This document shows, in pieces, positions 1-64,000 of a stretch of 64,000 bases of DNA. The notes below the pieces were generated by a model. That model was not told the origin of the DNA, ran no database searches, and saw only the letters and a program-made list of their open reading frames with translations. Source of the DNA: Heliophilum fasciatum (GTDB taxonomy: Bacteria; Bacillota; Desulfitobacteriia; Heliobacteriales; Heliobacteriaceae); NCBI RefSeq assembly GCF_004341395.1, contig NZ_SLXT01000002.1, forward strand, positions 62,001-126,000. The letters run 5' to 3'. Made by a program: the position numbers and the translations under genes. How positions within the stretch are numbered: the first letter of the stretch is position 1; each line of letters begins with the position of its first letter.

Positions 1-258
1 CTCGATGAGCTTCCCCAATTCAAAGATATGCCACTGACCAAGTGGTATATGGACGAAGACAACCCGCTCCGTCGCGATCCCGATGTGGTTCACTTGAAAA
101 AACCACACAAACAAGTGCACGAAGCATTGAAACGGACGGCCACGGCCTGCTCTCTGGAAAACGTGGCCGAATGCCAATACTTCCAGGCTCAGTTGGGACA
201 ACATATGGAATCTTTCATCGAAATGATTGATGTTTTAATTCGCAAGTTTATGAAGTAA
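1..258 (+). CDS. C-terminal end of a chemoreceptor, CZB-like domain (partial, 5' end outside window)
   Basis: The open frame enters from base 1 and stops at 256-258, giving 85 residues. The WY...NPLR and PH..VH pattern resembles the CZB (chemoreceptor zinc-binding) tail of the complete chemoreceptor at 44114-46195, which has LGKWY and EPHAKVH at equivalent places. CZB domains bind zinc and sit at the cytoplasmic end of methyl-accepting chemotaxis proteins or diguanylate cyclases. Here the expected HCxLGKWY Cys position reads MPLTKWY, so one usual zinc ligand appears to be missing. The sensor and signalling parts are outside the window, so a chemoreceptor is the likeliest parent but not proven. 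Confidence 0.75.
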   Translation, partial: LDELPQFKDMPLTKWYMDEDNPLRRDPDVVHLKKPHKQVHEALKRTATACSLENVAECQYFQAQLGQHMESFIEMIDVLIRKFMK

Positions 259-261
259 AAA

Positions 262-297
262 AACGCGGCGCCGGAAATTCCGGTGTCGCGTTTTTTG
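262..297. terminator. Bidirectional rho-independent terminator
   Basis: An 11-bp GC-rich stem (264-274 with 280-290, loop AATT-like) is flanked by an A-run on the left and a T-run on the right. It can serve the CZB gene on the plus strand and the YwaF-like gene, which ends at 313 on the minus strand. Confidence 0.85.
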
Positions 298-312
298 CCG
301 CTTGATTGTATT

Positions 313-1068
313 TCACAGACTTTTTTTATTTTTCCAGTTTTTCTGCTCCCCCACCGCCGGGCTTTTATCGCGACGGGTCAACCGGAAGGGCAAGTAACAA
401 AGCCCGAACAGTACCAATCCCACTGCTTCCAGCGACAAGATATACCACGGCCATGGCCCCATAACATCCATTATGGATGCGTTCATTGGCTTCGTGCAAA
501 GAAAAAGATAATTACCGTTGACCAGCCAATTAACAATCGCCACAGGCACCATATAGGCATTGGTCACCCAAAAGGTTTTTTTGATCGACCCGATCGTCGG
601 GACAAATCCATCGATCCATGTAGCATACAAGCACGCCAGGACGATTGCGCCGTGAACAATAAAAAAGTGAAAAAAAGCCACACTGGGATAGTCATTATAC
701 CCCAGCGCCGGTGTCAGCAATGCTTGCACCGCACCGGCCATGCCCCAGAAATAAACCACTTCATAGATACCATAGCTCCGCAAAAAAAGCATGACTACCG
801 CCAGTAAAGCCGCTATGCCGCAAATATGAAGCGGTAAGACCGTCGCTGCCGACCACGTACCTGCGGCCAGATGGGTGTACTGCGTATAGGCTTCCTGCAA
901 CAAAAGAACACTGATCAAACCCGTGCGCACGATCCGGTCCACATCGGGCTGCTGCAACAGCGCCCGTTGCCAATACAAGAGCAAACAAAGCGCTACGATT
1001 ACCGCAAGTACCACAAGGTGAGAAGAGGAAAAAGGAACAAAAAGTTTGGCTTCCGTTACGGTTGGCAC
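313..1068 (-). CDS. YwaF/TIGR02206-family integral membrane protein
   Basis: A polytopic membrane protein of 251 aa with about six or seven hydrophobic segments. The signature LPLHICGIAALLA, the FFHFFIVHG segment and the length match the YwaF (TIGR02206) family, whose function is not established. I place the start at GTG 1068 because AAGGGAGAGGG lies just upstream. The longer frame back to 1242 would run through a terminator hairpin (1141-1180) and one of the repeat hairpins, which is implausible. It is followed by the bidirectional terminator at 262-297. Family assignment is from recognised motifs; the role is unknown. Confidence 0.8.
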   Translation of the reverse strand: MPTVTEAKLFVPFSSSHLVVLAVIVALCLLLYWQRALLQQPDVDRIVRTGLISVLLLQEAYTQYTHLAAGTWSAATVLPLHICGIAALLAVVMLFLRSYGIYEVVYFWGMAGAVQALLTPALGYNDYPSVAFFHFFIVHGAIVLACLYATWIDGFVPTIGSIKKTFWVTNAYMVPVAIVNWLVNGNYLFLCTKPMNASIMDVMGPWPWYILSLEAVGLVLFGLCYLPFRLTRRDKSPAVGEQKNWKNKKSL

Positions 1069-1140
1069 AGCCCTCTCCCTTTCTTGTGTTAACTCTGTGT
1101 TTTGTTTTAGTTTGCATAACCATATCATCATAACCATAAT

Positions 1141-1180
1141 CAAAAGCCACCGCCGAGATCGTCTCTGGCGGTGGCTTTTG
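1141..1180. terminator. Terminator hairpin downstream of the SLH gene
   Basis: A perfect 14-bp inverted repeat (1141-1154 with 1167-1180; arms CAAAAGCCACCGCC) with a short T-tract on either side. It lies between the stop of the SLH gene and the start of the YwaF-like gene, so it would end the SLH transcript on the minus strand. Confidence 0.7.
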
Positions 1181-1204
1181 ATTGGGGAAGGAACCGATTG
1201 CTTC

Positions 1205-1435
1205 CCGATGCGATGCAGCGCAACGGAAAACACTCCTTCCATCAGTCAATGCTAGGCACTACCGGTGCGATGCAGCGCAGCGGTTGTGCCTCCTTCGTCT
1301 GCTTATGTTGCTTCGATTGGAGGGCTCTGGCGTGAACATCTCCGTTGCGATGCAGCGCAACGGAAATCTCATCTACTTTTGCCGCTTCTCTGTGCGTATC
1401 TACGGCAGTCTCGCCGGTGCGATGCAGCGCACCGG
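1205..1435. repeat. Four copies of a 22-bp palindromic hairpin repeat
   Basis: Copies lie at 1205-1226, 1262-1283, 1342-1363 and 1414-1435, spaced 57, 80 and 72 bp. The consensus is CCGNTGCG-ATGCAG-CGCANCGG: an 8-bp stem with a constant ATGCAG loop. Only the two N positions, which face each other in the stem, differ: A/A, G/G, T/A and G/C. Two copies therefore pair perfectly and two have one mismatch. The spacers share no obvious sequence. The array fills the space between the SLH gene stop and its terminator. I found no other copy in the window. Confidence 0.9.
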
Positions 1436-1441
1436 GAAGAT

Positions 1442-2632
1442 CTACATCGAAGGCATTTCAAAAATACGGCGAAGTAAGTCGTAGGCTTCCTCACGAGTGA
1501 TGCGTGCCTCCGGTCGGAAGGTCCGATCGGGATAACCCAACGCTAAGCCGTGGGCATGGGCACTGTTAAGGATATCTTTGGCCCAGGAATCAGCAGTGTC
1601 ACCAAATGCAGTTGGTGCCTTCTGCCCATTCCAGGCAAAAAATCGTGATAATTCAGTAACCGCTTCCGCGCGGGTAAGCGCATCGGCCGGTGCCAGAATA
1701 TTGCCGGGACGCCCGATCACTAGCCCTTCTTGTACTAATCCGGCAACACCGGGCTTCAAGGCAGGATGGGTACGATCGCCGTCAGTAAATCGTTGTAAGA
1801 TCGTCGTCGCTGCTGCTTCCGATACGTTCGGCACCGGGCGCAGTGACGACGTAACGCTCAGCGACTGTTGGAAAAATTCTTGCCGCGAAATCGTCCCTTG
1901 CAAATCGGCTGGGCTTTGAGGCCACATGACCATATCGGAGATGCGCACCGCACTGTAGTTGGGACGATTAAAGAGGAATTCCAGCATGGGCACCGCATCA
2001 AAGCGATAGTTGACGATTTCCACCGTCAACGAATGGGGCGTTGCTTCAATGAATTTCAGCGCCGGCGCGTTGGGACTGTCGACGATAGCGTTGACTTCCC
2101 AGTTGACCATGGAGGGAATGTCCACATACTGATCAAGCGTCTCTGCCGTCGGTGTCTTCATGTAAGCCACACCGTAGGGCAAGGTTAAAGTGACCCGGCT
2201 GCCCTGGTGTACCGTGGCCGGCCTAGGTGCCTTTGGCTCCGTTGGTGTTGCGGCCATGGATGCTTCCGCCGTTGGTTCTTCCCTTGTTAGCGCTGCTGTT
2301 GCTGAACCTTCCGTCATGGAAGCTTCCCTTGCTGGCGCTTGCGTAGTTGGTGCTTCCGTTGTCGGCGCTTCAACGGGAGGAGCTTGCCGCCCATCGGCTT
2401 TGAAGTAAATGAAGCCCATCATTTGGTTTTCGCCAAAGCCAACCTGCGGCATCGATGTCGGTATGTTTTCACTGGTCATCGTGCCTTCGTACTGGACGTT
2501 GATCGGCCTCCAGGAAGATACCTCTGCAGCCGGGTCAGTGACGCGAATGCTAATATCGCCAGCCTCAGCAGCCGTACCTAGTCCCAAAGCGAGCAAGCCC
2601 GTGAGTATACATTGGATGATCTTTTTCCGCAA
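1442..2632 (-). CDS. Exported protein with C-terminal SLH motifs
   Basis: A 396-aa protein with an N-terminal signal peptide (RKK, hydrophobic LTGLLALGLG, then AEA) and export to the cell surface is likely. A Pro/Thr/Ala-rich stretch of imperfect repeats (EAPTTEAPTTQAP and similar, roughly residues 83-135) splits the N-terminal half. The C-terminal 110 residues hold at least two S-layer-homology motifs, seen as LTRAEAVTELSRFF and ITREEAYDLLRRIF, which anchor proteins to secondary cell-wall polymers. The start is TTG 2632, with GAAGGGGG seven bases upstream, and not the ATG 39 bases earlier. The middle domain is not recognised. Four palindromic repeats follow the stop. Confidence 0.8.
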   Translation of the reverse strand: MRKKIIQCILTGLLALGLGTAAEAGDISIRVTDPAAEVSSWRPINVQYEGTMTSENIPTSMPQVGFGENQMMGFIYFKADGRQAPPVEAPTTEAPTTQAPAREASMTEGSATAALTREEPTAEASMAATPTEPKAPRPATVHQGSRVTLTLPYGVAYMKTPTAETLDQYVDIPSMVNWEVNAIVDSPNAPALKFIEATPHSLTVEIVNYRFDAVPMLEFLFNRPNYSAVRISDMVMWPQSPADLQGTISRQEFFQQSLSVTSSLRPVPNVSEAAATTILQRFTDGDRTHPALKPGVAGLVQEGLVIGRPGNILAPADALTRAEAVTELSRFFAWNGQKAPTAFGDTADSWAKDILNSAHAHGLALGYPDRTFRPEARITREEAYDLLRRIFEMPSM

Positions 2633-2795
2633 TATGTATCCCCCTTCATGAAACATTTCATTACAATGCAAAAATCCGAGTTGTCCCGATGTTATTTTCG
2701 CATTCGGGGGCGATTTTCCTGCTTTTTCTTTATAATGATTTCAAGAAGATCACAAACAAGCGTTACTGATTATGCGTTACTGAATGCGTTGCTTA

Positions 2796-3002
2796 TTACG
2801 CTTCTTCGCCGGTCTGGCCTTTTTCCGCTTCATACAGATTGATTACATAACGCCGGAGACTCCAGAGAACAACGCCAAAGACAGTTGTGCCGATCACGGC
2901 GTAAAGGGCGCCAACGAGCGAATACATCACCACTAAACCCAGAACAATGATCCCCAGGCCTGTCGCATGGTCCATCCACTTGTCAATTTCTTGTTTGGTC
3001 AT
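2796..3002 (-). CDS. Small two-helix membrane protein
   Basis: A 68-aa protein with two hydrophobic segments (about residues 15-30 and 34-48) and a charged C-terminus ending GQTGEEA. No family is recognised. It stands alone in the same orientation as the SLH gene; a GGGG element lies about 9-12 bases before the ATG, with AAAGGA further off. The clean membrane topology and terminal charge suggest a real gene, but it could be unexpressed. Confidence 0.55.
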   Translation of the reverse strand: MTKQEIDKWMDHATGLGIIVLGLVVMYSLVGALYAVIGTTVFGVVLWSLRRYVINLYEAEKGQTGEEA

Positions 3003-3241
3003 TTTGTATTAACCCCGTTCCTTTCTCTCATGCACCTGATGTCCATTATAACATTTCTGGTTATTCTTTTCGTCAAAAGCAGCTTGATTTCCTGCCCCGC
3101 CGCTGATTGCATATTTTACAGGATTTCATCGGCTACGCTCAGTATCCGGTAGTTGCGCGCGCCTCCCGAACTATCCATGGATTACATATTCCGCAGACTC
3201 GCACTCGCTTTGGTGTAATGCTCTTTTATATAAGTCCAGTC

Positions 3242-3270
3242 TTGTCTTATCAGCAAAAATCTTGTATCGT
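3242..3270 (+). promoter_or_regulatory. Candidate sigma-A promoter for the 133-aa gene
   Basis: TTGTCT (3242-3247) and TATCGT (3265-3270) are separated by 17 bases and lie 27 bases before the ATG at 3297. The spacing is ideal; the hexamers are imperfect. Confidence 0.4.
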
Positions 3271-3296
3271 AATTTCTCGAAAGCGAGGAATAGCCA

Positions 3297-3698
3297 ATGG
3301 AACACTTAGCTACCTGGGTCCTTGAATATTATCAAATCAATGAGTCCATCAAGGATCTGAATGAACGAAAAAAACAACTGAAAGAAACCATCGAAACAAC
3401 GATGATTCAACATGAAATCCCACGGGTCGATGCCTCCACCGATCATGGGCAACGCATCGCTGCCATGCTGATGGGAAAAATCGAAAAAGGGTTGGACAAA
3501 GACAAGCTTTGCGAAAAATTCGGTGTCAAAAAGTCCGATCTGACGATTGATAACTTCATGCTCTGGGTTGAGCAAGGCTTGATTACACCGGAAGAATTTC
3601 AACAGTATAAATTCGAAGAACAACGCACCGTCGTCTCCATCAAGAAAGCCCCGAAAGGACGCAAAGGCCGCGCCCCGAAAAGCGCTGCGGCTGAATAA
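3297..3698 (+). CDS. Hypothetical coiled-coil protein, basic tail
   Basis: A 133-aa soluble protein. Residues 14-35 are charged and heptad-like (NESIKDLNERKKQLKETIE), consistent with a short coiled coil. A Lys/Arg-rich tail (KKAPKGRKGRAPK) ends the protein and could bind nucleic acid. AGCGAGGA precedes the ATG, a candidate promoter lies at 3242-3270, and a terminator follows, so it looks like a monocistronic real gene. I do not recognise the family. Confidence 0.6.
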   Translation: MEHLATWVLEYYQINESIKDLNERKKQLKETIETTMIQHEIPRVDASTDHGQRIAAMLMGKIEKGLDKDKLCEKFGVKKSDLTIDNFMLWVEQGLITPEEFQQYKFEEQRTVVSIKKAPKGRKGRAPKSAAAE

Positions 3699-3731
3699 GC
3701 GGCGACAGACGTTTTTTCGAAGCACCTATGC

Positions 3732-3776
3732 AGGGTCGCACCGTCGCCGCCAAAGCGCCGTTGCGACCCTTTTTTG
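3732..3776 (+). terminator. Rho-independent terminator
   Basis: Stem GGGTCGCA (3733-3740) with TGCGACCC (3762-3769), followed by six T residues. It closes the 3297-3698 gene. Confidence 0.8.
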
Positions 3777-3888
3777 TCGATGTAAAGTCGTTTAACCGCT
3801 ATGAGAATAGGTTGAGCATCGAGCCACTTCGTCCGCATCCAGCCACTAAAATGCACATCAAGCCACTTTAAAGTAAGGAGAAAAAGCC

Positions 3889-4452
3889 ATGGACTTTGTC
3901 GCCATCGATTTTGAAACGGCCAATTCCTATCGCAACAGCGCCTGTGCCGTCGGGATTACCATCGTCAAAAATGGACAGATTGAAGCCAGTCACGCTTGGC
4001 TGATCCGTCCTCCAAAACTTTATTTTCAATTCACCTTTATCCATGGCATCACCATCGATGACGTACGCCATCAACCGACCTTCGGTGATCTGTGGCCAAC
4101 GCTTCTACCGTATCTGCAAGGACAAATTCTGGCCGCCCATAATGTCTCCTTTGACAAAAGTGTGTTGGCCGCCACCTTAGCCTACTACCAGCTTCCCCCG
4201 CTTGCAGCGTCATGGCTATGCACGGTGGAACTGTCCCGGAAAGCCTGGCCTGATCTACATAACCATAAGCTAAACACCGTTGCCGAATATCTTGGTGTGA
4301 ATCTCAACCACCACGAAGCGCGCAGCGATTCCATTGCTGCCGCCCAGATCGTCTTGCACGCCGGCCGTCAGTCAAAGAGCATAACCATTCAAGACATCAT
4401 CGCCAAGCATGATCTGACCCGCTATTTAATGAACTATCCGGAAATCAGTTAA
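3889..4452 (+). CDS. DEDDh 3'-5' exonuclease (DnaQ/RNase T-like)
   Basis: A single-domain 187-aa exonuclease of the DnaQ superfamily, as in DNA polymerase III epsilon and PolC proofreading domains. The metal-binding DEDDh residues are visible: IDFET at 6-10 (Asp7, Glu9), the AAHNVSFD motif near 83-90, and HHEARSDSIAAA near 139-150 (His and Asp). It would remove nucleotides from 3' ends in the cytoplasm; whether it acts on DNA or RNA cannot be told. AAGTAAGGAG precedes the ATG. It stands alone and has no BRCT or helicase domain attached. Confidence 0.85.
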   Translation: MDFVAIDFETANSYRNSACAVGITIVKNGQIEASHAWLIRPPKLYFQFTFIHGITIDDVRHQPTFGDLWPTLLPYLQGQILAAHNVSFDKSVLAATLAYYQLPPLAASWLCTVELSRKAWPDLHNHKLNTVAEYLGVNLNHHEARSDSIAAAQIVLHAGRQSKSITIQDIIAKHDLTRYLMNYPEIS

Positions 4453-4494
4453 AATAACGGTGCCGGGGTGCTTTGCCTCTTTGCTTCCTTGCCC

Positions 4495-4821
4495 CTACTC
4501 ATGGGTTCCCCCTGCCAGGTTGAGGATGACAACTCCGGAAATAATCAAACCGATAGCAAAGATTTTAATCATGCTTATCTGCTCTTTAAATATGAAAAAG
4601 CCAATCACAGCAATGAGAGCCGTACCCACACCCGACCAAATTGCATAGGCAATGCTCACATCGATCTTTTTTAATGAAAATGTAAGCATGGACAAACTCA
4701 ATATATAAAATATGCCCATCGCGATCGATGGAATGAGCTTGGTGAATCCATTTGAATATTTCATCGAAGTTGTACCCACCACTTCGAAGCCAATTGCCAG
4801 GACTAAATATAACCAGTGCAA
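4495..4821 (-). CDS. Small multidrug resistance (SMR/EmrE-like) transporter
   Basis: A 108-aa protein with four membrane helices of the SMR family, which works as a dimer exchanging protons for cationic drugs or guanidinium-type compounds. The essential membrane Glu is present in helix 1 (AIGFEVVGTTSMKYS, Glu13, matching EmrE Glu14). Helix 3 reads AIWSGVGTALIAVIGF. The start is TTG 4821, seven bases after GGGAGG. This gives a standard SMR N-terminus, while the longer frame overlaps the upstream gene. Only 17 bases separate it from the prenol-kinase/DUF92 gene, so the two are probably co-transcribed. SMR proteins often pair; no partner gene is present here. Confidence 0.88.
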   Translation of the reverse strand: MHWLYLVLAIGFEVVGTTSMKYSNGFTKLIPSIAMGIFYILSLSMLTFSLKKIDVSIAYAIWSGVGTALIAVIGFFIFKEQISMIKIFAIGLIISGVVILNLAGGTHE

Positions 4822-4838
4822 TATAAAACCTCCCGCTT

Positions 4839-6455
4839 TTAAGTGAACCAAGCTGCCACAACCACAGCCACGCCGGCACCCATGGCCGAACTGATAAAGT
4901 TAACCAGATCATTATCCATCCAACGCCAACCCCGGCTGTAACGATTAGGCACACCGCTTTTGGTGCGCTTTTTTTCTGTCTCTTTGCCCGTTTCCGCGTT
5001 CACATACATGACCTGCACCGTAGCGCCCATCAAGCTGTCGGCCAGGGAGCCGCCTAACCCACCGATCATGCCAGCCAGAATGATCCACCAACCGTCCACA
5101 AAGCCTGCCAGCGGTACTCCCGGTGCGTTCACTCCGGGTACATTCACGCCAGCCGCGTTCACTCCAAATGCGCTCACACCAAGTGCTTCCACTCCAGCTG
5201 CATTCACTCCGGCAGTTCCGCCCAGCATACCAGCCACGCCCACGAAGACCCACACCGTCACGCCGATCAGTAGGCCGCCCAGGAGCGTTGCTGTCGTTCC
5301 AAGCGGCGTAATCCCACCGCTCGTTCCCGGCACGACAGGCTTACCGGTGGTGATCAAGCGGGGCCGACTTTTGCTTAACACACCGATTTCCGTCGCCCAC
5401 GTATCGGCGTTGACTGTAGCCATACAGCCGATGAAAGCGGCAAACAGCGCCGGCTCACCGGGAAAGTAATAATGAAGCAGCGCCAGCACGCCGCCAAAGC
5501 CACCGTTCGCTAAGGCCTGCCCAAAGTCGCGCCGGCTCCCCTTATCGAACTTCTCCTCGGCGACGACATTTTTCTGCGCTTCCTTATACTTCGACAAAGC
5601 CGAACTGTAGACAAAAAAAGCGACCAACGTCAATCCCCAGATCCAGCCGCCAAAGCCAAAGATCAGCGTACCCACCAGGATCGCCCCGGCCACACCGCTT
5701 TCCGCCAGGGAGCGCCGTCGGTACGCCAGCCACCCGATCAGCGAGCTTAAAACGAGGCCCGTCAGGACCATCGACACCGGAAAGCGATCATGGAGCATGA
5801 GCCAAAGAAGACCGCCCGTCCCCAAGGGCACGGCCACATTATCGAGCCCTTTGAGAGAAACTGCTTCCAGCACCGTGGCGATCACTGCCAGGACCAAGCT
5901 CACCATGATGATCGGCAGTACACCCAAGTCCGGGCGTAGCCACGCCAGCGTTACCGCGATGACCAAAAACGAAACGACGGCCATGGCCAAACTGCCTTCA
6001 TAGGTCCGGCGATGTCCGCCGATCATGTAGACATGCTTACCCATCGCCTGCCCGATAATGGCCGCAAAAGCATCACCCCAAGTCATGATCATCGTCGCCG
6101 CCACCGCTACTTCCACTTCGCCGCGCGGCCAAAAGATCAACAGTAGCAGCGTCACCGATGCAGCAAAATAAACCGTCCCCAGCGTATCGCCGGCAAGGTC
6201 GACGGCTTTATTCAGGCGAAAGCGGTAACTGATATAGTTGAGCACGATAAAGGAACTGATCGGGATCACCCCGTATGTCCAGTGATCAAAAATCGCCACA
6301 GCACCGACGATCCACATCCCTGCCCCGATATGGACAATTTTGCGGGTAAATTCCGGCGGATAGCCACGCCATTTTTGTACCAGTGTCGCTACGATCAATA
6401 ATCCCAGCACATACCCGTAGGAAGCGATCAAGCCAAAAAGATCAGATTGCGTCAT
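4839..6455 (-). CDS. Fusion of a dolichol/phytol-kinase-like domain and a DUF92 domain
   Basis: A 538-aa multi-pass membrane protein in two parts. Residues 1-220 resemble the CTP-dependent polyprenol kinase/cytidylyltransferase group (TRKIVHIGAGMWIVG; MTWGDAFAAIIGQ; RTYEGSLAMA). Residues 230-538 are a DUF92/TMEM19-type domain (RRRSLAESGVAGAILVG, CMATVNADTWATEIGVLS, GGLGGSLADSLMGA). In plants and cyanobacteria the two domains are separate proteins, phytol kinase (VTE5) and phytyl-phosphate kinase (VTE6). By analogy this protein could phosphorylate a prenol twice to its diphosphate. Substrate is not shown. A seven-unit pentapeptide expansion interrupts the DUF92 part. An SMR exporter follows. 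Confidence 0.8.
   Translation of the reverse strand: MTQSDLFGLIASYGYVLGLLIVATLVQKWRGYPPEFTRKIVHIGAGMWIVGAVAIFDHWTYGVIPISSFIVLNYISYRFRLNKAVDLAGDTLGTVYFAASVTLLLLIFWPRGEVEVAVAATMIMTWGDAFAAIIGQAMGKHVYMIGGHRRTYEGSLAMAVVSFLVIAVTLAWLRPDLGVLPIIMVSLVLAVIATVLEAVSLKGLDNVAVPLGTGGLLWLMLHDRFPVSMVLTGLVLSSLIGWLAYRRRSLAESGVAGAILVGTLIFGFGGWIWGLTLVAFFVYSSALSKYKEAQKNVVAEEKFDKGSRRDFGQALANGGFGGVLALLHYYFPGEPALFAAFIGCMATVNADTWATEIGVLSKSRPRLITTGKPVVPGTSGGITPLGTTATLLGGLLIGVTVWVFVGVAGMLGGTAGVNAAGVEALGVSAFGVNAAGVNVPGVNAPGVPLAGFVDGWWIILAGMIGGLGGSLADSLMGATVQVMYVNAETGKETEKKRTKSGVPNRYSRGWRWMDNDLVNFISSAMGAGVAVVVAAWFT
5106..5210 (-). repeat. 15-bp tandem repeat coding for GVNAA-type pentapeptides
   Basis: Seven in-frame 15-bp units inside the DUF92 domain encode GVNAA, GVEAL, GVSAF, GVNAA, GVNVP, GVNAP and GVPLA. 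Each unit on the plus strand ends in a variant of CACTCC. The stretch lies in a loop between membrane segments and looks like a minisatellite expansion. Confidence 0.9.
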
Positions 6456-6857
6456 GATCGTTCAGAGGCCCCCTCTTGGTTACATTCACGCATATCGGCA
6501 TGGGCTTCACACCGTTTCTTGTGCCTACTGTTTCGACAAGCATGCTTGCCCCCCCTTCCACCGAAGCAAAAAGGACCGATACCTACAGCATAAATCAAAA
6601 ATCGATCAGGCTTGCTTTTTTCAATAAATTGGCTTCGTCAAAAAGTTGTACATTGGCAATACTGGTCTCAAGTTATTCAGCGTTTTCCTAGTTTAAATTA
6701 TTAATATTCAGCAATAATTAATTGAAAATCCTTATCTTATCCAACCATTATTTAATCAACGGATAAAAATCGTTAATTATCAAAATACACATAGAATCCG
6801 GATAATTTCTATGCCATAATGTAATCAGAATACGTTATCAATTAGGGGGCTTCGCCT
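6456..6857. other. Non-coding, AT-rich intergenic stretch
   Basis: The part from 6690 to 6840 is strongly AT-rich and must hold the promoter of the REC-CheX gene, but I see no convincing -35/-10 pair. The 71-codon frame at 6476-6691 has no ribosome site or recognisable product. AGGGGG lies just before the ATG at 6858. AAGAGGGGGCCTCT at the left edge is palindromic. Confidence 0.5.
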
Positions 6858-7721
6858 ATGGGTAAAATCAAAATGATGATTGTTGATGACTCGGTTTTTT
6901 CCCGCACGGTGCTCGCAGATACCTTTCGCCGGCAAGGCTACGAGGTAGTGGGGGAAGCGAGCGGACTGAATCAACTAGTCGAAACCTATGATTGCTGTAA
7001 ACCTGATGTTGTAACGATGGATATTGCTATGCCAGGTGCCGATGGATTTGCCTGCAGTCAAGCGCTGCTTGCCCATGATCCGGCAGCCAAGATCATTATG
7101 ATCAGTTCGATTAAAGATCCTGCAAGTGAAGCGGAAGCGTTGCGTATCGGCATTGCCGGTTATGTTCAAAAACCGGTTGAAGAAGAAGCACTCAAACGAG
7201 TCGTTGAGTACACCCTGTCCCCGGATGCGCCCTTTGAGAAATTACTACAACTGAGCGCTGAAGCTTTTAAGGAATCACTGGCCCAAAATGTTACCCGTCT
7301 GACCAAAAAAACGATTGCCTTTTCTTCCCAAGATGCACAAGACCCGCCCTTTACCTCACAAGGTATTACCGTCGTGATTGGCATCATCGGTAATTATTCC
7401 GGCTCGATGATCATGGATCTTTCTGAAGCTACGGCAGCCAAAATGACGGAAGCGATCCTGCACCACCCTGCCAAAGACCACGAAGAAATTTTATCGATGA
7501 GCGGAGAATTCGCCAATTTAGTCGCCGGCATCGCCTGCTCGATGCTCAATAAGCTGGACAAATCCTTCCGGTTACGGGTATCGCCACCCAGCGTAGTTTA
7601 CGGTGCGCCAACGGAAGTAGTTAGTCCGAAACTCCAAGCTCACAGTATCAATGCCAACTCCGATTACGGTCGTATCTATGTCAGTGTCGGTTTTAAAAAG
7701 GGGTCTTTGTTATGGACATAA
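6858..7721 (+). CDS. Response regulator receiver fused to a CheX-like phosphatase domain
   Basis: A 287-aa cytoplasmic protein. Residues 1-120 are a CheY-like receiver: acidic pair in IVDDSVFSR, phosphoacceptor Asp in VTMDIAMPG (near residue 55), Ser/Thr switch in MISSIKD and Lys in VQKPVEEE. Residues 140-287 form a CheC/CheX-type domain with the phosphatase signature GEFANLVAG (ExxN). CheX dephosphorylates CheY-P, so the protein may adjust chemotactic signalling or dephosphorylate receivers in cis or trans. It overlaps the next gene by 10 bases. No cheA, cheW or flagellar gene is in the window. Confidence 0.85.
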   Translation: MGKIKMMIVDDSVFSRTVLADTFRRQGYEVVGEASGLNQLVETYDCCKPDVVTMDIAMPGADGFACSQALLAHDPAAKIIMISSIKDPASEAEALRIGIAGYVQKPVEEEALKRVVEYTLSPDAPFEKLLQLSAEAFKESLAQNVTRLTKKTIAFSSQDAQDPPFTSQGITVVIGIIGNYSGSMIMDLSEATAAKMTEAILHHPAKDHEEILSMSGEFANLVAGIACSMLNKLDKSFRLRVSPPSVVYGAPTEVVSPKLQAHSINANSDYGRIYVSVGFKKGSLLWT

Positions 7722-8173
7722 CGTGGGGCACTCCCGTTTTTACTGCCATTGCCACCGTGCTTCCCCAAATTGGCTTTAACAGTATTGAGCAAACAAGCAT
7801 AGCTGCGGGAAATAATATTTATATCAATGCCGGCGTCAGCGTCAATGTCAGCGTGATCGGTTCGATCAAAGGTTCCATCTTGATTAGCAGCACCCTTGAT
7901 GGTGCGATGCAATTCGCCTCCAAGATGATGATGGGTATGCCGGTTACGGAATTAGATGGAATGGCTCAAAGCGCGCTTTCTGAAATGGGCAATATGGTTT
8001 GTGCCTATGCCTGTACTGTTTTTAGTGAACATGGTATGCCCGGACTGGATGTTTCTCCGCCAACGATATTGATCGGCGAAGGCGCCACGATCATGGTTCC
8101 GGCACCGCAAACCCTTACGGCATCCTTTACGGTCGATGCTATTCCCTTGCGTGTTTGTGTCGGTCTGACCTAG
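7712..8173 (+). CDS. CheX-like chemotaxis phosphatase
   Basis: A 153-aa stand-alone CheX domain. The active-site ExxN motif is visible in LSEMGNMVCAYAC, and the rest follows the CheX fold pattern (VSVIGSIKGSILI near the N-terminus, VSPPTILIGEGA later). CheX forms dimers and removes phosphate from CheY-P. Its ATG lies inside the last codons of the REC-CheX gene, so the two are translationally coupled. The two CheX domains may pair with one another. Confidence 0.8.
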   Translation: MDITWGTPVFTAIATVLPQIGFNSIEQTSIAAGNNIYINAGVSVNVSVIGSIKGSILISSTLDGAMQFASKMMMGMPVTELDGMAQSALSEMGNMVCAYACTVFSEHGMPGLDVSPPTILIGEGATIMVPAPQTLTASFTVDAIPLRVCVGLT

Positions 8174-8189
8174 CCCCGCCTCTTTACTT

Positions 8190-8220
8190 GTAGCCTACAC
8201 CTTTCCGGCATAGGCTTTTC
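8190..8220 (+). terminator. Weak terminator-like hairpin after the CheX gene
   Basis: AGCCTA and TAGGCT flank a 13-base loop and are followed by a short T-tract. The flanking CCCCGCCT (from 8176) and AGGCGTGGGG (to 8241) can pair around it, giving a larger branched structure. Confidence 0.45.
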
Positions 8221-8265
8221 AGGCTTTCTCTAGGCGTGGGGTAACCACAAAGAAAAACACGAAGG

Positions 8266-8312
8266 AAAAGCTGTTCCCTTCCTCGAAGATATGAGGCAGT
8301 GACAGCTTTTTT
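8266..8312 (+). terminator. Strong terminator or attenuator ahead of the metal ATPase
   Basis: AAAAGCTGT (8267-8275 region) pairs with ACAGCTTTT (8302-8310), with an inner CCTC/GAGG stem, and is followed by six T residues. It either ends the CheX transcript or attenuates a transcript entering the ATPase gene about 110 bases on. Confidence 0.7.
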
Positions 8313-8363
8313 GCATTTCTATTTCATCATTTGCTTCTGCTTCTATATACAATAGGAGAACTG

Positions 8364-8438
8364 CATGCCCAAAGGAGAGCTTTCTTTGCCAAAGGAGAGC
8401 TTTGTGACCAAAGGAGAGCTTCATGGGAGAAGAACGTA
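8364..8438 (+). CDS. Possible 24-aa leader peptide overlapping the ATPase start
   Basis: ATG 8364 follows ATAGGAGAACTGC and opens 24 codons (starting MPKGELSLPKES) that end at TAA 8436-8438, inside the ATPase gene in another frame. The frame runs through all three repeated ribosome-site units. Ribosomes finishing here could re-start at ATG 8423. It may simply be a by-product of the repeats. Confidence 0.35.
8369..8422 (+). repeat. Triple repeat of a ribosome-binding site
   Basis: CCAAAGGAGAGCTTT occurs at 8369-8383 and 8389-8403, and with one change (ending TTC) at 8408-8422, immediately before the ATPase ATG at 8423. Each unit holds a near-ideal AAAGGAG. Each is followed by a possible start codon: TTG 8385, GTG 8403 and ATG 8423. 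Confidence 0.9.
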
Positions 8439-10543
8439 AGTTTATTTTATCCGGACTTACCTGTGCCAACTGCGCAGGCAAAATCGAAAGAACCTTGGTA
8501 GAACGAGGCATTATCCGGGACGGCGATTTTAATTTTGCCGCTAAAACTGTATTGATTCCACCCGATCAGGCCGCGAAGGTTCAGCAAATCATTGATCAAA
8601 TTGAAGAAGGCGTTTTGCTGATTCCCGCTCAAAAACCACCGCAAACCTCTCCATGGCGTTTCTGGCTTCCGATCGGTTTCGCTGGGATATTGCTGGGTCT
8701 CGGGATCTTCTGGCGTGCTGAACTCCATGACCGGATCGAGTGGCTTGAATACCTGCTTTTTTTAACAGCTTACCTTCTCGCCGGTGGCAACGTTGTCAAG
8801 CTCGCCGTCAGAAACGCCCTGCGCGGTGATTTCTTTGATGAACGCTTTTTAATGACTGTGGCGACAGTGGGGGCCTTCGCGATCCGGGAATTTCCGGAAG
8901 CGGTAGCGGTCATGCTTTTCTACCGGGTTGGTGAATACATTCAAGGGCTGGCCGTCAACCGTTCCCGCCGTTCCATCCAGGCACTGATGAATATCCGCCC
9001 CGACTACGCCAATCTGCAGATCAATGGCGGCAGCCGTAAAGTATCGCCGGAAGACGTCCCTGTAGGAGCTTCCATCATCGTCAAACCCGGTGAAAAGGTT
9101 CCCCTCGACGGCGTCATCATCGACGGTGCTTCTTACCTGGATACATCGGCACTGACCGGTGAGTCCCTTCCGCGCTATGCAGCAGCCGGGGCAGCCGTCA
9201 AAGCCGGGATGGTCAATCAACAGGGGCTGTTAACCGTACGGGTTGAAAAAGGTTATCACGAATCTTCCGTAGCGAAGATCCTCGATCTGGTGGAAAATGC
9301 CGTTACCCGCAAGGCGCCTACGGAGCAAGTGCTCACCAAGTTTTCCCGGGTCTACACGCCCTTTGTCGTCGTGGCCGCGCTGGCCGTCGCTTTTCTTCCG
9401 CCCTTACTGCTCCCCGGTGCCGTGTTGGCCGATTGGATCTATCGCGCCTGTACGTTGTTGGTGATTTCCTGCCCCTGCGCGCTGGTCATTTCCATTCCGC
9501 TGGGCTATTTTGGCGGTATCGGTGGCGCATCCCGCAACGGCATCCTCGTCAAAGGCGCCAATTATCTGGAAGCATTAACAGAGGTGCATACGGTGGTCTT
9601 TGATAAGACCGGCACGATCACGGAAGGCCATTTTCAAGTGCGCGCCGTTATGCCCCAAGACGGCTATCGTCAGGACGAGATTATACGGTACGCTGCCATG
9701 GTCGAAGCCGGGTCATCGCACCCCATCGCCAAGTCGATTCTTACCGCCTATGCTCGCCCTGTCGACGCCGGAGCCATCGAGCATTTTGAAGAGATTCCCG
9801 GTTGCGGTATCCGGGCCGTGGTGGAAGGCAAAACGATCCTGGTCGGCAATGATCGCTTGCTGCACCGGGAAAACATCGTCTTGGCCGATTCTCTTGGAAC
9901 TTCTTCCGGCACCGTTGTTTATCTGGCCATAGACGGACGCTTTGCCGGCGCGATTTCCATTGCCGATCAGATCAAAGCCGACGTAACCGCAGGAATTAGG
10001 GAACTAAAAAGGCTGGGCGTTCAACAAACGATCATGCTGACCGGCGATGATCAAGCAGTGGCCGAACAGGTCGCCCAAGCGGTGGGCATCGACCGTTTTT
10101 ATGCCGAACTATTACCAGCAGATAAAGTCGCCCGGTTAGAAGAACTGGAACAACAAGTGCCGGGCCGCCCCAAGCAAAAGCTCGTTTTCGTCGGTGATGG
10201 AATCAACGACGCCCCTGTGCTGGCCCGCGCCGATGTGGGGATCGCCATGGGCGGGCTCGGCTCCGATGCAGCCATCGAAGCGGCCGACGTGGTGATTATG
10301 GAGGATCAGCCAAGCAAAATCGCTACGGCCATCCAACTCGCCCACCGCACCAAACAGATCATCATGCAAAACATCTTCTTTGCCTTCGCCGTTAAAGCGT
10401 TGTTCATCGGCCTGGGCATCTGGGGTGTTACGACCATGTGGGAAGCCGTCTTTGCTGATGTGGGCGTGGCGATTCTTGCTGTACTCAATGCCACGCGGGT
10501 ACTCACTATTCGTCCTGAACCAAAAAGGCCATGCTCGCCATAA
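8423..10543 (+). CDS. P1B-type heavy-metal-exporting ATPase (ZntA/CadA-like)
   Basis: A 706-aa membrane pump. It has an N-terminal metal-binding domain with GLTCANCAGK (Cys14, Cys17), eight expected membrane helices, the actuator motif TGES, the transmembrane metal site SCPCALVIS (near residue 350), the phosphorylation site DKTGTI (Asp394), the SSHPIAKSI HP motif of the nucleotide domain and GDGINDAP. The CPC motif and overall pattern fit the Zn/Cd/Pb-exporting branch better than the copper branch, but the metal is inferred. No metalloregulator gene adjoins. Its leader is unusual: a terminator-like hairpin and three tandem ribosome sites. The stop codon lies in the loop of its own terminator. 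Confidence 0.9.
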   Translation: MGEERKFILSGLTCANCAGKIERTLVERGIIRDGDFNFAAKTVLIPPDQAAKVQQIIDQIEEGVLLIPAQKPPQTSPWRFWLPIGFAGILLGLGIFWRAELHDRIEWLEYLLFLTAYLLAGGNVVKLAVRNALRGDFFDERFLMTVATVGAFAIREFPEAVAVMLFYRVGEYIQGLAVNRSRRSIQALMNIRPDYANLQINGGSRKVSPEDVPVGASIIVKPGEKVPLDGVIIDGASYLDTSALTGESLPRYAAAGAAVKAGMVNQQGLLTVRVEKGYHESSVAKILDLVENAVTRKAPTEQVLTKFSRVYTPFVVVAALAVAFLPPLLLPGAVLADWIYRACTLLVISCPCALVISIPLGYFGGIGGASRNGILVKGANYLEALTEVHTVVFDKTGTITEGHFQVRAVMPQDGYRQDEIIRYAAMVEAGSSHPIAKSILTAYARPVDAGAIEHFEEIPGCGIRAVVEGKTILVGNDRLLHRENIVLADSLGTSSGTVVYLAIDGRFAGAISIADQIKADVTAGIRELKRLGVQQTIMLTGDDQAVAEQVAQAVGIDRFYAELLPADKVARLEELEQQVPGRPKQKLVFVGDGINDAPVLARADVGIAMGGLGSDAAIEAADVVIMEDQPSKIATAIQLAHRTKQIIMQNIFFAFAVKALFIGLGIWGVTTMWEAVFADVGVAILAVLNATRVLTIRPEPKRPCSP

Positions 10544-10562
10544 TGGCAGGCATGGTCTTTTG
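10522..10562 (+). terminator. Terminator overlapping the ATPase stop codon
   Basis: AAAAAGGCCATGC (10522-10534) pairs with GCATGGTCTTTT (10550-10561), with one G-T pair. The TAA of the ATPase gene (10541-10543) lies in the loop. Confidence 0.75.
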
Positions 10563-10578
10563 TATCGCTCGATGGCCA

Positions 10579-11661
10579 TTAACCCCAAGAAAGCCGTCCG
10601 CCCTGATAAGCGACCAAACTGGTCATCACCACCAAGGCAAACAGGAGGCCTTGGAACAAGAAGCCATTCCAGGCCATAACACCAAGGATCTGCGAAAGCA
10701 ATAACGCCCAAGAAAAGATCATAAACAAGAAACTGGTGATCACTTTGAACTTGACCATCGGGTTGATCTTCTTGGCGAAGTTAACTGTCCAGCTCAAAAA
10801 GCCGGTAGCAAAAGCAAAAGGCCCGCTAATGGCCGTGGCGATCAAGCTTAAAAAACCAGCCAGGTAAAACGCTTCCCATCCTAACGCCGGAATACCTAAG
10901 AAACCTTTGCTGATCCCCATGGACTGCAAAATGGCCGCCGGAAAATAAAAACCAAAACAAACGATCGACAATGCGATAGGAAAATGCACGGACGCCGGAT
11001 GCGGATGAAAGCGCATGATGAAGTTGAGCACTTGCTCCGTCGGATTTTCCTTGACCCGTTCCAGTCGAGCCACCAAGGGAAAGCCAAAGAGGTATTCCGG
11101 ATCATGCGGCGCATACTCTAAGTGGCGCGTCAGATCCCGCCCGGCCGCATGGGCAAAGTGGTGGCCCTTTTGCCACATCCGGCTGACCGTCACATCATAG
11201 ACCCGCCCTCGATAGCCCACATAAGCCGGTTGGCCATGTTCACCGTTATATTCGCGCAGTTCCTCCACGGTCATCAGCCGATCCGGCAAAGGACGGTCAT
11301 CTTGGGGCACATCGGGCACGATGGCTTCCATCTTTTTATGCACATCCGGCGAAAGCGGTTTTTCGCTGGGTACGTGCGGTACCGGCGTTGATCGGGACGT
11401 TGCTGGTGCCGGTAGTTCACCGCCGGCCCAGCGACCGATGACAGGAAATCGCTCCATCACATCAGCTGCATGGGGCGCTTTCTCCATATCGCCGGTCAAA
11501 TCGCCGCCGGCCCAATGTTTAAAATGCTTGCCCCCGCGCCATTTGGCACTTTCTGTGACATCATAGACCAAACCATTGTAAACAACATAGGCTTTGCGGC
11601 CTTCTTTACCATCGGCGGCCGCCAGCTGTTCCGGTGATATCACCGGTAAATCTGTACTCAT
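10579..11661 (-). CDS. Tandem cytochrome b5-like domains fused to a DUF2231-like membrane domain
   Basis: A 360-aa protein. Two related b5-like modules occupy residues 8-80 and 128-200. Each has the pattern YxVYxGxVYDVT, then KHF..WAGGDLT or HHFAHAAGRDLT, then APH. The paired His residues (in HF and APH) are candidate haem ligands. Residues 215-360 carry four membrane helices beginning FHPHPASVHFPIAL, the signature of DUF2231. The fusion suggests a membrane-bound haem protein in electron transfer. It is a single gene, without hydrogenase genes beside it, but the hydrogenase operon at 39.6 kb starts with a related b5 module. Confidence 0.8.
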   Translation of the reverse strand: MSTDLPVISPEQLAAADGKEGRKAYVVYNGLVYDVTESAKWRGGKHFKHWAGGDLTGDMEKAPHAADVMERFPVIGRWAGGELPAPATSRSTPVPHVPSEKPLSPDVHKKMEAIVPDVPQDDRPLPDRLMTVEELREYNGEHGQPAYVGYRGRVYDVTVSRMWQKGHHFAHAAGRDLTRHLEYAPHDPEYLFGFPLVARLERVKENPTEQVLNFIMRFHPHPASVHFPIALSIVCFGFYFPAAILQSMGISKGFLGIPALGWEAFYLAGFLSLIATAISGPFAFATGFLSWTVNFAKKINPMVKFKVITSFLFMIFSWALLLSQILGVMAWNGFLFQGLLFALVVMTSLVAYQGGRLSWG

Positions 11662-11834
11662 CCTTGCCCCCCCCTATTCCTTCCATGTTCCTGGGTTACA
11701 TTGTATCTACAAGTGTATTATTCGATCATTACTATAAAATCTCCTTTTCCTTCTTGCCATGGAGATAAGTAAATAACGAAAAACGCCAAAAAAACCGAAA
11801 AGTGAGCTCCAAAATCCACAAACCCGAAAACGCT

Positions 11835-11869
11835 AAAAAGCTCGGTACGGCTATCCGCACCGAGCTTTT
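11835..11869 (-). terminator. Terminator of the GntP operon
   Basis: AAAAGCTCGGT and ACCGAGCTTTT arms surround a 13-base loop, with a T-run on the minus strand. It lies 48 bases beyond the permease stop and should end the kinase-dehydrogenase-permease transcript. Confidence 0.85.
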
Positions 11870-11916
11870 CAGTATCCTCAACATTTCGTCAAGGTAGTTG
11901 ATCAACTCCAAGTGAC

Positions 11917-13305
11917 TTATCCAAAAAAGGCATTGGCCACCAGTAAGGACACCAAGGACGTGGCCCAAGCGATGGTCGTCGGCACCGACCAGACTTTTAA
12001 CTGTTCACGCGTATCTTCGATGCCGAGCATCCGGTTAACCACCCAGAACAAGCTGTCATTAAAGTAGGAGAAGACAAAGGCACCCATGGCCGCTGACTGG
12101 GCTGCAAAGACCGGGTTGACGTTCATATTGGCCAGAATCGGTGCGGCAATCGAAGAAGCCGTAATCATGGCTACCGTACCACTTCCTTGAATTAACCGTA
12201 CCAGTGTCGCGATGACAAAGGGAAGCAAGATGGCAGGCAAAGCCGTTTGCGCGATCAAGTTGGCCATGTAGTCACCGGCGCCGCTGTCACGCAGCACTTG
12301 ACCGAGAGCACCACCGCCACCGGTAACCAAGATGATGATCCCAGCCGATGTGACGCCTTCTTCCATCCGTTTCAGCACTTCTTTTTTGTCATCCCGACCT
12401 GTCAGTCCATAGATCGCGATCAGGAGGCCAATGCCTGTCGCAATGATCGGCGTACCCAAGAAGATGAAGGCATCGGCGACCAAACCGGTAGCTTTCATCG
12501 CCGCCAGCACCGTATTCGCCAAAATCAACAGGACCGGTACAATGATCGGAGCAAAGGAAATCCATGTCGATGGCAGATTTTTTTCTTCCTTGCTTTGCAT
12601 CCAGTCCGCATAGGCTTGTTGTAATTGCGGCCGTTCCCAGTTCATGCCTGTTTCATCAGGCAACGTATAGATTTTTTTACCCAGCCACATCGCATAGAGC
12701 ACACCGGCGATAACCACCGGTATAGCAAAAACCATACCCCAGAGAATCATCGCCCCCAAATCAGCCTTGAAAATCCCTGCAGCCCCGAGCGGACCTGGCG
12801 TGGGCGGTACAAGATGGTGCGTGGCAGCCAATCCAATCGCTAAGGAAATGCCCAGCGTTACGGCTGATTTTTTTGTTTTTCTGGATAACGCCTTGACCAG
12901 GGGCATCAAGATGACAAAACCGGAATCCACAAAAATCGGAATGGAGACCATGTACCCCGTCAAGGCCAGCGCCCATTCTTCTTTTTTCTTGCCTAGATAC
13001 TTGAGAAAAGTATAGGCCATTTTTTCGGCAGCACCCGATACTTCAAGAATCCGGCCCATCATTACACCAAAGCCGATGACGATACCGATGCTGCCCAAGG
13101 TACTGCCAAAACCATTGGAAATCGACTTGGCTACGGCCGGGGCGGCCATACCACCGACGAGGCCCGTAACGGAAGCAGCGATGATCAAGGCCGGGAAGGC
13201 ATGCACCTTGGTTTTGAGCACCAGAAAAATCAACAGAAACACACCCAGGGCGAGGCCAATCATCATTTGTGAGCCTGATACAGCAGGAACAGCAGCTTGT
13301 GGCAT
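11917..13305 (-). CDS. GntP-family carbohydrate-acid:H+ symporter
   Basis: A 462-aa membrane permease with about 12-14 helices. Family features include IGFGVMMGRILEVSGAAE, SIPIFVDSGFVILMPL, ATHHLVPPTPGPLGAAGI and the GGGGALGQVL segment. GntP proteins import gluconate and related sugar acids. Its position as last gene of the DUF1537-kinase/PdxA2 operon says the substrate is probably a four- or five-carbon sugar acid instead of gluconate. AAGGAGGCG precedes the ATG. Confidence 0.9.
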   Translation of the reverse strand: MPQAAVPAVSGSQMMIGLALGVFLLIFLVLKTKVHAFPALIIAASVTGLVGGMAAPAVAKSISNGFGSTLGSIGIVIGFGVMMGRILEVSGAAEKMAYTFLKYLGKKKEEWALALTGYMVSIPIFVDSGFVILMPLVKALSRKTKKSAVTLGISLAIGLAATHHLVPPTPGPLGAAGIFKADLGAMILWGMVFAIPVVIAGVLYAMWLGKKIYTLPDETGMNWERPQLQQAYADWMQSKEEKNLPSTWISFAPIIVPVLLILANTVLAAMKATGLVADAFIFLGTPIIATGIGLLIAIYGLTGRDDKKEVLKRMEEGVTSAGIIILVTGGGGALGQVLRDSGAGDYMANLIAQTALPAILLPFVIATLVRLIQGSGTVAMITASSIAAPILANMNVNPVFAAQSAAMGAFVFSYFNDSLFWVVNRMLGIEDTREQLKVWSVPTTIAWATSLVSLLVANAFFG

Positions 13306-13334
13306 GAGAATACGCCTCCTTACAAACGGACTTA

Positions 13335-14342
13335 TTACCTGGTGCCTTTAATGAAATGGGGTGCATAGCGAACTGCTAACAAAATCGCTTCCGTCATCGA
13401 TACGGAGCTGGCTTTACCGGTCCCGGCAATATCAAAAGCCGTCCCATGATCAACGGAGGTACGTAAAAAGGGCAATCCATTGGTTACCGCCACCGTTCGC
13501 TCAAAATCAACCATTTTGGTGGCGATATGCCCCTGATCGTGATATAAAGACAAGACTGCATCATAAGCACCTTTACGGCCAAAGTGGAAAACCGCATCGG
13601 CCGGTACCGGGCCCACCACATTCAGCCCTTTGGCCCGTGCAGCGGCAATGGCCGGAACGATTTGCTCATCTTCTTCGTGGCCAAACAAGCCGTGTTCGCC
13701 ACTGTGGGGATTAAGACCGGCTACGGCAAAGGACGGCTTCGCAATCCCTAAGCGTTCCATGGCCGCCGTGCAGCGAATCAAATAATCAAGTACCCGTTCT
13801 GTCGTAATCAAATCACAAGCTTGCCGCAGGGACACATGGCGGGTCAAGAAAAAAACACGCAGGCCTTCCACCTGAAACATCGTGAGTGGATCAGCAGATC
13901 CTGATAAGTGGCCGAGCATTTCCGTGTGTCCGATGTGCGGGATCCCGGCGGCTTTTAAGGCTTCCTTATTGATCGGCGTCGTGGCCATGGCATCAATGGA
14001 ACCGTCCATGGCCAACGTCACTGCCCGCTCAATATAATCATAGGCGGCTTGTCCGGCCATCGCTTGTACCTCACCCATGCAGAGCGCCGCCACATCGACA
14101 TTGGCCAAGTCCATCAAATCGATCGTTCCTGCCTGATAACGGCCGGCCGCCGGTTGTTCGATCGGCTGGATTTGCAGCGTAAGATCGCAAAATCGTAACG
14201 CTTGCCGAAGCACAGCCGCATCGCCAATCACCAATGGCCGCGCTTTGGTGTAGAGAGCTTCATCCGCTAAGGCTTTAACGACAATTTCCGGACCGACGCC
14301 GGCCGGATCACCCATCGGAATGCCGATTATGGGACGCGTCAT
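13335..14342 (-). CDS. pdxA2: PdxA2-type 4-phospho-acid-sugar dehydrogenase
   Basis: A 335-aa NAD-dependent oxidative decarboxylase of the PdxA family. N-terminal [15 protein letters not shown], metal-binding His motifs [25 protein letters not shown] and [11 protein letters not shown] are all present. PdxA itself makes vitamin B6; the PdxA2 branch acts on 4-phospho-D-erythronate or 4-phospho-L-threonate and sits beside DUF1537 kinases, exactly as here. The start ATG 14342 has GAGGAG nine bases upstream and gives the usual N-terminus. The gene lies between the kinase and the GntP permease. Exact stereochemistry of the substrate is not readable from sequence. Confidence 0.88.
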
Positions 14343-14418
14343 CGTTCCCATCTCCTCACAATTTTGTATTTGTATTTGCCCTTGCTATCTTGATCACAAA
14401 GTTGGCAAAAAAGAAAAA

Positions 14419-15747
14419 TCACGTTGCCGGCACTGCCGGATAGACCTCATTGGAAATCTTGGTCAGCAGGTAATCGACACAATTGCAGATGGCCTGATCA
14501 TCGCCGACGAGACCACCCTTGGTGATGATCGGCATTCCCGGATAGCTGCCACCGATCAAGCGACCATAGGCCGCCAAGGGAACCACTTCATCCTTCACTT
14601 CGATCGCTGCCGCTTCTAAGGCTCGGCAAACGGCAACCGTTACATCGCCGCCGCTGGTATATAAGCCACCGACTTCACCGCGGGCTCGGGCCACCACTGC
14701 AGCGGTAATCCGCGCCAATCCGGCGGTAATCCGCGTCGTCACTTCTTCTTCAGTTATCGCCCATTGCTGGGCTACTTGCGTAAGATTGAGTCGATCGCTT
14801 TCATCGCGCATCGTCCGAATACCGAGCACGGGGAACTCCTCCAGTTGCCCCATGATCTCACTGGCAACCCGGTCAACTTCTCCCTCCACACGCTCCGGAT
14901 TGATCAAAGCTCGTGCATCGACAAAAGCCAAATAACTGCGGTAGCTGTTCTCCACTTCCTTTAACTGGCGGCGGGCCAATGGAGTAGCGCTGCCAACGGC
15001 CAAAAATACTTTTTGCCCACGACCACGCACTGGCGGCGGCAGCAAGCAAGAAGCCAGTGCCATCGTAAAGGGACCGGGATCGACAGCAATGATCGGCAGC
15101 TTCGTAGCCAACGCTCCTTGCGCAATCGTTTCGAGGTCTACCTGGGTGGTTGCATCCATGACCACCAGACGTCGTCCGGCCTGCTGATGCTCCAGCAGGG
15201 CAGTTGTAACGGCTTCTTTTCCTTGGAGAGTCACCGTCAGCGGAATGTGCCCGACGGGATACTTGGACTGCGCTGCAAAAAGTTCCGTCACTATACTGCC
15301 GCGGACAGGTGTTTTGGGATCACGGGCCACATCGGTTTTTTCAAGGGGCACCCCATGAACCAGCAAATAGCCACCGATCGTTACCCGTCCGGACGCCGGG
15401 AAGGCAGCTACGACAACAGCCATGCTCTCATCACCAAGCACATCCAGCACTGCATCGGTCTCAGCGCCTAAGTTGCCGCGCAGTGTACTGTCGATACGTT
15501 TGGCAAACATCAAAGGGGCTCCCTTGCGCATCGTCGCTGCCGCCTCGGCCACGCGCCGGTACGCTTCCTGTGCATCAATGGCCCGGCTGTCCGTATTGAT
15601 GGCAATCACATCGTACCCGGCATACTGTTCGGTATCATCCATATCCAACTGCAAAAACGTCGCTGTGGTATAGCCCTTGCGGGCCAGCAACACTCCGGTT
15701 GCATTGGAACCGGTTAAATCATCGGCAATAATGACGATACGGCCCAT
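14419..15747 (-). CDS. Four-carbon acid sugar kinase family protein (DUF1537)
   Basis: A 442-aa two-domain ATP-dependent kinase. The N-terminal IIADDLTGSNATG (residues 5-17) binds the sugar acid; a C-terminal nucleotide domain shows TSGGDVTVAVCRAL and GGSYPGMPIITKGGLVGD. Known members (DtnK, LtnK, OtnK, OiaK) phosphorylate D-erythronate, L-threonate or related acids such as 3-oxo-isoapionate. ATG 15747 is preferred to 15753 because AAGGAAGG abuts the earlier codon. It is first in the operon with pdxA2 and gntP. Substrate remains inferred. Confidence 0.88.
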   Translation of the reverse strand: MGRIVIIADDLTGSNATGVLLARKGYTTATFLQLDMDDTEQYAGYDVIAINTDSRAIDAQEAYRRVAEAAATMRKGAPLMFAKRIDSTLRGNLGAETDAVLDVLGDESMAVVVAAFPASGRVTIGGYLLVHGVPLEKTDVARDPKTPVRGSIVTELFAAQSKYPVGHIPLTVTLQGKEAVTTALLEHQQAGRRLVVMDATTQVDLETIAQGALATKLPIIAVDPGPFTMALASCLLPPPVRGRGQKVFLAVGSATPLARRQLKEVENSYRSYLAFVDARALINPERVEGEVDRVASEIMGQLEEFPVLGIRTMRDESDRLNLTQVAQQWAITEEEVTTRITAGLARITAAVVARARGEVGGLYTSGGDVTVAVCRALEAAAIEVKDEVVPLAAYGRLIGGSYPGMPIITKGGLVGDDQAICNCVDYLLTKISNEVYPAVPAT

Positions 15748-16058
15748 AGTCATCCTTCCTTCCGGTTGTTCCAGATGCTCCGAGAAAAGGGGTTACACAA
15801 TCCGTACATCCATGTCTAAGGTGAGCAGTTGCCGATCAAGCATCCCAGTTTCTTTTGCGCCCGCCCACCGTTACAGTATAGTGTGATTCCCGGAAGCTCA
15901 AACAATTCCGCAGCGATTTTTAAATCATTCGTGATTACTGTCAATTATTTACATTCCGCCAAACGCCGGGCCAATAAAAAAACCTTGCCAACCAAGTGCG
16001 GCAAGGTATCTTCAATATTACAACATGCGATGTTACAACATTGATACAGATCAACGAA
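15748..16058. other. Intergenic stretch with the promoter of the acid-sugar operon
   Basis: No gene is visible. It must hold the promoter for the kinase-pdxA2-gntP operon (minus strand), though no clear hexamer pair stands out, and it contains the terminator of the small gene at 16059-16217. Confidence 0.5.
15975..16007 (-). terminator. Terminator of the 52-aa gene
   Basis: ACCTTGCC (15982-15989) pairs with GGCAAGGT (16000-16007), followed on the minus strand by seven T residues. The only minus-strand gene that could use it is the short one at 16059-16217. Confidence 0.8.
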
Positions 16059-16217
16059 TTACGGCATCGGGTTGCCATAATCGGCATCCCAGGCAATCTG
16101 CGACATCCGTTGCAACCCACTTTGATGCTGCGAAGCCGTTACATCGGTAGGTACTACAACGTCATTCAATCCATCCGCGTGCTCAGGACGTACTGTATTA
16201 GCATCTTTTTCCGCCAT
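16059..16217 (-). CDS. Small 52-aa acidic protein, unknown
   Basis: ATG 16217 follows an almost perfect ribosome site, AAGGAGGTGA, five bases away, and opens 52 codons ending at TAA 16061-16059. The product starts MAEKDANTVRPEHADG, has an apparently disordered acidic N-terminal half and ends SQIAWDADYGNPMP. It has no membrane segment or Cys. A terminator follows within 60 bases. Together these are the parts of a real monocistronic gene. It is divergent from the hybrid kinase. I do not recognise a family. Confidence 0.7.
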   Translation of the reverse strand: MAEKDANTVRPEHADGLNDVVVPTDVTASQHQSGLQRMSQIAWDADYGNPMP

Positions 16218-16421
16218 ACCCTTCACCTCCTTGGTGTATCATGCCCAAGAAAGGTGATCATGATTAATCCTTTTGTGCCGATTTCTGTTATTGAGTTATT
16301 CCTGACCGCAAGCAACCAGATAACACCATTTGAGACTTCCAAACAAAAAATCATATTGATTATCAATATACTATTTAAATTAAACTACCTTTACTATATA
16401 TTAATGGTAGAGGTGGTATTA

Positions 16422-19400
16422 TTGACAACGATACATCAAGCTGTAAGCGGCTATGCGTCAATTACGATTTTTAATAAACGCTATTGGATAACCCTTCTAT
16501 TTTTCGTTACGATTTTTTATAACTTGATGCTGGGCGTTCCCGACGCCACATACGCGCAGCAGCCAAAAGCCAAACCGGTGGAAACGCTGGGCTTAGCATC
16601 CGGGAAAGCTCCCGAACCAATCACGTTGCAACTCCGATGGAAACACCAGTTTCGATTTGCCGGTTATTACGCCGCCATTGCCAAGGGCTATTATCATGAT
16701 GCCGGTCTCGAAGTGATCCTCCGTGAGGCACCGAGCACCGATATCGTACCGGAAGTGCTGGATGGGCGTGCGCAGTACGGCATCGCCGACAGCAACCTGC
16801 TCTTGTACCACCAGCAAGGAAAGGCGATCGTCGTCCTGGCCAATGTGTTTCAACATTCACCTTTGGTTTTTTTGACACTGAAAAATCCCGGCACCCATCC
16901 GCCCATCCATCAGATCGACCAACTTGCCGAATACCCAGTGATGATTGAACCCGCGGCAACGGAACTATTCGCCTTTTTGCGTAAAGAAGGGATTCCTCCA
17001 AATAAGCTACAGATGAAACCCTATACGTTCTCCATCCAGGATCTGCTGGAAGGGCGTGTGGCAGCCATGGGCATCGATGCGACGAATGAACCTTATACGC
17101 TCGAGCGCATGGGCATTCCCTATCGTCTATTCTCGCCCCGCGCAGCAGGTATTGATTTTTACAGCGATACGTTGTTTACGACTACGGAAGAAATGCGCCT
17201 CCATCCTGACCGTGTCTGGGCATTCCGGCAAGCAAGTATGCAAGGCTGGGCCTATGCGTTAGCCCATCCGGGAGAAATCGCCGATTGGATTATGAACAAT
17301 TACCCGGATTCTGGACAGACCCGGGAAAAACTGCTTTTTGAAGCTGAACAAATTCGCCATCTAGTCCAGTCTGATCTCATTGAAATCGGTCACATCAATC
17401 CCGACCGTTGGCGCCATATCGCCGATACCTATGCCGACTTGGGGATGCTGTCCGGCGATGTGAACCTTACCGGCTTCCTCTATAATCCGGAAGCTTATGT
17501 TGCCATGGAACAAAACGAGCGTATCCTGGGCGGCGTGCTGCTAGTGTTGTCGGTTGGCGGATTCATCGTTGCCTATGTAATCGGGCTCAACCGGAATCTA
17601 TCCAAACAGAATCGCCGCCGTGCCCAAGCTGAAAGACAACTGCGCGAGTTGCTCATCACCTTACCGACGGCCGTGGTGATCACCACTCAACGGGACGGCT
17701 CTTTCTTGCTGGTGAATAACAGCGCTTCGAAAATGTTTGATGTTCATCCGCAGGAACTGCTTCATAGCAGTTTCAGCGAATATTACGCCGATATATCCGT
17801 ACGAGGGCGATTAAGAGAATTATTACTCACACAAGGCACACTTAACGATTACGAAGTGCAGTTGCGTCGCAAAACCGGCGAAACCTTCTGGGCGCTCTTC
17901 GACGCGCAAACGGCCGATTTTGAAGGGGAACCGGCCTTCATTGTTACACTGGTCGATATTGAGTTACGCAAACGGGCGGAAGAGGAAATGCGTGCAGCCA
18001 AGGAAGCGGCTGAAGCGGCCAAACTAGCAAAAGGCTACTTTCTGGCCAACATGAGCCACGAGATTCGTACCCCCTTAAATGCGATCATCGGCTTTACTAA
18101 CTTAGCGCTGGGCGGCGATTTAGACGCAAAACAGCGTGACTACCTGACCAAGATCAATACCTCTTCCATTTCGTTGCTCCGGATCATTAACGACATTCTC
18201 GATTTTTCCAAGATTGAATCGGGGAATCTCACCATGGAGTCCATTGACTTTCATCTTGACGAAGTGATCTCCCATGTGGTCGATATGGTGACCATAGAAG
18301 CCACCCGGAAAAACATTGAATTGGTTTGCACCTTACCGGATCAGCTTCCTCCCGTGCTGATCGGTGATCCCATACGACTTACGCAAGTGCTGCTGAATCT
18401 TGTAAACAATGCTGTCAAGTTTACTTCCAGCGGCTCTGTGCGGATTGCTGTCGAGCAAGTAACAGCAGACAATCAGTGCTGCCGGATCAAGTGTGCTGTG
18501 AGCGATACCGGTATCGGCCTTTCTCCCGAACAGATCAGCAATCTTTTCAGCCCCTTTACCCAAGCTGATGCATCGGTAACACGCCGCTTCGGCGGGACCG
18601 GCCTCGGATTGTCCATTTGCAAACGATTGGTCGAAATGATGGATGGTGAAATCACCGTAGAAAGCCAGCAAGGCATCGGCAGTACCTTTTCGTTTACGGC
18701 CTTCTTTGGCTACCGGATGACGGAGAACCGTTCCCAATCTTCATCGGTCGTGACAACAGCAAGAGCAAAATCCAGGCAAGATACTTATCACCCTTGGCTA
18801 CCTGCCGGATCGTGGCCCGCGGAAAAAATCACAACCTTTACCGGCGCCAAGGTGCTGCTCGTCGAAGATGTGCCGCTCAATCAACAAGTGGCCACCGGGT
18901 TGCTCGAACGTTTCGGCGTTGCCGTAACCATTGCCAACCATGGTGCCGAAGCATTGGATGCATTAGCAACTGCAACTTACGATCTGGTTCTCATGGACGT
19001 GCAGATGCCCGTTATGGACGGCTATGAAGCTACCCGACGGCTCCGGACAAATCGGGCCCATGCCGGCTTGCCGATCGTAGCCATGACGGCCAATGCCATG
19101 CAAGACGCCCATGCAGCCTGCTTACAAGCGGGAATGAATGACTATGTATGTAAGCCCATTGACCCAGGTCAGTTGCTGGCCATGTTAAAACGCTGGCTTC
19201 CGCTAAAAGAAGCCACCATCCCTGCAGAGGAGCCGGAAATCAGGGCGGAAGCTCCGACAATCAAACCCCAGATAACCAAACCTCAGATATCGACACCGCA
19301 GAAAGCAGACCCTCGGCTTCTCCCTACCGATGTACCGGGACTGGATATCACCAAGGCCCTGGACCGCTTCCTTGGCGAGCAGGAATTCTACCGCACTCTG

Positions 19401-19667
19401 TTGCTCGAATTTATCAAAATCTTTCGTGATGCGCCACGGGAGATTCGTCATCACATCCAAAAGGGTGAGCAGCTTGAGGCCCTTCGCCTGGCCCATAAGC
19501 TCAAAGGCGCAGCCGGCAATTTAGCGGCAGAGCAGATTTTTGCTATTGCCCGCGAGATCGAGTCACTGATTAGCTCCGGCGAAGAAACGGGCCCTGTGGA
19601 CGTTTGGGTGCCAAAACTGGAGGAGGCTTTTCAACCATTGATCAAATGGGCGGAGTCAGAGGGATAA
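16422..19667 (+). CDS. Hybrid sensor histidine kinase with THI5/NMT1-like periplasmic-binding sensor
   Basis: A 1081-aa membrane protein. Order: signal/anchor helix (about 20-45); THI5/NMT1-type solute-binding domain (65-360; ITLQLRWKHQFRFAGYYAA, KGYYHDAGLEV); second helix (367-390); PAS (405-510); HisKA with NMSHEIRTPLNAIIGF (His546); HATPase (DTGIGL, GGTGLGLSICKRLVEMM); receiver (VLLVEDVPLNQQ, LMDVQMPVMDGYEA); and C-terminal HPt (HKLKGAAGNLAA, His near 1025). It can run a full phosphorelay in response to an external small molecule. TTG 16422 is chosen because GAGGTGG lies five bases before it; ATG 16404 is possible. No separate response regulator lies beside it. Confidence 0.85.
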   Translation: MTTIHQAVSGYASITIFNKRYWITLLFFVTIFYNLMLGVPDATYAQQPKAKPVETLGLASGKAPEPITLQLRWKHQFRFAGYYAAIAKGYYHDAGLEVILREAPSTDIVPEVLDGRAQYGIADSNLLLYHQQGKAIVVLANVFQHSPLVFLTLKNPGTHPPIHQIDQLAEYPVMIEPAATELFAFLRKEGIPPNKLQMKPYTFSIQDLLEGRVAAMGIDATNEPYTLERMGIPYRLFSPRAAGIDFYSDTLFTTTEEMRLHPDRVWAFRQASMQGWAYALAHPGEIADWIMNNYPDSGQTREKLLFEAEQIRHLVQSDLIEIGHINPDRWRHIADTYADLGMLSGDVNLTGFLYNPEAYVAMEQNERILGGVLLVLSVGGFIVAYVIGLNRNLSKQNRRRAQAERQLRELLITLPTAVVITTQRDGSFLLVNNSASKMFDVHPQELLHSSFSEYYADISVRGRLRELLLTQGTLNDYEVQLRRKTGETFWALFDAQTADFEGEPAFIVTLVDIELRKRAEEEMRAAKEAAEAAKLAKGYFLANMSHEIRTPLNAIIGFTNLALGGDLDAKQRDYLTKINTSSISLLRIINDILDFSKIESGNLTMESIDFHLDEVISHVVDMVTIEATRKNIELVCTLPDQLPPVLIGDPIRLTQVLLNLVNNAVKFTSSGSVRIAVEQVTADNQCCRIKCAVSDTGIGLSPEQISNLFSPFTQADASVTRRFGGTGLGLSICKRLVEMMDGEITVESQQGIGSTFSFTAFFGYRMTENRSQSSSVVTTARAKSRQDTYHPWLPAGSWPAEKITTFTGAKVLLVEDVPLNQQVATGLLERFGVAVTIANHGAEALDALATATYDLVLMDVQMPVMDGYEATRRLRTNRAHAGLPIVAMTANAMQDAHAACLQAGMNDYVCKPIDPGQLLAMLKRWLPLKEATIPAEEPEIRAEAPTIKPQITKPQISTPQKADPRLLPTDVPGLDITKALDRFLGEQEFYRTLLLEFIKIFRDAPREIRHHIQKGEQLEALRLAHKLKGAAGNLAAEQIFAIAREIESLISSGEETGPVDVWVPKLEEAFQPLIKWAESEG

Positions 19668-19674
19668 AGGAAAA

Positions 19675-19711
19675 AAGAAGCGCTCCTGTAATCAATACAG
19701 GGGCGCTTCTT
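19675..19711. terminator. Bidirectional terminator
   Basis: AAGAAGCGCTCCTGTA (19675-19690) pairs with TACAGGGGCGCTTCTT (19696-19711), with one C/G-rich wobble region and T-tracts. It lies between the convergent hybrid kinase and pentapeptide genes. Confidence 0.85.
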
Positions 19712-19769
19712 GCTGTATCCTTAGGAGTACTGTATCGGTGGTAGTACCGTATCCGTGGTAATCAGCACT

Positions 19770-20951
19770 TCACTGTGGCGATGGATGAACTGATGCTGCG
19801 ATCGGCATCATGATGCGTTCCTGCATCGGTTCGATGATTTCATGAATCGCAGAATAGCGCAACACCGGCATACTCCAAGGATAACGGATAAGACTCTCAG
19901 GTATCTCCCCGGCAGGCGGCAACAATAATTGCACCGGAATAGCTGCCAGGCCAGGCAACGCTTGTTCTAACTGCGGGAAAACACCTTGGGCTTCGGTAGC
20001 ATCGGCAATGATCAACCGCGATAACCGTGCAAGCGTCTCGACGGTTTGCGTCCCTTGGAGCAGTGCCGGTTTTTCACAATCAACCCAAACAGGGATGTAA
20101 TTTTTCTTCCGGATTTCCGCTCGGAATGCTTCAAGCACCGCTTTTCTTTCCGGGGTAAAATGGCCAAGAATTAAAACGACTTTCGCCGCCAGATGGTCGA
20201 TCACTGTGCGCAGCGTATAACTGTTGATTAAAAGATCGATCAGTTGCGCTACCTCCAGATTATCAACCACGATCTTTTGTGCTCCATCGCCACTGACGAT
20301 CAAGTCGAACTGCTCCGTGCTTTCCCGGATTTCCGTTTTCCACAGGGAAATCCCATGGATTTTGCATCCCGAAAGATTCGCGTTCGTAAATTTGGTTTTG
20401 ATCAAACTACTGTTATGTACGTTGGCTTCGCGAAGATCGGCCCGGCGCAGATTGGCCTCGCTCAAGTTTGTCCCGTTGAGGTTCGCTCCGCGCAGGTCAG
20501 CGCCGCCGAGATTGGCACCTTGCAGATTAGCCCGGCTAAGGTTTAACCAGCGGAGATCGGCCCCACTGAGATCGGCCCCCCGCAGATCAGCACCACTGAA
20601 GTCAGCCAGGCTGAGATCGGCCCCGATCAGGGTAGCTTGGCACAGATCAGCACCGCCAAGGTTTGCCCCGCTGAGATTGGATCCGATCAGGTCCGCTCCG
20701 CTGAGATTCGCCCGGCTTAGATCAGCTTCACGCAGGTCTGTCCCGACAAGATCAGCACCACGCAGATCGACGCTGCAAAGGTTGGTGCCGATCAGTCTGG
20801 CCCAACTGAGATTGGAGTTTCGAAGATCGGCCCCACCTAAGTTGATTCCGACAAGGTTCGGAAGAAAAACCAAATCGTCTTGACTTACCCTCCACTGATT
20901 CCAAGCTTCCACACCTTGCTTCAGAATCTCAACATGCTCCGGATTGGCCAT
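19770..20951 (-). CDS. Pentapeptide-repeat protein with C-terminal TIR-like domain
   Basis: A 393-aa protein. Residues 40-195 are about 30 pentapeptide repeats of the A(D/N)LxG type (LSGADLIGSNLSGANLGG), folding as a right-handed quadrilateral helix. Residues 250-375 form a Rossmann-like domain, KVVLILGHFTPERKAVLEAF then LSRLIIADATEAQ and RYPWSMPVLRY. I associate this with TIR-like domains attached to pentapeptide proteins in bacteria. Possible roles are signalling or defence through NAD-like substrates; none is shown. ATG 20951 is used because GGTGG sits five bases upstream; GTG 20960 is the alternative. Confidence 0.75.
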   Translation of the reverse strand: MANPEHVEILKQGVEAWNQWRVSQDDLVFLPNLVGINLGGADLRNSNLSWARLIGTNLCSVDLRGADLVGTDLREADLSRANLSGADLIGSNLSGANLGGADLCQATLIGADLSLADFSGADLRGADLSGADLRWLNLSRANLQGANLGGADLRGANLNGTNLSEANLRRADLREANVHNSSLIKTKFTNANLSGCKIHGISLWKTEIRESTEQFDLIVSGDGAQKIVVDNLEVAQLIDLLINSYTLRTVIDHLAAKVVLILGHFTPERKAVLEAFRAEIRKKNYIPVWVDCEKPALLQGTQTVETLARLSRLIIADATEAQGVFPQLEQALPGLAAIPVQLLLPPAGEIPESLIRYPWSMPVLRYSAIHEIIEPMQERIMMPIAASVHPSPQ

Positions 20952-21024
20952 CTCGTCCACCAGCTTCCATGTTCTTTATAACTCAATCATACCAACCCTG
21001 AAAATTTCCGTCAACAATTCTCCT

Positions 21025-22155
21025 TTATTCCCCGGCCATCTGTTCGACAACCCGCCGGAAATATCGGCAGTTTTCTACCAGGTCGGGGCCATGTCGGAAT
21101 AAGCCGCCGCCGATCAAAAAGATCACATCATGCCCATAGACACGAAGCATTTCCGGGATCGCTTCCAGCGACATGCCGCCACCAGGGCTGGGGAAAATCG
21201 GTTGGATTGAGCCCATCGCTATTTTCGTGCCCAAGGTGATCTGCCGGCACTCGTCCTGACTGAAGGAAAAGCGTCCGCCAAAATTAGGGTAGATCACCGC
21301 ATCGGCGCCAGCCAGGCGCGTGATCTGTCCGAACAACGCACCGTGGCCGATGCCGTTTTCCGGCGATGTAACATAACTGCCTTGAAAAGCCGGGTGACTG
21401 AAGATCGGCAAGGCCAAGCTGTCATCATCGGCCAGTTCACGCATCGTATCAAGCCCGGCAATAGCCGGCGCGATCATCAAGCCCCCGGCACCGGCCGCTT
21501 TGGCCAGACGAGCCCGCTCGACAATCTGCCGATAGGGAGCCGTCACGTTGGGCACATAGATCGCACGGTGTCCCGTTACCGCATTGGCCCGCTCCACCGC
21601 TTCAACACAGCGTTGCAGCCGCTCTTCGTAGGGCGCAAAGCACTGGTTGGTTAAGCCGTGATCATCTTTGATGATGTCAATGCCGCCCAGCGCACACTTA
21701 TAGGCCATATCCGCCAATTCCCGGGCCGACAGCCCCATCGGCTTGAGTGCCGTAAACAGGAGCGGACGCTTGGGTACCTTAAGCCACGCCCGCAGGCCTT
21801 CGCGGCCAAAGCGCGGGCCGCGAAAATGCTGCAAGATCGCTTGGGGCAAGCGAATATCTTCCACCACGATGCCCGGCTTGATGCTGATGTTGCCAAAGAT
21901 CACATTGATCAACTGGGTTAATTCACCCGATGCTGTTTCCACCGCATAACTGATTTCAGCCCGGTAGCTTTTCTCTACCAGCGTCAACATTTCCAACCGG
22001 CCGACTACATGATCACGAATCATACCTTGCGGAATGAATTCTTCCGGAAACTCCACGGTCTGCTCCAAGCAGATATCGTGCGCTTTTTGGCGCGCCGTTG
22101 CTTCATCACCGGTGAGCCGGTAGACAACGGTAAATCGTTCTCCCGATATCATCAC
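21025..22155 (-). CDS. RuBisCO-like protein (form IV)
   Basis: A 376-aa RuBisCO-superfamily protein. The catalytic Lys is seen in TALKPMGLS (Lys138) and the carbamylated Lys region in GGIDIIKDDHGLTNQ (Lys163, Asp164, Asp165). The position normally Glu in RuBisCO is His166. Phosphate-binding glycines occur in FPSPGGGM (321-328) and IGGGLFRHG (348-356). I see no loop-6 Lys motif of CO2-fixing RuBisCO, so it should not fix CO2. Characterised relatives are enolases, isomerases, or decarboxylase/transcarboxylases of sugar-acid phosphates. The ATG overlaps the transketolase stop by four bases, so it is coupled to that pair, with no methionine-salvage genes present. Confidence 0.88.
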   Translation of the reverse strand: MMISGERFTVVYRLTGDEATARQKAHDICLEQTVEFPEEFIPQGMIRDHVVGRLEMLTLVEKSYRAEISYAVETASGELTQLINVIFGNISIKPGIVVEDIRLPQAILQHFRGPRFGREGLRAWLKVPKRPLLFTALKPMGLSARELADMAYKCALGGIDIIKDDHGLTNQCFAPYEERLQRCVEAVERANAVTGHRAIYVPNVTAPYRQIVERARLAKAAGAGGLMIAPAIAGLDTMRELADDDSLALPIFSHPAFQGSYVTSPENGIGHGALFGQITRLAGADAVIYPNFGGRFSFSQDECRQITLGTKIAMGSIQPIFPSPGGGMSLEAIPEMLRVYGHDVIFLIGGGLFRHGPDLVENCRYFRRVVEQMAGE

Positions 22156-23159
22156 AACGCCTCCGCTTTAGCCAAACTGTGTACGGCCGTCAGGTGTGCC
22201 TCGGCCAATTCGCTTTCCGCGATGCCCAAGGTTTCGCCGGTCAGGCGTTCCACTTCCGCAATCAGCGCCATAGCGTCCAGGCCATATTCCTTCATCAAAT
22301 AGGCCTTGCTGGCACCATGGACAAACGTATCCCGGAGACCGATGCGCACAAGTTTTTTCCCGAGGCCCTGTTCGGCCATTTTTTCCGCGATGATCGTACC
22401 GAGCCCGCCGATGATCGAGTGGTTTTCCATGGTGATCACACCGTAACGGGATTGGGCGATAGACTCCATTACAGCCGGATCATCAAACGGTTTCAGCGTC
22501 GTAATGTGCAAATGTTCGATGGCCAGCCCACGGCCCTGCAGCACTTGGACAGCCCGCATGGCTTCTTCCGTGCAAATCCCACTGGTCAGCAGCGTCAGAT
22601 CACGGCCGGTGCTGACTTTCCGCGCTTGGCCAAGCACCATTTTCTCGGAGGGGTGAAAAAGCCGGGGGATCTCACCGCGCAAGATCCGTACATACACCGG
22701 CCCATTGACAGCGTGAGCCACATCGAGCACCGATTCGACATCGGTGGCGTCACCGCATTCAAGAATGGTCATATTGGGCAGCGCCCGCATTACGGCAATA
22801 TCTTCGATGGCTTGATGGGTCGCACCGCCCGGCGTCATGATGCCCGGCAGGAAGCCAAACATCCGTACCGGCAAGTTCGGATAGGCCACGGACATGGCAA
22901 TCTGGTCATAAGCACGGCGATAGATAAAAACGGCAAAGGTATGAATGAAGGGAAAAAAGTCTTCCCGGGCCAGCCCGCCGGCAAAGCTCAGCATATTTTG
23001 TTCGGCAATCCCCATCGAAAGAAAGCGCTCGGGATAGGTGTCGCGAAACAAATCGATCTCAGTGGAACTGGTCAAATCCGCCGAAAGCACAAGCACTTCC
23101 GGCTTGTCTTTGGCCCATTGCACCAGGTTTTTGGCATGGACTCTCGTCAATATCTCCAT
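22152..23159 (-). CDS. Transketolase-like C-terminal subunit (pyrimidine-binding half)
   Basis: A 335-aa subunit holding the PYR and C-terminal domains of a split transketolase. The catalytic Glu that protonates the thiamine ring is in MGIAEQNMLSFAGGLA; SSTEIDLFRDTYPERF and PGGATHQAIEDIAVMR are family motifs. It needs the 23203-24138 protein to form the thiamine diphosphate site. Start ATG 23159 has AGAGGAG eight bases upstream; ATG 23165 would be too close. It is the middle gene of tktA-like, tktB-like, RuBisCO-like. Split transketolases of this type act in special sugar pathways, for example D-apulose 4-phosphate cleavage. Confidence 0.88.
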   Translation of the reverse strand: MEILTRVHAKNLVQWAKDKPEVLVLSADLTSSTEIDLFRDTYPERFLSMGIAEQNMLSFAGGLAREDFFPFIHTFAVFIYRRAYDQIAMSVAYPNLPVRMFGFLPGIMTPGGATHQAIEDIAVMRALPNMTILECGDATDVESVLDVAHAVNGPVYVRILRGEIPRLFHPSEKMVLGQARKVSTGRDLTLLTSGICTEEAMRAVQVLQGRGLAIEHLHITTLKPFDDPAVMESIAQSRYGVITMENHSIIGGLGTIIAEKMAEQGLGKKLVRIGLRDTFVHGASKAYLMKEYGLDAMALIAEVERLTGETLGIAESELAEAHLTAVHSLAKAEAL

Positions 23160-23202
23160 GATCATGGCTCCTCTTATTCTGGCTTATCATCATTAATTAA
23201 GG

Positions 23203-24138
23203 TCAAGCTTCCGCCGAAAAATCCGCCAGCACTTGGCGATAGCGCTCCCGCTCTTCCCCACTGACAAAACGAACATAATGCAGCTTGGGAATACGGGTCT
23301 GTAAGATCGGCAAACCCCGGCACGGGTCGGTGTCAGCCAGCACCACCAAAGGGCGACCATCCGGTTCCAGTTCGGCCGGTGCGGCCAAGGCATCCAGATC
23401 GTGACCGTCAACGACAAAAACGCGCGCGCCAAAGGAAGCCAACCGTTCGTGCAGCGGTTCCATGTTCATGACCGAACAGACCGGTCCGTCACACTGCTGC
23501 TTATTCACATCGACATAGATGCCCATGTTGTCCAAACGGTGATGAGCCATCGCCTGCAAGGCTTCCCAGTTTTGGCCCGATTGCAGTTCACCGTCCGATA
23601 CAAATACCCAGACGCGGCCCGTTTCGCCACGCAGTTTGCGGGCCATGGCGATGCCGGCGGCCTGACTTAATCCTTGGCCCAAAGACCCGGTCATCACTTC
23701 CATGCCCGGTGAATGTTCGGCACCGATCATTTCCACGGTACTGCCGTCTTGGTTAAAATGGTCAAGTCCCTGCTCATCCATGCGCCCCACTTCGATCAGC
23801 GCCGCATAAACAACCAGCGCATACTGGGCCGGCGATAAGATGAAGCGATCCCGCTGGGACGCCTTAGGGCCATGAAAGATCGCACCGGTAAAGCTGTTGG
23901 GATTATCCGGTCCCGGCACACCGGCAAAAGGCGGCGGTACCAGGGGCTTGTCCACCGGAGCCAAATTCATAATCTTGGTATACAGGGCAGCCAAGATCTC
24001 CGCCGCCGAGCAAGCCTGGCTGAGATAACCGCCGTTGTTATTGACGGTATGAGCCAGCACCCGCTGGCGAATGCCACGGGCCACCTGCTGTGCGCGGCGT
24101 TGCCAACGCTCACCGTCATGGTGCGTTTCTTGTGTCAT
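23203..24138 (-). CDS. Transketolase-like N-terminal subunit (TPP-binding half)
   Basis: A 311-aa subunit with the thiamine-diphosphate domain. GSLGQGLSQAAGIAMARKL and the metal/diphosphate motif running from SDGELQSGQNWEA to VDVNKQQ are present. It pairs with the following subunit, 43 bases downstream. ATG 24138 is chosen because GAAGGAG lies eight bases upstream; the longer frame to 24204 lacks a ribosome site. It is first in the operon with the RuBisCO-like gene. A complete cell would also have a housekeeping transketolase; the split form here probably has a dedicated substrate. Confidence 0.88.
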   Translation of the reverse strand: MTQETHHDGERWQRRAQQVARGIRQRVLAHTVNNNGGYLSQACSAAEILAALYTKIMNLAPVDKPLVPPPFAGVPGPDNPNSFTGAIFHGPKASQRDRFILSPAQYALVVYAALIEVGRMDEQGLDHFNQDGSTVEMIGAEHSPGMEVMTGSLGQGLSQAAGIAMARKLRGETGRVWVFVSDGELQSGQNWEALQAMAHHRLDNMGIYVDVNKQQCDGPVCSVMNMEPLHERLASFGARVFVVDGHDLDALAAPAELEPDGRPLVVLADTDPCRGLPILQTRIPKLHYVRFVSGEERERYRQVLADFSAEA

Positions 24139-24453
24139 GATCATAACTCCTTCGCATAAAATCATCGGGTTGCAGCGCAATCCCGAGTATTCAAACCAGT
24201 TCATCGTATATTATCCAACATTACTAGCGCTGTCAACTTGATTGTACACCGCTTTGCCCATAAAACAACAGTGTTGCACGTATTCCTTTGATAAGAACCA
24301 AAAGTAACGGGCGTAGCTGTGAATACAGGCGAACGAATATCGCTGATTGTTCAAGATCTTACATTAGTGAAATTGTATTTTAAATAATTATTATTTGCTG
24401 AATGAGAATGCATTGTATAATAATTCTACATGATGCAACAGGAGTGGAGATGA
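24139..24453. other. Divergent promoter region, transketolase operon and carotenoid desaturase
   Basis: No gene is visible. The left part must hold the minus-strand promoter of the transketolase operon. It contains ATCGGGTTGCAGCGCAATCCCGA, a short imperfect inverted repeat near 24165-24187. The right part is AT-rich and carries the candidate desaturase promoter at 24393-24421. Confidence 0.5.
24393..24421 (+). promoter_or_regulatory. Candidate promoter of the carotenoid desaturase
   Basis: TATAAT at 24416-24421 is a perfect -10. ATTTGC at 24393-24398 gives a 17-base spacer but is a poor -35; TTGCTG at 24395 gives only 15. The region is 33 bases before the ATG. Confidence 0.35.
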
Positions 24454-25992
24454 ATGGCCCCTACTACGAACAAACGAACTGCGATCATCGTCGGCGCCGG
24501 CGCTGCCGGACTCAGCACAGCGGTCCGGTTGGCTCATCAAGGCTGGGATGTAACCATATTTGAAAAAGAAAAAACTCCCGGCGGCCGACTTAGCGCTGTC
24601 GAGGAAAATGGCTATACGATCGACATTGGACCGACCATCTTGCTGATGGATGATGTATTTCGTCAGCTTTTTGCCGATGTGGGGCGCAAGCTGGAAGACT
24701 ATTTGGAATTGGTTCGACTGAACCCGCTTTATCAACTTTGTTTTTCCGACGGTACTGTTCTGCCCCTGCCCAGCACTACCAAGGAACTGCTCGACGAGAT
24801 TCGCCGGATCAATCCCGACGATGTGGACGGCTATCTGCAATTCCTTGCCCAGAGCAATGATCGCTACCGGGCGGTACGGGAAAATTTTTTCGAGCGGCCC
24901 ATGAACACCCTTGGCGAACTGTTAAGCATGGATTCACTGTTCGGATTCTACCGATTAAAAACGCTAACCAACATGTATGCCGATATCAGCCGCTACATCG
25001 CGGATGAGCGCCTGCGCCTGGCTCTGACCTTTGGAGCCATTTACATGGGCGTTTCTCCTTATAGCACGCCCTCGGCCTACACCATTATCTCCTATGTGGA
25101 ACACGCCGTCTGCGGCGTTTGGTACCCCAAAGGCGGCATGAACAAAGTCAGTAAAGCGCTGGTCAAACTGCTCGGTGAGTTCGGTGGGCAGTTGCAGCTA
25201 GGCCGCGAAGTCAGCGAAATCATCATTGAAAACGGCCACGCCCGCGGTGTGCGCTTGGCTAACGGCGAAACCCACCATGCCGATGTGGTCATTTCCAACG
25301 TGGACTTCCCTACGTCCATGGAAAAGCTCGTCAGCCCGCCTTACCGCGGCAAACACACAACCAAGAACTTGGAAAGCATGACTAACTCCTGCGGCGCTTT
25401 GATGTTTTACCTGGGCATCAACCATCGTTATGACCATCTCGATGTTCATAACATCTATTTTACCAGCAACTTCAAAAAGACGATGGATCAAATTTTTGAA
25501 GCGAAGGTCTTCCCTGACGAGCCGGCGATCTATCTTTATTCTCCGACGCGCATCGACCCGTCGATGGCACCGGAAGGCAAAGAAGTGCTCTACATCCTTG
25601 TACCAGCGCCCAACATGAGCAGTTCCGTCGACTGGATCAAGGACGTCCCCCGCTTCCGCGATATCGTCATGAGCAAACTGGAACGGTCGGGCCTCACCAA
25701 CCTACGGCAGCATATCGAATTTGAGCGGGTCTATACACCGCAAACCTTTGAGCAACGGTTCAATCTCTATCAAGGTGCTGCTTTCGGCTTGGCACCGACC
25801 CTATTCCAGTCGGCCTATTTCCGTCCCCGGATCACTTCGGACAAAGTGGATAATCTTTATTTTACCGGCGCCAGTGTCCACCCCGGCGGCGGTGTTCCTG
25901 TGGTTATGGTCTGCGCCAAATTGGTCACCGATCTGATCCTCAAAGACCATGGGTACACCCCTGTTTGGGCTGATCCCAAAGCAGCCGTATAA
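24454..25992 (+). CDS. crtN: Phytoene/diapophytoene desaturase (CrtI/CrtN family)
   Basis: A 512-aa FAD-dependent desaturase. The dinucleotide fold reads IIVGAGAAGLSTAVRLA (residues 9-25) with FEKEKTPGGR after it; GPTILLM follows the substrate entry region, and the C-terminal FAD motif is YFTGASVHPGGGVPVVM. The family introduces double bonds into C30 or C40 carotenoid precursors at the membrane. In Firmicutes the usual substrate is C30 4,4'-diapophytoene, so crtN is the best name, but CrtI-type C40 activity or an oxygenase-type relative (CrtNb/CrtP) cannot be ruled out. No crtM synthase is adjacent. AGGAG precedes the ATG and a bidirectional terminator follows. Confidence 0.8.
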   Translation: MAPTTNKRTAIIVGAGAAGLSTAVRLAHQGWDVTIFEKEKTPGGRLSAVEENGYTIDIGPTILLMDDVFRQLFADVGRKLEDYLELVRLNPLYQLCFSDGTVLPLPSTTKELLDEIRRINPDDVDGYLQFLAQSNDRYRAVRENFFERPMNTLGELLSMDSLFGFYRLKTLTNMYADISRYIADERLRLALTFGAIYMGVSPYSTPSAYTIISYVEHAVCGVWYPKGGMNKVSKALVKLLGEFGGQLQLGREVSEIIIENGHARGVRLANGETHHADVVISNVDFPTSMEKLVSPPYRGKHTTKNLESMTNSCGALMFYLGINHRYDHLDVHNIYFTSNFKKTMDQIFEAKVFPDEPAIYLYSPTRIDPSMAPEGKEVLYILVPAPNMSSSVDWIKDVPRFRDIVMSKLERSGLTNLRQHIEFERVYTPQTFEQRFNLYQGAAFGLAPTLFQSAYFRPRITSDKVDNLYFTGASVHPGGGVPVVMVCAKLVTDLILKDHGYTPVWADPKAAV

Positions 25993-26043
25993 CCGGTACC
26001 CAGCACTTATCGAAACCACAAGCGACGTCAGCACCGCCCATAG

Positions 26044-26092
26044 AAAAGAGGATGTTCATGTGTCGAGACGATACATGGACATCCTCTTTTGC
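26044..26092. terminator. Bidirectional terminator
   Basis: An 18-bp stem (26044-26061 with 26073-26090, one T-G pair) with A and T tracts at its ends. It separates the convergent desaturase and RND transporter genes. Confidence 0.88.
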
Positions 26093-26097
26093 TTTTG

Positions 26098-29000
26098 CTA
26101 TAGCGACTCCGGCGATCCTGCCGTACTTTCCGCAGGCAAAGCCCGCTTCGCATCCCATTTTTCTTTGAGCCGGTAGATGTAGATGAAAATAATTGGAATG
26201 ATGATCACCGTAAAGAAGGTCGATGTGAGGAGGCCGCCGATGATGACCCAGGCCATGCCAACACGGTTTTCGGCACCTTCGGCAATGGCCAGCGCTGTTG
26301 GGAGCATACCAACCACCATGGTGATCGTCGTCATCGAGATGGGCCGTAGCCGCGTCTTACCTGATTCGATGATCGCCTCACGGGGTGACTTGCCCCGTCC
26401 CATTAAGGTTAAGGCATAATCAAGGAGCAGCGTGCCGTTTTTGGCGACCAAGCCGTCCATCATGACGATCCCCATTAAGGAGAAGAGGTTCAAACTGTTT
26501 TTGGTCAACGCCAGGATAGCGAGCGCGCCGATCATCCCTAGCGGCAGTGAGAACATCCGAATAAAGGGCGTCAGGAATGATTCGTACAAGACAACCAGGA
26601 CCATATACACAAGGAGCAGCGACAGGATCAAAGCGCTGATCATTTGTGTAAACGTATCGTTCATGTTTTGCACTTGACCGGCCAGTTTGACGGTATAGAG
26701 GGGATCAAAGTTTTGCGCTTTGATCTTCTCTTGTACTTCCGCCGTGAACTCCTGCAGTGGCCGGTCATTCAAGTTACAGGTGAGCGTGATTGTGCGCTGT
26801 TTATCGATCCGCCGGATGCTACGCGGCCCCGTGCCTTCTTTAAAGTCGACGAGATTGCTCATCGCAATGTTCTGACCGCCCACGCTGATGGGCAGCTTTT
26901 TCAAGTCGCTGATCTCCATCTCGTCGCCGTCTTTGAAGCGCACATTAATGTCGATATCTTCGCCTTGCAACGTGAAGGTGCCCGCCGTGCTGCCGGTGAC
27001 GCCCGTTTGCAAGACGTTAGCAATATCATTGATCGAAGTGCCGTAGTATTTGACCCGTTCTCGGTTGATCACCGTCTGAATCTCCGGCTGCCCGGTGCGC
27101 CAACTGGTGTTAACGTCTTTGGCCCCAGGCGTGTTACGCATGAGATCCATCACTTCATTGGCGATCGTTTGCAGTTTGTCCGGGTCAGGACCCATGACGT
27201 TGATCTGTACGTTCCCGCCGCCGCCACTGCCGCCAGGCCCACCGCCACCGCCGGGCCCTCGTCCGGGCAAGCCGGCAATGGAGGCTGCCGTTTCACTAAC
27301 CCGTACTACGCCCGGCGGGAATTGTTCTTTGCCCCAGGCGCGCACTTGATCGGCAATCTGCCAGACCGTACGCTCGCGCTCCCGTTTGTTCGTCAGCATC
27401 ACCGAGAGACTTCCGGAGTTGCTGCTGACGCGAGCCTGGACGAATTTGACCTCCGGAATCGACTCCAGGATCAATGCTTCCATCCGCTTGGCAACGCGAT
27501 CGGTTCTTTCAAAGGGCGTTCCCTGCGGCAGCTCAATGTTGACGGAAAAGCTGCCTTCATCAGTTTGCGGCAAGAATTCAGCACCCACCACTTTCAGGGG
27601 GATCAAGCTGACGGCCGCGATGAACAAAACCAGCGCGCCGGCCAGCACTTTCTTGCCGTTATTTAAAGCGCTGTTGAGCGTTTTTTCATAGAGATGCTGA
27701 AAAAATTGCCCCACTTGATCGACCTTTTGCCAGAAGGGACCTTGTTTGATCTCATGACCGCCACGCCGGTAAAACTGCGACGACAACATGGGCGTGACCG
27801 TAAAGGACACAAAGAGCGAGAACAACGTGGCAAATACGATGGTCAAACCGAACTGGCGGAAAAATTGACCGACCATCCCTTCCATGAAGGCGATCGGTAA
27901 AAACACGATCACGTCACAAAGGGTGATCGCAATGGCGGCCATGCCGATTTCGTTTCGCCCTTCCAGTGCCGCTTTGTCGGCCCGTTTGCCCATGGCCAGA
28001 TGGCGATGAATATTTTCCAGTACGACGATGGAGTCATCGACGAGGATACCGATACACAGGGCCATCCCCATCAAGGACATCATGTTAAAGGAAAAATCAT
28101 TGATGTACATGATGAAGATCGTCGAGATCAGCGACGTCGGGATCGCCACCAGCACCGTCAGCATCGACCGCCAGTCTTTTAAGAAAAAGAACAAAGCAAT
28201 CGTCGTCGTCAAGATGCCCTCGAAGATGCTCATCTGCGTATTATTGAGCGACTTGTTCACATAGTCCGACGAGTCGTTCCCGATGATGATATTGACGTGG
28301 GGCAGTTCTTTTTGCAGCTTTTCCACTTCGGTGCGCAGCGCCGCGCCCACATCAACAACGCTGGCATCGCTTTGCTTGAAGACGGCAAGACCGACCGATT
28401 CTTCGCCGTTTAAGCGGCTCATCTCGCGGACTTCCTGGATTTGCTCACGAACGGTGGCGATCGTCTTTAAGGTCACCGTCGTGCCGTCACCGGTCGGGAT
28501 GGCCAGGTTTTCGATCTCTTTGATATTGCTGAATTCACCGAGTACGCGCAAATCGTAGTCTTTTTTCTGATAAAGTTTACCTGCTGGCTTGTTGGCATTT
28601 TCCGATTTAATCTTATTGACGATAGCGTTGAGCGCCACATTGTAGACATTCATTTTCTGGGGATCCACTTCGACAGCAATCTCTTTTTGCCGCCCGCCGT
28701 AGATCTGGATTTCCGACACGCCGTAGACACGGGCAAGCCGCTCTTGGATCAAGTTTTTGGCCAGATAGTAGGTATCGGCCTTGCTCATGCCTTCGCTGCT
28801 GATGCCTAGGTTCATGATCGGTGCCGCGTTGATGTCCCGTTTGATCACCATGGGATCGTTGGCATCTTCAGGGAGGCGCCCTTTGACGGCATCGACTTTT
28901 TTGGTCACATCCAAGGTGGCTTGATCGGCATCGGCTGTCAAATCAAACTCCAAGACGATGGAACCGGATCCCTGGCTTGCCGTCGATGAAATGGATTTGA

Positions 29001-29229
29001 GCTTGGACACGGAAGAAACGGCGTCTTCCAGGGGTTCAATGACTTGCGCTTCCACTTCTTCGGCAGCGGCGCCGGGATAGGATACTTGCACCGTTACATA
29101 GGGCGTGTTCATCGCCGGCAAAAGCTCCACGCCGATGCGGTCATAGCTGTAGAGCCCAAGCACGACAAAGAAAAGAACGATCATCGAGATGCCGGCGGGG
29201 CGCTTGATGGAAAACTCCGTTATGTTCAT
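26098..29229 (-). CDS. RND-family efflux transporter (AcrB/HAE1-like)
   Basis: A 1043-aa proton-driven inner-membrane pump with twelve helices and two large external loops. The proton-relay Asp pair is in GILVDDSIVVLENI. The N-terminal FSIKRPAGISMIV, the GFSLMG-like MMSLMGMALCIGI and the C-terminal GLLTSTFFTVIIIPI are family motifs. It works with the adaptor encoded just upstream (18-base gap). A Gly-rich insert (GRGPGGGGGPGGSGGGG) lies in the second periplasmic loop and looks like a lineage-specific expansion. No outer-membrane TolC-like gene is present, consistent with a Gram-positive-type lineage where HAE1 pumps also occur. Confidence 0.92.
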   Translation of the reverse strand: MNITEFSIKRPAGISMIVLFFVVLGLYSYDRIGVELLPAMNTPYVTVQVSYPGAAAEEVEAQVIEPLEDAVSSVSKLKSISSTASQGSGSIVLEFDLTADADQATLDVTKKVDAVKGRLPEDANDPMVIKRDINAAPIMNLGISSEGMSKADTYYLAKNLIQERLARVYGVSEIQIYGGRQKEIAVEVDPQKMNVYNVALNAIVNKIKSENANKPAGKLYQKKDYDLRVLGEFSNIKEIENLAIPTGDGTTVTLKTIATVREQIQEVREMSRLNGEESVGLAVFKQSDASVVDVGAALRTEVEKLQKELPHVNIIIGNDSSDYVNKSLNNTQMSIFEGILTTTIALFFFLKDWRSMLTVLVAIPTSLISTIFIMYINDFSFNMMSLMGMALCIGILVDDSIVVLENIHRHLAMGKRADKAALEGRNEIGMAAIAITLCDVIVFLPIAFMEGMVGQFFRQFGLTIVFATLFSLFVSFTVTPMLSSQFYRRGGHEIKQGPFWQKVDQVGQFFQHLYEKTLNSALNNGKKVLAGALVLFIAAVSLIPLKVVGAEFLPQTDEGSFSVNIELPQGTPFERTDRVAKRMEALILESIPEVKFVQARVSSNSGSLSVMLTNKRERERTVWQIADQVRAWGKEQFPPGVVRVSETAASIAGLPGRGPGGGGGPGGSGGGGNVQINVMGPDPDKLQTIANEVMDLMRNTPGAKDVNTSWRTGQPEIQTVINRERVKYYGTSINDIANVLQTGVTGSTAGTFTLQGEDIDINVRFKDGDEMEISDLKKLPISVGGQNIAMSNLVDFKEGTGPRSIRRIDKQRTITLTCNLNDRPLQEFTAEVQEKIKAQNFDPLYTVKLAGQVQNMNDTFTQMISALILSLLLVYMVLVVLYESFLTPFIRMFSLPLGMIGALAILALTKNSLNLFSLMGIVMMDGLVAKNGTLLLDYALTLMGRGKSPREAIIESGKTRLRPISMTTITMVVGMLPTALAIAEGAENRVGMAWVIIGGLLTSTFFTVIIIPIIFIYIYRLKEKWDAKRALPAESTAGSPESL

Positions 29230-29247
29230 ATGCTGACCACCTATCGC

Positions 29248-30591
29248 TTAGTTGCCGGCAGGGGCACCGGCCGGCCGTTGACCGCCGGCACCGCGCTCGC
29301 CTGGTGCACTGGAAGCGCTGCCTTGCCCGCCCCGTTCTCCTTGGGCACCGGCTGCATTGCCTTGTCCACTGCGTTCGCCCTGGGTGACACCAGCACCGCC
29401 GTTACCCTGACCACCTTGTCCCGCTGTCGGCTCCTCCACGCGCACCACCGTACCATTGCGGATCGCCATCAAGCGGCTGGTGATGATCGTTTCCCCGGCT
29501 TGTACGCCGGCGGTGATTTCCGTTTGCTTTTCTCCCACTTGGCCTGTCGTTACGTTGCGCTCGGCCGCTTTGTCGCCATCGAGCACGTAGATCACTTTTT
29601 TACCGGCCCGTTCGGCAATCGCTTCACTGGGCACCATGACGGCATTCTCGCGCACTTGCGTGAGCAAGTGAACTTCGGCGAACATGCCCGGTTTTAACAG
29701 TCCCTGAGGATTATCGATGGTCACCCAGACAGGATACATCTTGGTTTTGCTGTCGGCGGCCGGGCTCATACGGGATACTTGGCCTTGAAAGGGTTCCGGT
29801 GCCGCTGCTGTAACGGTCACTTCGGCCGGCATGCCCGTACGGACTTGATTGATATCGTCTTCGCTGATGTTGACCATCACTTCCACGCGGCTCAAATTCA
29901 TGACAACAAACGGTGCCGTACTGCTGGAAACCACTTCGCCCACATCGGCATTTTTGCTGGTGACGGTTCCGGCGATCGGCGAAGTAATGCGCGTATTGTC
30001 GAGATCAACTTGGGTCTGGGCGATGGTGGCTCGGCTCTGTTCTACACTGGCTTGGGCTGCCGCTACGGACGCCACGTTCATGTCGTAGTCTTGCTTAATC
30101 GAATCATAATTGGTCTGGGCTGTATCCAAGGCAGCTTGGGTCACGATACCGCCGTTAAAAAGCTCTTTTTGCCGCTCGAGATTACGTCGGGCGTCGTCAA
30201 GCTGTACTTGCGTCTTGGCGACTTGGCTTTTGGCCCGGTCCAGGTTGGCCTGGGCTGACGCTAAGGACGCACGGGCACCGTCCAGCTTGGCTTGCAGATC
30301 GTTGTTTTCCAGTTCCAAAAGCACCGTGCCCGGCCCTACGCTTTGGCCCACATCGCTGTAAACACGAGCCACTTTCCCGGACGTCTTGGGCACAACGCTG
30401 ACTTCTTCCACCGGGGCAATCTTGCCGCTGACGCTTAATAAGGTCGACAGCTTGGTTTTTTCTGCTTTGGCAGTTGTGACCACCGGCGTCACTGCACCGG
30501 CTTCAGTCGGAGTCGTTGCTTTTTTGCCGCATGCCGTCGTTGTGACGATCATCGTCGCGGCAAGCAGAAGAATTAGGGCCTTTTTGCGCAA
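29248..30591 (-). CDS. RND periplasmic adaptor (membrane fusion) lipoprotein
   Basis: A 447-aa HlyD/AcrA-type adaptor. The N-terminus has RKK, a hydrophobic stretch and a lipobox (TTTACGKK), so it is probably a lipoprotein. A lipoyl half-motif (GKIAPVEEVSVVPKTSGKVA), a long alpha-helical hairpin (about 105-200) and the second half-motif (ITSPIAGTVTSKNADVGE) follow. The last 55 residues are a Gly/Gln/Ala-rich repeat (GQGNAAGAQGERGG-like units). TTG 30591 is chosen because GAGGTGG lies six bases upstream; the GTG at 30600 is part of that ribosome site. It forms an operon with the pump. Confidence 0.88.
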   Translation of the reverse strand: MRKKALILLLAATMIVTTTACGKKATTPTEAGAVTPVVTTAKAEKTKLSTLLSVSGKIAPVEEVSVVPKTSGKVARVYSDVGQSVGPGTVLLELENNDLQAKLDGARASLASAQANLDRAKSQVAKTQVQLDDARRNLERQKELFNGGIVTQAALDTAQTNYDSIKQDYDMNVASVAAAQASVEQSRATIAQTQVDLDNTRITSPIAGTVTSKNADVGEVVSSSTAPFVVMNLSRVEVMVNISEDDINQVRTGMPAEVTVTAAAPEPFQGQVSRMSPAADSKTKMYPVWVTIDNPQGLLKPGMFAEVHLLTQVRENAVMVPSEAIAERAGKKVIYVLDGDKAAERNVTTGQVGEKQTEITAGVQAGETIITSRLMAIRNGTVVRVEEPTAGQGGQGNGGAGVTQGERSGQGNAAGAQGERGGQGSASSAPGERGAGGQRPAGAPAGN

Positions 30592-30666
30592 TCTAGCCAC
30601 CTCTTTGCCTGTTCTGTTCGCTTTGATTATACGGGAAAGTTATCAAGATTTGTTTAAGATATATAA

Positions 30667-30713
30667 GAAAACCTTGTGTGACTGCCGGGCAGTTTTTCAC
30701 ACAAGGTTTTTTA
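30667..30713 (-). terminator. Terminator of the multihaem cytochrome gene
   Basis: AAAACCTTGTGTGA (30668-30681) pairs with TCACACAAGGTTTT (30697-30710), with an inner CTGCC/GGCAG stem and T-runs on both sides. Confidence 0.85.
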
Positions 30714-30728
30714 GCGGTGATGCTGTTT

Positions 30729-32174
30729 TTATTCCGTGGGAACCGATGGAGGCGCGATGAAGGCTTGCCCCATGTTGGGATGGTGATAGTTTTTGTCTTT
30801 TGGCTCCGTAAGGTGACAGACGGTGCAGTTGCCGTTGGCACCGATGGGGGCAGCAAGTCCTTGGTACTGCACAGGTTGAATGTTGAGATCATAGCCAAAC
30901 AACGTGTTCGTCGGATACTGCAAGTGCGGCGAACCATGGCAGCTGGCACACATCATTCCACTCGCATCGGCCGTAAAGCGGTAGTTGGCTTGCATGCCCG
31001 CCGTCCAGTGACCATAGGAGTCTGCGTTCAAATCTGTTTTGCCGTAATTGGTATGACAAGAGAGACAATCCGGTTCTTGTGCCCATGGTGTGCGTCCAAC
31101 AACCTTCGTATTTTCAGGCAATCTCTCTTCAAGCCATTTCAGTAATCGCTGGGCAGCAGGCAACTCCTTTTGGGCGGTCAACAAGGATACGGCATGCTCT
31201 TCCAAGGTTCCGTGACAGCTCTGGCAATCCATCCCAAATGATGTATGTACGCTGCGTTCACATCGTACTTGTCCGGTCTTGGACGTTGGGTGGCAACTGG
31301 CACAAGTTTGCTCCGTATTTCCGGACATAAACTGAGCATGTTTGCCATGCATGGCCGCCGACATGCTCAGCACACCCTCTTTGCCTTTAGCATTCACATT
31401 TGCTGCGGAATGACAATCGAGGCAGTTTTGCGGGCGTCCGGCTTCCGCTTCTGCCAATAAGTTTGTGCCCTGGTTTTTGTCATGGGCCATCAGAATATTG
31501 CGCGCCGTTTTGTCAGAAAGTCCAATGCCATCTTCCGCTTCCCCGCCGCTATGGCATTTGTAACAGCTTACTTCTGCCGAAGATGGCAGGCCCGCCTTGG
31601 TACGAATCAATTCGGTACCATCGGTACCTTTGACGCTTACATCATACATGACATAGGGCTCAATTTGACCGTCATCCGTATAGGGAGATATGGGGATTCC
31701 CAGAGCCGTAAAGGCCTTTTTTTCCCCATTGAGCTTTAAGATGCCGGTGTCCGATGCGTTCCCGCTTTTACCGACATTTTTAGGGATCTCTTTGTGCATC
31801 GTGAACTTGGCATAATCCCAAAAATTAATCGTTTTCGAGGGATCGTTGTGATTTTCCGGGGCCCTGTACTCCACTTGAATCCCATCGGTCACAATGGCCG
31901 GCGGATCACCGCGTTTCACTACTTGTACCCATAAGTCATTGCCCGGTGTGTGCATGGCAAAATATTTATCATTATCACTGACGCATTTCATGCCAATGGT
32001 ATTCCAGGCGAAAGCGACATAATCACCCAATACCGGTTTCGGTGGCTTGGCAGCGCTTTCCGTTTGGTTATGTGTGACGACAATACTGGTTGCGATGCCA
32101 ATAGCAGCAATGATGCCGGCAAACGTCAAGGCGATGGGCTTCCAATTCTGCTGAAATCGATTGTTGCTGTCCAT
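30729..32174 (-). CDS. Membrane-anchored seven-haem c-type cytochrome
   Basis: A 481-aa protein with one N-terminal helix (about residues 13-32), which anchors it outside the membrane. Seven CxxCH haem sites are visible: CYKCH, CLDCH, CASCH, CQSCH, CLSCH, CASCH and CTVCH. The first 190 residues have no haem motif and form a separate, unrecognised domain. Haem-free His residues could be distal ligands. The protein probably carries electrons at the cell surface. It needs a cytochrome c maturation system, not present here. ATG 32174 follows AGGAGGAACATC; the upstream frame has no ribosome site. It is monocistronic. Confidence 0.85.
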   Translation of the reverse strand: MDSNNRFQQNWKPIALTFAGIIAAIGIATSIVVTHNQTESAAKPPKPVLGDYVAFAWNTIGMKCVSDNDKYFAMHTPGNDLWVQVVKRGDPPAIVTDGIQVEYRAPENHNDPSKTINFWDYAKFTMHKEIPKNVGKSGNASDTGILKLNGEKKAFTALGIPISPYTDDGQIEPYVMYDVSVKGTDGTELIRTKAGLPSSAEVSCYKCHSGGEAEDGIGLSDKTARNILMAHDKNQGTNLLAEAEAGRPQNCLDCHSAANVNAKGKEGVLSMSAAMHGKHAQFMSGNTEQTCASCHPTSKTGQVRCERSVHTSFGMDCQSCHGTLEEHAVSLLTAQKELPAAQRLLKWLEERLPENTKVVGRTPWAQEPDCLSCHTNYGKTDLNADSYGHWTAGMQANYRFTADASGMMCASCHGSPHLQYPTNTLFGYDLNIQPVQYQGLAAPIGANGNCTVCHLTEPKDKNYHHPNMGQAFIAPPSVPTE

Positions 32175-32306
32175 GATGTTCCTCCTGAAATCTGAATTAT
32201 CAGAATCGACCCTCAATAACGATTACACCACAGAGTATTATACCATTTTAATTTTTTGACTTCTATGATCGATTGAAAAATTCTGAATAATTCCTCGCTT
32301 TCAAGC

Positions 32307-32334
32307 AAAAAAGACTGGATTTACATCCAGCCCC
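32307..32334 (-). terminator. Rho-independent terminator
   Basis: CTGGAT and ATCCAG arms around TTAC at 32315-32330, with a six-T tract on the minus strand. It ends the 32349-33473 gene. Confidence 0.8.
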
Positions 32335-32348
32335 TTCTGAAGAATCCT

Positions 32349-33473
32349 TTAGATCACTAGGTCAATCTGTTGTACCGTACCGACTTGTCCATTTTCCTTG
32401 ACAAAGATGCCGCTTTGCTGCACCTGCCCTAAGGCTTCATTGCTGCTGTTTTTGATCGTAAAGCCGGTGGCTACACTGCCGAGGTAGATGGCACCAACAC
32501 CCTTTTGGCCCAGGGCAAAAAGATAATCGTTGCCGGCTTCATCCTTGGACCAGATGCGCAGCTTTTCGAAGATCGGATCATTTTCGTCAATCCAGTTGTT
32601 GTTGTCACTGTCAAAAGCAGCCAGTTCCGCAAAGCCGTTGCCGCTGTTCGGACCAAACAGTTCACTGCCGTCATTGATCGTTCCGTCGTTATTGCGGTCC
32701 AGGGCCAGAAAGCCGCTGCCCGGTTTGACAAAGGCGATGCGGTCGGCGCTACCATTGAGGTCAATATCAAAGCTAACATTACGTTCCGTCAGTTCGGCGG
32801 CCTTGCCGTCAAAATTGATCACGAGCGGATCAATGGCATCACCGGCTCGGATGCTGATGTGTTCGCTGGCGGCAAAGGCACGGCTCATGGTCATCTGAAT
32901 CGCAAAGTTCACGCTTTTGCCGTCCGCCGTTTGGAACGTACCCTGGGCGTTAAAGGCCATTTTTTCTTCTTCGCGGTACTCGATGTGCCGGTCATAAGCA
33001 CGGCCCCAACCTACGCGCGCTTGACTGCTTCCCGCCGCCGTTCCCTGCAACTGCAGTTGCAGGGAACGGCCTCCCTGTTCCTTTTTGATTCGTTCCGGGA
33101 GAATAAACTTGATCTCTTTGCCGGTCATCGCTTTGATGAACTGCTGCAACATTTCAATCTTCTGTCGATCTTTATCGGATAGCGCGAAAAGGACGTCATC
33201 TTCCGGCTCGACGGCCCCCGCTTGTTGCGTTTGTTGCGCCTGTTGTTGGATCTGGGCTTTAAAATCGTCGGATAATTCAAGAGCGTCAAAAGCCAGCGCC
33301 GCACGTCCGTCGTTCATCGCGCGCTTTTCGTCCAGTCGCACACCGCCGCGCTCATCGGTCGTCAGCGTCGTCAAGGTATTGCCTTTTTGAATACGCAGCG
33401 TCTCCGTTCGAGCATAGCTCTCGCTGGCGCTGTGCGCACTGGCCATCGTGATATTAGAGTTCATGATCCGCAT
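32349..33473 (-). CDS. Hypothetical protein with EF-hand/dockerin-like calcium loops
   Basis: A 374-aa protein with no signal peptide. A Gln-rich stretch (QIQQQAQQTQQ) lies near residue 78. The C-terminal 140 residues contain Asp/Asn loops of calcium-binding type: DLNGSADR, ALDRNNDGTINDGSELFG and FDSDNNNWIDENDPIFEKL. This module recurs in large secreted or surface proteins. Here it stands with an unrecognised N-terminal region, so function is unknown. ATG 33473 is preferred because AGGAGG lies eight bases upstream. A terminator follows. Confidence 0.65.
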   Translation of the reverse strand: MRIMNSNITMASAHSASESYARTETLRIQKGNTLTTLTTDERGGVRLDEKRAMNDGRAALAFDALELSDDFKAQIQQQAQQTQQAGAVEPEDDVLFALSDKDRQKIEMLQQFIKAMTGKEIKFILPERIKKEQGGRSLQLQLQGTAAGSSQARVGWGRAYDRHIEYREEEKMAFNAQGTFQTADGKSVNFAIQMTMSRAFAASEHISIRAGDAIDPLVINFDGKAAELTERNVSFDIDLNGSADRIAFVKPGSGFLALDRNNDGTINDGSELFGPNSGNGFAELAAFDSDNNNWIDENDPIFEKLRIWSKDEAGNDYLFALGQKGVGAIYLGSVATGFTIKNSSNEALGQVQQSGIFVKENGQVGTVQQIDLVI

Positions 33474-33616
33474 CCTGCACGCCTCCTGCCTTCCCGGTAC
33501 TGATCGTTGCTTTCCCACGCTTCCTTGCTTCAGGTAAAAAGCACGGACTTTCCTACGATCAGTATCGTGTTAAAAGACGTAAAGGCTTAACAGTTATTTT
33601 CGCAGATGCTTCGTTG

Positions 33617-34990
33617 TTAGCTTCTCCCGTTGCTTCCCCCTTCGCTGATCCCTTCCTGCCATCGTCGCTGCAAGGAAAAGAGCCGCAACAAAAGCAAAAG
33701 TGCGCCCAGCCCCAAGCCAGTGATTAACCCCACCCAGTACCCAAACGGCCCCCAAGCCGGCATTCCGGCCAGCCAATGTCCCAAGGGCAGGCCCACCAGC
33801 CAATAGGCAACTACGGTAACGACGAGGGTAACATTGACATCCTTGTAGCCGCGCAGTATCCCTTGCACCGGCGTAGCCACCGCATCAGAGAGTTGAAAAA
33901 AGATCGCATAGATTAAAAAATGGCCGATCATCGCTGCTACCGCCGGATCGGGTGAATAAAAAGCGGCCACTTGCTTGTTCAAGAGAAACAACAATGTGCC
34001 TCCCAGCAAGGAAAAACCGACGGCCAGCAACAATCCCAGCCCGGCATATCGCCGCGCTTCGGCAAAACGTTGGGCTCCGGCTTCATAGCCAACAAGGATC
34101 GTCATGGCCATCGACATGCTGAGGGGTACCATATACAAGATGGTCACAAAATTTAAGGCCGCCTGGTGCGCCGCAATGGCCACCGTATCAAAGCGGCTCA
34201 TTAACAGCGAAATGGCGGCAAAAATACTCGTTTCGATAAAGATGGCCCCACCGATCGGCAGACCAATGCGTAATTGTTCCCTCCATGCCGGCAGGCTAAG
34301 CGGATAAAAACGCCGGGCTACCCCGTAGGAAGCAAAAAAACCCCGCCGAGCCATGGCTACCGCGATTACGGCCATACAGCCATAGGTCACGGCCGTCGCA
34401 TAACCGGCCCCAGCGCCGCCGAGCCGCGGAAAACCGCCGTGACCAAAAATCAGCAGGTAATTCAAAAGCACATTGATGGGCAGTGACCCTAGCGTGATCA
34501 ACAAGGTGATCCGCGTTTGCCCAAGGCCATCAAAAAAAGCCCGCAGCACTGTGTACACAAAAAGCGGCGGAATGCCCCAGGCGATACCGATCAGATATTG
34601 CCGGGCGATCTGCCCGACCGCCGGCTCCAAGTTCATCGTAGCCAACAACGGATCAACTGCCAGCACTCCGGCCATCAGCACGATGCCGGCAATGGCCATA
34701 GCCAGATACATCCCTTGATCGACTGTCTTGGCCACCTGGTCATTCCGTCCCCCGCCGATCAGATGGGCGACGAGCGGTGTCACGGCCATCATCACACCGG
34801 TCAATCCCGTGTATACGGGTAACCACAAATTCGATCCAATGGCCACGCCAGCCAAGTCTTCCGGACTGGCGTGACCGGACATGACTACATCAAAAAAGCT
34901 CATCCCATGGAGCGCCAACTGCGTTGCCAGCACCGGCAACAAGATGGACGCCAGTCGCCGAAACTGTTTCTGAACCCCTGCTGTATACAA
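33617..34990 (-). CDS. MATE-family multidrug/cation efflux protein
   Basis: A 457-aa membrane exporter with twelve helices. The two MATE repeats are visible: ILLPVLATQLALHGMSFFD in the first half and LRIGLPIGGAIFIETSIFA in the second. MATE pumps expel cationic drugs or metabolites with Na+ or H+. TTG 34990 gives a normal family N-terminus and has GGGG nine bases upstream. The longer frame to 35056 is possible but lacks a ribosome site. It follows the DUF1992 gene in the same orientation, with two small hairpins between them. Confidence 0.88.
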   Translation of the reverse strand: MYTAGVQKQFRRLASILLPVLATQLALHGMSFFDVVMSGHASPEDLAGVAIGSNLWLPVYTGLTGVMMAVTPLVAHLIGGGRNDQVAKTVDQGMYLAMAIAGIVLMAGVLAVDPLLATMNLEPAVGQIARQYLIGIAWGIPPLFVYTVLRAFFDGLGQTRITLLITLGSLPINVLLNYLLIFGHGGFPRLGGAGAGYATAVTYGCMAVIAVAMARRGFFASYGVARRFYPLSLPAWREQLRIGLPIGGAIFIETSIFAAISLLMSRFDTVAIAAHQAALNFVTILYMVPLSMSMAMTILVGYEAGAQRFAEARRYAGLGLLLAVGFSLLGGTLLFLLNKQVAAFYSPDPAVAAMIGHFLIYAIFFQLSDAVATPVQGILRGYKDVNVTLVVTVVAYWLVGLPLGHWLAGMPAWGPFGYWVGLITGLGLGALLLLLRLFSLQRRWQEGISEGGSNGRS

Positions 34991-35044
34991 AAGAACTTTC
35001 CCCAATCCTTCTCGATAAACCCAGTATGTCGGTTCGCCATCAAG

Positions 35045-35086
35045 CCACACCCTCACAGGGTGCCTTAGGTGCCGCGCAGCGGCATG
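35045..35086. repeat. Two adjacent small hairpins
   Basis: CACCCT-CAC-AGGGTG and TGCCGC-GCA-GCGGCA lie next to each other between the DUF1992 stop and the MATE gene. Neither has a T-run, so they are more likely RNA-stability or repeat elements than terminators. Confidence 0.5.
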
Positions 35087-35091
35087 AGGGT

Positions 35092-35415
35092 CTATTTGTA
35101 AAATCTCTCCATGAGAATGCTATGACGAATCGACTCTTGCTCCAGCTTCTTGCGCAGTTCCTTCTTTTGTGCTTCGTCGGTAGCAGCTTCCAACTGCTTC
35201 TTGAGCTTTTCCACTTCTTGGCGGATCGCCACTTCTTCCGGTACCATGCCGGCGTTTTTTAGAATATGAAAAACCATGCGTTTGTCGGCTGGGATAAAAG
35301 GATTCTCATCGTCCAGATTCAGCGGTTTTCCTTGCCCGGGCAGATCCTTTAAGTCGCCTTTGGCAACGGCTTCACGCATCCTCGCTTCAGCCATGATTTC
35401 AAACATGTTGGGCAC
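35092..35415 (-). CDS. DUF1992 / DnaJ-C28-like protein
   Basis: A 107-aa soluble protein matching the DUF1992 (DnaJ homologue subfamily C member 28) family: MREAVAKGDLKDLPGQGKPL followed by PADKRMVFHILKNAGMVPEEV, then a charged coiled coil. There is no J-domain HPD motif. Function in bacteria is not established. GTG 35415 is seven bases after GAGGTG; TTG 35418 is the alternative. It is followed by the MATE gene. Confidence 0.85.
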   Translation of the reverse strand: MPNMFEIMAEARMREAVAKGDLKDLPGQGKPLNLDDENPFIPADKRMVFHILKNAGMVPEEVAIRQEVEKLKKQLEAATDEAQKKELRKKLEQESIRHSILMERFYK

Positions 35416-35558
35416 CAATACTCACCTCATTTTTGCGAATGAAGATAACGTTCCCTATCGCGAATAGCGTAGCCGATTCCTCAAAAAAAGGGAAGTCCCT
35501 CAGTCGCGTGGAACTATCTTTTTATCTTATGGGACGTACCTGAGAGGGGCGATGACCA

Positions 35559-36392
35559 GTGAAGGCCACGGGCACAATACATACGCCAGAATCATCAGCG
35601 ATGATCGCTACCGCACCGAAGAGCGCCTGGTTTCAGCGACTCTTTTTTCTTTATAACCAGTATTACTTACTCCGGCGCAACTTTCACACACTGTTGATCC
35701 GGGGAGACATCGATCCGTTTGTGCCGGCCTTAGCGCCGGCCAGGTCCGAGGCTGGGGCTGGGGTCGGGGCTGGTACTGCACCCATTCTCTACATGGCCAA
35801 CCACAGCAGTTGGTGGGACGGGCTTTTGATCTATCATGCCCTTACGGTGCGCTCGAAGGGCGATCACTATATGATGATGTCCCAGCAAGAATTGAACAAG
35901 TACGGTTTTTTTCGTAAGATCGGCGCGTTTCCCATGGATGCCAGCACCCGTAGCGGCATCATGGCGTCGTTGGATTATGCCGTCCGGTTGCTTCAAGCCA
36001 ACCGTCAAGTCTGGATCTTTCCCCAAGGCGAGATTCTCCACCAAGATCGGCGGCCTTTTCGCTTTATGACCGGCATCGGTCATTTGCTCCGCCAGTGCCC
36101 GCAAACACGCGTAGTTCCGGTGACCTTGAATTACACCTTCACACGCTTGCAAAAACCAGTCGTATCCATGATTTTCGGTCAAGCCTACCACGAAGATTGG
36201 TCGGCCAGCGATCGCAAGACGATCACCGAACGCTGCCGCTGCTTGCTTGAAAAGCAAGCCGATGAGCACCGCGCCCTGGTGATCGACCACCCCGAGCCGC
36301 CCATAGCTGGATTTACCTCCATCCTGGCACCGACCAAAGCCACCGATGAACAATTTACGCTGGTCAGAGAGAAGGTCACTCGATGGTTTTAG
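35559..36392 (+). CDS. PlsC-like 1-acyltransferase
   Basis: A 277-aa member of the lysophosphatidate acyltransferase superfamily. The catalytic His-x4-Asp motif is ANHSSWWDGL, and the FPQGEI segment (near residue 153) matches the second conserved block (FPEG-like). It transfers an acyl chain from acyl-ACP or acyl-CoA. It overlaps the following glycosyltransferase by 10 bases, a pairing also seen for the enzymes that glycosylate and then acylate C30 carotenoids. That role is inference; phospho- or glycolipid acylation is equally possible. GTG start follows AGAGGGG. Confidence 0.82.
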   Translation: MKATGTIHTPESSAMIATAPKSAWFQRLFFLYNQYYLLRRNFHTLLIRGDIDPFVPALAPARSEAGAGVGAGTAPILYMANHSSWWDGLLIYHALTVRSKGDHYMMMSQQELNKYGFFRKIGAFPMDASTRSGIMASLDYAVRLLQANRQVWIFPQGEILHQDRRPFRFMTGIGHLLRQCPQTRVVPVTLNYTFTRLQKPVVSMIFGQAYHEDWSASDRKTITERCRCLLEKQADEHRALVIDHPEPPIAGFTSILAPTKATDEQFTLVREKVTRWF

Positions 36393-37612
36393 TACTCACC
36401 GTGATCATCGTTCTGCTCGTGATACAGTGGCTTTTTGTTTTCTGGAACATGAGCTACTTGCTCCCCCTCAGTTCATCCATCGAACCATCCCAAGGCTCAT
36501 CGATTGCGCCCCCTACTTCTCAGGGGCCTGTCTCTGTAGGCGCCGTAGGGTCCGGAGACAAGATCAGTCTCTCCCAAGTCAGCGCCACCCACACCGCTTT
36601 GGCCGCCCCTTCCCTTTCCATCCTCATCCCTGCTCGTGAAGAAGAGGGCAACATCGGCGAATGCCTGCGCGCCCTGCTTGCCGATCCCGATCCATCGCTG
36701 GAAGTGATCGTCCTCGATGACCACTCCCGCGATCAAACGGCGGCCATCGTGGCGGCCATTGCGAACGAAGGCCCTCGCGTGCGCTTGATCGCCAGTTCCC
36801 CGCTACCGCCGGGTTGGCTGGGCAAATCCTATGGCTGTCACCAACTGGCCCAGCAAGCCCAAGGCACGTGGTGGCTTTTTCTCGATGCCGACGTGCGCTT
36901 ACAACCGGACGCCATTCAGCAGATCAAAGCCGCCGTTCATAACTTGGATCGCGGCCTCTTCAGCGGCATTCCCTTTCAGGAAACCGGCAGTTGGCTCGAA
37001 AAACTCGTCGTGCCGATGATGGCCTTTTTGATCGCCTGCCATCTGCCGCTGCACCTCGTGCGGACTTCACCGGATCCTAAATTTACGGCTGCTCACGGTG
37101 CTTTTTTACTGATTCATCGCGATACCTACAAAGCCTGCGGCGGTCATCAAGCTTTTCGAGGCCATCTCCTTGACGACATGCAAATGGCGCGGGCCGTCAA
37201 AAAGGCCGGCCACCCGCTTTTTTTCCGAGCGATTCACCACTGGGTGCACATGCGTATGTATCACAATGCCCGTGAAGTCTGGAATGGATTCAAGAAAAAC
37301 CTTTATCCCGGTCTTGACCGTAATCCGCTGATCCTCGGAGGAATGCTCAGCCTGTACAGCTTGCTTTACCTGCTGCCGCCCCTCGTTCTCGCCGCCAGTT
37401 GGCTGCAGCCCTCTTGGTTTTTGCCGTCCCTGACAGCCTACTTGCTCGGCGTGGCCATCAAGATCACCGTTGATCGGTGCAATGGTCAACCTTCCTGGTT
37501 GGGCCTTTTCCTGCCGGCCAGCATCTTGTTCACGATTTTGATCGCCCTCGCCTCCTGGCGCGTCACGGTGACCGGGCATGGCTATCGCTGGAAAGGGCGA
37601 ACCTACGAATAA
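36383..37612 (+). CDS. Family 2 glycosyltransferase, CrtQ-like
   Basis: A 409-aa membrane glycosyltransferase. An N-terminal helix is followed by a GT-A domain: SILIPAREEEGNIGECLRAL, VLDDHSRDQT, the PPGWLGKSYGCHQLAQ motif, FLDADVRL (DxD-type metal site) and DDMQMARAVKKAGH. Two or three C-terminal helices follow. The PPGWLGK..GC pattern is typical of CrtQ-like enzymes that add glucose to C30 carotenoid acids or alcohols, and of related hopanoid or lipid transferases. Translation is coupled to the acyltransferase upstream. The desaturase is 10 kb away, so a joint role is only suggested. Confidence 0.82.
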   Translation: MVLVLTVIIVLLVIQWLFVFWNMSYLLPLSSSIEPSQGSSIAPPTSQGPVSVGAVGSGDKISLSQVSATHTALAAPSLSILIPAREEEGNIGECLRALLADPDPSLEVIVLDDHSRDQTAAIVAAIANEGPRVRLIASSPLPPGWLGKSYGCHQLAQQAQGTWWLFLDADVRLQPDAIQQIKAAVHNLDRGLFSGIPFQETGSWLEKLVVPMMAFLIACHLPLHLVRTSPDPKFTAAHGAFLLIHRDTYKACGGHQAFRGHLLDDMQMARAVKKAGHPLFFRAIHHWVHMRMYHNAREVWNGFKKNLYPGLDRNPLILGGMLSLYSLLYLLPPLVLAASWLQPSWFLPSLTAYLLGVAIKITVDRCNGQPSWLGLFLPASILFTILIALASWRVTVTGHGYRWKGRTYE

Positions 37613-37658
37613 AAATTTTCCGTTAATCCATTCTCAACTACCCATGCCACCATTTTCT

Positions 37659-39407
37659 TTAACATAACGGCAAGGTAATGGTAACGGTTGTTCCCTTTTC
37701 GAGCCCTTGACTTTCGATAGAAAGCGTCCCGCCCATCTGTTTTAAAATCGAATGGGATAAATATAACCCCAATCCGATTCCTCCCTGTTGGCGTGAGTAC
37801 GATCCATCGATTTGTGCGAACATCTGAATCAGCATATTCACTTTCTCCGGTTTAATGCCCACTCCTGTGTCTTGAATATAACAAGTTACCGTCGATGCTG
37901 TTGTCTCTGCATAAATTCTAACTGAACCGGATTGAGTAAACTTAATTGCATTGTTTATGACATGATAAAAAACTTTTTTTAGCAATTGAAAGTCACAACA
38001 CAGTTGTACCAATGGCGAAGGATATTCAATAATCAAATCAATATTTTTAGAATTAAACTTTCGTTCGTACGTTTCATTTATTTCTTTGAATATCGACTCA
38101 AGCGGAAACTTTGTTGAATCACTGGCTAAATCGTGACCTGAATTAATTAATGATATCTCAACTAAATCCGAAAGCATCTCCAGCAGCTTGTTACCATTTT
38201 TTATAATGTTCTTAACGTATATTTTTTGTTCTTCACTAACATCTTCTTGAAGTATCTGTGCATAACCGAGAATGGCATTCATGGGAGTTCTTGATTCGTG
38301 AGAAAAATTGGATATAAATTCCGATTTAAACCGGTTGGATAATTCCAGTTGATTATTAATCGCTTTGACTCTTTCTTGAGAATCGTTGATATGGTCAAGC
38401 ATATCATTCAACGTTACTGCTATATCAACAAATTCATCATTACCGGAAATTTTCAATCGACTTGAGTAGTCTTCATTTTTATTTATATTAGACAAAAATT
38501 TATTAACAATCTGGAACCGCGCAACAAATATTCGTTTAAAAAGAAATATGCTGAACAAAGAAAAAAAAGTTCCGAAAAACGAGACAAGAATAATAAAATA
38601 TCGCATCTGTTCTTGCCCTTGATTATATATGGCTCTCGGTGTAGAAACCTCTAAAAAATATTCTTTTTTATTATTGAGATCTTTGAGCGGGAAATATCCA
38701 TTTATCACATCATGACCCATTACAAAGTGAAGATAGCCATCATGGTTTTGATGTGAACCGTTGGGGATTTTATCCACAAAACTTATTCGGGCTTGCGCAA
38801 TCTCATCGAACTTGCTTAAGAGCGATTGATCCATATTACGAGTATATATCAAAATACTTGAGCTTTTTTTCGAATAATCACTGTTAGCAATTCTTCTTCC
38901 CGATACTAATACGGGATATTCAGATGTACGAACAAAACCGCTAAACTTTTCTAACGAGTTATTTCCTTCGAATTCTTTCTTTTTAATTATTTCGACAAAT
39001 GAATTTAGTAACTCATTTTTAAAGGGAATTACCCATTTATTATTTATCCCAATATTCTTAGCATAGAGTATATTACCCTGATCATCGATAACGGCTACGA
39101 AATCAACAGCGAGGTTTTGCATATTTGCATCCGTAAAATAAAGGTCAATAAACTTTTGGTTATTTATTGGATCCTGCGCAAATTGATACATGTCATCCCA
39201 TTCAGCCCAGTCCCTGGCTCTTGATAACAGTTTGTCCTGCTCATTTTCCCATAGTGAAGAAACCCTTTTAATGTTTTCCGTTATTTCTTGTTCCTCTAGG
39301 TTTTCGTAATTTTGAACCCAAACTCGTTCTCCCATAACAAATAAAGTTAATACAAATGAAGAAAAGAGAATTATATAGGTAATCAGCATTTTTTGAATAA
39401 ATGACAC
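37659..39407 (-). CDS. Sensor histidine kinase with CHASE4-type sensor
   Basis: A 582-aa membrane kinase. Helix 1 (about 5-25), an external CHASE4-type domain (SLWENEQDKLLSRARDWAEWDDMY), helix 2 (near 255-275), HAMP, a HisKA box FSHESRTPMNAILGYAQ, and a HATPase domain with DTGVGI and GGIGLGLYLS. The usual Glu-Ile after the phospho-His is Glu-Ser (HESRT). The gene is far more AT-rich than its neighbours, which hints at recent acquisition. GTG 39407 is chosen for a nearby GGGG; ATG 39443 is the alternative. No partner regulator is adjacent. Confidence 0.82.
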   Translation of the reverse strand: MSFIQKMLITYIILFSSFVLTLFVMGERVWVQNYENLEEQEITENIKRVSSLWENEQDKLLSRARDWAEWDDMYQFAQDPINNQKFIDLYFTDANMQNLAVDFVAVIDDQGNILYAKNIGINNKWVIPFKNELLNSFVEIIKKKEFEGNNSLEKFSGFVRTSEYPVLVSGRRIANSDYSKKSSSILIYTRNMDQSLLSKFDEIAQARISFVDKIPNGSHQNHDGYLHFVMGHDVINGYFPLKDLNNKKEYFLEVSTPRAIYNQGQEQMRYFIILVSFFGTFFSLFSIFLFKRIFVARFQIVNKFLSNINKNEDYSSRLKISGNDEFVDIAVTLNDMLDHINDSQERVKAINNQLELSNRFKSEFISNFSHESRTPMNAILGYAQILQEDVSEEQKIYVKNIIKNGNKLLEMLSDLVEISLINSGHDLASDSTKFPLESIFKEINETYERKFNSKNIDLIIEYPSPLVQLCCDFQLLKKVFYHVINNAIKFTQSGSVRIYAETTASTVTCYIQDTGVGIKPEKVNMLIQMFAQIDGSYSRQQGGIGLGLYLSHSILKQMGGTLSIESQGLEKGTTVTITLPLC

Positions 39408-39619
39408 GGTTATCAACCCCACTGATCCCATGTATTTTTGCATAATAATGTATCTTTAATTAATTATACTTCTCAAAGAAGAAGGGCACAAGTTTTTTCC
39501 GACTTTCTGAGCAAACTTCACTATCAAAAAAAGTGATTACGACTTGTGTAACATGGGCATCGTTCTTTCGACATAAATGTAACGGTATCATCATCGACTT
39601 TTCAGCGGAGGTGCGGAAT

Positions 39620-39925
39620 ATGGATAACCATAACTGGCGATATCCCACCGTTCAGAAGCGTTGGGAAAGGGCGCCATGGCAACAGCAACAAACGCCACCG
39701 CTCAGCCTGACCCTTGCCGAATTAGCCCAGTACAACGGCAAAAAAGGCATGCCGGCCTACATCGCTGTGGACGGCGTCATTTACGATGTCACGATGGAGG
39801 CTGCCTGGGCCGCTGCCAGCCACTTTAGCCTGAGGGCCGGCCAGGATCTTTCCGGCCCCTACCGGGCGTGTCATCGTGGGCAAGGCATTCTTGCGCGTTT
39901 AAAGGTGGTGGGACAACTGCGATGA
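39620..39925 (+). CDS. Cytochrome b5-like protein, first gene of the hydrogenase operon
   Basis: A 101-aa soluble protein. LAELAQYNGKKGMPAYIAVDG and VIYDVT match the modules of the protein at 10579-11661; the HF and CH pair (SHFSLRAGQDLS, RACHRG) are candidate haem ligands. ATG 39620 follows GGAGGTG. Its stop overlaps the start of the hydrogenase small subunit (ATGA), so they are made together. It may carry electrons to or from the hydrogenase in place of the usual membrane cytochrome b subunit, which is absent. Haem binding is inferred. Confidence 0.75.
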   Translation: MDNHNWRYPTVQKRWERAPWQQQQTPPLSLTLAELAQYNGKKGMPAYIAVDGVIYDVTMEAAWAAASHFSLRAGQDLSGPYRACHRGQGILARLKVVGQLR

Positions 39926-40725
39926 CAACCTTGACCCAGGCAAAACCAAACCTCCTCTGGCTGGAACTGACGGGCTGCTCCGGCAACATCATCTCCCTGC
40001 TCGATGGCGCCCATCCCGGTTTCATTGATTTGGTAACGTCTCTGGTCAACTTTCGCTATAACAACAGCTTAAGTGCCGGCGAAAGCAGCGATGCCATGGA
40101 CCAACTGCTTGCAACACTCGGGACCGATTTTATCTTGATCGTGGAAGGCGCTGTAGCGACCAAAGCCAATGGCCGTTACACCGTGATCGGCTCAGTGCAA
40201 GGCAAGCCGCTTACAGCCCTGGAGGCGCTCCGGCTGCTCGGTGCCCAGGCTCGGCACATCGTGGCCGTTGGATCTTGCGCTACCCATGGCGGTATGTCGG
40301 CAGCCGCTCCCAACCCGTCCGGATGCATCAGCGTACAACAAGCCGTAGGCCGCCCGGTGATTCAACTGCCCGGCTGCCCTTGTCACCCCGATTGGATTCT
40401 CGGTACCTTGACGGCGCTGCTTGAGCATGGATCCCTGGAACTGGATGAGCGCCACCGCCCTCGCCTTTTTTACGGCAATTTGATCCATGACCGTTGCCCC
40501 CGCCGTTCCTTCTTTGACCAAGGCATCTTTGCCCGCCGCCTCGGCGAAAGCACCTGTTTGTTTAAGCTGGGCTGCCGCGGGCCGGTAACCCGCACCGATT
40601 GTCCGACACGACAATGGAACCAGTACGTTAACTGGCCTGTCGAGGACAATACACCCTGCATTGGCTGTGCTCAATTCGGTTTTCCCGATCAGATGGAACC
40701 ATTCATTTCCTATGACATTACCTGA
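39922..40725 (+). CDS. [NiFe] hydrogenase small subunit
   Basis: A 267-aa iron-sulfur subunit with no Tat signal, so the enzyme is cytoplasmic or faces the cytoplasm. Cluster ligands are visible: GCSGN and VGSCATHGG and LPGCPCHPDW (proximal), HDRC with CLFKLGC (distal His/Cys cluster) and DCPTRQW...TPCIGC with an intervening Pro (a [3Fe-4S]-type medial site). The GCSGN form, with a single Cys, resembles group 2 or 1h uptake hydrogenases and not the CTGCS of the classic periplasmic group. It passes electrons from the large subunit. Confidence 0.85.
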   Translation: MTTLTQAKPNLLWLELTGCSGNIISLLDGAHPGFIDLVTSLVNFRYNNSLSAGESSDAMDQLLATLGTDFILIVEGAVATKANGRYTVIGSVQGKPLTALEALRLLGAQARHIVAVGSCATHGGMSAAAPNPSGCISVQQAVGRPVIQLPGCPCHPDWILGTLTALLEHGSLELDERHRPRLFYGNLIHDRCPRRSFFDQGIFARRLGESTCLFKLGCRGPVTRTDCPTRQWNQYVNWPVEDNTPCIGCAQFGFPDQMEPFISYDIT

Positions 40726-40805
40726 GCGGTTACACGCTGACATTACCGTTCAGTTATCCGCTGACACCACCTAAGCGATACCCGTATCAGTGCTGGGGGA
40801 AGGAG

Positions 40806-42224
40806 GTGCCTTCGACGCGCGTTACGCTTAACCCGGTCACCCGCATCAGCGGCTTTATGGCCATTCATGTAACCATTGAACATCATCAAGTTACGGCAGC
40901 CCAAACGGAAGGTATGCTTTTTCGCGGTTTTGAGCAGATGCTCATCGGCCGCCAACCGTGGGATGCCGTTTATTTTACCCAGCGGATCTGCGGCATTTGT
41001 TCCGCCGCTCATTCCACGGCTTCGACCTTAGCCTTGGAAAACGCCATGAACCTGACGCCCAGCGAACAGGGCCGGTACCTTCGTGACATCATCCACGGCT
41101 GCGAATTTCTCCAAAACCACATCCGCCACTTTTACCAGTACACCGTGCCTGACTATGTCCGGATGCCGCAGGAAGTTCCCCTCTTTCAAAGCAGTTACGG
41201 TGACTTTCGCTTGCCTACGGCCGTGAACGATCAGTTGATCCGGCATTACTTTGCTTCCCTTCCGGTCAGTCGCGCCGCTCACGAAATGATCGCCATCCTG
41301 GGCGGCAAAGCACCGCACAACCACGGTATTTTCGTCGGTGGCATCACGACGGAGGCTACCGTCGACAAGATCATGAAAATCCGCTCCCTCCTTGCCGGCA
41401 TTCGCCTTTTTATTGAGACCGTGATGATCGCCGACGCTGAAACGATCGCTCGGTACTATCCCGAGTACTTTCATCTCGGTCGAGGCTACGGCCGGCTTTT
41501 GTCCTTTGGCTGCTTTGATAACTACCCCGTCACTGGTACCTTGTATGTCGATCCGTCCCTGTACAGGGCCGATCGCATTGAGTCTTTTGATCCGGCAAGA
41601 ATTACCGAAGAAATTGAGCACTCCCGCTATACAGGTGCGCCGGTTGCCTACCAGCCCTTGGAATCCATGACGACCGATGCCATCGATAAGCCTGCCGCCT
41701 ATAGCTGGATCAAAGCGGCTCGCTATCAAGGCCAACCTTTTGAGACAGGGCCGCTGGCACGGCAGTGGCTGAGCGGCGCCTACCGGCGCGGTATTTCCGC
41801 CATGGATCGCACCATCGCTCGGGTCCGGGAAGCGCTGACCATCGCCCGGATTATCGAAAACCTCCTTGACCGACTGGAGCCGGCCGATACGATGCAAACG
41901 GCTTATTCACTGCCGCAACAAGCTACCGGCCAGGGCCTAATCGATACAACTCGCGGTGCGCTGGGGCACTGGCTGAAAATTGCTGATGAAAAGCTCAGCT
42001 TTTATCAGGTGATCACGCCGTCGGTGTGGAATCTCTCCTCCCAAGGCAACGACGGGCAACCCGGCACCGGTGAAGCAGCGCTGATCGGCACACCGATCCA
42101 AGATCCGACGCAACCGGTGGAACTGGGCCGGATCATTCGCTCTTTCGATCCTTGCGTTTCCTGCGCCACCCACGTTTTTATGCCGGGCCGAAAAGCGCCG
42201 GTGACGGAGGTCATCGTCCCATGA
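40806..42224 (+). CDS. [NiFe] hydrogenase large subunit
   Basis: A 472-aa catalytic subunit binding the Ni-Fe(CN)2CO centre. N-terminal RVTLNPVTRISG, the L1 motif RICGICSAAHS and the L2 motif DPCVSCATH supply the four nickel Cys ligands. The 16-residue tail after the last His (VFMPGRKAPVTEVIVP) is the peptide removed on maturation, matching the protease gene that overlaps it. The start is awkward: GTG 40806 is part of the GGAGGTG site, with GGGGGAA further upstream. Together with the small subunit it oxidises or makes H2. Hyp maturation genes are not in the window. Confidence 0.9.
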   Translation: MPSTRVTLNPVTRISGFMAIHVTIEHHQVTAAQTEGMLFRGFEQMLIGRQPWDAVYFTQRICGICSAAHSTASTLALENAMNLTPSEQGRYLRDIIHGCEFLQNHIRHFYQYTVPDYVRMPQEVPLFQSSYGDFRLPTAVNDQLIRHYFASLPVSRAAHEMIAILGGKAPHNHGIFVGGITTEATVDKIMKIRSLLAGIRLFIETVMIADAETIARYYPEYFHLGRGYGRLLSFGCFDNYPVTGTLYVDPSLYRADRIESFDPARITEEIEHSRYTGAPVAYQPLESMTTDAIDKPAAYSWIKAARYQGQPFETGPLARQWLSGAYRRGISAMDRTIARVREALTIARIIENLLDRLEPADTMQTAYSLPQQATGQGLIDTTRGALGHWLKIADEKLSFYQVITPSVWNLSSQGNDGQPGTGEAALIGTPIQDPTQPVELGRIIRSFDPCVSCATHVFMPGRKAPVTEVIVP

Positions 42225-42775
42225 GTTCCTTGCACCCCATGGGTCACTTGTATCCCACAAATCCCAAGAGCCCCACAAGTCCGCCCGCGAATGCACTTAT
42301 TTTAGGCATCGGCAACCGCCTCATGAGCGACGACGGGATCGGCGTAGCCCTCGTCGAAGCGTGGCAAAAAGAGCAAGAAGCGGGGTGCCCTACCTCGGGT
42401 CCACGGACGTATTGCCTCGGCGAAAGCGACGTGGACTACTGCATCAACCAGATCGCCTGCCTCTCGCCGGGCGATGCTTTGATCATCATCGACGCCGCTT
42501 ACCTCGGTCAACAGTCCGGCCAGATCACGGTGCTTCCCTGGAAGCAGGTCTTTGCCGAACTTCCCTGCCGCTTGGATGCCCACAGTTACCACCTTTTTCA
42601 CGCCCTGGCACTGTTGCGCCCGCAAAGCCTGGGCTGCCTCATCGCCATCGAACCGTTCTCACTTGACTGGGGCGATCAGCTAAGCCCAGCGATGGCGCAA
42701 CGTTTCCCCTTTCTCTTGCTTGAGGTTCATCGCATCATCGATCGCCATTTGCAAGGGAGGAGTTCCTATGTATGA
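42221..42775 (+). CDS. Hydrogenase maturation protease (HyaD/HybD type)
   Basis: A 184-aa endopeptidase that cuts the C-terminal tail of the large subunit once nickel is in place. GIGNRLMSDDGIGVALVEA and the nickel-sensing residues (Glu/Asp in the first motif, Asp in IIDAAYLG, His in DAHSYHLF) are visible. The first 24 residues are an extension rich in Pro/Ser/His. ATG 42221 overlaps the large-subunit stop as ATGA. It overlaps the amidase-like gene by eight bases. Confidence 0.88.
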   Translation: MSSLHPMGHLYPTNPKSPTSPPANALILGIGNRLMSDDGIGVALVEAWQKEQEAGCPTSGPRTYCLGESDVDYCINQIACLSPGDALIIIDAAYLGQQSGQITVLPWKQVFAELPCRLDAHSYHLFHALALLRPQSLGCLIAIEPFSLDWGDQLSPAMAQRFPFLLLEVHRIIDRHLQGRSSYV

Positions 42776-43316
42776 TCGCGACGCCGCTGTCGCGTACGCT
42801 AATCGTTACTACCAAAACCATAATCCCGCCTATCCTGACTTTGATGATCAGCCCTGGGAGGGCGGCAATTGTGCCAACTTTATCTCCCAGTGCCTCTATG
42901 CCGGCGGCATGCCCTGGATCACCGGCCCGCCAAGCCAGTACACTTCCGTCAAATACTGGTGGTGTCAACCCGGTGCCACCGATCGCGACGGCGATAAGCG
43001 TATTACCTTGACATGGAAAGTGGCCCTGGCCTTTGGCCTTCATTGGGCCAAGCGCGCCGCCAAGTATACCGAGGAAGCACCGGCGACGGTGCTCCTCAAT
43101 TTTAACCTCTGGTCACGCCGCCTTGACCGGGGCGACGTGATTCAACTTACCCAAGCCAACGGCAATCCCTATCACACCTTGATCCTTGTCCAGCGCAGTG
43201 GCAGCGACTGGCTCCTGGCCGCCCAAACGTACGATACGAATGACCGCTCCCTCTTTAGCACATTGACAGCGATGGCCGGCACCGGGCAGCGGGTTCGTTT
43301 CTATCAGATGGGCTAA
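42768..43316 (+). CDS. Putative amidase-domain protein (amidase_6-like)
   Basis: A 182-aa protein matching the putative amidase domain found in many Firmicutes: YANRYYQNHNPAYPDF, then GGNCANFISQCLYAGGMPW with the candidate catalytic Cys, and YHTLILVQR with a candidate His. Relatives are usually secreted peptidoglycan-type NlpC/P60-like hydrolases, but no signal peptide is seen here. GGGAGGAG precedes ATG 42768. The eight-base overlap with the hydrogenase protease makes it part of the hydrogenase operon, an unexpected partner. Confidence 0.78.
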   Translation: MYDRDAAVAYANRYYQNHNPAYPDFDDQPWEGGNCANFISQCLYAGGMPWITGPPSQYTSVKYWWCQPGATDRDGDKRITLTWKVALAFGLHWAKRAAKYTEEAPATVLLNFNLWSRRLDRGDVIQLTQANGNPYHTLILVQRSGSDWLLAAQTYDTNDRSLFSTLTAMAGTGQRVRFYQMG

Positions 43317-43461
43317 CGAAAAAGACCGTCGACAATCTTTGCGGACGTAGGTAATACCTCCTTGTCGCCATCCTTCTCTAGGGATATAATAAGCAAAACG
43401 TTCCATATACTGCCTATTTACTTACATCCTGCCGAAAAGCCCTGGAGAAAGGACAATCATC

Positions 43462-44001
43462 ATGGAGAATCGTCGTCTCATCATCTATGCATCGCTGCTG
43501 TTCTTTGTGTTTCTCGCGGCCTATCTTGGCTATAGCTCCTCGATCTCGCCCAAAGAAGTGCCGACACCGCCACCACCACGGCGAACCGCCGCTCCCCCCG
43601 TGGAAGAAGGCCCCACCGAAAAAGAAAAAGCCGCCAAAGAATCGCTCAACACCCTCAAAGGCATGGCTAGCAACATGCGCACCACCATGGTCACGGCGGA
43701 CGAACTGCGCGAAAAAATGCGCGGTAACGAAAGCAGCTTTGCCGTTTTCGATCTGCGTACCAAAAAAGAATTTTCTAAGGGGCACATCAAGGGCGCAACC
43801 CATCTCCCCTTCGATGAATTTCCGGAAAAACTAAACACCTTACCGAAGGACAAAACGCTGGTTTTGTATTGCGCCACCGGCCAGATGTCGGCAGCAGCCC
43901 TCACATCGCTCAAGCTTGCCGGCTATGAGAACATCTATACGCTCTTCAAAGGCTATAACGACCCGGAGCTTTCCCGGGCCGGCTTTACCATTCAACGGTA
44001 G
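43462..44001 (+). CDS. Membrane-anchored rhodanese-like protein
   Basis: A 179-aa protein with one N-terminal helix (about 6-25), a Pro/Lys/Glu-rich linker and a C-terminal rhodanese domain outside the membrane. The domain shows FDLRTKKEFSKGHIKGATHL and the active-site loop YCATGQMSAAA with the catalytic Cys. Rhodaneses transfer sulfane sulfur to thiols or cyanide. GAGAAAGG precedes the ATG. A strong bidirectional terminator follows. Confidence 0.87.
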   Translation: MENRRLIIYASLLFFVFLAAYLGYSSSISPKEVPTPPPPRRTAAPPVEEGPTEKEKAAKESLNTLKGMASNMRTTMVTADELREKMRGNESSFAVFDLRTKKEFSKGHIKGATHLPFDEFPEKLNTLPKDKTLVLYCATGQMSAAALTSLKLAGYENIYTLFKGYNDPELSRAGFTIQR

Positions 44002-44011
44002 CCACCATAAG

Positions 44012-44062
44012 AAAAGCAAAACCCGTATGGCCGGTACGATCGGCCATACGGGTTTTGCTTTG
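44012..44062. terminator. Strong bidirectional terminator
   Basis: A perfect 21-bp stem (44013-44033 with 44041-44061) around a seven-base loop lies between the convergent rhodanese and chemoreceptor genes. Confidence 0.92.
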
Positions 44063-44113
44063 TGGACTTCGGGCGTTTTTGCATAATTGCAGTTAAAGTT
44101 TTTACCGGGCCGA

Positions 44114-46195
44114 TTATTTACCGCCTTTTTTACGGATAAGCCGGTCCAGATCGGCAATGACCATCTGCGAATTTCTTTCAATCTCCCCGAGGATGCGTTT
44201 GGCCTCGGCCGTATTGCCCGTTTGATAGGCTTGGGCAGCTTGCTTCGCCAAGGCATGGACTTTGGCATGAGGTTCATCAATGTGCTTGAAGATGCTATCA
44301 TCGCGCAGTGGATTGTTGGTATCAAAATACCATTTGCCAAGGTTACACTCCGTATGCGTGCTGATCGATTCGGGATCGATCTGTTCCAGACCATCGATCA
44401 TATTGGCAATACGCAGTTTCCAAAGCAGGTGATCCGATTTGGCCCGCTTCAAGATTTCTACATCCGATAAGACTTGCTGATGATCGTCGGTCTTAAACTT
44501 CGTCATGCTGGTTCGCAACTCACTGGCCATGGCACTGGTTTGCTCTGTCGCCGCCGCGATCGTATCCATGGCAGCCGTCGTTTCTTCAGCCGACGTTGCC
44601 ACTTGTTGGATCTGCTCATTCATATTTTCAATTACGGAAGAAACCGAATCGATCAAGTGAAGAATTCGATCGGAACTGGCCACCTCTTCATCGGTCAATT
44701 GGGTAATGTCATGCACGGCGGCTACCGTATTGTTGACGGCCGCTAAAATCCGCTCTAACGATTCGCCGGCATTATGTACGGCTCGCACACCATATTCAGC
44801 CACAGCCCGGCTTTGCATGGTCGCTTCCAGGGCAGCCGTAGAATTCTCTGTTACCTTACGCATCAAGGTGGCCACATCGACGGCCCCTTGATTGGACTGC
44901 TCCGCCAGTTTGCGTACTTCTTCAGCGACCACGGCGAACCCTTGTCCGGCTTCACCGGCACGGGCCGCTTCAATGGCGGCATTCAGGGCCAGCAAATTGG
45001 TCTGGCTGGCGATGTTGGAAATCGTCTCCGTAATCTGCTGAATTTCCTGGGAATATTGATTGAGCGTCGTCATCCACTCGGCCGTTTCAACCGCTTTTTC
45101 CTTGATTTGCTCCATGCTGCTGATCGTCTCGCCGACCGTTCGTTTGCCATCATGGGCGGCTTGTGCAGTTGTATCGGAAGTGGCTGCAGCCTTCGTCGCT
45201 TTATCTTTGGCGATTTGAATCAGCGATGACAATTCCAGGAGAACCTCGGTCGACTCGCTTACGGCTTGATTGCCTTTTTCCGATTCTTCGGCAATCCGAT
45301 ACACCGTGCTGGCGATTTCACTGACTGCGGCTGACACTTCCTCCGTCGAAGCCGCCATCTGTTCCGAAGCGGCGGCCAACTCATCAGCCGACCGGGTAAT
45401 GGTCGTGACCATGTCCGATTGCTGGCGAATCATCTGGTTAAACGATGCCGTCAGCAATCCTACCTCATCGGTCGAACGAACTTCCCCGCGACTCGTCAAA
45501 TCACCGGCGCCGGCACGGTTCATCTGCCTCTGCACGCCAACGAGGGGCACGGTGATTTCCCGGACCAGGAACATGGCCAGAAGTCCCACGATGATGATAT
45601 TTAATACATTCAGGCCGATCATAGTCAACGTTGCTTGCTGGGCATGAGCCTCTATATCGCCATACAGTTTATTGGCTAATTCGGAATTATGATCGGCCAA
45701 TACTTGCTGGGTATGACTAACTTGTTCAAAGGCTCTGGCGCTGGCAATATACAAATCATAAGCTGCTTGTTTTTGCTCGCGCAGGGCAAAATCCAGCACA
45801 CGGGTACGCACGGCCAGGTACACTTTAGATTGATTCTTCCATTCGGCGATCTTTTCTAACTCGAAGGCATCCAACGCTGTATTCTCATAACGCTCTTGTA
45901 GATCCTTGATCTGCCCTGTATTTTCATCAACCCGTTGAATATAGGCTAAGCGCGTCGGCTCATCGGTACTCCAAATCGCTTGTTGCATCTTCGCTTCATT
46001 GTCGCGCTGAAGAGTCCGAATCTCATTCAGCCACTTTACCGTTAACAATTTGTCGGCATACAGTTCTTCCGCGTTACTTTTGATTTCGTTCATTAAGTAA
46101 TAGTTGATGGTGCCCACAATGGACATCGTAAGTGCCGTCAATGTGATTAACAGCATCATCTTTTGTGCAACTTTTAGATTTCGGATCCAATTCAC
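44114..46195 (-). CDS. Methyl-accepting chemotaxis protein with CZB tail
   Basis: A 693-aa chemoreceptor. Helix 1 (10-30), a four-helix-bundle sensor (30-185), helix 2 (188-208), HAMP, the signalling hairpin with the conserved tip [20 protein letters not shown], and a C-terminal CZB domain ([17 protein letters not shown]) that binds zinc. It signals through CheA/CheW, which are not in the window. The CZB His and Cys are intact, unlike the fragment at base 1. GTG 46195 is nine bases after AAGGAGG; the upstream GTG is too close. Confidence 0.92.
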
Positions 46196-46483
46196 CGGTA
46201 TCACGCCTCCTTGCCTTTTCTTTTCCTTCCTTCCCTCTACCTATGCTTAGGTAAGAAAAAGTTAAATCATTCTCTATGATTATAAGATAAACTGCTTTGC
46301 CAATGTATACTTTCAAGCAATAATTTAATATTTTCATTTAGCACGCAGCGGGTTGTACTTATTTCCGCGCCGCGTCCCAGGTGCCATCGGAAAAGGGATA
46401 ATAACTTCAAGAACAAAGCAGGTAATTCCCCCAATTTTATCGTATTCTTATGTGTAATTCACAAGAAACAGGAGGGATCCCCC

Positions 46484-47335
46484 ATGGATATTCGTAAGGT
46501 CATCGTCATCGGTGCCGGTCAAATGGGTTCCGGTATCGCCCAAACTGCTGCTGTCACCGGCCTGGAAACTGTACTCCATGATGTCCGCCTTGATATCGTG
46601 GAACGCGGCATCGCCAATATTGCCAAAAGTCTCGCTAAATTCGTTGAAAAAGGAAAAATGACGGCCGAAGAACGCGACGCTGCCCTGAGCCGGATTCGTC
46701 CTTCCGATAATTTTGAAAACGCTCGTGATTGCGACCTGGCGATCGAAGCCGTCGTGGAAAACCTGGCTGTTAAATCGACCATCTTCAAGAGCTTGGACAG
46801 CGTCATGCCCGCTCATGCCATCTTGGCCTCGAATACATCGTCCTTGCCCATCACTGAACTGGCCGCCTTTACCGGACGTCCTTCCCAGGTCATCGGCATG
46901 CACTTCATGAACCCCGTACCGATCATGAAACTTGTCGAGATCATCCGGGGCCTCCAGACGAGTGATTCCACCTTTGAAGCCATCGAAAATTTGGCCAAGC
47001 AAATGGGCAAAGTACCGGCATCGTGCCAAGATGTGCCCGGCTTTATCTCCAACCGGGTGCTGCAAGTGATGATCAACGAAGCCATCTGGTGCCTCTACGA
47101 AGGTGTAGCCACCCCTGAAAGCATCGACACGATCATGAAGCTGGGCATGAACCATCCTATGGGCCCCTTGGCCTTGGCCGACCTGATTGGTCTCGATACA
47201 GTGCTTTCGATTCTGGAAGTGCTGCAAAACGGTTATGGCGATCCCAAGTATCGCCCCTGCCCGCTCCTGCGGCAATATGTTAAAGCGGGCTGGCTCGGAC
47301 GCAAGAGCGGCCGTGGTTTCTATAACTATCAATAA
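46484..47335 (+). CDS. hbd: 3-hydroxybutyryl-CoA dehydrogenase
   Basis: A 283-aa NAD(P)-dependent dehydrogenase interconverting acetoacetyl-CoA and 3-hydroxybutyryl-CoA. The Rossmann motif VIVIGAGQMGSGIAQTAA starts at residue 6. The active-site region ASNTSSLPITELA and GMHFMNPVPIMKLVEI (catalytic His) and the C-terminal YDTIMKLG-like DTIMKLGMNHPMGPL are family hallmarks. AGGAGG precedes the ATG. The acyl-CoA dehydrogenase gene starts 93 bases on, so both likely serve beta-oxidation or butyrate synthesis. Confidence 0.92.
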   Translation: MDIRKVIVIGAGQMGSGIAQTAAVTGLETVLHDVRLDIVERGIANIAKSLAKFVEKGKMTAEERDAALSRIRPSDNFENARDCDLAIEAVVENLAVKSTIFKSLDSVMPAHAILASNTSSLPITELAAFTGRPSQVIGMHFMNPVPIMKLVEIIRGLQTSDSTFEAIENLAKQMGKVPASCQDVPGFISNRVLQVMINEAIWCLYEGVATPESIDTIMKLGMNHPMGPLALADLIGLDTVLSILEVLQNGYGDPKYRPCPLLRQYVKAGWLGRKSGRGFYNYQ

Positions 47336-47428
47336 TGCGACTATCGTTCCCTACCACCATCATCGTTCATTATTCTGTTGTCAACAACATTCCCTTCACA
47401 ATTGCCAGTAACTAAAGGAGGAATTTTG

Positions 47429-48574
47429 ATGGATTTCCGTCTCGATGAAGATCAAGCATTATTTGCAGCAACCGTGCAAAAATTTGTGCAAAACGAAGTG
47501 GCCCCCCTGGCCGAAACGCTCGATCGGGAAAGCCGTTTCCCGAAAGAAACAATCGCCAAGATGGCTGAACTTGGCCTGATGGGCGTTTCCGTTCCGGAAG
47601 AACTGGGCGGCAGCGGCGGCGACTATTTAAGTTACATTCTGTTCGTGGAAGAACTGGCCAAAGCCTGCGCTTCCACCGCCGTGATCGTCGCGGTACATAC
47701 TGGTCTCGGCTGCGGCGCGCTTCAAGCTTTTGGCACACCGGAGCAGCAAGAACGCTTCTTGCAACCGCTGGCGGAAGGTCGCATGATCGGTGGCTACGCC
47801 TTGACCGAACCGAACGCCGGCTCTGATGCCGCTTCGATTCAATTGGAAGCTCGTGATGCCGGTGACCATTTTGTGCTTAACGGCAGCAAAATGTGGATCA
47901 CCAATGCCACCGAAGCCGGTGTCTTCATCACCTTTGTACGGACCGAACCGGGATCACGCGGCGCCAACGGTGTTACGTGCTTGCTCGTCGAACGGGATAC
48001 GCCGGGCCTAACGATCAGTGCCCCCATCGAAAAAATGGGCTTACACGGTTCCCCCACCTGCGAATTGATCTTTGAAGATGCCCGCGTTCCCAAAGCCAAC
48101 GTGCTGGGCACCATCGGCGAAGGCTTCAAAGTGGCCATGCGCCTTTTAGACGGCGGACGGATCGCCATCGCTGCGCAAGGTCTGGGCATCGCGGAAGGCG
48201 CCTTCCAGTATGCCTGCAAATACATCAAGGAACGGCAGCAATTCGGCCGTTCGATTGCCGCCAACCAAGGGATTCAGTGGATGGTCGCCGATATGGCCAG
48301 CGAAATTGAAGCCGCCAAACTGCTGGTCTATCAAGCCGCTTGGTTGAAAACCAACGGCCTGCCGCACGGCAAAGAAGCATCCATCGCCAAAAAATACGCT
48401 ACCGACACGGCCATGCGCGTCACCACCGACTGCGTGCAGTTGCTGGGCGGCTATGGTTACAGCAAGGAATACCCTGTCGAGCGGTACATGCGCGACGCCA
48501 AAGTCACCCAAATCTACGAAGGCACCAACCAAGTTCAGCGTTTGGTCATTGCCAAATACCTGTTGCGCGACTAA
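47429..48574 (+). CDS. Acyl-CoA dehydrogenase
   Basis: A 381-aa FAD enzyme forming a trans double bond between C2 and C3 of acyl-CoA. FAD and substrate motifs YALTEPNAGSDAAS and MWITNA are present, and the catalytic Glu is in QIYEGTNQVQRL near the C-terminus. It is of the short/branched-chain type. No EtfAB genes are in the window, so its electron acceptor is unknown. ATG 47429 follows AGGAGG; the frame upstream lacks a site. It lies between hbd and the CoA-transferase pair. Confidence 0.92.
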   Translation: MDFRLDEDQALFAATVQKFVQNEVAPLAETLDRESRFPKETIAKMAELGLMGVSVPEELGGSGGDYLSYILFVEELAKACASTAVIVAVHTGLGCGALQAFGTPEQQERFLQPLAEGRMIGGYALTEPNAGSDAASIQLEARDAGDHFVLNGSKMWITNATEAGVFITFVRTEPGSRGANGVTCLLVERDTPGLTISAPIEKMGLHGSPTCELIFEDARVPKANVLGTIGEGFKVAMRLLDGGRIAIAAQGLGIAEGAFQYACKYIKERQQFGRSIAANQGIQWMVADMASEIEAAKLLVYQAAWLKTNGLPHGKEASIAKKYATDTAMRVTTDCVQLLGGYGYSKEYPVERYMRDAKVTQIYEGTNQVQRLVIAKYLLRD

Positions 48575-48590
48575 TGTAGGAGGCTTACTT

Positions 48591-49571
48591 GTGACACAGC
48601 AAAAACGCATCTCCCTGAAAGAAGCTGCCGGACTGATCAAAGATGGCGACGCCATCACCTTTTCCGGCTTTACGATTTGGCGCCGTCCCTTTGCCATGAT
48701 CTACGAACTGATCCGCCAAGGACGCAAAAACCTTCACCTGATGGAAGTCAACGGTGGAACCCATACGGATATGTTTGCCGGCGCCGGTGCCTTAGGTATC
48801 TGGGAGTCCTGCTGGGCCGGTCACGAATTATACGGAAAATTAGGCGCCAACGTGTCTCGGCGTGCGCAGGCCGGCGAAATGCTGGTGGAAGACTACAGCC
48901 ACGTGCACATGGTCTGCCGCTTTGCTGCCGGTTCCATGGGTCTTCCTTACTATCCTACCTACGCCTCCCTCGGTACTGACATCCTCAACCCGGCCTACGA
49001 TACCCTGGGTAATGCCGGTCTCCGTGACGGGAGCAACCCCAAAATTCCCCGTCACAAATATCTCCATGCCACCAGCGATTTCTACGAGCCGAGCCATCTT
49101 CTGCACATTCCTGCCGCTCGGCCGGACTGGTGCATTGTCCAAGCCCAGCTTGTCGGGGAAGAAGGCACGATCCGCATCAATGGCCAGAAATACTCCGATG
49201 AAGAAGCGATCAAGTCCGCTGAGCGCGTGATTGTCCTGGCGGAGTCGGTTGTACCGGAATCGGCACTGCGCCAAGAGCCGGAACGCAACCTCATCCCTCC
49301 CTATTTTGTCGATTACATCATTGAAGTTCCCTGGGGCGCTCACCCCACCGGTGTCTACGGCAATTATGAAGTAGACGGGAAATTTATTAACGACTACTAC
49401 AACCGCACCAAGACGCAAGAAGGTTTTGATGCCTGGGCCCAAGAGTGGATCTATGGCGTGGAATCGCATGAAGAATATCTCGCCAAGCTTGGTATTTCCC
49501 GCCTGGAAAGCCTGCGCGCCAACCCCATGCTGAAATATTCGACCAACGTAAAGCGAGGGAGCCGGTCATGA
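48591..49571 (+). CDS. Family I CoA-transferase subunit A (glutaconate CoA-transferase-like)
   Basis: A 326-aa subunit of the glutaconate/3-oxoacid CoA-transferase class (IKDGDAITFSGF, AGAGALGIWES, RINGQKYSDEEAI). With the next protein it moves CoA between carboxylic acids. GTG 48591 follows TAGGAGG. It overlaps subunit B by four bases (ATGA). The substrate is not clear: related IpdAB-type proteins are hydrolases of ring-derived CoA esters instead of transferases. Confidence 0.82.
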   Translation: MTQQKRISLKEAAGLIKDGDAITFSGFTIWRRPFAMIYELIRQGRKNLHLMEVNGGTHTDMFAGAGALGIWESCWAGHELYGKLGANVSRRAQAGEMLVEDYSHVHMVCRFAAGSMGLPYYPTYASLGTDILNPAYDTLGNAGLRDGSNPKIPRHKYLHATSDFYEPSHLLHIPAARPDWCIVQAQLVGEEGTIRINGQKYSDEEAIKSAERVIVLAESVVPESALRQEPERNLIPPYFVDYIIEVPWGAHPTGVYGNYEVDGKFINDYYNRTKTQEGFDAWAQEWIYGVESHEEYLAKLGISRLESLRANPMLKYSTNVKRGSRS

Positions 49572-50368
49572 CCAAATTAGCACCTGGTGAATATAAAACC
49601 ATCGATCTATTGGCCGTGGCTGCCGCCCGGGAAGTCAATGATCGCGACATCGTTTTTGCCGGCACCGGACTGCCGATGCTGGCGATTCTTTTGGCCCAAG
49701 CAACCCAAGCTCCTGATGCCGTTTGTATCTATGAAGCCGGTACGGTCGACGGACGGCCGGTTCACCTGCCCACGTCCGTCGGTGATGCGCGTTGTGTCTA
49801 CCAATCGTCAGTGACATCGGGCCTCTTTGATGTCTTTAATCAACTGCAGCGTGGCAAAGTGGATCTGGCGTTTCTTGGCGGCGCTGAGATCGATCAGTAC
49901 GGCAACGTCAACACGACGGCCATCGGTGGCTATGCACCGACACCGAAACTGCGTCTGACCGGCAGCGGTGGCAACCCCGATATCAACGCGTTGGCCAAAC
50001 GCACTGTCTTTATCATGGTGCAGGAAAAACGCCGGTTTAAGGAGCGCGTCGATTACATCACTTCCCCCGGCTGGCGCATTCCCCGCTGGCCCTCCGGCGA
50101 GTTGGTGCATAAACGCGAAGTCTACGGTGACAAATTCCGCGGCGGTGTATCGGCCGTGATCACCGATATGGCTGTTTTTCGTTTTGACGAAGAGGGCATT
50201 ATGTATCTCGACACGGTTCATCCCGGCTTTACACCGGAAGATGTGCTCAACAACGTCAGCTTTGACCTCAACATTAGCCGATGCCGCGGCGTTACCGAGC
50301 CGCCGACCCAAGAAGAAATCGATCTTCTTTACCACAAGATCGACCCGGAAGGGATTTTCTTGAAATAG
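49568..50368 (+). CDS. Family I CoA-transferase subunit B
   Basis: A 266-aa partner of the subunit at 48591-49571. GTGLPMLAILLAQ and VCIYEAGTVDG (with a Glu in the position expected for the active-site carboxylate) are seen, with LAFLGGAEIDQYGNVNTTAIG later. Translation is coupled through ATGA. It completes an hbd, dehydrogenase, CoA-transferase cluster for activating and oxidising short-chain or dicarboxylic acids. Confidence 0.82.
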   Translation: MTKLAPGEYKTIDLLAVAAAREVNDRDIVFAGTGLPMLAILLAQATQAPDAVCIYEAGTVDGRPVHLPTSVGDARCVYQSSVTSGLFDVFNQLQRGKVDLAFLGGAEIDQYGNVNTTAIGGYAPTPKLRLTGSGGNPDINALAKRTVFIMVQEKRRFKERVDYITSPGWRIPRWPSGELVHKREVYGDKFRGGVSAVITDMAVFRFDEEGIMYLDTVHPGFTPEDVLNNVSFDLNISRCRGVTEPPTQEEIDLLYHKIDPEGIFLK

Positions 50369-50461
50369 CAATATCGGCATTGAACACTGTCCTTACTTCC
50401 TGTAGAATAAAAATGAACAATGTCATCTACTACATGAAAATTGCTTAGGTAAATGTAAAAA

Positions 50462-50503
50462 AATAAGGAGGAGCCTGTCACCAAGGCCCCTCCTTATTTT
50501 TTT
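50462..50503 (+). terminator. Leader hairpin/terminator ahead of the first ArsB-like gene
   Basis: AATAAGGAGG-A-GCCT pairs with AGGC-C-CCTCCTTATT around the loop GTCACCA and is followed by seven T residues. It lies 30 bases before the GTG of the transporter. An almost identical copy precedes the paralogue at 52005. It may end the CoA-transferase transcript or act as an attenuator. Confidence 0.85.
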
Positions 50504-50532
50504 ACAAGTGAAAACTAGAGGAGGTATGATCA

Positions 50533-51813
50533 GTGAACGATGTTGCTTTTGGAATTTCCATTCTTGTTTTTATTGTCACTTATGGACTGATCATCTGGGA
50601 AAAGGTTCCTCGTGCCATTACGGCCATGCTTGGTGGCCTCATCATGATCTTGCTTGGCCTTGTGAGCCAAGAAGTGGCCATCAAAGATGACATTGATTTC
50701 AATACACTGGGACTGTTGATCGGCATGATGATTTTGGTGGCGATCACGCGGCGCACAGGTGCCTTTGAAGCCTTAGCAATTTGGGCGGCCAGAATTACCG
50801 GTGGTCATCCTCTTTACTTACTGGGTTTGCTGGCGTTGATTACCGCCGGTACTTCGGCACTGCTGGATAATGTCACAACAGTACTGCTGATCGCGCCGAT
50901 CACGATCATTTTAGCGGAAACCCTCAAGCTTCCGCCGTTACCTTTTTTGATCACCGAAGTACTCGCCTCCAACATTGGCGGTACAGCCACCTTAATCGGC
51001 GATCCGCCGAATATCATGATCGGCAGCGCGACCGGTCTGGGCTTTGTCGACTTTTTGATGCACATGGCCCCGATCGCCATCATCATCATGGTGGTCACCA
51101 TTGCTGTTTTAATGTTCATCTATCGCCGGGCGCTACAAACCGATGAAGCCACGCGCCGCAATATCATTGCCCTAAGCCCCCAAGACGAGATCAAAGACTG
51201 GGCATTGCTTAAAAAGTGCTTGTTGGTTTTAACCCTTACCATTACCGCTTTTATGTTTCACGGTGTCCTTCACCTCGAATCGGCCACGGTGGCGCTGACC
51301 GGTGCGGTAATTTTAATGATCATCAGTCGGGAAGAGCCGGAGGAAATTTTCCTGCTCATCGAATGGCCGACGATCTTCTTCTTTATCGGTCTTTTTGTCC
51401 TTGTGGGTGGCTTGAAAGCGACCGGTGTTATTGCAGCTCTGGCCGGTTGGGCCTTGAACATTACCCAAGGTGATCCGCAGACAACAGCTTTGCTGGTGCT
51501 TTGGTTATCGGCAATCGCCTCTAGCTTTATCGATAATATCCCCTTTGTGGCTACGATGATTCCCATGCTTCAAGAAATGGGCAGCTTATCAGGAATGCCG
51601 CTAGACACCATTTGGTGGGCGCTGGCCCTGGGTGCTTGCCTTGGCGGTAACGGTACCCTCATCGGTGCATCAGCGAACATTATCGTCGCCGGTATCGCCG
51701 AAAAAGCCGGCACTCCGATCTCTTTTCGCCAATTTTTCCTCATCGGCTTTCCGCTCATGCTGCTTTCGATCGTCCTGGCTCACGGTTATATTTATTTACG
51801 CTATTTCCTCTAA
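50533..51813 (+). CDS. ArsB/NhaD-superfamily ion transporter, copy 1
   Basis: A 426-aa membrane protein of the ion-transporter superfamily (ArsB, NhaD, SLC13/P-protein types), with about eleven helices. The duplicated core motifs are LLDNVTTVLLIAPI with GGTATLIGDPPNIMIG in the first half and SFIDNIPFVATMIPM with LGGNGTLIGASANIIV in the second. Substrate could be Na+/H+, arsenite or a carboxylate; motifs do not decide. GTG 50533 follows GAGGAGG. The next gene is a close paralogue. Confidence 0.85.
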   Translation: MNDVAFGISILVFIVTYGLIIWEKVPRAITAMLGGLIMILLGLVSQEVAIKDDIDFNTLGLLIGMMILVAITRRTGAFEALAIWAARITGGHPLYLLGLLALITAGTSALLDNVTTVLLIAPITIILAETLKLPPLPFLITEVLASNIGGTATLIGDPPNIMIGSATGLGFVDFLMHMAPIAIIIMVVTIAVLMFIYRRALQTDEATRRNIIALSPQDEIKDWALLKKCLLVLTLTITAFMFHGVLHLESATVALTGAVILMIISREEPEEIFLLIEWPTIFFFIGLFVLVGGLKATGVIAALAGWALNITQGDPQTTALLVLWLSAIASSFIDNIPFVATMIPMLQEMGSLSGMPLDTIWWALALGACLGGNGTLIGASANIIVAGIAEKAGTPISFRQFFLIGFPLMLLSIVLAHGYIYLRYFL

Positions 51814-51928
51814 CGGTGCCGGAAAACCGCAAGCCCCTTGAAACTTGTGATTACTTCCGGTAAAATTAACAGTATCAACATTAACCACCCATATAACGGA
51901 ATGCATATACGTGTTATAACGAACCGAT

Positions 51929-51970
51929 AACAAGGAGGAGCCTGTCACCAAGGCCCCTCCTTGTTTTTTT
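51929..51970 (+). terminator. Leader hairpin/terminator ahead of the second ArsB-like gene
   Basis: Same structure as 50462-50503, with AACAAGG/CCTTGTT replacing AATAAGG/CCTTATT, a compensatory pair change. An eight-T tract follows and the GTG is 34 bases on. Confidence 0.85.
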
Positions 51971-52004
51971 ATGCCCTTTTCAAAATGAAACGGAGGTATT
52001 GCCA

Positions 52005-53282
52005 GTGAACGATTTTGCTTTCTGGGTCTCGATCATTATCTTTGTTCTGATCTATGGTCTCATTATCTGGGAGAAGATTCCTCGCGCAATCACAGCTATG
52101 CTCGGTGGATTGATCATGATTCTGCTCGGCTTTTTAAGCCAAGAAGTAGCCGTGCAAGACGATATTGACTTTAACACCATCGGATTGCTGATCGGCATGA
52201 TGATTCTTGTGGCGATCACGCGGCGCACCGGCATCTTTGAGGCCTTAGCAATTTGGGCCGCCAAGATCACCGGCGGTCATCCCCTCTATCTGCTGGGCTT
52301 GATGGCACTGATCACGGCCGTTGCGTCGGCACTGCTCGATAATGTCACCACGGTACTGCTGATCGCGCCGATCACGATCATCTTGGCCGAAACGCTCAAG
52401 CTTCCGCCGTTGCCTTTTCTGATCACGGAAATTATCGCTTCGAACATTGGTGGCACAGCCACCTTAATCGGTGATCCCCCGAACATCATGATCGGCAGCG
52501 CAACCGGTCTTGGCTTCGTCGACTTTTTAATCCACATGGCGCCGATTGCCATCATCATCATGGTTGTCACCATCGCCATTCTGATGTTTCTTTATCGTAA
52601 CGAACTGCAACGTGATGCCGACGATCGGCGCAGTATTCTTGCCTTATCGCCGCAAGAGGCAATCAAAGATTGGGCATTACTCAAAAAATCCCTTTTTGTC
52701 TTGGGCGTAACCATCATCGCTTTCATGTTGCACAGTGTTCTTCATCTCGAGTCTGCCACTGTGGCCCTGACCGGCGCGATGCTCCTGATGATCATCAGTC
52801 GGGAGGAACCGGAAGAAATCCTTCTCCTGGTTGAATGGCCGACGATCTTCTTCTTTGCCGGACTCTTTGTACTCGTGGGCGGTCTGAAAGCGACCGGCGT
52901 CATTGCCGCCTTGGCCAACTGGTCTCTGACAGTAACCCAAGGTGACCCCCAAACAACAGCGCTGCTGGTCCTTTGGTTATCGGCGATCGCTTCCGGCTTT
53001 ATCGATAATATCCCTTTTGTGGCCACCATGATCCCCATGCTTCAAGAGATGGGCAGTTTATCGGGGATGCCCCTGGACACCATCTGGTGGGCGCTGGCCC
53101 TGGGTGCTTGCCTCGGCGGCAACGGGACTCTCGTCGGTGCCTCGGCCAACATCATCGTCGCCGGTATCGCCGAAAAAGCCGGTGTGCCCATTTCATTTCG
53201 TCAATTTTTTGTCATTGGCTTCCCACTGATGCTGCTTTCGGTTGCCATCGCCCACGGTTACCTGTACCTGCGTTATTTTTAA
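52005..53282 (+). CDS. ArsB/NhaD-superfamily ion transporter, copy 2
   Basis: A 425-aa paralogue of the protein at 50533-51813, sharing its motifs nearly unchanged (DNVTTVLLIAPI, GGTATLIGDPPNIMIG, GFIDNIPFVATMIPM, GGNGTLVGASANIIV). The cytoplasmic linkers differ most. GTG 52005 matches the start of copy 1 and follows GGAGG by eight bases; TTG 51999 is less likely. The tandem arrangement with duplicated leader hairpins says gene and leader were copied together. Confidence 0.85.
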   Translation: MNDFAFWVSIIIFVLIYGLIIWEKIPRAITAMLGGLIMILLGFLSQEVAVQDDIDFNTIGLLIGMMILVAITRRTGIFEALAIWAAKITGGHPLYLLGLMALITAVASALLDNVTTVLLIAPITIILAETLKLPPLPFLITEIIASNIGGTATLIGDPPNIMIGSATGLGFVDFLIHMAPIAIIIMVVTIAILMFLYRNELQRDADDRRSILALSPQEAIKDWALLKKSLFVLGVTIIAFMLHSVLHLESATVALTGAMLLMIISREEPEEILLLVEWPTIFFFAGLFVLVGGLKATGVIAALANWSLTVTQGDPQTTALLVLWLSAIASGFIDNIPFVATMIPMLQEMGSLSGMPLDTIWWALALGACLGGNGTLVGASANIIVAGIAEKAGVPISFRQFFVIGFPLMLLSVAIAHGYLYLRYF

Positions 53283-53380
53283 CCCTGCTTGTTTTTATCT
53301 GCCTGATTTTTAATCCTGAATTACTTTTAGTTCCGTTTTTTGGGTTGGCATCGGGTCGCTTCTTTTTTCCATAAGAAAAA

Positions 53381-53444
53381 AAAAGCCTCACGTTACGCTT
53401 AGGTCCGCTGTGAAGCGGCACCGGGCAATCACGTGAGGCTTTTT
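53381..53444. terminator. Large bidirectional terminator
   Basis: AAAAGCCTCACGT pairs with ACGTGAGGCTTTT, with an inner CCGCT-GTGA-AGCGG stem. It lies between the convergent transporter copy 2 and the 72-aa gene. Confidence 0.85.
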
Positions 53445-53446
53445 GG

Positions 53447-53665
53447 TTATAGCGGCACCCCAAGGCGCCGTAATTCCTGAATCACTCGCTCGGGAAAAAA
53501 CCGATGTTGCACCACGAATTCCCGCCACTGGGGGAATTCCTTTTCCAAGATGGCAAATTTCTCAGGGTCCTGACAATAGTATGTATACAACGCTTGGGCA
53601 TCCTCGCGATGGGCGCTGAGGAACCGAAGCGTTGCCATTTTTTCCACGAGACTAATCGCCCGCAT
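53447..53665 (-). CDS. Small soluble protein, unknown
   Basis: A 72-aa product (MRAISLVEKMATLRFLSAHR at the start, ending RRLGVPL), rich in aromatic and charged residues (YTYYCQDPEKF). No family is recognised. ATG 53665 has AAGGGGG ten bases upstream; starting at 53761 would overlap the ExoD gene. It is next to a terminator and downstream of exoD in the same direction. Confidence 0.5.
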   Translation of the reverse strand: MRAISLVEKMATLRFLSAHREDAQALYTYYCQDPEKFAILEKEFPQWREFVVQHRFFPERVIQELRRLGVPL

Positions 53666-53708
53666 GGCGCCGGTTCCCCCTTCGCAATCAGCCGCAATCA
53701 GCAATTTA

Positions 53709-54317
53709 TTAGCCCAGCAACGCCGAGACGCCGTTAACGCCAAGGATCGCCACAAGGGCAAAGTAAATCACCGATAACACCGCCATCACGTAGCCGCCGG
53801 CCACAAAGAGCCCATCACGCATCAGTGCACCGCAAGCTAAAAACAACACGCCATAGGCCGGAATCGTATTGGACATAGGTAACGGCAAGGGCAAGGTCAG
53901 CAAAAGGGCGTTGCAAACGAGGCAGATGGCATTTAAGCGTCGCACTAACCGTTGTTCCGTCATCCAACTCCAGCGGGGACGGGCAAGGGCCTCCAGCTTA
54001 TGAGCCAGATGAGATGCTTTTTCCAGGACATTGCGCATGGCATGGGAAGGAATCGGATGCCGGGCCACCCGTCGCGGCAGCGCCGGCGGGCGATCCCATA
54101 AACAAGCCACCCCAAGTAAGGCAATCATGACACCGATCGGCGTCGACGAGCCCGGAATGGATACAGGCAGCAAAAAGGGTACCGTCATGACGGCACAAAG
54201 GGTCCAAATACTTTGTTGCCCCATCAAATCGACGACGCCACCTAAGGTTAAACCATCGTGAGGCAGTACCTTCGATAAGCGATGCAACGATTGGGAAAAG
54301 CGTTCCTGATGATTCAT
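53709..54317 (-). CDS. ExoD-family membrane protein
   Basis: A 202-aa protein with about four helices in the ExoD family: LTLGGVVDLMGQQSIWTLCAV, PFLLPVSIPGSSTPIGVMI and LPLPLPMSNTIPAYGVLFLA. ExoD was first described in rhizobial exopolysaccharide production; its biochemical role is unknown. GGTGGTGGG precedes the ATG. No polysaccharide genes adjoin. Confidence 0.85.
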   Translation of the reverse strand: MNHQERFSQSLHRLSKVLPHDGLTLGGVVDLMGQQSIWTLCAVMTVPFLLPVSIPGSSTPIGVMIALLGVACLWDRPPALPRRVARHPIPSHAMRNVLEKASHLAHKLEALARPRWSWMTEQRLVRRLNAICLVCNALLLTLPLPLPMSNTIPAYGVLFLACGALMRDGLFVAGGYVMAVLSVIYFALVAILGVNGVSALLG

Positions 54318-54383
54318 GTTCCCACCACCTGCATTCCAACTAGTCTGGGATTTCTCTCTATAACATATGTCGCGACGGAGGTT

Positions 54384-55391
54384 TTAAAACCAATCGCCAC
54401 CGTCACCGCCGTCATCAAAACCACCGTCATCACCGCTGTCAAAGCCGCCATCATCGGCACCGTCGTCAGACATCATATCGTCAATCACACTGCCGGCGAC
54501 CATGCCGCCTAAGAAGCCCGTCATGGCACCGCCCATGCCGCCATGATGATGTTTCTTGTGACTATGATGCCCCATTCCCTGCGGATAGCCCATCGGTGCT
54601 TGCCCATAAGGGATCACCTGGGTCACTGCCCCTACCGGCAATTGCCCGTTAAAGCGGCGCAAATGATCATAGATAGCCTGCGCCACCGCTTGAATTTCTT
54701 CGTCCGTTCCTGCCGATAGCTGAGCATAAGGGAACCACAACTGCGACCGCTGCTCATTAAGATCAAGCGACTCCATCAGCAGACCGCCAAGCCCGCCTAC
54801 GCGACGCTCCACTTCAATATATAAACGCAATCCTTCCGGCTCATGCATAAAGACGACGTCCAATTCTTTCACGTAACTGCTGAGCGGACCTTGTGCATAG
54901 AACTCCAACTCTTGGCCCTTCCGCTCCAGTTCCGCAGAAAAGCGTTTTTCCACAAAGCCCAAGCTGCCCAGCGCGCGCAGTACCGTTTCCATCGGTACAC
55001 TGGGATAGACCGTAATCGCATCGCGATCGGACGGGTCAATGGCCTGGTCAATATCTAACCCACTGGAGAAATAAAAGCTGACACCGGGCCGGGTAATCGG
55101 CAAATGAGCGGGAATCATCATCGAAAAGGGCAGACGCATGGCTTCACCGCCCGCACGCAACAGCATTCCCGGGTAGTTGACGGACTGAACTCGCACATCA
55201 TGACGGTGATCACCGTCAACATAAATGACATTCAAGTACACATAGATCTGATCGACTTGTTGATCGACTTTGCCCGGTACAACCTGCAGGTATCCTGTGG
55301 CCATTTCACCTAAACGCCATTCCCGTCGATCCAAAACCAGATCCACTTTCGCCGAACCAACACCGATTTTCGCCATCAGTCGTTCAAACAA
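54384..55391 (-). CDS. spo0M: Spo0M-family sporulation-control protein
   Basis: A 335-aa protein with an arrestin-like N-terminal domain, seen in AKIGVGSAKVDLVLDRREW and QQVDQIYVYLNVIY, as in Spo0M of Bacillus. Spo0M affects sporulation and cell division. The C-terminus departs from the family: a His-rich stretch (GMGHHSHKKHHHGGMGG, near residue 275) and a tail of Asp/Gly repeats ending DGGDWF. TTG 55391 is preferred for spacing to AAAGGGG; TTG 55400 is possible. Confidence 0.82.
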   Translation of the reverse strand: MFERLMAKIGVGSAKVDLVLDRREWRLGEMATGYLQVVPGKVDQQVDQIYVYLNVIYVDGDHRHDVRVQSVNYPGMLLRAGGEAMRLPFSMMIPAHLPITRPGVSFYFSSGLDIDQAIDPSDRDAITVYPSVPMETVLRALGSLGFVEKRFSAELERKGQELEFYAQGPLSSYVKELDVVFMHEPEGLRLYIEVERRVGGLGGLLMESLDLNEQRSQLWFPYAQLSAGTDEEIQAVAQAIYDHLRRFNGQLPVGAVTQVIPYGQAPMGYPQGMGHHSHKKHHHGGMGGAMTGFLGGMVAGSVIDDMMSDDGADDGGFDSGDDGGFDDGGDGGDWF

Positions 55392-55570
55392 CGAATTCAA
55401 ACCCCTTTCACTTTGTATCAGCGGTACCTCTTCCCGAGCATCATCGGCCCGTTAAGGCTCACTTGAAAAAGCGTACAGCTATACTGTATACTTATTATTA
55501 CCCAAATGCAAGCCCTTCCATGCTTTTTCAACAATAGGCACAGGGTGTAATGACGAGGTAGGTGATCAAT

Positions 55571-56092
55571 ATGGCAAAATCAACAACATACCGCATCAGT
55601 GAATTGGCTACCCGTTGTGGCGTCAATCGCCGGACCATCGATTACTATACAACGCTGGGCTTGATCACTCCGCTTCAGCGCACCGGAAGCAACTACCGGC
55701 TTTTTGATGAGTCGGCCGTCTCCATCGTGCAGCAAATCAAGCAAATGCAGCAAGCGCGCTTGACACTGGAAGAAATTCGCCAACAACTGCAGCGTCACCC
55801 CGTTGCGGCTACAGCCCCTGCCTCGGCCCACGCATTGCCTGATCTTGCGCCGGTTCCATCCTTACCGTTTCGTGAATCCATCGATCCCTCGGTAACCGTA
55901 AGCTCCCACATTGACAGCCTCATTACTGAACTTGAACAATTGCAAGTAAACTTGTTGCCGTTGATCCGACGGCCGGAACTATTGGAACAATTCGCAATGG
56001 AATCATCATTGCGGCAAAAACTTGAAGCACTGCTTCAGACCGATCAAGCCACCCACCAGTTAATCACTGCGTTATTGCGATTGATCCATTAA
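55571..56092 (+). CDS. MerR-family transcriptional regulator
   Basis: A 173-aa DNA-binding protein. The N-terminal winged helix reads YRISELATRCGVNRRTIDYY (residues 5-24), then LGLITPLQRTGSNYRLF and a dimerisation helix. The C-terminal ~90 residues carry a Pro/Ala stretch and no Cys cluster, so a metal effector is unlikely. ATG 55571 follows AGGTGA. It precedes an acyl-CoA synthetase gene on the same strand, a possible target, but its own terminator intervenes. Confidence 0.85.
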   Translation: MAKSTTYRISELATRCGVNRRTIDYYTTLGLITPLQRTGSNYRLFDESAVSIVQQIKQMQQARLTLEEIRQQLQRHPVAATAPASAHALPDLAPVPSLPFRESIDPSVTVSSHIDSLITELEQLQVNLLPLIRRPELLEQFAMESSLRQKLEALLQTDQATHQLITALLRLIH

Positions 56093-56150
56093 CATTGAAA
56101 TTGTATCCCGATAGCAAAATGTTTCGCCATCACTGGCTTTTCTTCCTGCC

Positions 56151-56171
56151 CCTGCCGGAGCAGGATTTTTT
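56151..56171 (+). terminator. Rho-independent terminator
   Basis: CCTGC-CGGA-GCAGG followed by six T residues, after the MerR gene. Confidence 0.75.
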
Positions 56172-56363
56172 ATGCACAGCGTAGCGCAAAGGAAATCTTA
56201 ATTGCTGGATTCTTATAATATTTCAGTTAATTGAGCAGGAACCCCCTCGCCTTTGCCGAATATTTCTTATGTTCTATAACTCCACTATCAACCTTACTTT
56301 ATTTCATCCTCTCCTTGTATAGCTATCCCATACCCATCACACTATTTTAAGGAGGAATTCCCC

Positions 56364-57992
56364 TTGTCTCAACCGCGCAATATGCAAGATTACGACAAAA
56401 CCTACGCTGAATTCCAATGGCCCCACTATGAAACGTACAACTTCTCCCGCGATGTGATTGATCGTTGGGCCGAAGATCCGAACAAACTGGCCCTCTGGTG
56501 GGTTGATGACCATCAAAACGAAGTAAAAATGACCTTCCGTGAAGTCAGCGAAGCTGCCCAAAAGTTTTGCAATGTACTGCAAAGCCAAGGTATCGGCAAA
56601 GGCGACGTAGTGATCTTGATCCTGCCTCGTCTGGTCGAATGGTGGGTAATCAATATTGCTTGCTTGCGCATCGGCGCCGTCGTCAGTCCCGGCACCACCC
56701 AGCTAACGGCCAAAGACCTCCGTTTCCGCCTGCAAACAGCAGAAGCTAAATGTGTAATCACCAATGAAACCCTCGCCGGCCGCATTGACGAAGTGATCGG
56801 TGAATGCCCAACGGTGCAAAGCCGCATTATTCTAAACAGCCACCGCGAAGGCTGGCTCAACTACCATGAGGCTATGGTCGATGCTTCCCCGGAATTCCCG
56901 GCTGTCGATTTGGGCGCCAACGACAACGCGATCCTCTACTTCACCTCCGGAACGACGGGCAATCCCAAAATGACTGTACATACGCATACCAGCTATCCCG
57001 TGGGCCACATGGTCACCGGCAAATACTGGCTTGATTTGACGCCCGATGATCTGCACTGGAACCTTAGTGACACCGGTTGGGCCAAAGCCGCTTGGAGCAG
57101 CCTCTTTGGCCCCTGGATCTGCGGCGCCGCCCTCTTCATTCATCACAACGACCGCTTTGACCCCAAACAAACACTGGAGTTCATGGGCAAGTACCCCATC
57201 ACCACCTTCTGCGGCGCGCCGACCATTTACCGCATGCTGGTGCTGGAAGATCTCAAGGCCTATACGTTCCCCACCCTCCGCCATTGCGTCGGTGCCGGTG
57301 AACCGTTGAATCCGGAAGTCATCTCGGTTTGGCAAGAAGCGACAGGCTTGACCATTCGTGACGGTTACGGTCAGACCGAATCGGTATTGCTCGTCTGTAG
57401 CTTCCCCGCTTTTGAGCCGCGCTTTGGTTCCATGGGCAAGCCAACCCCCGGCTTTGATGTGCAAGTTATCGATGAAGACGGCAACATCCTGCCAACCAAC
57501 CGGGAAGGTGATATCGCCGTACGGGTAAAACCTAACCGTCCGGTCGGTCTCTTCAAAGAATACTGGAAGGATCCTGCCAAAACGGCTGCCGTGTACCGCG
57601 GCGACTGGTACCTGACCGGTGACCGTGCCTACCGTGATGAAGACGGGTACTTCTGGTTCGTCGGTCGCGCTGACGATGTGATCCTTTCGGCCGGCTACCG
57701 TATTGGGCCTTTCGAAGTGGAAAGCGCCTTGCTGGAACATGACGCTGTCGCTGAATCGGCCGTTGTGGCCAGCCCCGACGAACTGCGCGGCGAAATCGTC
57801 AAAGCCTTCGTTGTATTGGCCCCCGGCTACAGTCCGTCGGAAGCCTTAGTGAAAGAACTGCAAGACTACGTCAAAAAAGTCACGGCACCGTACAAATACC
57901 CTCGGGCTATCGAGTTTGTCACTTCGTTGCCGAAGACGATTTCCGGTAAAATCCGCCGTGTGGAACTGCGGAATATGGAGTGGAAACGGTAA
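56364..57992 (+). CDS. AMP-forming acyl-CoA synthetase (medium-chain/ACSM-like)
   Basis: A 542-aa adenylate-forming enzyme activating a carboxylic acid with ATP and CoA. The phosphate loop is YFTSGTTGNPKM, then DGYGQTESVLLV, YLTGDRAYRDEDGYFWFVGR and the C-terminal PKTISGKIRR with the adenylation Lys. The pattern fits acyl-CoA synthetases for short or medium acids. TTG 56364 follows AGGAGG by eight bases. With the IcmF, dehydrogenase and CoA-transferase genes nearby it would feed acids into acyl-CoA metabolism. A strong terminator follows. Confidence 0.9.
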   Translation: MSQPRNMQDYDKTYAEFQWPHYETYNFSRDVIDRWAEDPNKLALWWVDDHQNEVKMTFREVSEAAQKFCNVLQSQGIGKGDVVILILPRLVEWWVINIACLRIGAVVSPGTTQLTAKDLRFRLQTAEAKCVITNETLAGRIDEVIGECPTVQSRIILNSHREGWLNYHEAMVDASPEFPAVDLGANDNAILYFTSGTTGNPKMTVHTHTSYPVGHMVTGKYWLDLTPDDLHWNLSDTGWAKAAWSSLFGPWICGAALFIHHNDRFDPKQTLEFMGKYPITTFCGAPTIYRMLVLEDLKAYTFPTLRHCVGAGEPLNPEVISVWQEATGLTIRDGYGQTESVLLVCSFPAFEPRFGSMGKPTPGFDVQVIDEDGNILPTNREGDIAVRVKPNRPVGLFKEYWKDPAKTAAVYRGDWYLTGDRAYRDEDGYFWFVGRADDVILSAGYRIGPFEVESALLEHDAVAESAVVASPDELRGEIVKAFVVLAPGYSPSEALVKELQDYVKKVTAPYKYPRAIEFVTSLPKTISGKIRRVELRNMEWKR

Positions 57993-58035
57993 TCTGCGGA
58001 AATACAGATAAGCTCGAAAATTTACTACCAATCAC

Positions 58036-58072
58036 AAAAACCCTGCTTTCAAAATTTGAAAGCAGGGTTTTT
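58036..58072. terminator. Bidirectional terminator
   Basis: AAAAACCCTGCTTTCAAA pairs with TTTGAAAGCAGGGTTTTT almost without loop, between convergent genes. Confidence 0.9.
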
Positions 58073-58118
58073 ACTATATTGGCTATGCCGTATCATAGAC
58101 ATGGAGCACTCCAAAAGA

Positions 58119-59321
58119 TTAACTTTCATAATTACTAAGTACTTCAGTAAATTCTTTGACATATTCAAATAAATCATAGTTTTCGAATAGCAAATGTACA
58201 ATTTCCGCATCCACGGCATTGTCCTTAACAATTTTTATGAAAGTTGCTTCAATCTGCCCTCTGTCTAAGCCTGATCGATAAGGTCGATCCTCGATAAGAG
58301 CGGAGAATATATCGGCAACAGCTACAATTCTACAGCCTATATCCAAGTCTGCTCGACCTACACGAAACGGATATCCTTTTCCGTCTAAACGCTCATGGTG
58401 AAACGCTGCCCAACGGGCAATATCACTGAATTCAGGAATATTTTTTATTATATGATATGTATGATATGCATGTTGCTGTATTATTTTGAATTCATCGCTT
58501 GTCAAAGGACCAGATTTTCGAAGAATCGATTCAGGTATGGAGATTTTCCCCAAATCATGCATTAATCCGGATAACTCCAACCGCCTGACTTTATCCGAAG
58601 AAAGCCCTGCAAGCATTCCTAGCTGTACCACTGAATTTGTTACTAAATGAGAATGACGATAGGTAAAATTACATTTCATATCAATGATTTTAGAATAAAC
58701 TTGGATTAAGCTTCGCAATGCCTCAAAAGTAAAATTTACTTCAAAACTATCTTTGTCAAGTTTTTCAAGCGTCAACTTGTCAATATAGGGTGACATTAAA
58801 TCTAACCAAAAGCTCTGCCGAGTTCCAATCTCATTAATAACATCTTTTAAATCTGGGCGAAGAACAGTACCAAATGCATCGTTTAATTTATCCATTATCT
58901 CAGAATGCTGATGAAGAATGTGGGTATTTGTTAGTGTAGAAACCATGAGATCTGCAACATGGATCAGATCACTCAATAAATCGAAAGAATATGTTTCTTT
59001 CCTTTCACTCCAACAGTCTTGATGATGCAAGATAATTTTTGAAATGTTTTCGAAGTGAGGAACGTTTTTAAGAAGATGATATCCTTTGTAGCAACTATGA
59101 TTATTTTGTAAACGCACATTAACATTTAATAGACATTTCTTTTCAACGGTTTTAACGGCTCCAATATCGTGAACGCTTGCTGCACAATATAACTCGAGAA
59201 GTTCCTGGGACTGAAGCTCTAATGCTTCGCCTATACTAACAGCGATATAGGCCACCCTTTTATGATGATTTTTTATCTCACTAGCCTCTAGTTCAAGGGC
59301 CATTGAGAATGTAGTTAACAA
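58119..59321 (-). CDS. Tandem HD-domain protein with C-terminal HD-GYP
   Basis: A 400-aa cytoplasmic protein. The C-terminal domain (about 210-385) has all HD-GYP hallmarks: RHSHLVTNSVV, LMHDLGKISIPE, HAYHTYHII, HHERLDGKGYPF and VADIFSALIEDRPY. HD-GYP proteins hydrolyse cyclic di-GMP or related dinucleotides. The N-terminal half is a second, diverged HD domain (NHHKRVAYIAVSIG, ASVHDIGAV, ILHHQDCW) that lacks GYP. The gene is AT-rich. The start is uncertain: TTG 59321 has no clear ribosome site; ATG 59303 is an alternative. A terminator-like hairpin lies upstream at 59410-59446. Confidence 0.8.
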   Translation of the reverse strand: MLTTFSMALELEASEIKNHHKRVAYIAVSIGEALELQSQELLELYCAASVHDIGAVKTVEKKCLLNVNVRLQNNHSCYKGYHLLKNVPHFENISKIILHHQDCWSERKETYSFDLLSDLIHVADLMVSTLTNTHILHQHSEIMDKLNDAFGTVLRPDLKDVINEIGTRQSFWLDLMSPYIDKLTLEKLDKDSFEVNFTFEALRSLIQVYSKIIDMKCNFTYRHSHLVTNSVVQLGMLAGLSSDKVRRLELSGLMHDLGKISIPESILRKSGPLTSDEFKIIQQHAYHTYHIIKNIPEFSDIARWAAFHHERLDGKGYPFRVGRADLDIGCRIVAVADIFSALIEDRPYRSGLDRGQIEATFIKIVKDNAVDAEIVHLLFENYDLFEYVKEFTEVLSNYES

Positions 59322-59409
59322 ATTCGGAAGGTTAATTTTTGTATAGATGACAATAACCCCCTTTATCTATTTCCTCCTCTGTGATGACAGTTATCGTAAG
59401 TTTTAATCA

Positions 59410-59446
59410 CAAAAACCCCGCCTTATCAAAGCTGATAAAAACGGGG
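59410..59446 (-). terminator. Terminator-like hairpin in the HD-GYP leader
   Basis: AACCCCG and CGGGGTT arms with inner TTATC/GATAA, and five T residues on the minus strand. No minus-strand gene lies upstream, so it may be an attenuator for the HD-GYP gene. Confidence 0.6.
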
Positions 59447-59549
59447 TTGCTGTATCTTATGTCGTAGCCATAATTTTTCTGGTCTCAGCATAACAATCTC
59501 GATATATCTTGTCAATTATCAACCCAAGATTAATCAACATTTATCGACA

Positions 59550-59576
59550 CACCACCGTACGTACCGTTCGGTATAC
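59550..59576. promoter_or_regulatory. Palindromic element, TetR-operator-like
   Basis: CGTACGTACCGTTCGGTATAC contains the nested palindrome TACCG-TT-CGGTA. It lies about 45 bases before the small membrane gene and could be an operator. No TetR-family gene is in the window. Confidence 0.3.
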
Positions 59577-59620
59577 TGCGTTTGGCTAACATTAAAGAGA
59601 AATATTAAGGAGTGAATAGT

Positions 59621-59878
59621 TTGTCAGTAGGCTCTCTTGGGGCATCTTTAATTAGTTCACTATTTCTAATGATATTCGGACTATTTTCAATTTATAAGCC
59701 ACACATCATTGGAAAAGAGTGTTATTGGGTAAGATACAAAAGTATATACATACCCAAATATAGGAATCCAACTAATCCATATTATCTTCATCAAATTAAA
59801 GTTGTCGGGATTGGATTAACGCTTTCATCCGCATTAATATTAATTTCAATATTTTTTGCGATATATCAACTGAGCTAG
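59621..59878 (+). CDS. Small two-helix membrane protein
   Basis: An 85-aa protein with two hydrophobic segments (about 5-22 and 62-82) separated by a basic, Tyr-rich loop (WVRYKSIYIPKYRNPTNPYY). No family is recognised. TTG 59621 is seven bases after AAGGAG. The gene is AT-rich like its HD-GYP neighbour. A shared terminator follows. Confidence 0.6.
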   Translation: MSVGSLGASLISSLFLMIFGLFSIYKPHIIGKECYWVRYKSIYIPKYRNPTNPYYLHQIKVVGIGLTLSSALILISIFFAIYQLS

Positions 59879-59948
59879 ACAATATCCCAAAATGGCAATA
59901 GCGTCAACACCGAAAAAACGGACCAGTAGTGATTCTCGCCAACACCAC

Positions 59949-59980
59949 AAAGACGCTGCCATTGCACTGGCAGCGTCTTT
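59949..59980. terminator. Bidirectional terminator
   Basis: AAAGACGCTGCCA pairs with TGGCAGCGTCTTT around a six-base loop. It serves the small membrane gene and the IcmF gene. Confidence 0.88.
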
Positions 59981-60019
59981 GCTTTACTTGCCCAACGACA
60001 AGCATGATGTGCTATTCCA

Positions 60020-63000
60020 TTACATATTCCGGCGGTATTTCCCGCCCACTTCATAAAGGGCGCTGTTGATCTGCCCCAGGCTGGCCACTTTGACCGTTTC
60101 CATCATCTCTTCAAAGATGTTGCCGCCGCTGCGCACCACTTCTTTCAGGCGCTCTAAGGCCTGCGACGCTTGGTCACTGTGTTTAGCATGAAAGGCCCGC
60201 AGTTCGCGGATCTGCTGTTGTTTTTCCTCTTCCGTCGCCCGGCTCAGTTCGATATCATCACCGACCACAGCGCCGCGCGGGTTAAGGAAGGTGTTGACGC
60301 CGATGATCGGCAGTTCACCGGTATGCTTGCGCGTTTCATAGAGCAGCGACTCTTCTTGAATCTTGTTGCGCTGGTACTGAGTTTCCATAGCACCAAGCAC
60401 ACCGCCACGCTCGCTGATGCGCAAGAATTCGGCGAGCACCGCTTCTTCCACCAGTTCCGTCAACTCCTCGATGATGAAGGAACCTTGCAGCATGTTTTCA
60501 TTCTTGGCCAACCCAAATTCCTTGCCGATGATCAACTGAATCGCCATGGCCCGGCGCACGGAGCTTTCTGTCGGCGTCGTGATCGCTTCATCATAAGCGT
60601 TGGTATGGAGCGAGTTACAGTTGTCCAAGATCGCCATCAACGCTTGCAGCGTCGTCCGGATATCGTTGAAATCCATCTCCTGCGCATGGAGCGAACGGCC
60701 GGAGGTCTGAATGTGATACTTCAGCTTTTGGCTGCGCTCATTGGCATGGTATTTGTGCTTCATGACGATGGCCCAGATGCGCCGCGCCACTCGGCCCATG
60801 ACTGTATATTCCGGATCCAGGCCATTGCTGAAGAAGAAAGACAAGTTCGGCGCAAAGTCATCAATTTTCATGCCCCGGCTCAGATAGTACTCCACATAGG
60901 TGAAGCCGTTGGCCAAGGTAAAGGCCAATTGGGTGATCGGGTTAGCCCCGGCTTCGGCAATGTGATAGCCCGAGATGCTGACCGAATAGTAGTTGCGTAC
61001 TTTGTTTTGGATGAAGTACGACTGGATGTCGCCCATCATCGTCAAGGCAAACTCGGTAGAGAAGATACAAGTGTTTTGCCCTTGATCCTCTTTCAAGATA
61101 TCGGCCTGCACCGTTCCCCGTACAGTTTGCAGCGTCTTGGCGCGAATCGTCGCGGCTTCTTCCGGCGTCGCGGACCGTCCCGCTTCTTTTTCAAACTTTT
61201 CGATCTGCTGATCGATGGCCGTGTTCAGGAACATGGCCAAGAGCACCGGCGCCGGTCCATTGATCGTCATCGACACGGACGTACTCGGCGCGCAAAGGTC
61301 AAAGCCGGCATAGAGCTTTTTCATATCTTCAATGGTGCAGATGTTGACACCGCTGTTGCCGATTTTGCCGTAGATGTCGAGGCGCTCATCGGGATCTTCG
61401 CCGTACAAGGTCACGCTGTCAAAGGCGGTGCTTAAGCGAATCGCCGAATCTTCCCGGCAGAGGTAGTGGAAACGGCGGTTCGTCCGCTCCGGTGAGCCTT
61501 CGCCGGCAAACTGCCGTTTGGGATCTTCACCTTCCCGCTTCAAGGGAAACACACCGGCTGTAAAGGGGAACAATCCCGGGAGGTTTTCGAGCATGGTCCA
61601 GCGCAGAACTGTGGCACGATCGTCATACTTCGGCAAGGCCACCTTGGGCACACGAGTCCCGGCCAGGCTGGTCGTGATCAGCGGCGTGATGATTTCCTTG
61701 TCACGGCTCTTCGACACCAGTTGATCCTTACGATAGGTTTCTACCACACAGGGCCAGTCTTCCAGCGTTTTACGGCAATAGGGATCGAGCTTTTGCCCCA
61801 CCCGCTCCATCTGTTGATCGATGACCGCCAGGGCCGTTGCAGCCTGGACAGCCTTTTCACCGTCACATTCCACGTTCTCAGCCAGCAGTTTGCGCGTGCC
61901 TTCCAGGTGTTCCAGTTGGCGCGCCACTTCGACTTGCTGATCGACAAAGCTGCGATAGTCGTGGACGGTATGGACAATCTCGGCGAGATAGTTGGCCCGC
62001 TCCGGCGGGATGATCCCGCTCCGCGACAAGGGGCGTCCTTCCGGCAATGCCATAGGCGCTTCCGACCAATCGGCCTTTTCAGCGACCAAGTTCATCACGT
62101 ATGCAAAAAAGCGATCAAGGCCGGGATCTTTGAACTGGCTGGCGACGGTGCCGAAAACGGGGAGCGCTTCATCGGCCAGGTCAAAGCGATTATGGCTGCG
62201 CCGCCACTGCTTGCGCACGGCCATAAAGGCATCTTGGGCACCGCGGCGATCGAATTTATTGATGACAATCGCATCAGCATAATCGATCATATCGATCTTT
62301 TCCAATTGCGTAGCTGCGCCGAATTCGCTGGTCATCACGTACACCGACAGATCGCTGACCTCAATGATCTGATGGTTGCCTTGACCGATCCCCGATGTTT
62401 CCACGATGATCAGATCAAAACCGGCTGCTTTAACGACGGTAATCGCATCATCGATGGCTTGACTCAATTCACTGTGCGAATCCCGCGTAGCCAAGGAGCG
62501 CATAAACACGCGCGGATGATGGATCGCGTTCATGCGAATGCGATCACCGAGCAGTGCGCCGCCGGTTTTCCATTTTGTCGGATCGACCGAAAGAATGGCC
62601 AGCGTTTTGTCGGGATGGTGGGCCAAAAAGCGCCGGACAAATTCATCGGTTAAGGAACTCTTGCCGGCGCCGCCCGTACCGGTGATGCCGATGACCGGGG
62701 CGTTGCTCTTGGTATTGCGCAGTTCTTCCCACAGGGCCAGTTGCACCACACCAGGCTGTTTAACCTGCTGCTCGGCCCAGGTGATGTAGCGAGCGATCCG
62801 CGGCCAGTTTTCCTGGGCCGTACCGAGAGGCGCCGCTGCTTCCAGGTTGGATTCATCTAAAGCGCTACTGGCTTTGGCTACGAGATAGTCGATCATCCCC
62901 TGAAGGCCCATGGAACGGCCATCTTCGGTGGAGAAGATCTTCGTTACACCGTACGATTCCAGTTCGCGGATCTCCTGCGGCACAATGACGCCGCCACCAC

Positions 63001-63298
63001 CGCCGTACACTTGGATATGGCTCATGCCGCGCTCGCGCAGCATATCAACGGTGTATTTGAAAAACTCCGTATGCCCGCCCTGGTAGGACGTGATCGCGAT
63101 CGCATGGGCATCTTCTTGAATGGCCGCGTCGACAATTTCCTTCACTGAACGGTTGTGACCTAAGTGAATCACTTCTACACCAGCCGTTTGCATCAAACGG
63201 CGCATGATGTTAATCGTAGCATCGTGTCCGTCAAAAAGGCTGGTCGCTGTAACGATACGAACGGTGCGTTGCCCGGGGCAGCGCGCTTGTTTTTGCAT
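60020..63298 (-). CDS. icmF: Fused acyl-CoA mutase IcmF (B12-dependent) with its GTPase chaperone
   Basis: A 1092-aa protein. Residues 10-145 are the B12-binding domain ([14 protein letters not shown] supplies the cobalt His, with YGGGGG). Residues 195-430 are a MeaB-type GTPase ([29 protein letters not shown]). Residues 560-1092 are the mutase barrel, with PFTAGVFP near 578 and [10 protein letters not shown]. Phe where methylmalonyl-CoA mutase has Tyr (PYTRG) points to isobutyryl-CoA/n-butyryl-CoA or a similar branched substrate. IcmF joins mutase and chaperone in one chain. AAGGAGCG precedes the ATG. It lies 24 bases after an acyl-CoA dehydrogenase. Confidence 0.92.
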
Positions 63299-63322
63299 GG
63301 CAGGACGCTCCTTGAAACCAGA

Positions 63323-64000
63323 TTACTTCAACAATTGACCGGCGATCACGATACGCTGGACCTCACTGGTGCCCTCGTAGATCTCCGTGATTTTGGCATC
63401 GCGCATCATCCGCTCTACCGGGTACTCCCGTGTATAACCGTAGCCGCCGTGGATCTGAACCGCCTTGGTCGTCACCCACATGGCCGTTTCCGCCGCATAG
63501 AGCTTGGCCATGGCCGACTGCTTGCTGAAGGGCAGGTGTTGATCTTTCAGCGATGCTGCTTGATAGACAAGAAGCCGCGAAGCTTCAATGCGCGTCGCCA
63601 TATCGGCCAGCATCCACTGAATCCCCTGATTGGCGCTGATCGGCTTGCCAAACTGCTCCCGCGTTTTGCTGTAGGCCAGCGCTTGATCAAAAGCACCTTG
63701 CGCGATCCCCAGCGCTTGCGCAGCAATGCCAATGCGGCCACCGTCAATGGTCATCATGGCGATCTTAAAGCCCATGCCTTCGTCACCGAGGCGATTTTCC
63801 GCCGGAATTCGGCAATTATCAAAGACTAACTCGTATGTGTAGGAAGCGCGGATGCCCAGCTTGTGCTCTTTTTTACCAAAGGTAAATCCGGGGGTTCCCT
63901 TTTTCACGATAAAGGCCGTCGTACCTTTGCTCTTTTTCGATGGATCGGTGCTGGCGATGACCACATAGGTGTCAGCGCGCCCAGCATTGGTGATGAAGAT
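63323..64000 (-). CDS. Acyl-CoA dehydrogenase (partial, 5' end outside window)
   Basis: The last 225 residues of an acyl-CoA dehydrogenase; the frame is open to base 64000. [14 protein letters not shown] is the usual FITN region, and the catalytic Glu is in [31 protein letters not shown] is also typical. It resembles but is not identical to the enzyme at 47429-48574. It is upstream of icmF on the same strand, so the two likely act together on branched or odd-chain acyl-CoA. Confidence 0.9.

Follow-up and report, generated by a model that had tools for sequence, protein, structure and literature searches.

A fused prenol-kinase-like and DUF92 protein of phototrophic heliobacteria, a candidate enzyme for farnesol salvage

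Can a single polypeptide return a free prenol to its diphosphate, and does such a protein serve bacteriochlorophyll in an anoxygenic phototroph? The question is raised by a gene at 4839-6455 of the window, which is the whole 64,000-nucleotide stretch of contig NZ_SLXT01000002.1 of Heliophilum fasciatum that was analysed. The initial annotation, made from the sequence alone, read this gene as one protein joining a prenol-kinase-like domain to a DUF92 domain and, on the premise that the organism is a heliobacterium, as a candidate for farnesol salvage. The premise holds, as the source genome carries both pshA (PsaA_PsaB) and BchG above the curated cut-off. Heliobacterial bacteriochlorophyll g is esterified with farnesol, and BchG favours farnesol over longer alcohols (PMC7143216). 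Prenol salvage enzymes are unequivocally known only in plants and cyanobacteria, with Plasmodium recently added (PMC9782597, PMC10849223).

Domain architecture and sequence context

The gene is a single open reading frame of 538 amino acids on the minus strand (4839-6455, as are all features of the gene given below) that begins with ATG and encodes two domains. The frame is unbroken across the domain junction and full-length two-domain homologues, with 60-64% identity, are present intact in seven further heliobacterial genomes, so the fusion is not an artefact of assembly or of a frameshift. The N-terminal domain (aa 1-223, 5787-6455) is of the SEC59/VTE5 prenol-kinase-like type by family profile and motif counts. 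The C-terminal domain (aa 236-527, 4875-5750) matches Pfam DUF92 (PF01940) with E = 1.5e-68 and 231 bits, against a curated cut-off of 27.5. The intact frame, this Pfam match and the motifs of the N-terminal half together bear out the two-domain reading of the initial annotation.

DUF92 has been described by Makarova and colleagues as related to the cytidylyltransferases, with the catalytic Asp pair retained (PMC5898192). Two core motifs of the domain, NADTWATE (5388-5411), containing D351 and E356, and DSLMGATVQ (5013-5039), containing D473 and G477, are followed by the C-terminal motif RGWRWMDNDLVN (4899-4934), containing G509, N515, D516 and N519; D516 is conserved in 91% of 58 DUF92 sequences and all of the other named residues in 100%. 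The catalytic Asp is retained in the kinase-like N-terminal half as well as in the C-terminal DUF92 half. Profiles of the two halves align weakly with one another (hhalign probability 26%), with D128 of the first placed against D351 of the second.

An in-frame 15-bp tandem repeat of about 6.3 copies (5116-5210), detected by a tandem repeat finder and modelled with pLDDT below 50, encodes an AGVNx-like pentapeptide insert in a loop of the DUF92 domain. In the alignment this insert is missing from the other heliobacteria; the fused protein of Heliorestis convoluta carries insertions of a different kind. The C-terminal half was modelled with pLDDT 76.8, and Foldseek paired it with CdsA (4q2e) only at E = 4.1 and a TM score of about 0.3. 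For a prenol kinase of this type some eight transmembrane helices would be expected; the model of the N-terminal half has eight helices within aa 3-222, where pLDDT is only about 45-70. The full-length model is of low confidence (pLDDT 67) and gave no significant match in a structure search of the PDB; sequence searches of the PDB gave no useful match.

The fused gene lies outside the photosynthesis cluster and has no operon context; its neighbours vary from one heliobacterial genus to another. Immediately downstream, in the same orientation (4495-4851), is a gene that reads as a small multidrug resistance (SMR/EmrE-like) protein, whose likely TTG start and GGGAGG ribosome site are about 20 bp or less from the stop of the fused gene; this neighbour is not kept in other heliobacteria. 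Elsewhere in the window, at 11917-15753, a GntP-type permease, a PdxA-like dehydrogenase and a DUF1537-like four-carbon sugar acid kinase stand in a row that, by reading of the sequence, resembles a D-threonate/erythronate catabolic cluster.

The N-terminal half: prenol kinase or CdsA

A Pfam search with aa 1-224 returned no match at E values up to 10, PF01148 included. The identity of the N-terminal half is drawn instead from its motifs, from the similarity of its profile to the CdsA core, from its large family of homologues and from the published match of the N-terminal domains of SEC59-DUF92 proteins to SEC59/COG0170 (PMC5898192). R38, D128, G135, G139, G154, E197 and D205 are invariant in 59 homologues, while K39 and H42 are conserved in 97% and E153 in 95%. 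Searches of viral contigs found no relatives of the N-terminal half.

Two sets of residues define the putative active site. The first is a charged clamp, RKxxH, present as RKIVH (6330-6344; R38, K39 and H42). The experimentally active farnesol/geranylgeraniol kinase of Plasmodium has such a clamp, modelled as Arg29, Lys30 and His33 (PMC10849223), and the spacing in the heliobacterial protein is identical. The second is the CTP-transferase core motif GDxxAxxxG...EG(S/T), made up of TWGDAFAAIIG (6051-6083), a nucleotide/metal-site motif containing D128, and RRTYEGS (5991-6011), a second part of the nucleotide site containing E153 and G154; EG[ST] is found in 56 of the 59 homologues. Over 75 columns, hhalign pairs this block with the CTP-transferase core of CdsA at a probability of 92%, which places the N-terminal half in the CdsA superfamily.

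The same alignment is what would favour reading the N-terminal half as a CdsA-like cytidylyltransferase, whose product would be a CDP-lipid and not a monophosphate. The C-terminal signature KDx[GSA]..HGG..DR.D, however, occurs in eight of nine heliobacterial CdsA proteins and in none of the 59 N-terminal halves, whereas the RKxxH clamp occurs in 57 of the 59 family members and in none of the nine CdsA proteins. Each heliobacterial genome moreover encodes one genuine CdsA as a separate gene, which is its sole match to PF01148. On the signature and the clamp, membership of CdsA was rejected, and a cytidylyltransferase role is very improbable. Neither of the findings that the initial annotation had named as fatal to a kinase, a clustering of this half with CDP-diglyceride synthases or a lack of kinase active-site residues, was encountered: the CdsA signature is absent, and the clamp and nucleotide-site motifs are retained.

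Distribution and origin of the fusion

Within the family Heliobacteriaceae the fusion is present in all eight genomes that carry pshA and was not found in the only genome that does not, which is 87% complete. In the rest of the class, strong matches to the N-terminal half (over 100 bits) were found in 4 of 74 genomes (G034, G049, G055 and G572). The proteins of the first three are 456-472 aa long, and DUF92 is absent from those of G034 and G049; in these two (456-459 aa), which were left aside, the RKxxH kinase domain is joined to an unrelated C-terminal sequence that appears to be hydrophobic. In G572, a class member that is not phototrophic, a 496-aa frame (L162:754-2241) opens with the kinase-like domain and apparently encodes a fusion, of which only the N-terminal half was profile-matched. 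Since this half resembles the other Bacillota clade, the sequence suggests a separate acquisition.

Phylogeny of the N-terminal half places the heliobacteria in one clade (support 100/99), which falls within a set containing 12 BchG-positive and one BchG-negative Chloroflexota (98/96; 100/99 after removal of long branches). Two other kinases of BchG-positive Chloroflexota fall outside this set, and a tree in which all 14 BchG-positive Chloroflexota were forced together with the heliobacteria, leaving out the one BchG-negative sequence, was rejected. In the tree of the C-terminal half, the heliobacteria adjoin the DUF92 proteins of BchG-positive Chloroflexota with moderate support (80/92), and holding the two together was not rejected (AU p = 0.61). 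These phylogenies suggest that the nearest relatives of both halves are separate genes of Chloroflexota that make bacteriochlorophyll. One DUF92 gene filed under Candidatus Parcubacteria (RFKD01000048.1) is nested among Chloroflexus sequences in the C-terminal tree, and its contig is probably a misbinned piece of Chloroflexus.

The distribution among 201 Chloroflexota genomes follows bacteriochlorophyll synthesis. BchG was detected in 14 (13 over the cut-off and one fragment), all of which encode DUF92 and a VTE5-like protein of at least 175 bits. A strong VTE5-like kinase, taken as at least 120 bits in BchG-negative genomes, is thus present in 14 of 14 BchG-positive versus 8 of 187 BchG-negative genomes (Fisher p = 2.5e-16); when any VTE5-like match is counted, the latter figure becomes 31 of 187 (p = 1.3e-10). 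The 14 genomes are related to one another, so that these p values overstate independence and are descriptive only. The VTE5-like and DUF92 genes of Chloroflexota are separate and unlinked, on different contigs or far apart, and the neighbours of the Chloroflexus kinase (STAS and anti-sigma-like genes, judged by eye) are uninformative.

DUF92 is found in 68 of the 201 Chloroflexota genomes and is far commoner than the kinase, so the two are not always together. This, and the fact that the function of DUF92 is based mainly on plant VTE6 (PMC9782597), would allow that the heliobacterial protein catalyses a single step, with a prenol kinase in the N-terminal half and another role for DUF92 in this lineage, or the reverse. 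The invariant Asp in both halves and the recurrent pairing of the two domains, whether fused or adjacent, which argues for consecutive steps, make this a rather improbable account.

The kinase and DUF92 genes are adjacent in several Bacillota and fused in others, and a tree test rejected a single origin of the heliobacterial fusion and that of the main fused clade of Bacillota (AU p = 6.3e-10). The simplest account is that a two-gene system was common to, or passed between, the two phototroph lineages, and that the fusion took place in the ancestor of the heliobacteria.

Proposed function and known systems

The fused protein is probably a bifunctional, integral-membrane, CTP-dependent salvage enzyme that converts farnesol to farnesyl diphosphate and supplies BchG. 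The N-terminal VTE5/FOLK/SEC59-type domain would phosphorylate farnesol to farnesyl phosphate, and the VTE6-type DUF92 domain would convert this to farnesyl diphosphate. BchG would then re-esterify bacteriochlorophyllide g with the diphosphate, the net result being the recycling of the bacteriochlorophyll tail alcohol. This order of reactions is the most likely function because chlorophyll synthase takes prenyl diphosphates and not free alcohols (PMC9066304), Chloroflexus builds fatty alcohols from the medium into bacteriochlorophyll c (PMC9066304), and the plant and cyanobacterial enzymes VTE5, FOLK and VTE6 favour CTP (PMC9782597). A kinase activity that is lacking in E. coli is present in plant etioplasts (PMC9066304). 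The use of CTP, the two reactions, farnesol as the substrate and the liberation of farnesol within the cell are presumed in this scheme, and a preference for farnesol is suggested by the esterifying alcohol of the pigment.

The active-site motifs, the heliobacterial host and a kinase clade that tracks bacteriochlorophyll synthesis in Chloroflexota lend support to the salvage role first put forward in the initial annotation. Counted in its favour are the presence of the fusion in every pshA-positive genome, the motifs of both halves, the shared clade with kinases of BchG-positive Chloroflexota and the co-occurrence in that phylum; the position of the gene outside the photosynthesis cluster and its unconserved neighbours in heliobacteria count against it. 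Closely similar pairs or fusions occur in non-phototrophs, so the chemistry as such is not tied to chlorophyll. Their occurrence in Bacillota that are not phototrophic, in Mycolicibacter and in archaea, where the context is one of uppS and not of chlorophyll (PMC5898192), is what a general salvage of isoprenoid alcohols (farnesol, geranylgeraniol or polyprenol) would predict, with menaquinone, undecaprenyl lipid or carotenoid as the end use and the confinement to phototrophs of the family a coincidence. This broader role is unlikely, given that almost no non-phototroph of the class has the protein and that its closest relatives are in bacteriochlorophyll-making Chloroflexota. That a two-step kinase is dedicated to the tail alcohol of bacteriochlorophyll across anoxygenic phototrophs, as separate proteins in Chloroflexota and fused in heliobacteria, stands at about an even chance.

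If the salvage role is correct, heliobacteria gain a route for farnesol salvage, and a dedicated kinase would supply the activation step so far missing from the path by which exogenous alcohols are incorporated into bacteriochlorophyll. In Chloroflexota, the co-occurrence of the kinase with BchG points to a candidate route by which such alcohols enter bacteriochlorophyll c. Heliobacteria can be cultured, and one polypeptide that may carry out both phosphorylations offers a compact study system, so that tail-alcohol recycling in anoxygenic phototrophs becomes directly testable.

The SEC59-DUF92 architecture is not itself new, being known from archaea and present also in non-phototrophic Bacillota and a Mycolicibacter. 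What is new is the presence of the fusion in all phototrophic heliobacteria examined, the kinship with the bacteriochlorophyll-linked kinases of Chloroflexota and the evidence that the fusion arose independently. The tie between the fusion and photosynthesis is likewise new and testable, and a role in tail recycling is plausible. The literature searched, with incomplete coverage, held no mention of heliobacterial DUF92 proteins or prenol kinases.

An earlier description of this architecture comes from Methanosarcina, with an isoprenoid kinase step as the predicted role (PMC5898192). Compared by description, the archaeal SEC59-like and DUF92 proteins (arCOG02245, Mbar_A3310; PMC5898192) share with the heliobacterial fusion the order of domains, the catalytic Asp in both halves and the predicted isoprenoid kinase step; the archaeal proteins are without a link to chlorophyll, whereas the heliobacterial fusion shares a clade with phototrophic Chloroflexota. 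The fusions of other Bacillota (G289, G182, G105, G312 and G241; G093 and G173; G342; G572) and of Mycolicibacter (L009) have, or in G572 apparently have, the same two domains in one frame of about 490-520 aa, but their N-terminal halves belong to clades different from that of the heliobacteria. Chloroflexus and other BchG-positive Chloroflexota hold the nearest relatives of both halves, but in two genes and not in one polypeptide.

Among characterized enzymes, the N-terminal half may be set beside VTE5, FOLK and PolK of plants, Synechocystis and Plasmodium, with which it shares the RKxxH clamp in the spacing of PolK and a proposed role in phosphorylating farnesol, geranylgeraniol or phytol with CTP. 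In the published account these kinases and the second kinase are separate proteins (PMC9782597), whereas the heliobacterial pair is fused. The C-terminal half resembles the phytyl-phosphate kinase VTE6 (DUF92, COG1836) in its strong Pfam match and in the proposed second phosphorylation; COG1836 has been linked to phytol phosphate metabolism and is reported to be essential in Synechocystis (PMC3223725). VTE6 is unfused and acts on phytyl phosphate, whereas the heliobacterial domain is joined to the first kinase and its predicted substrate is farnesyl phosphate.
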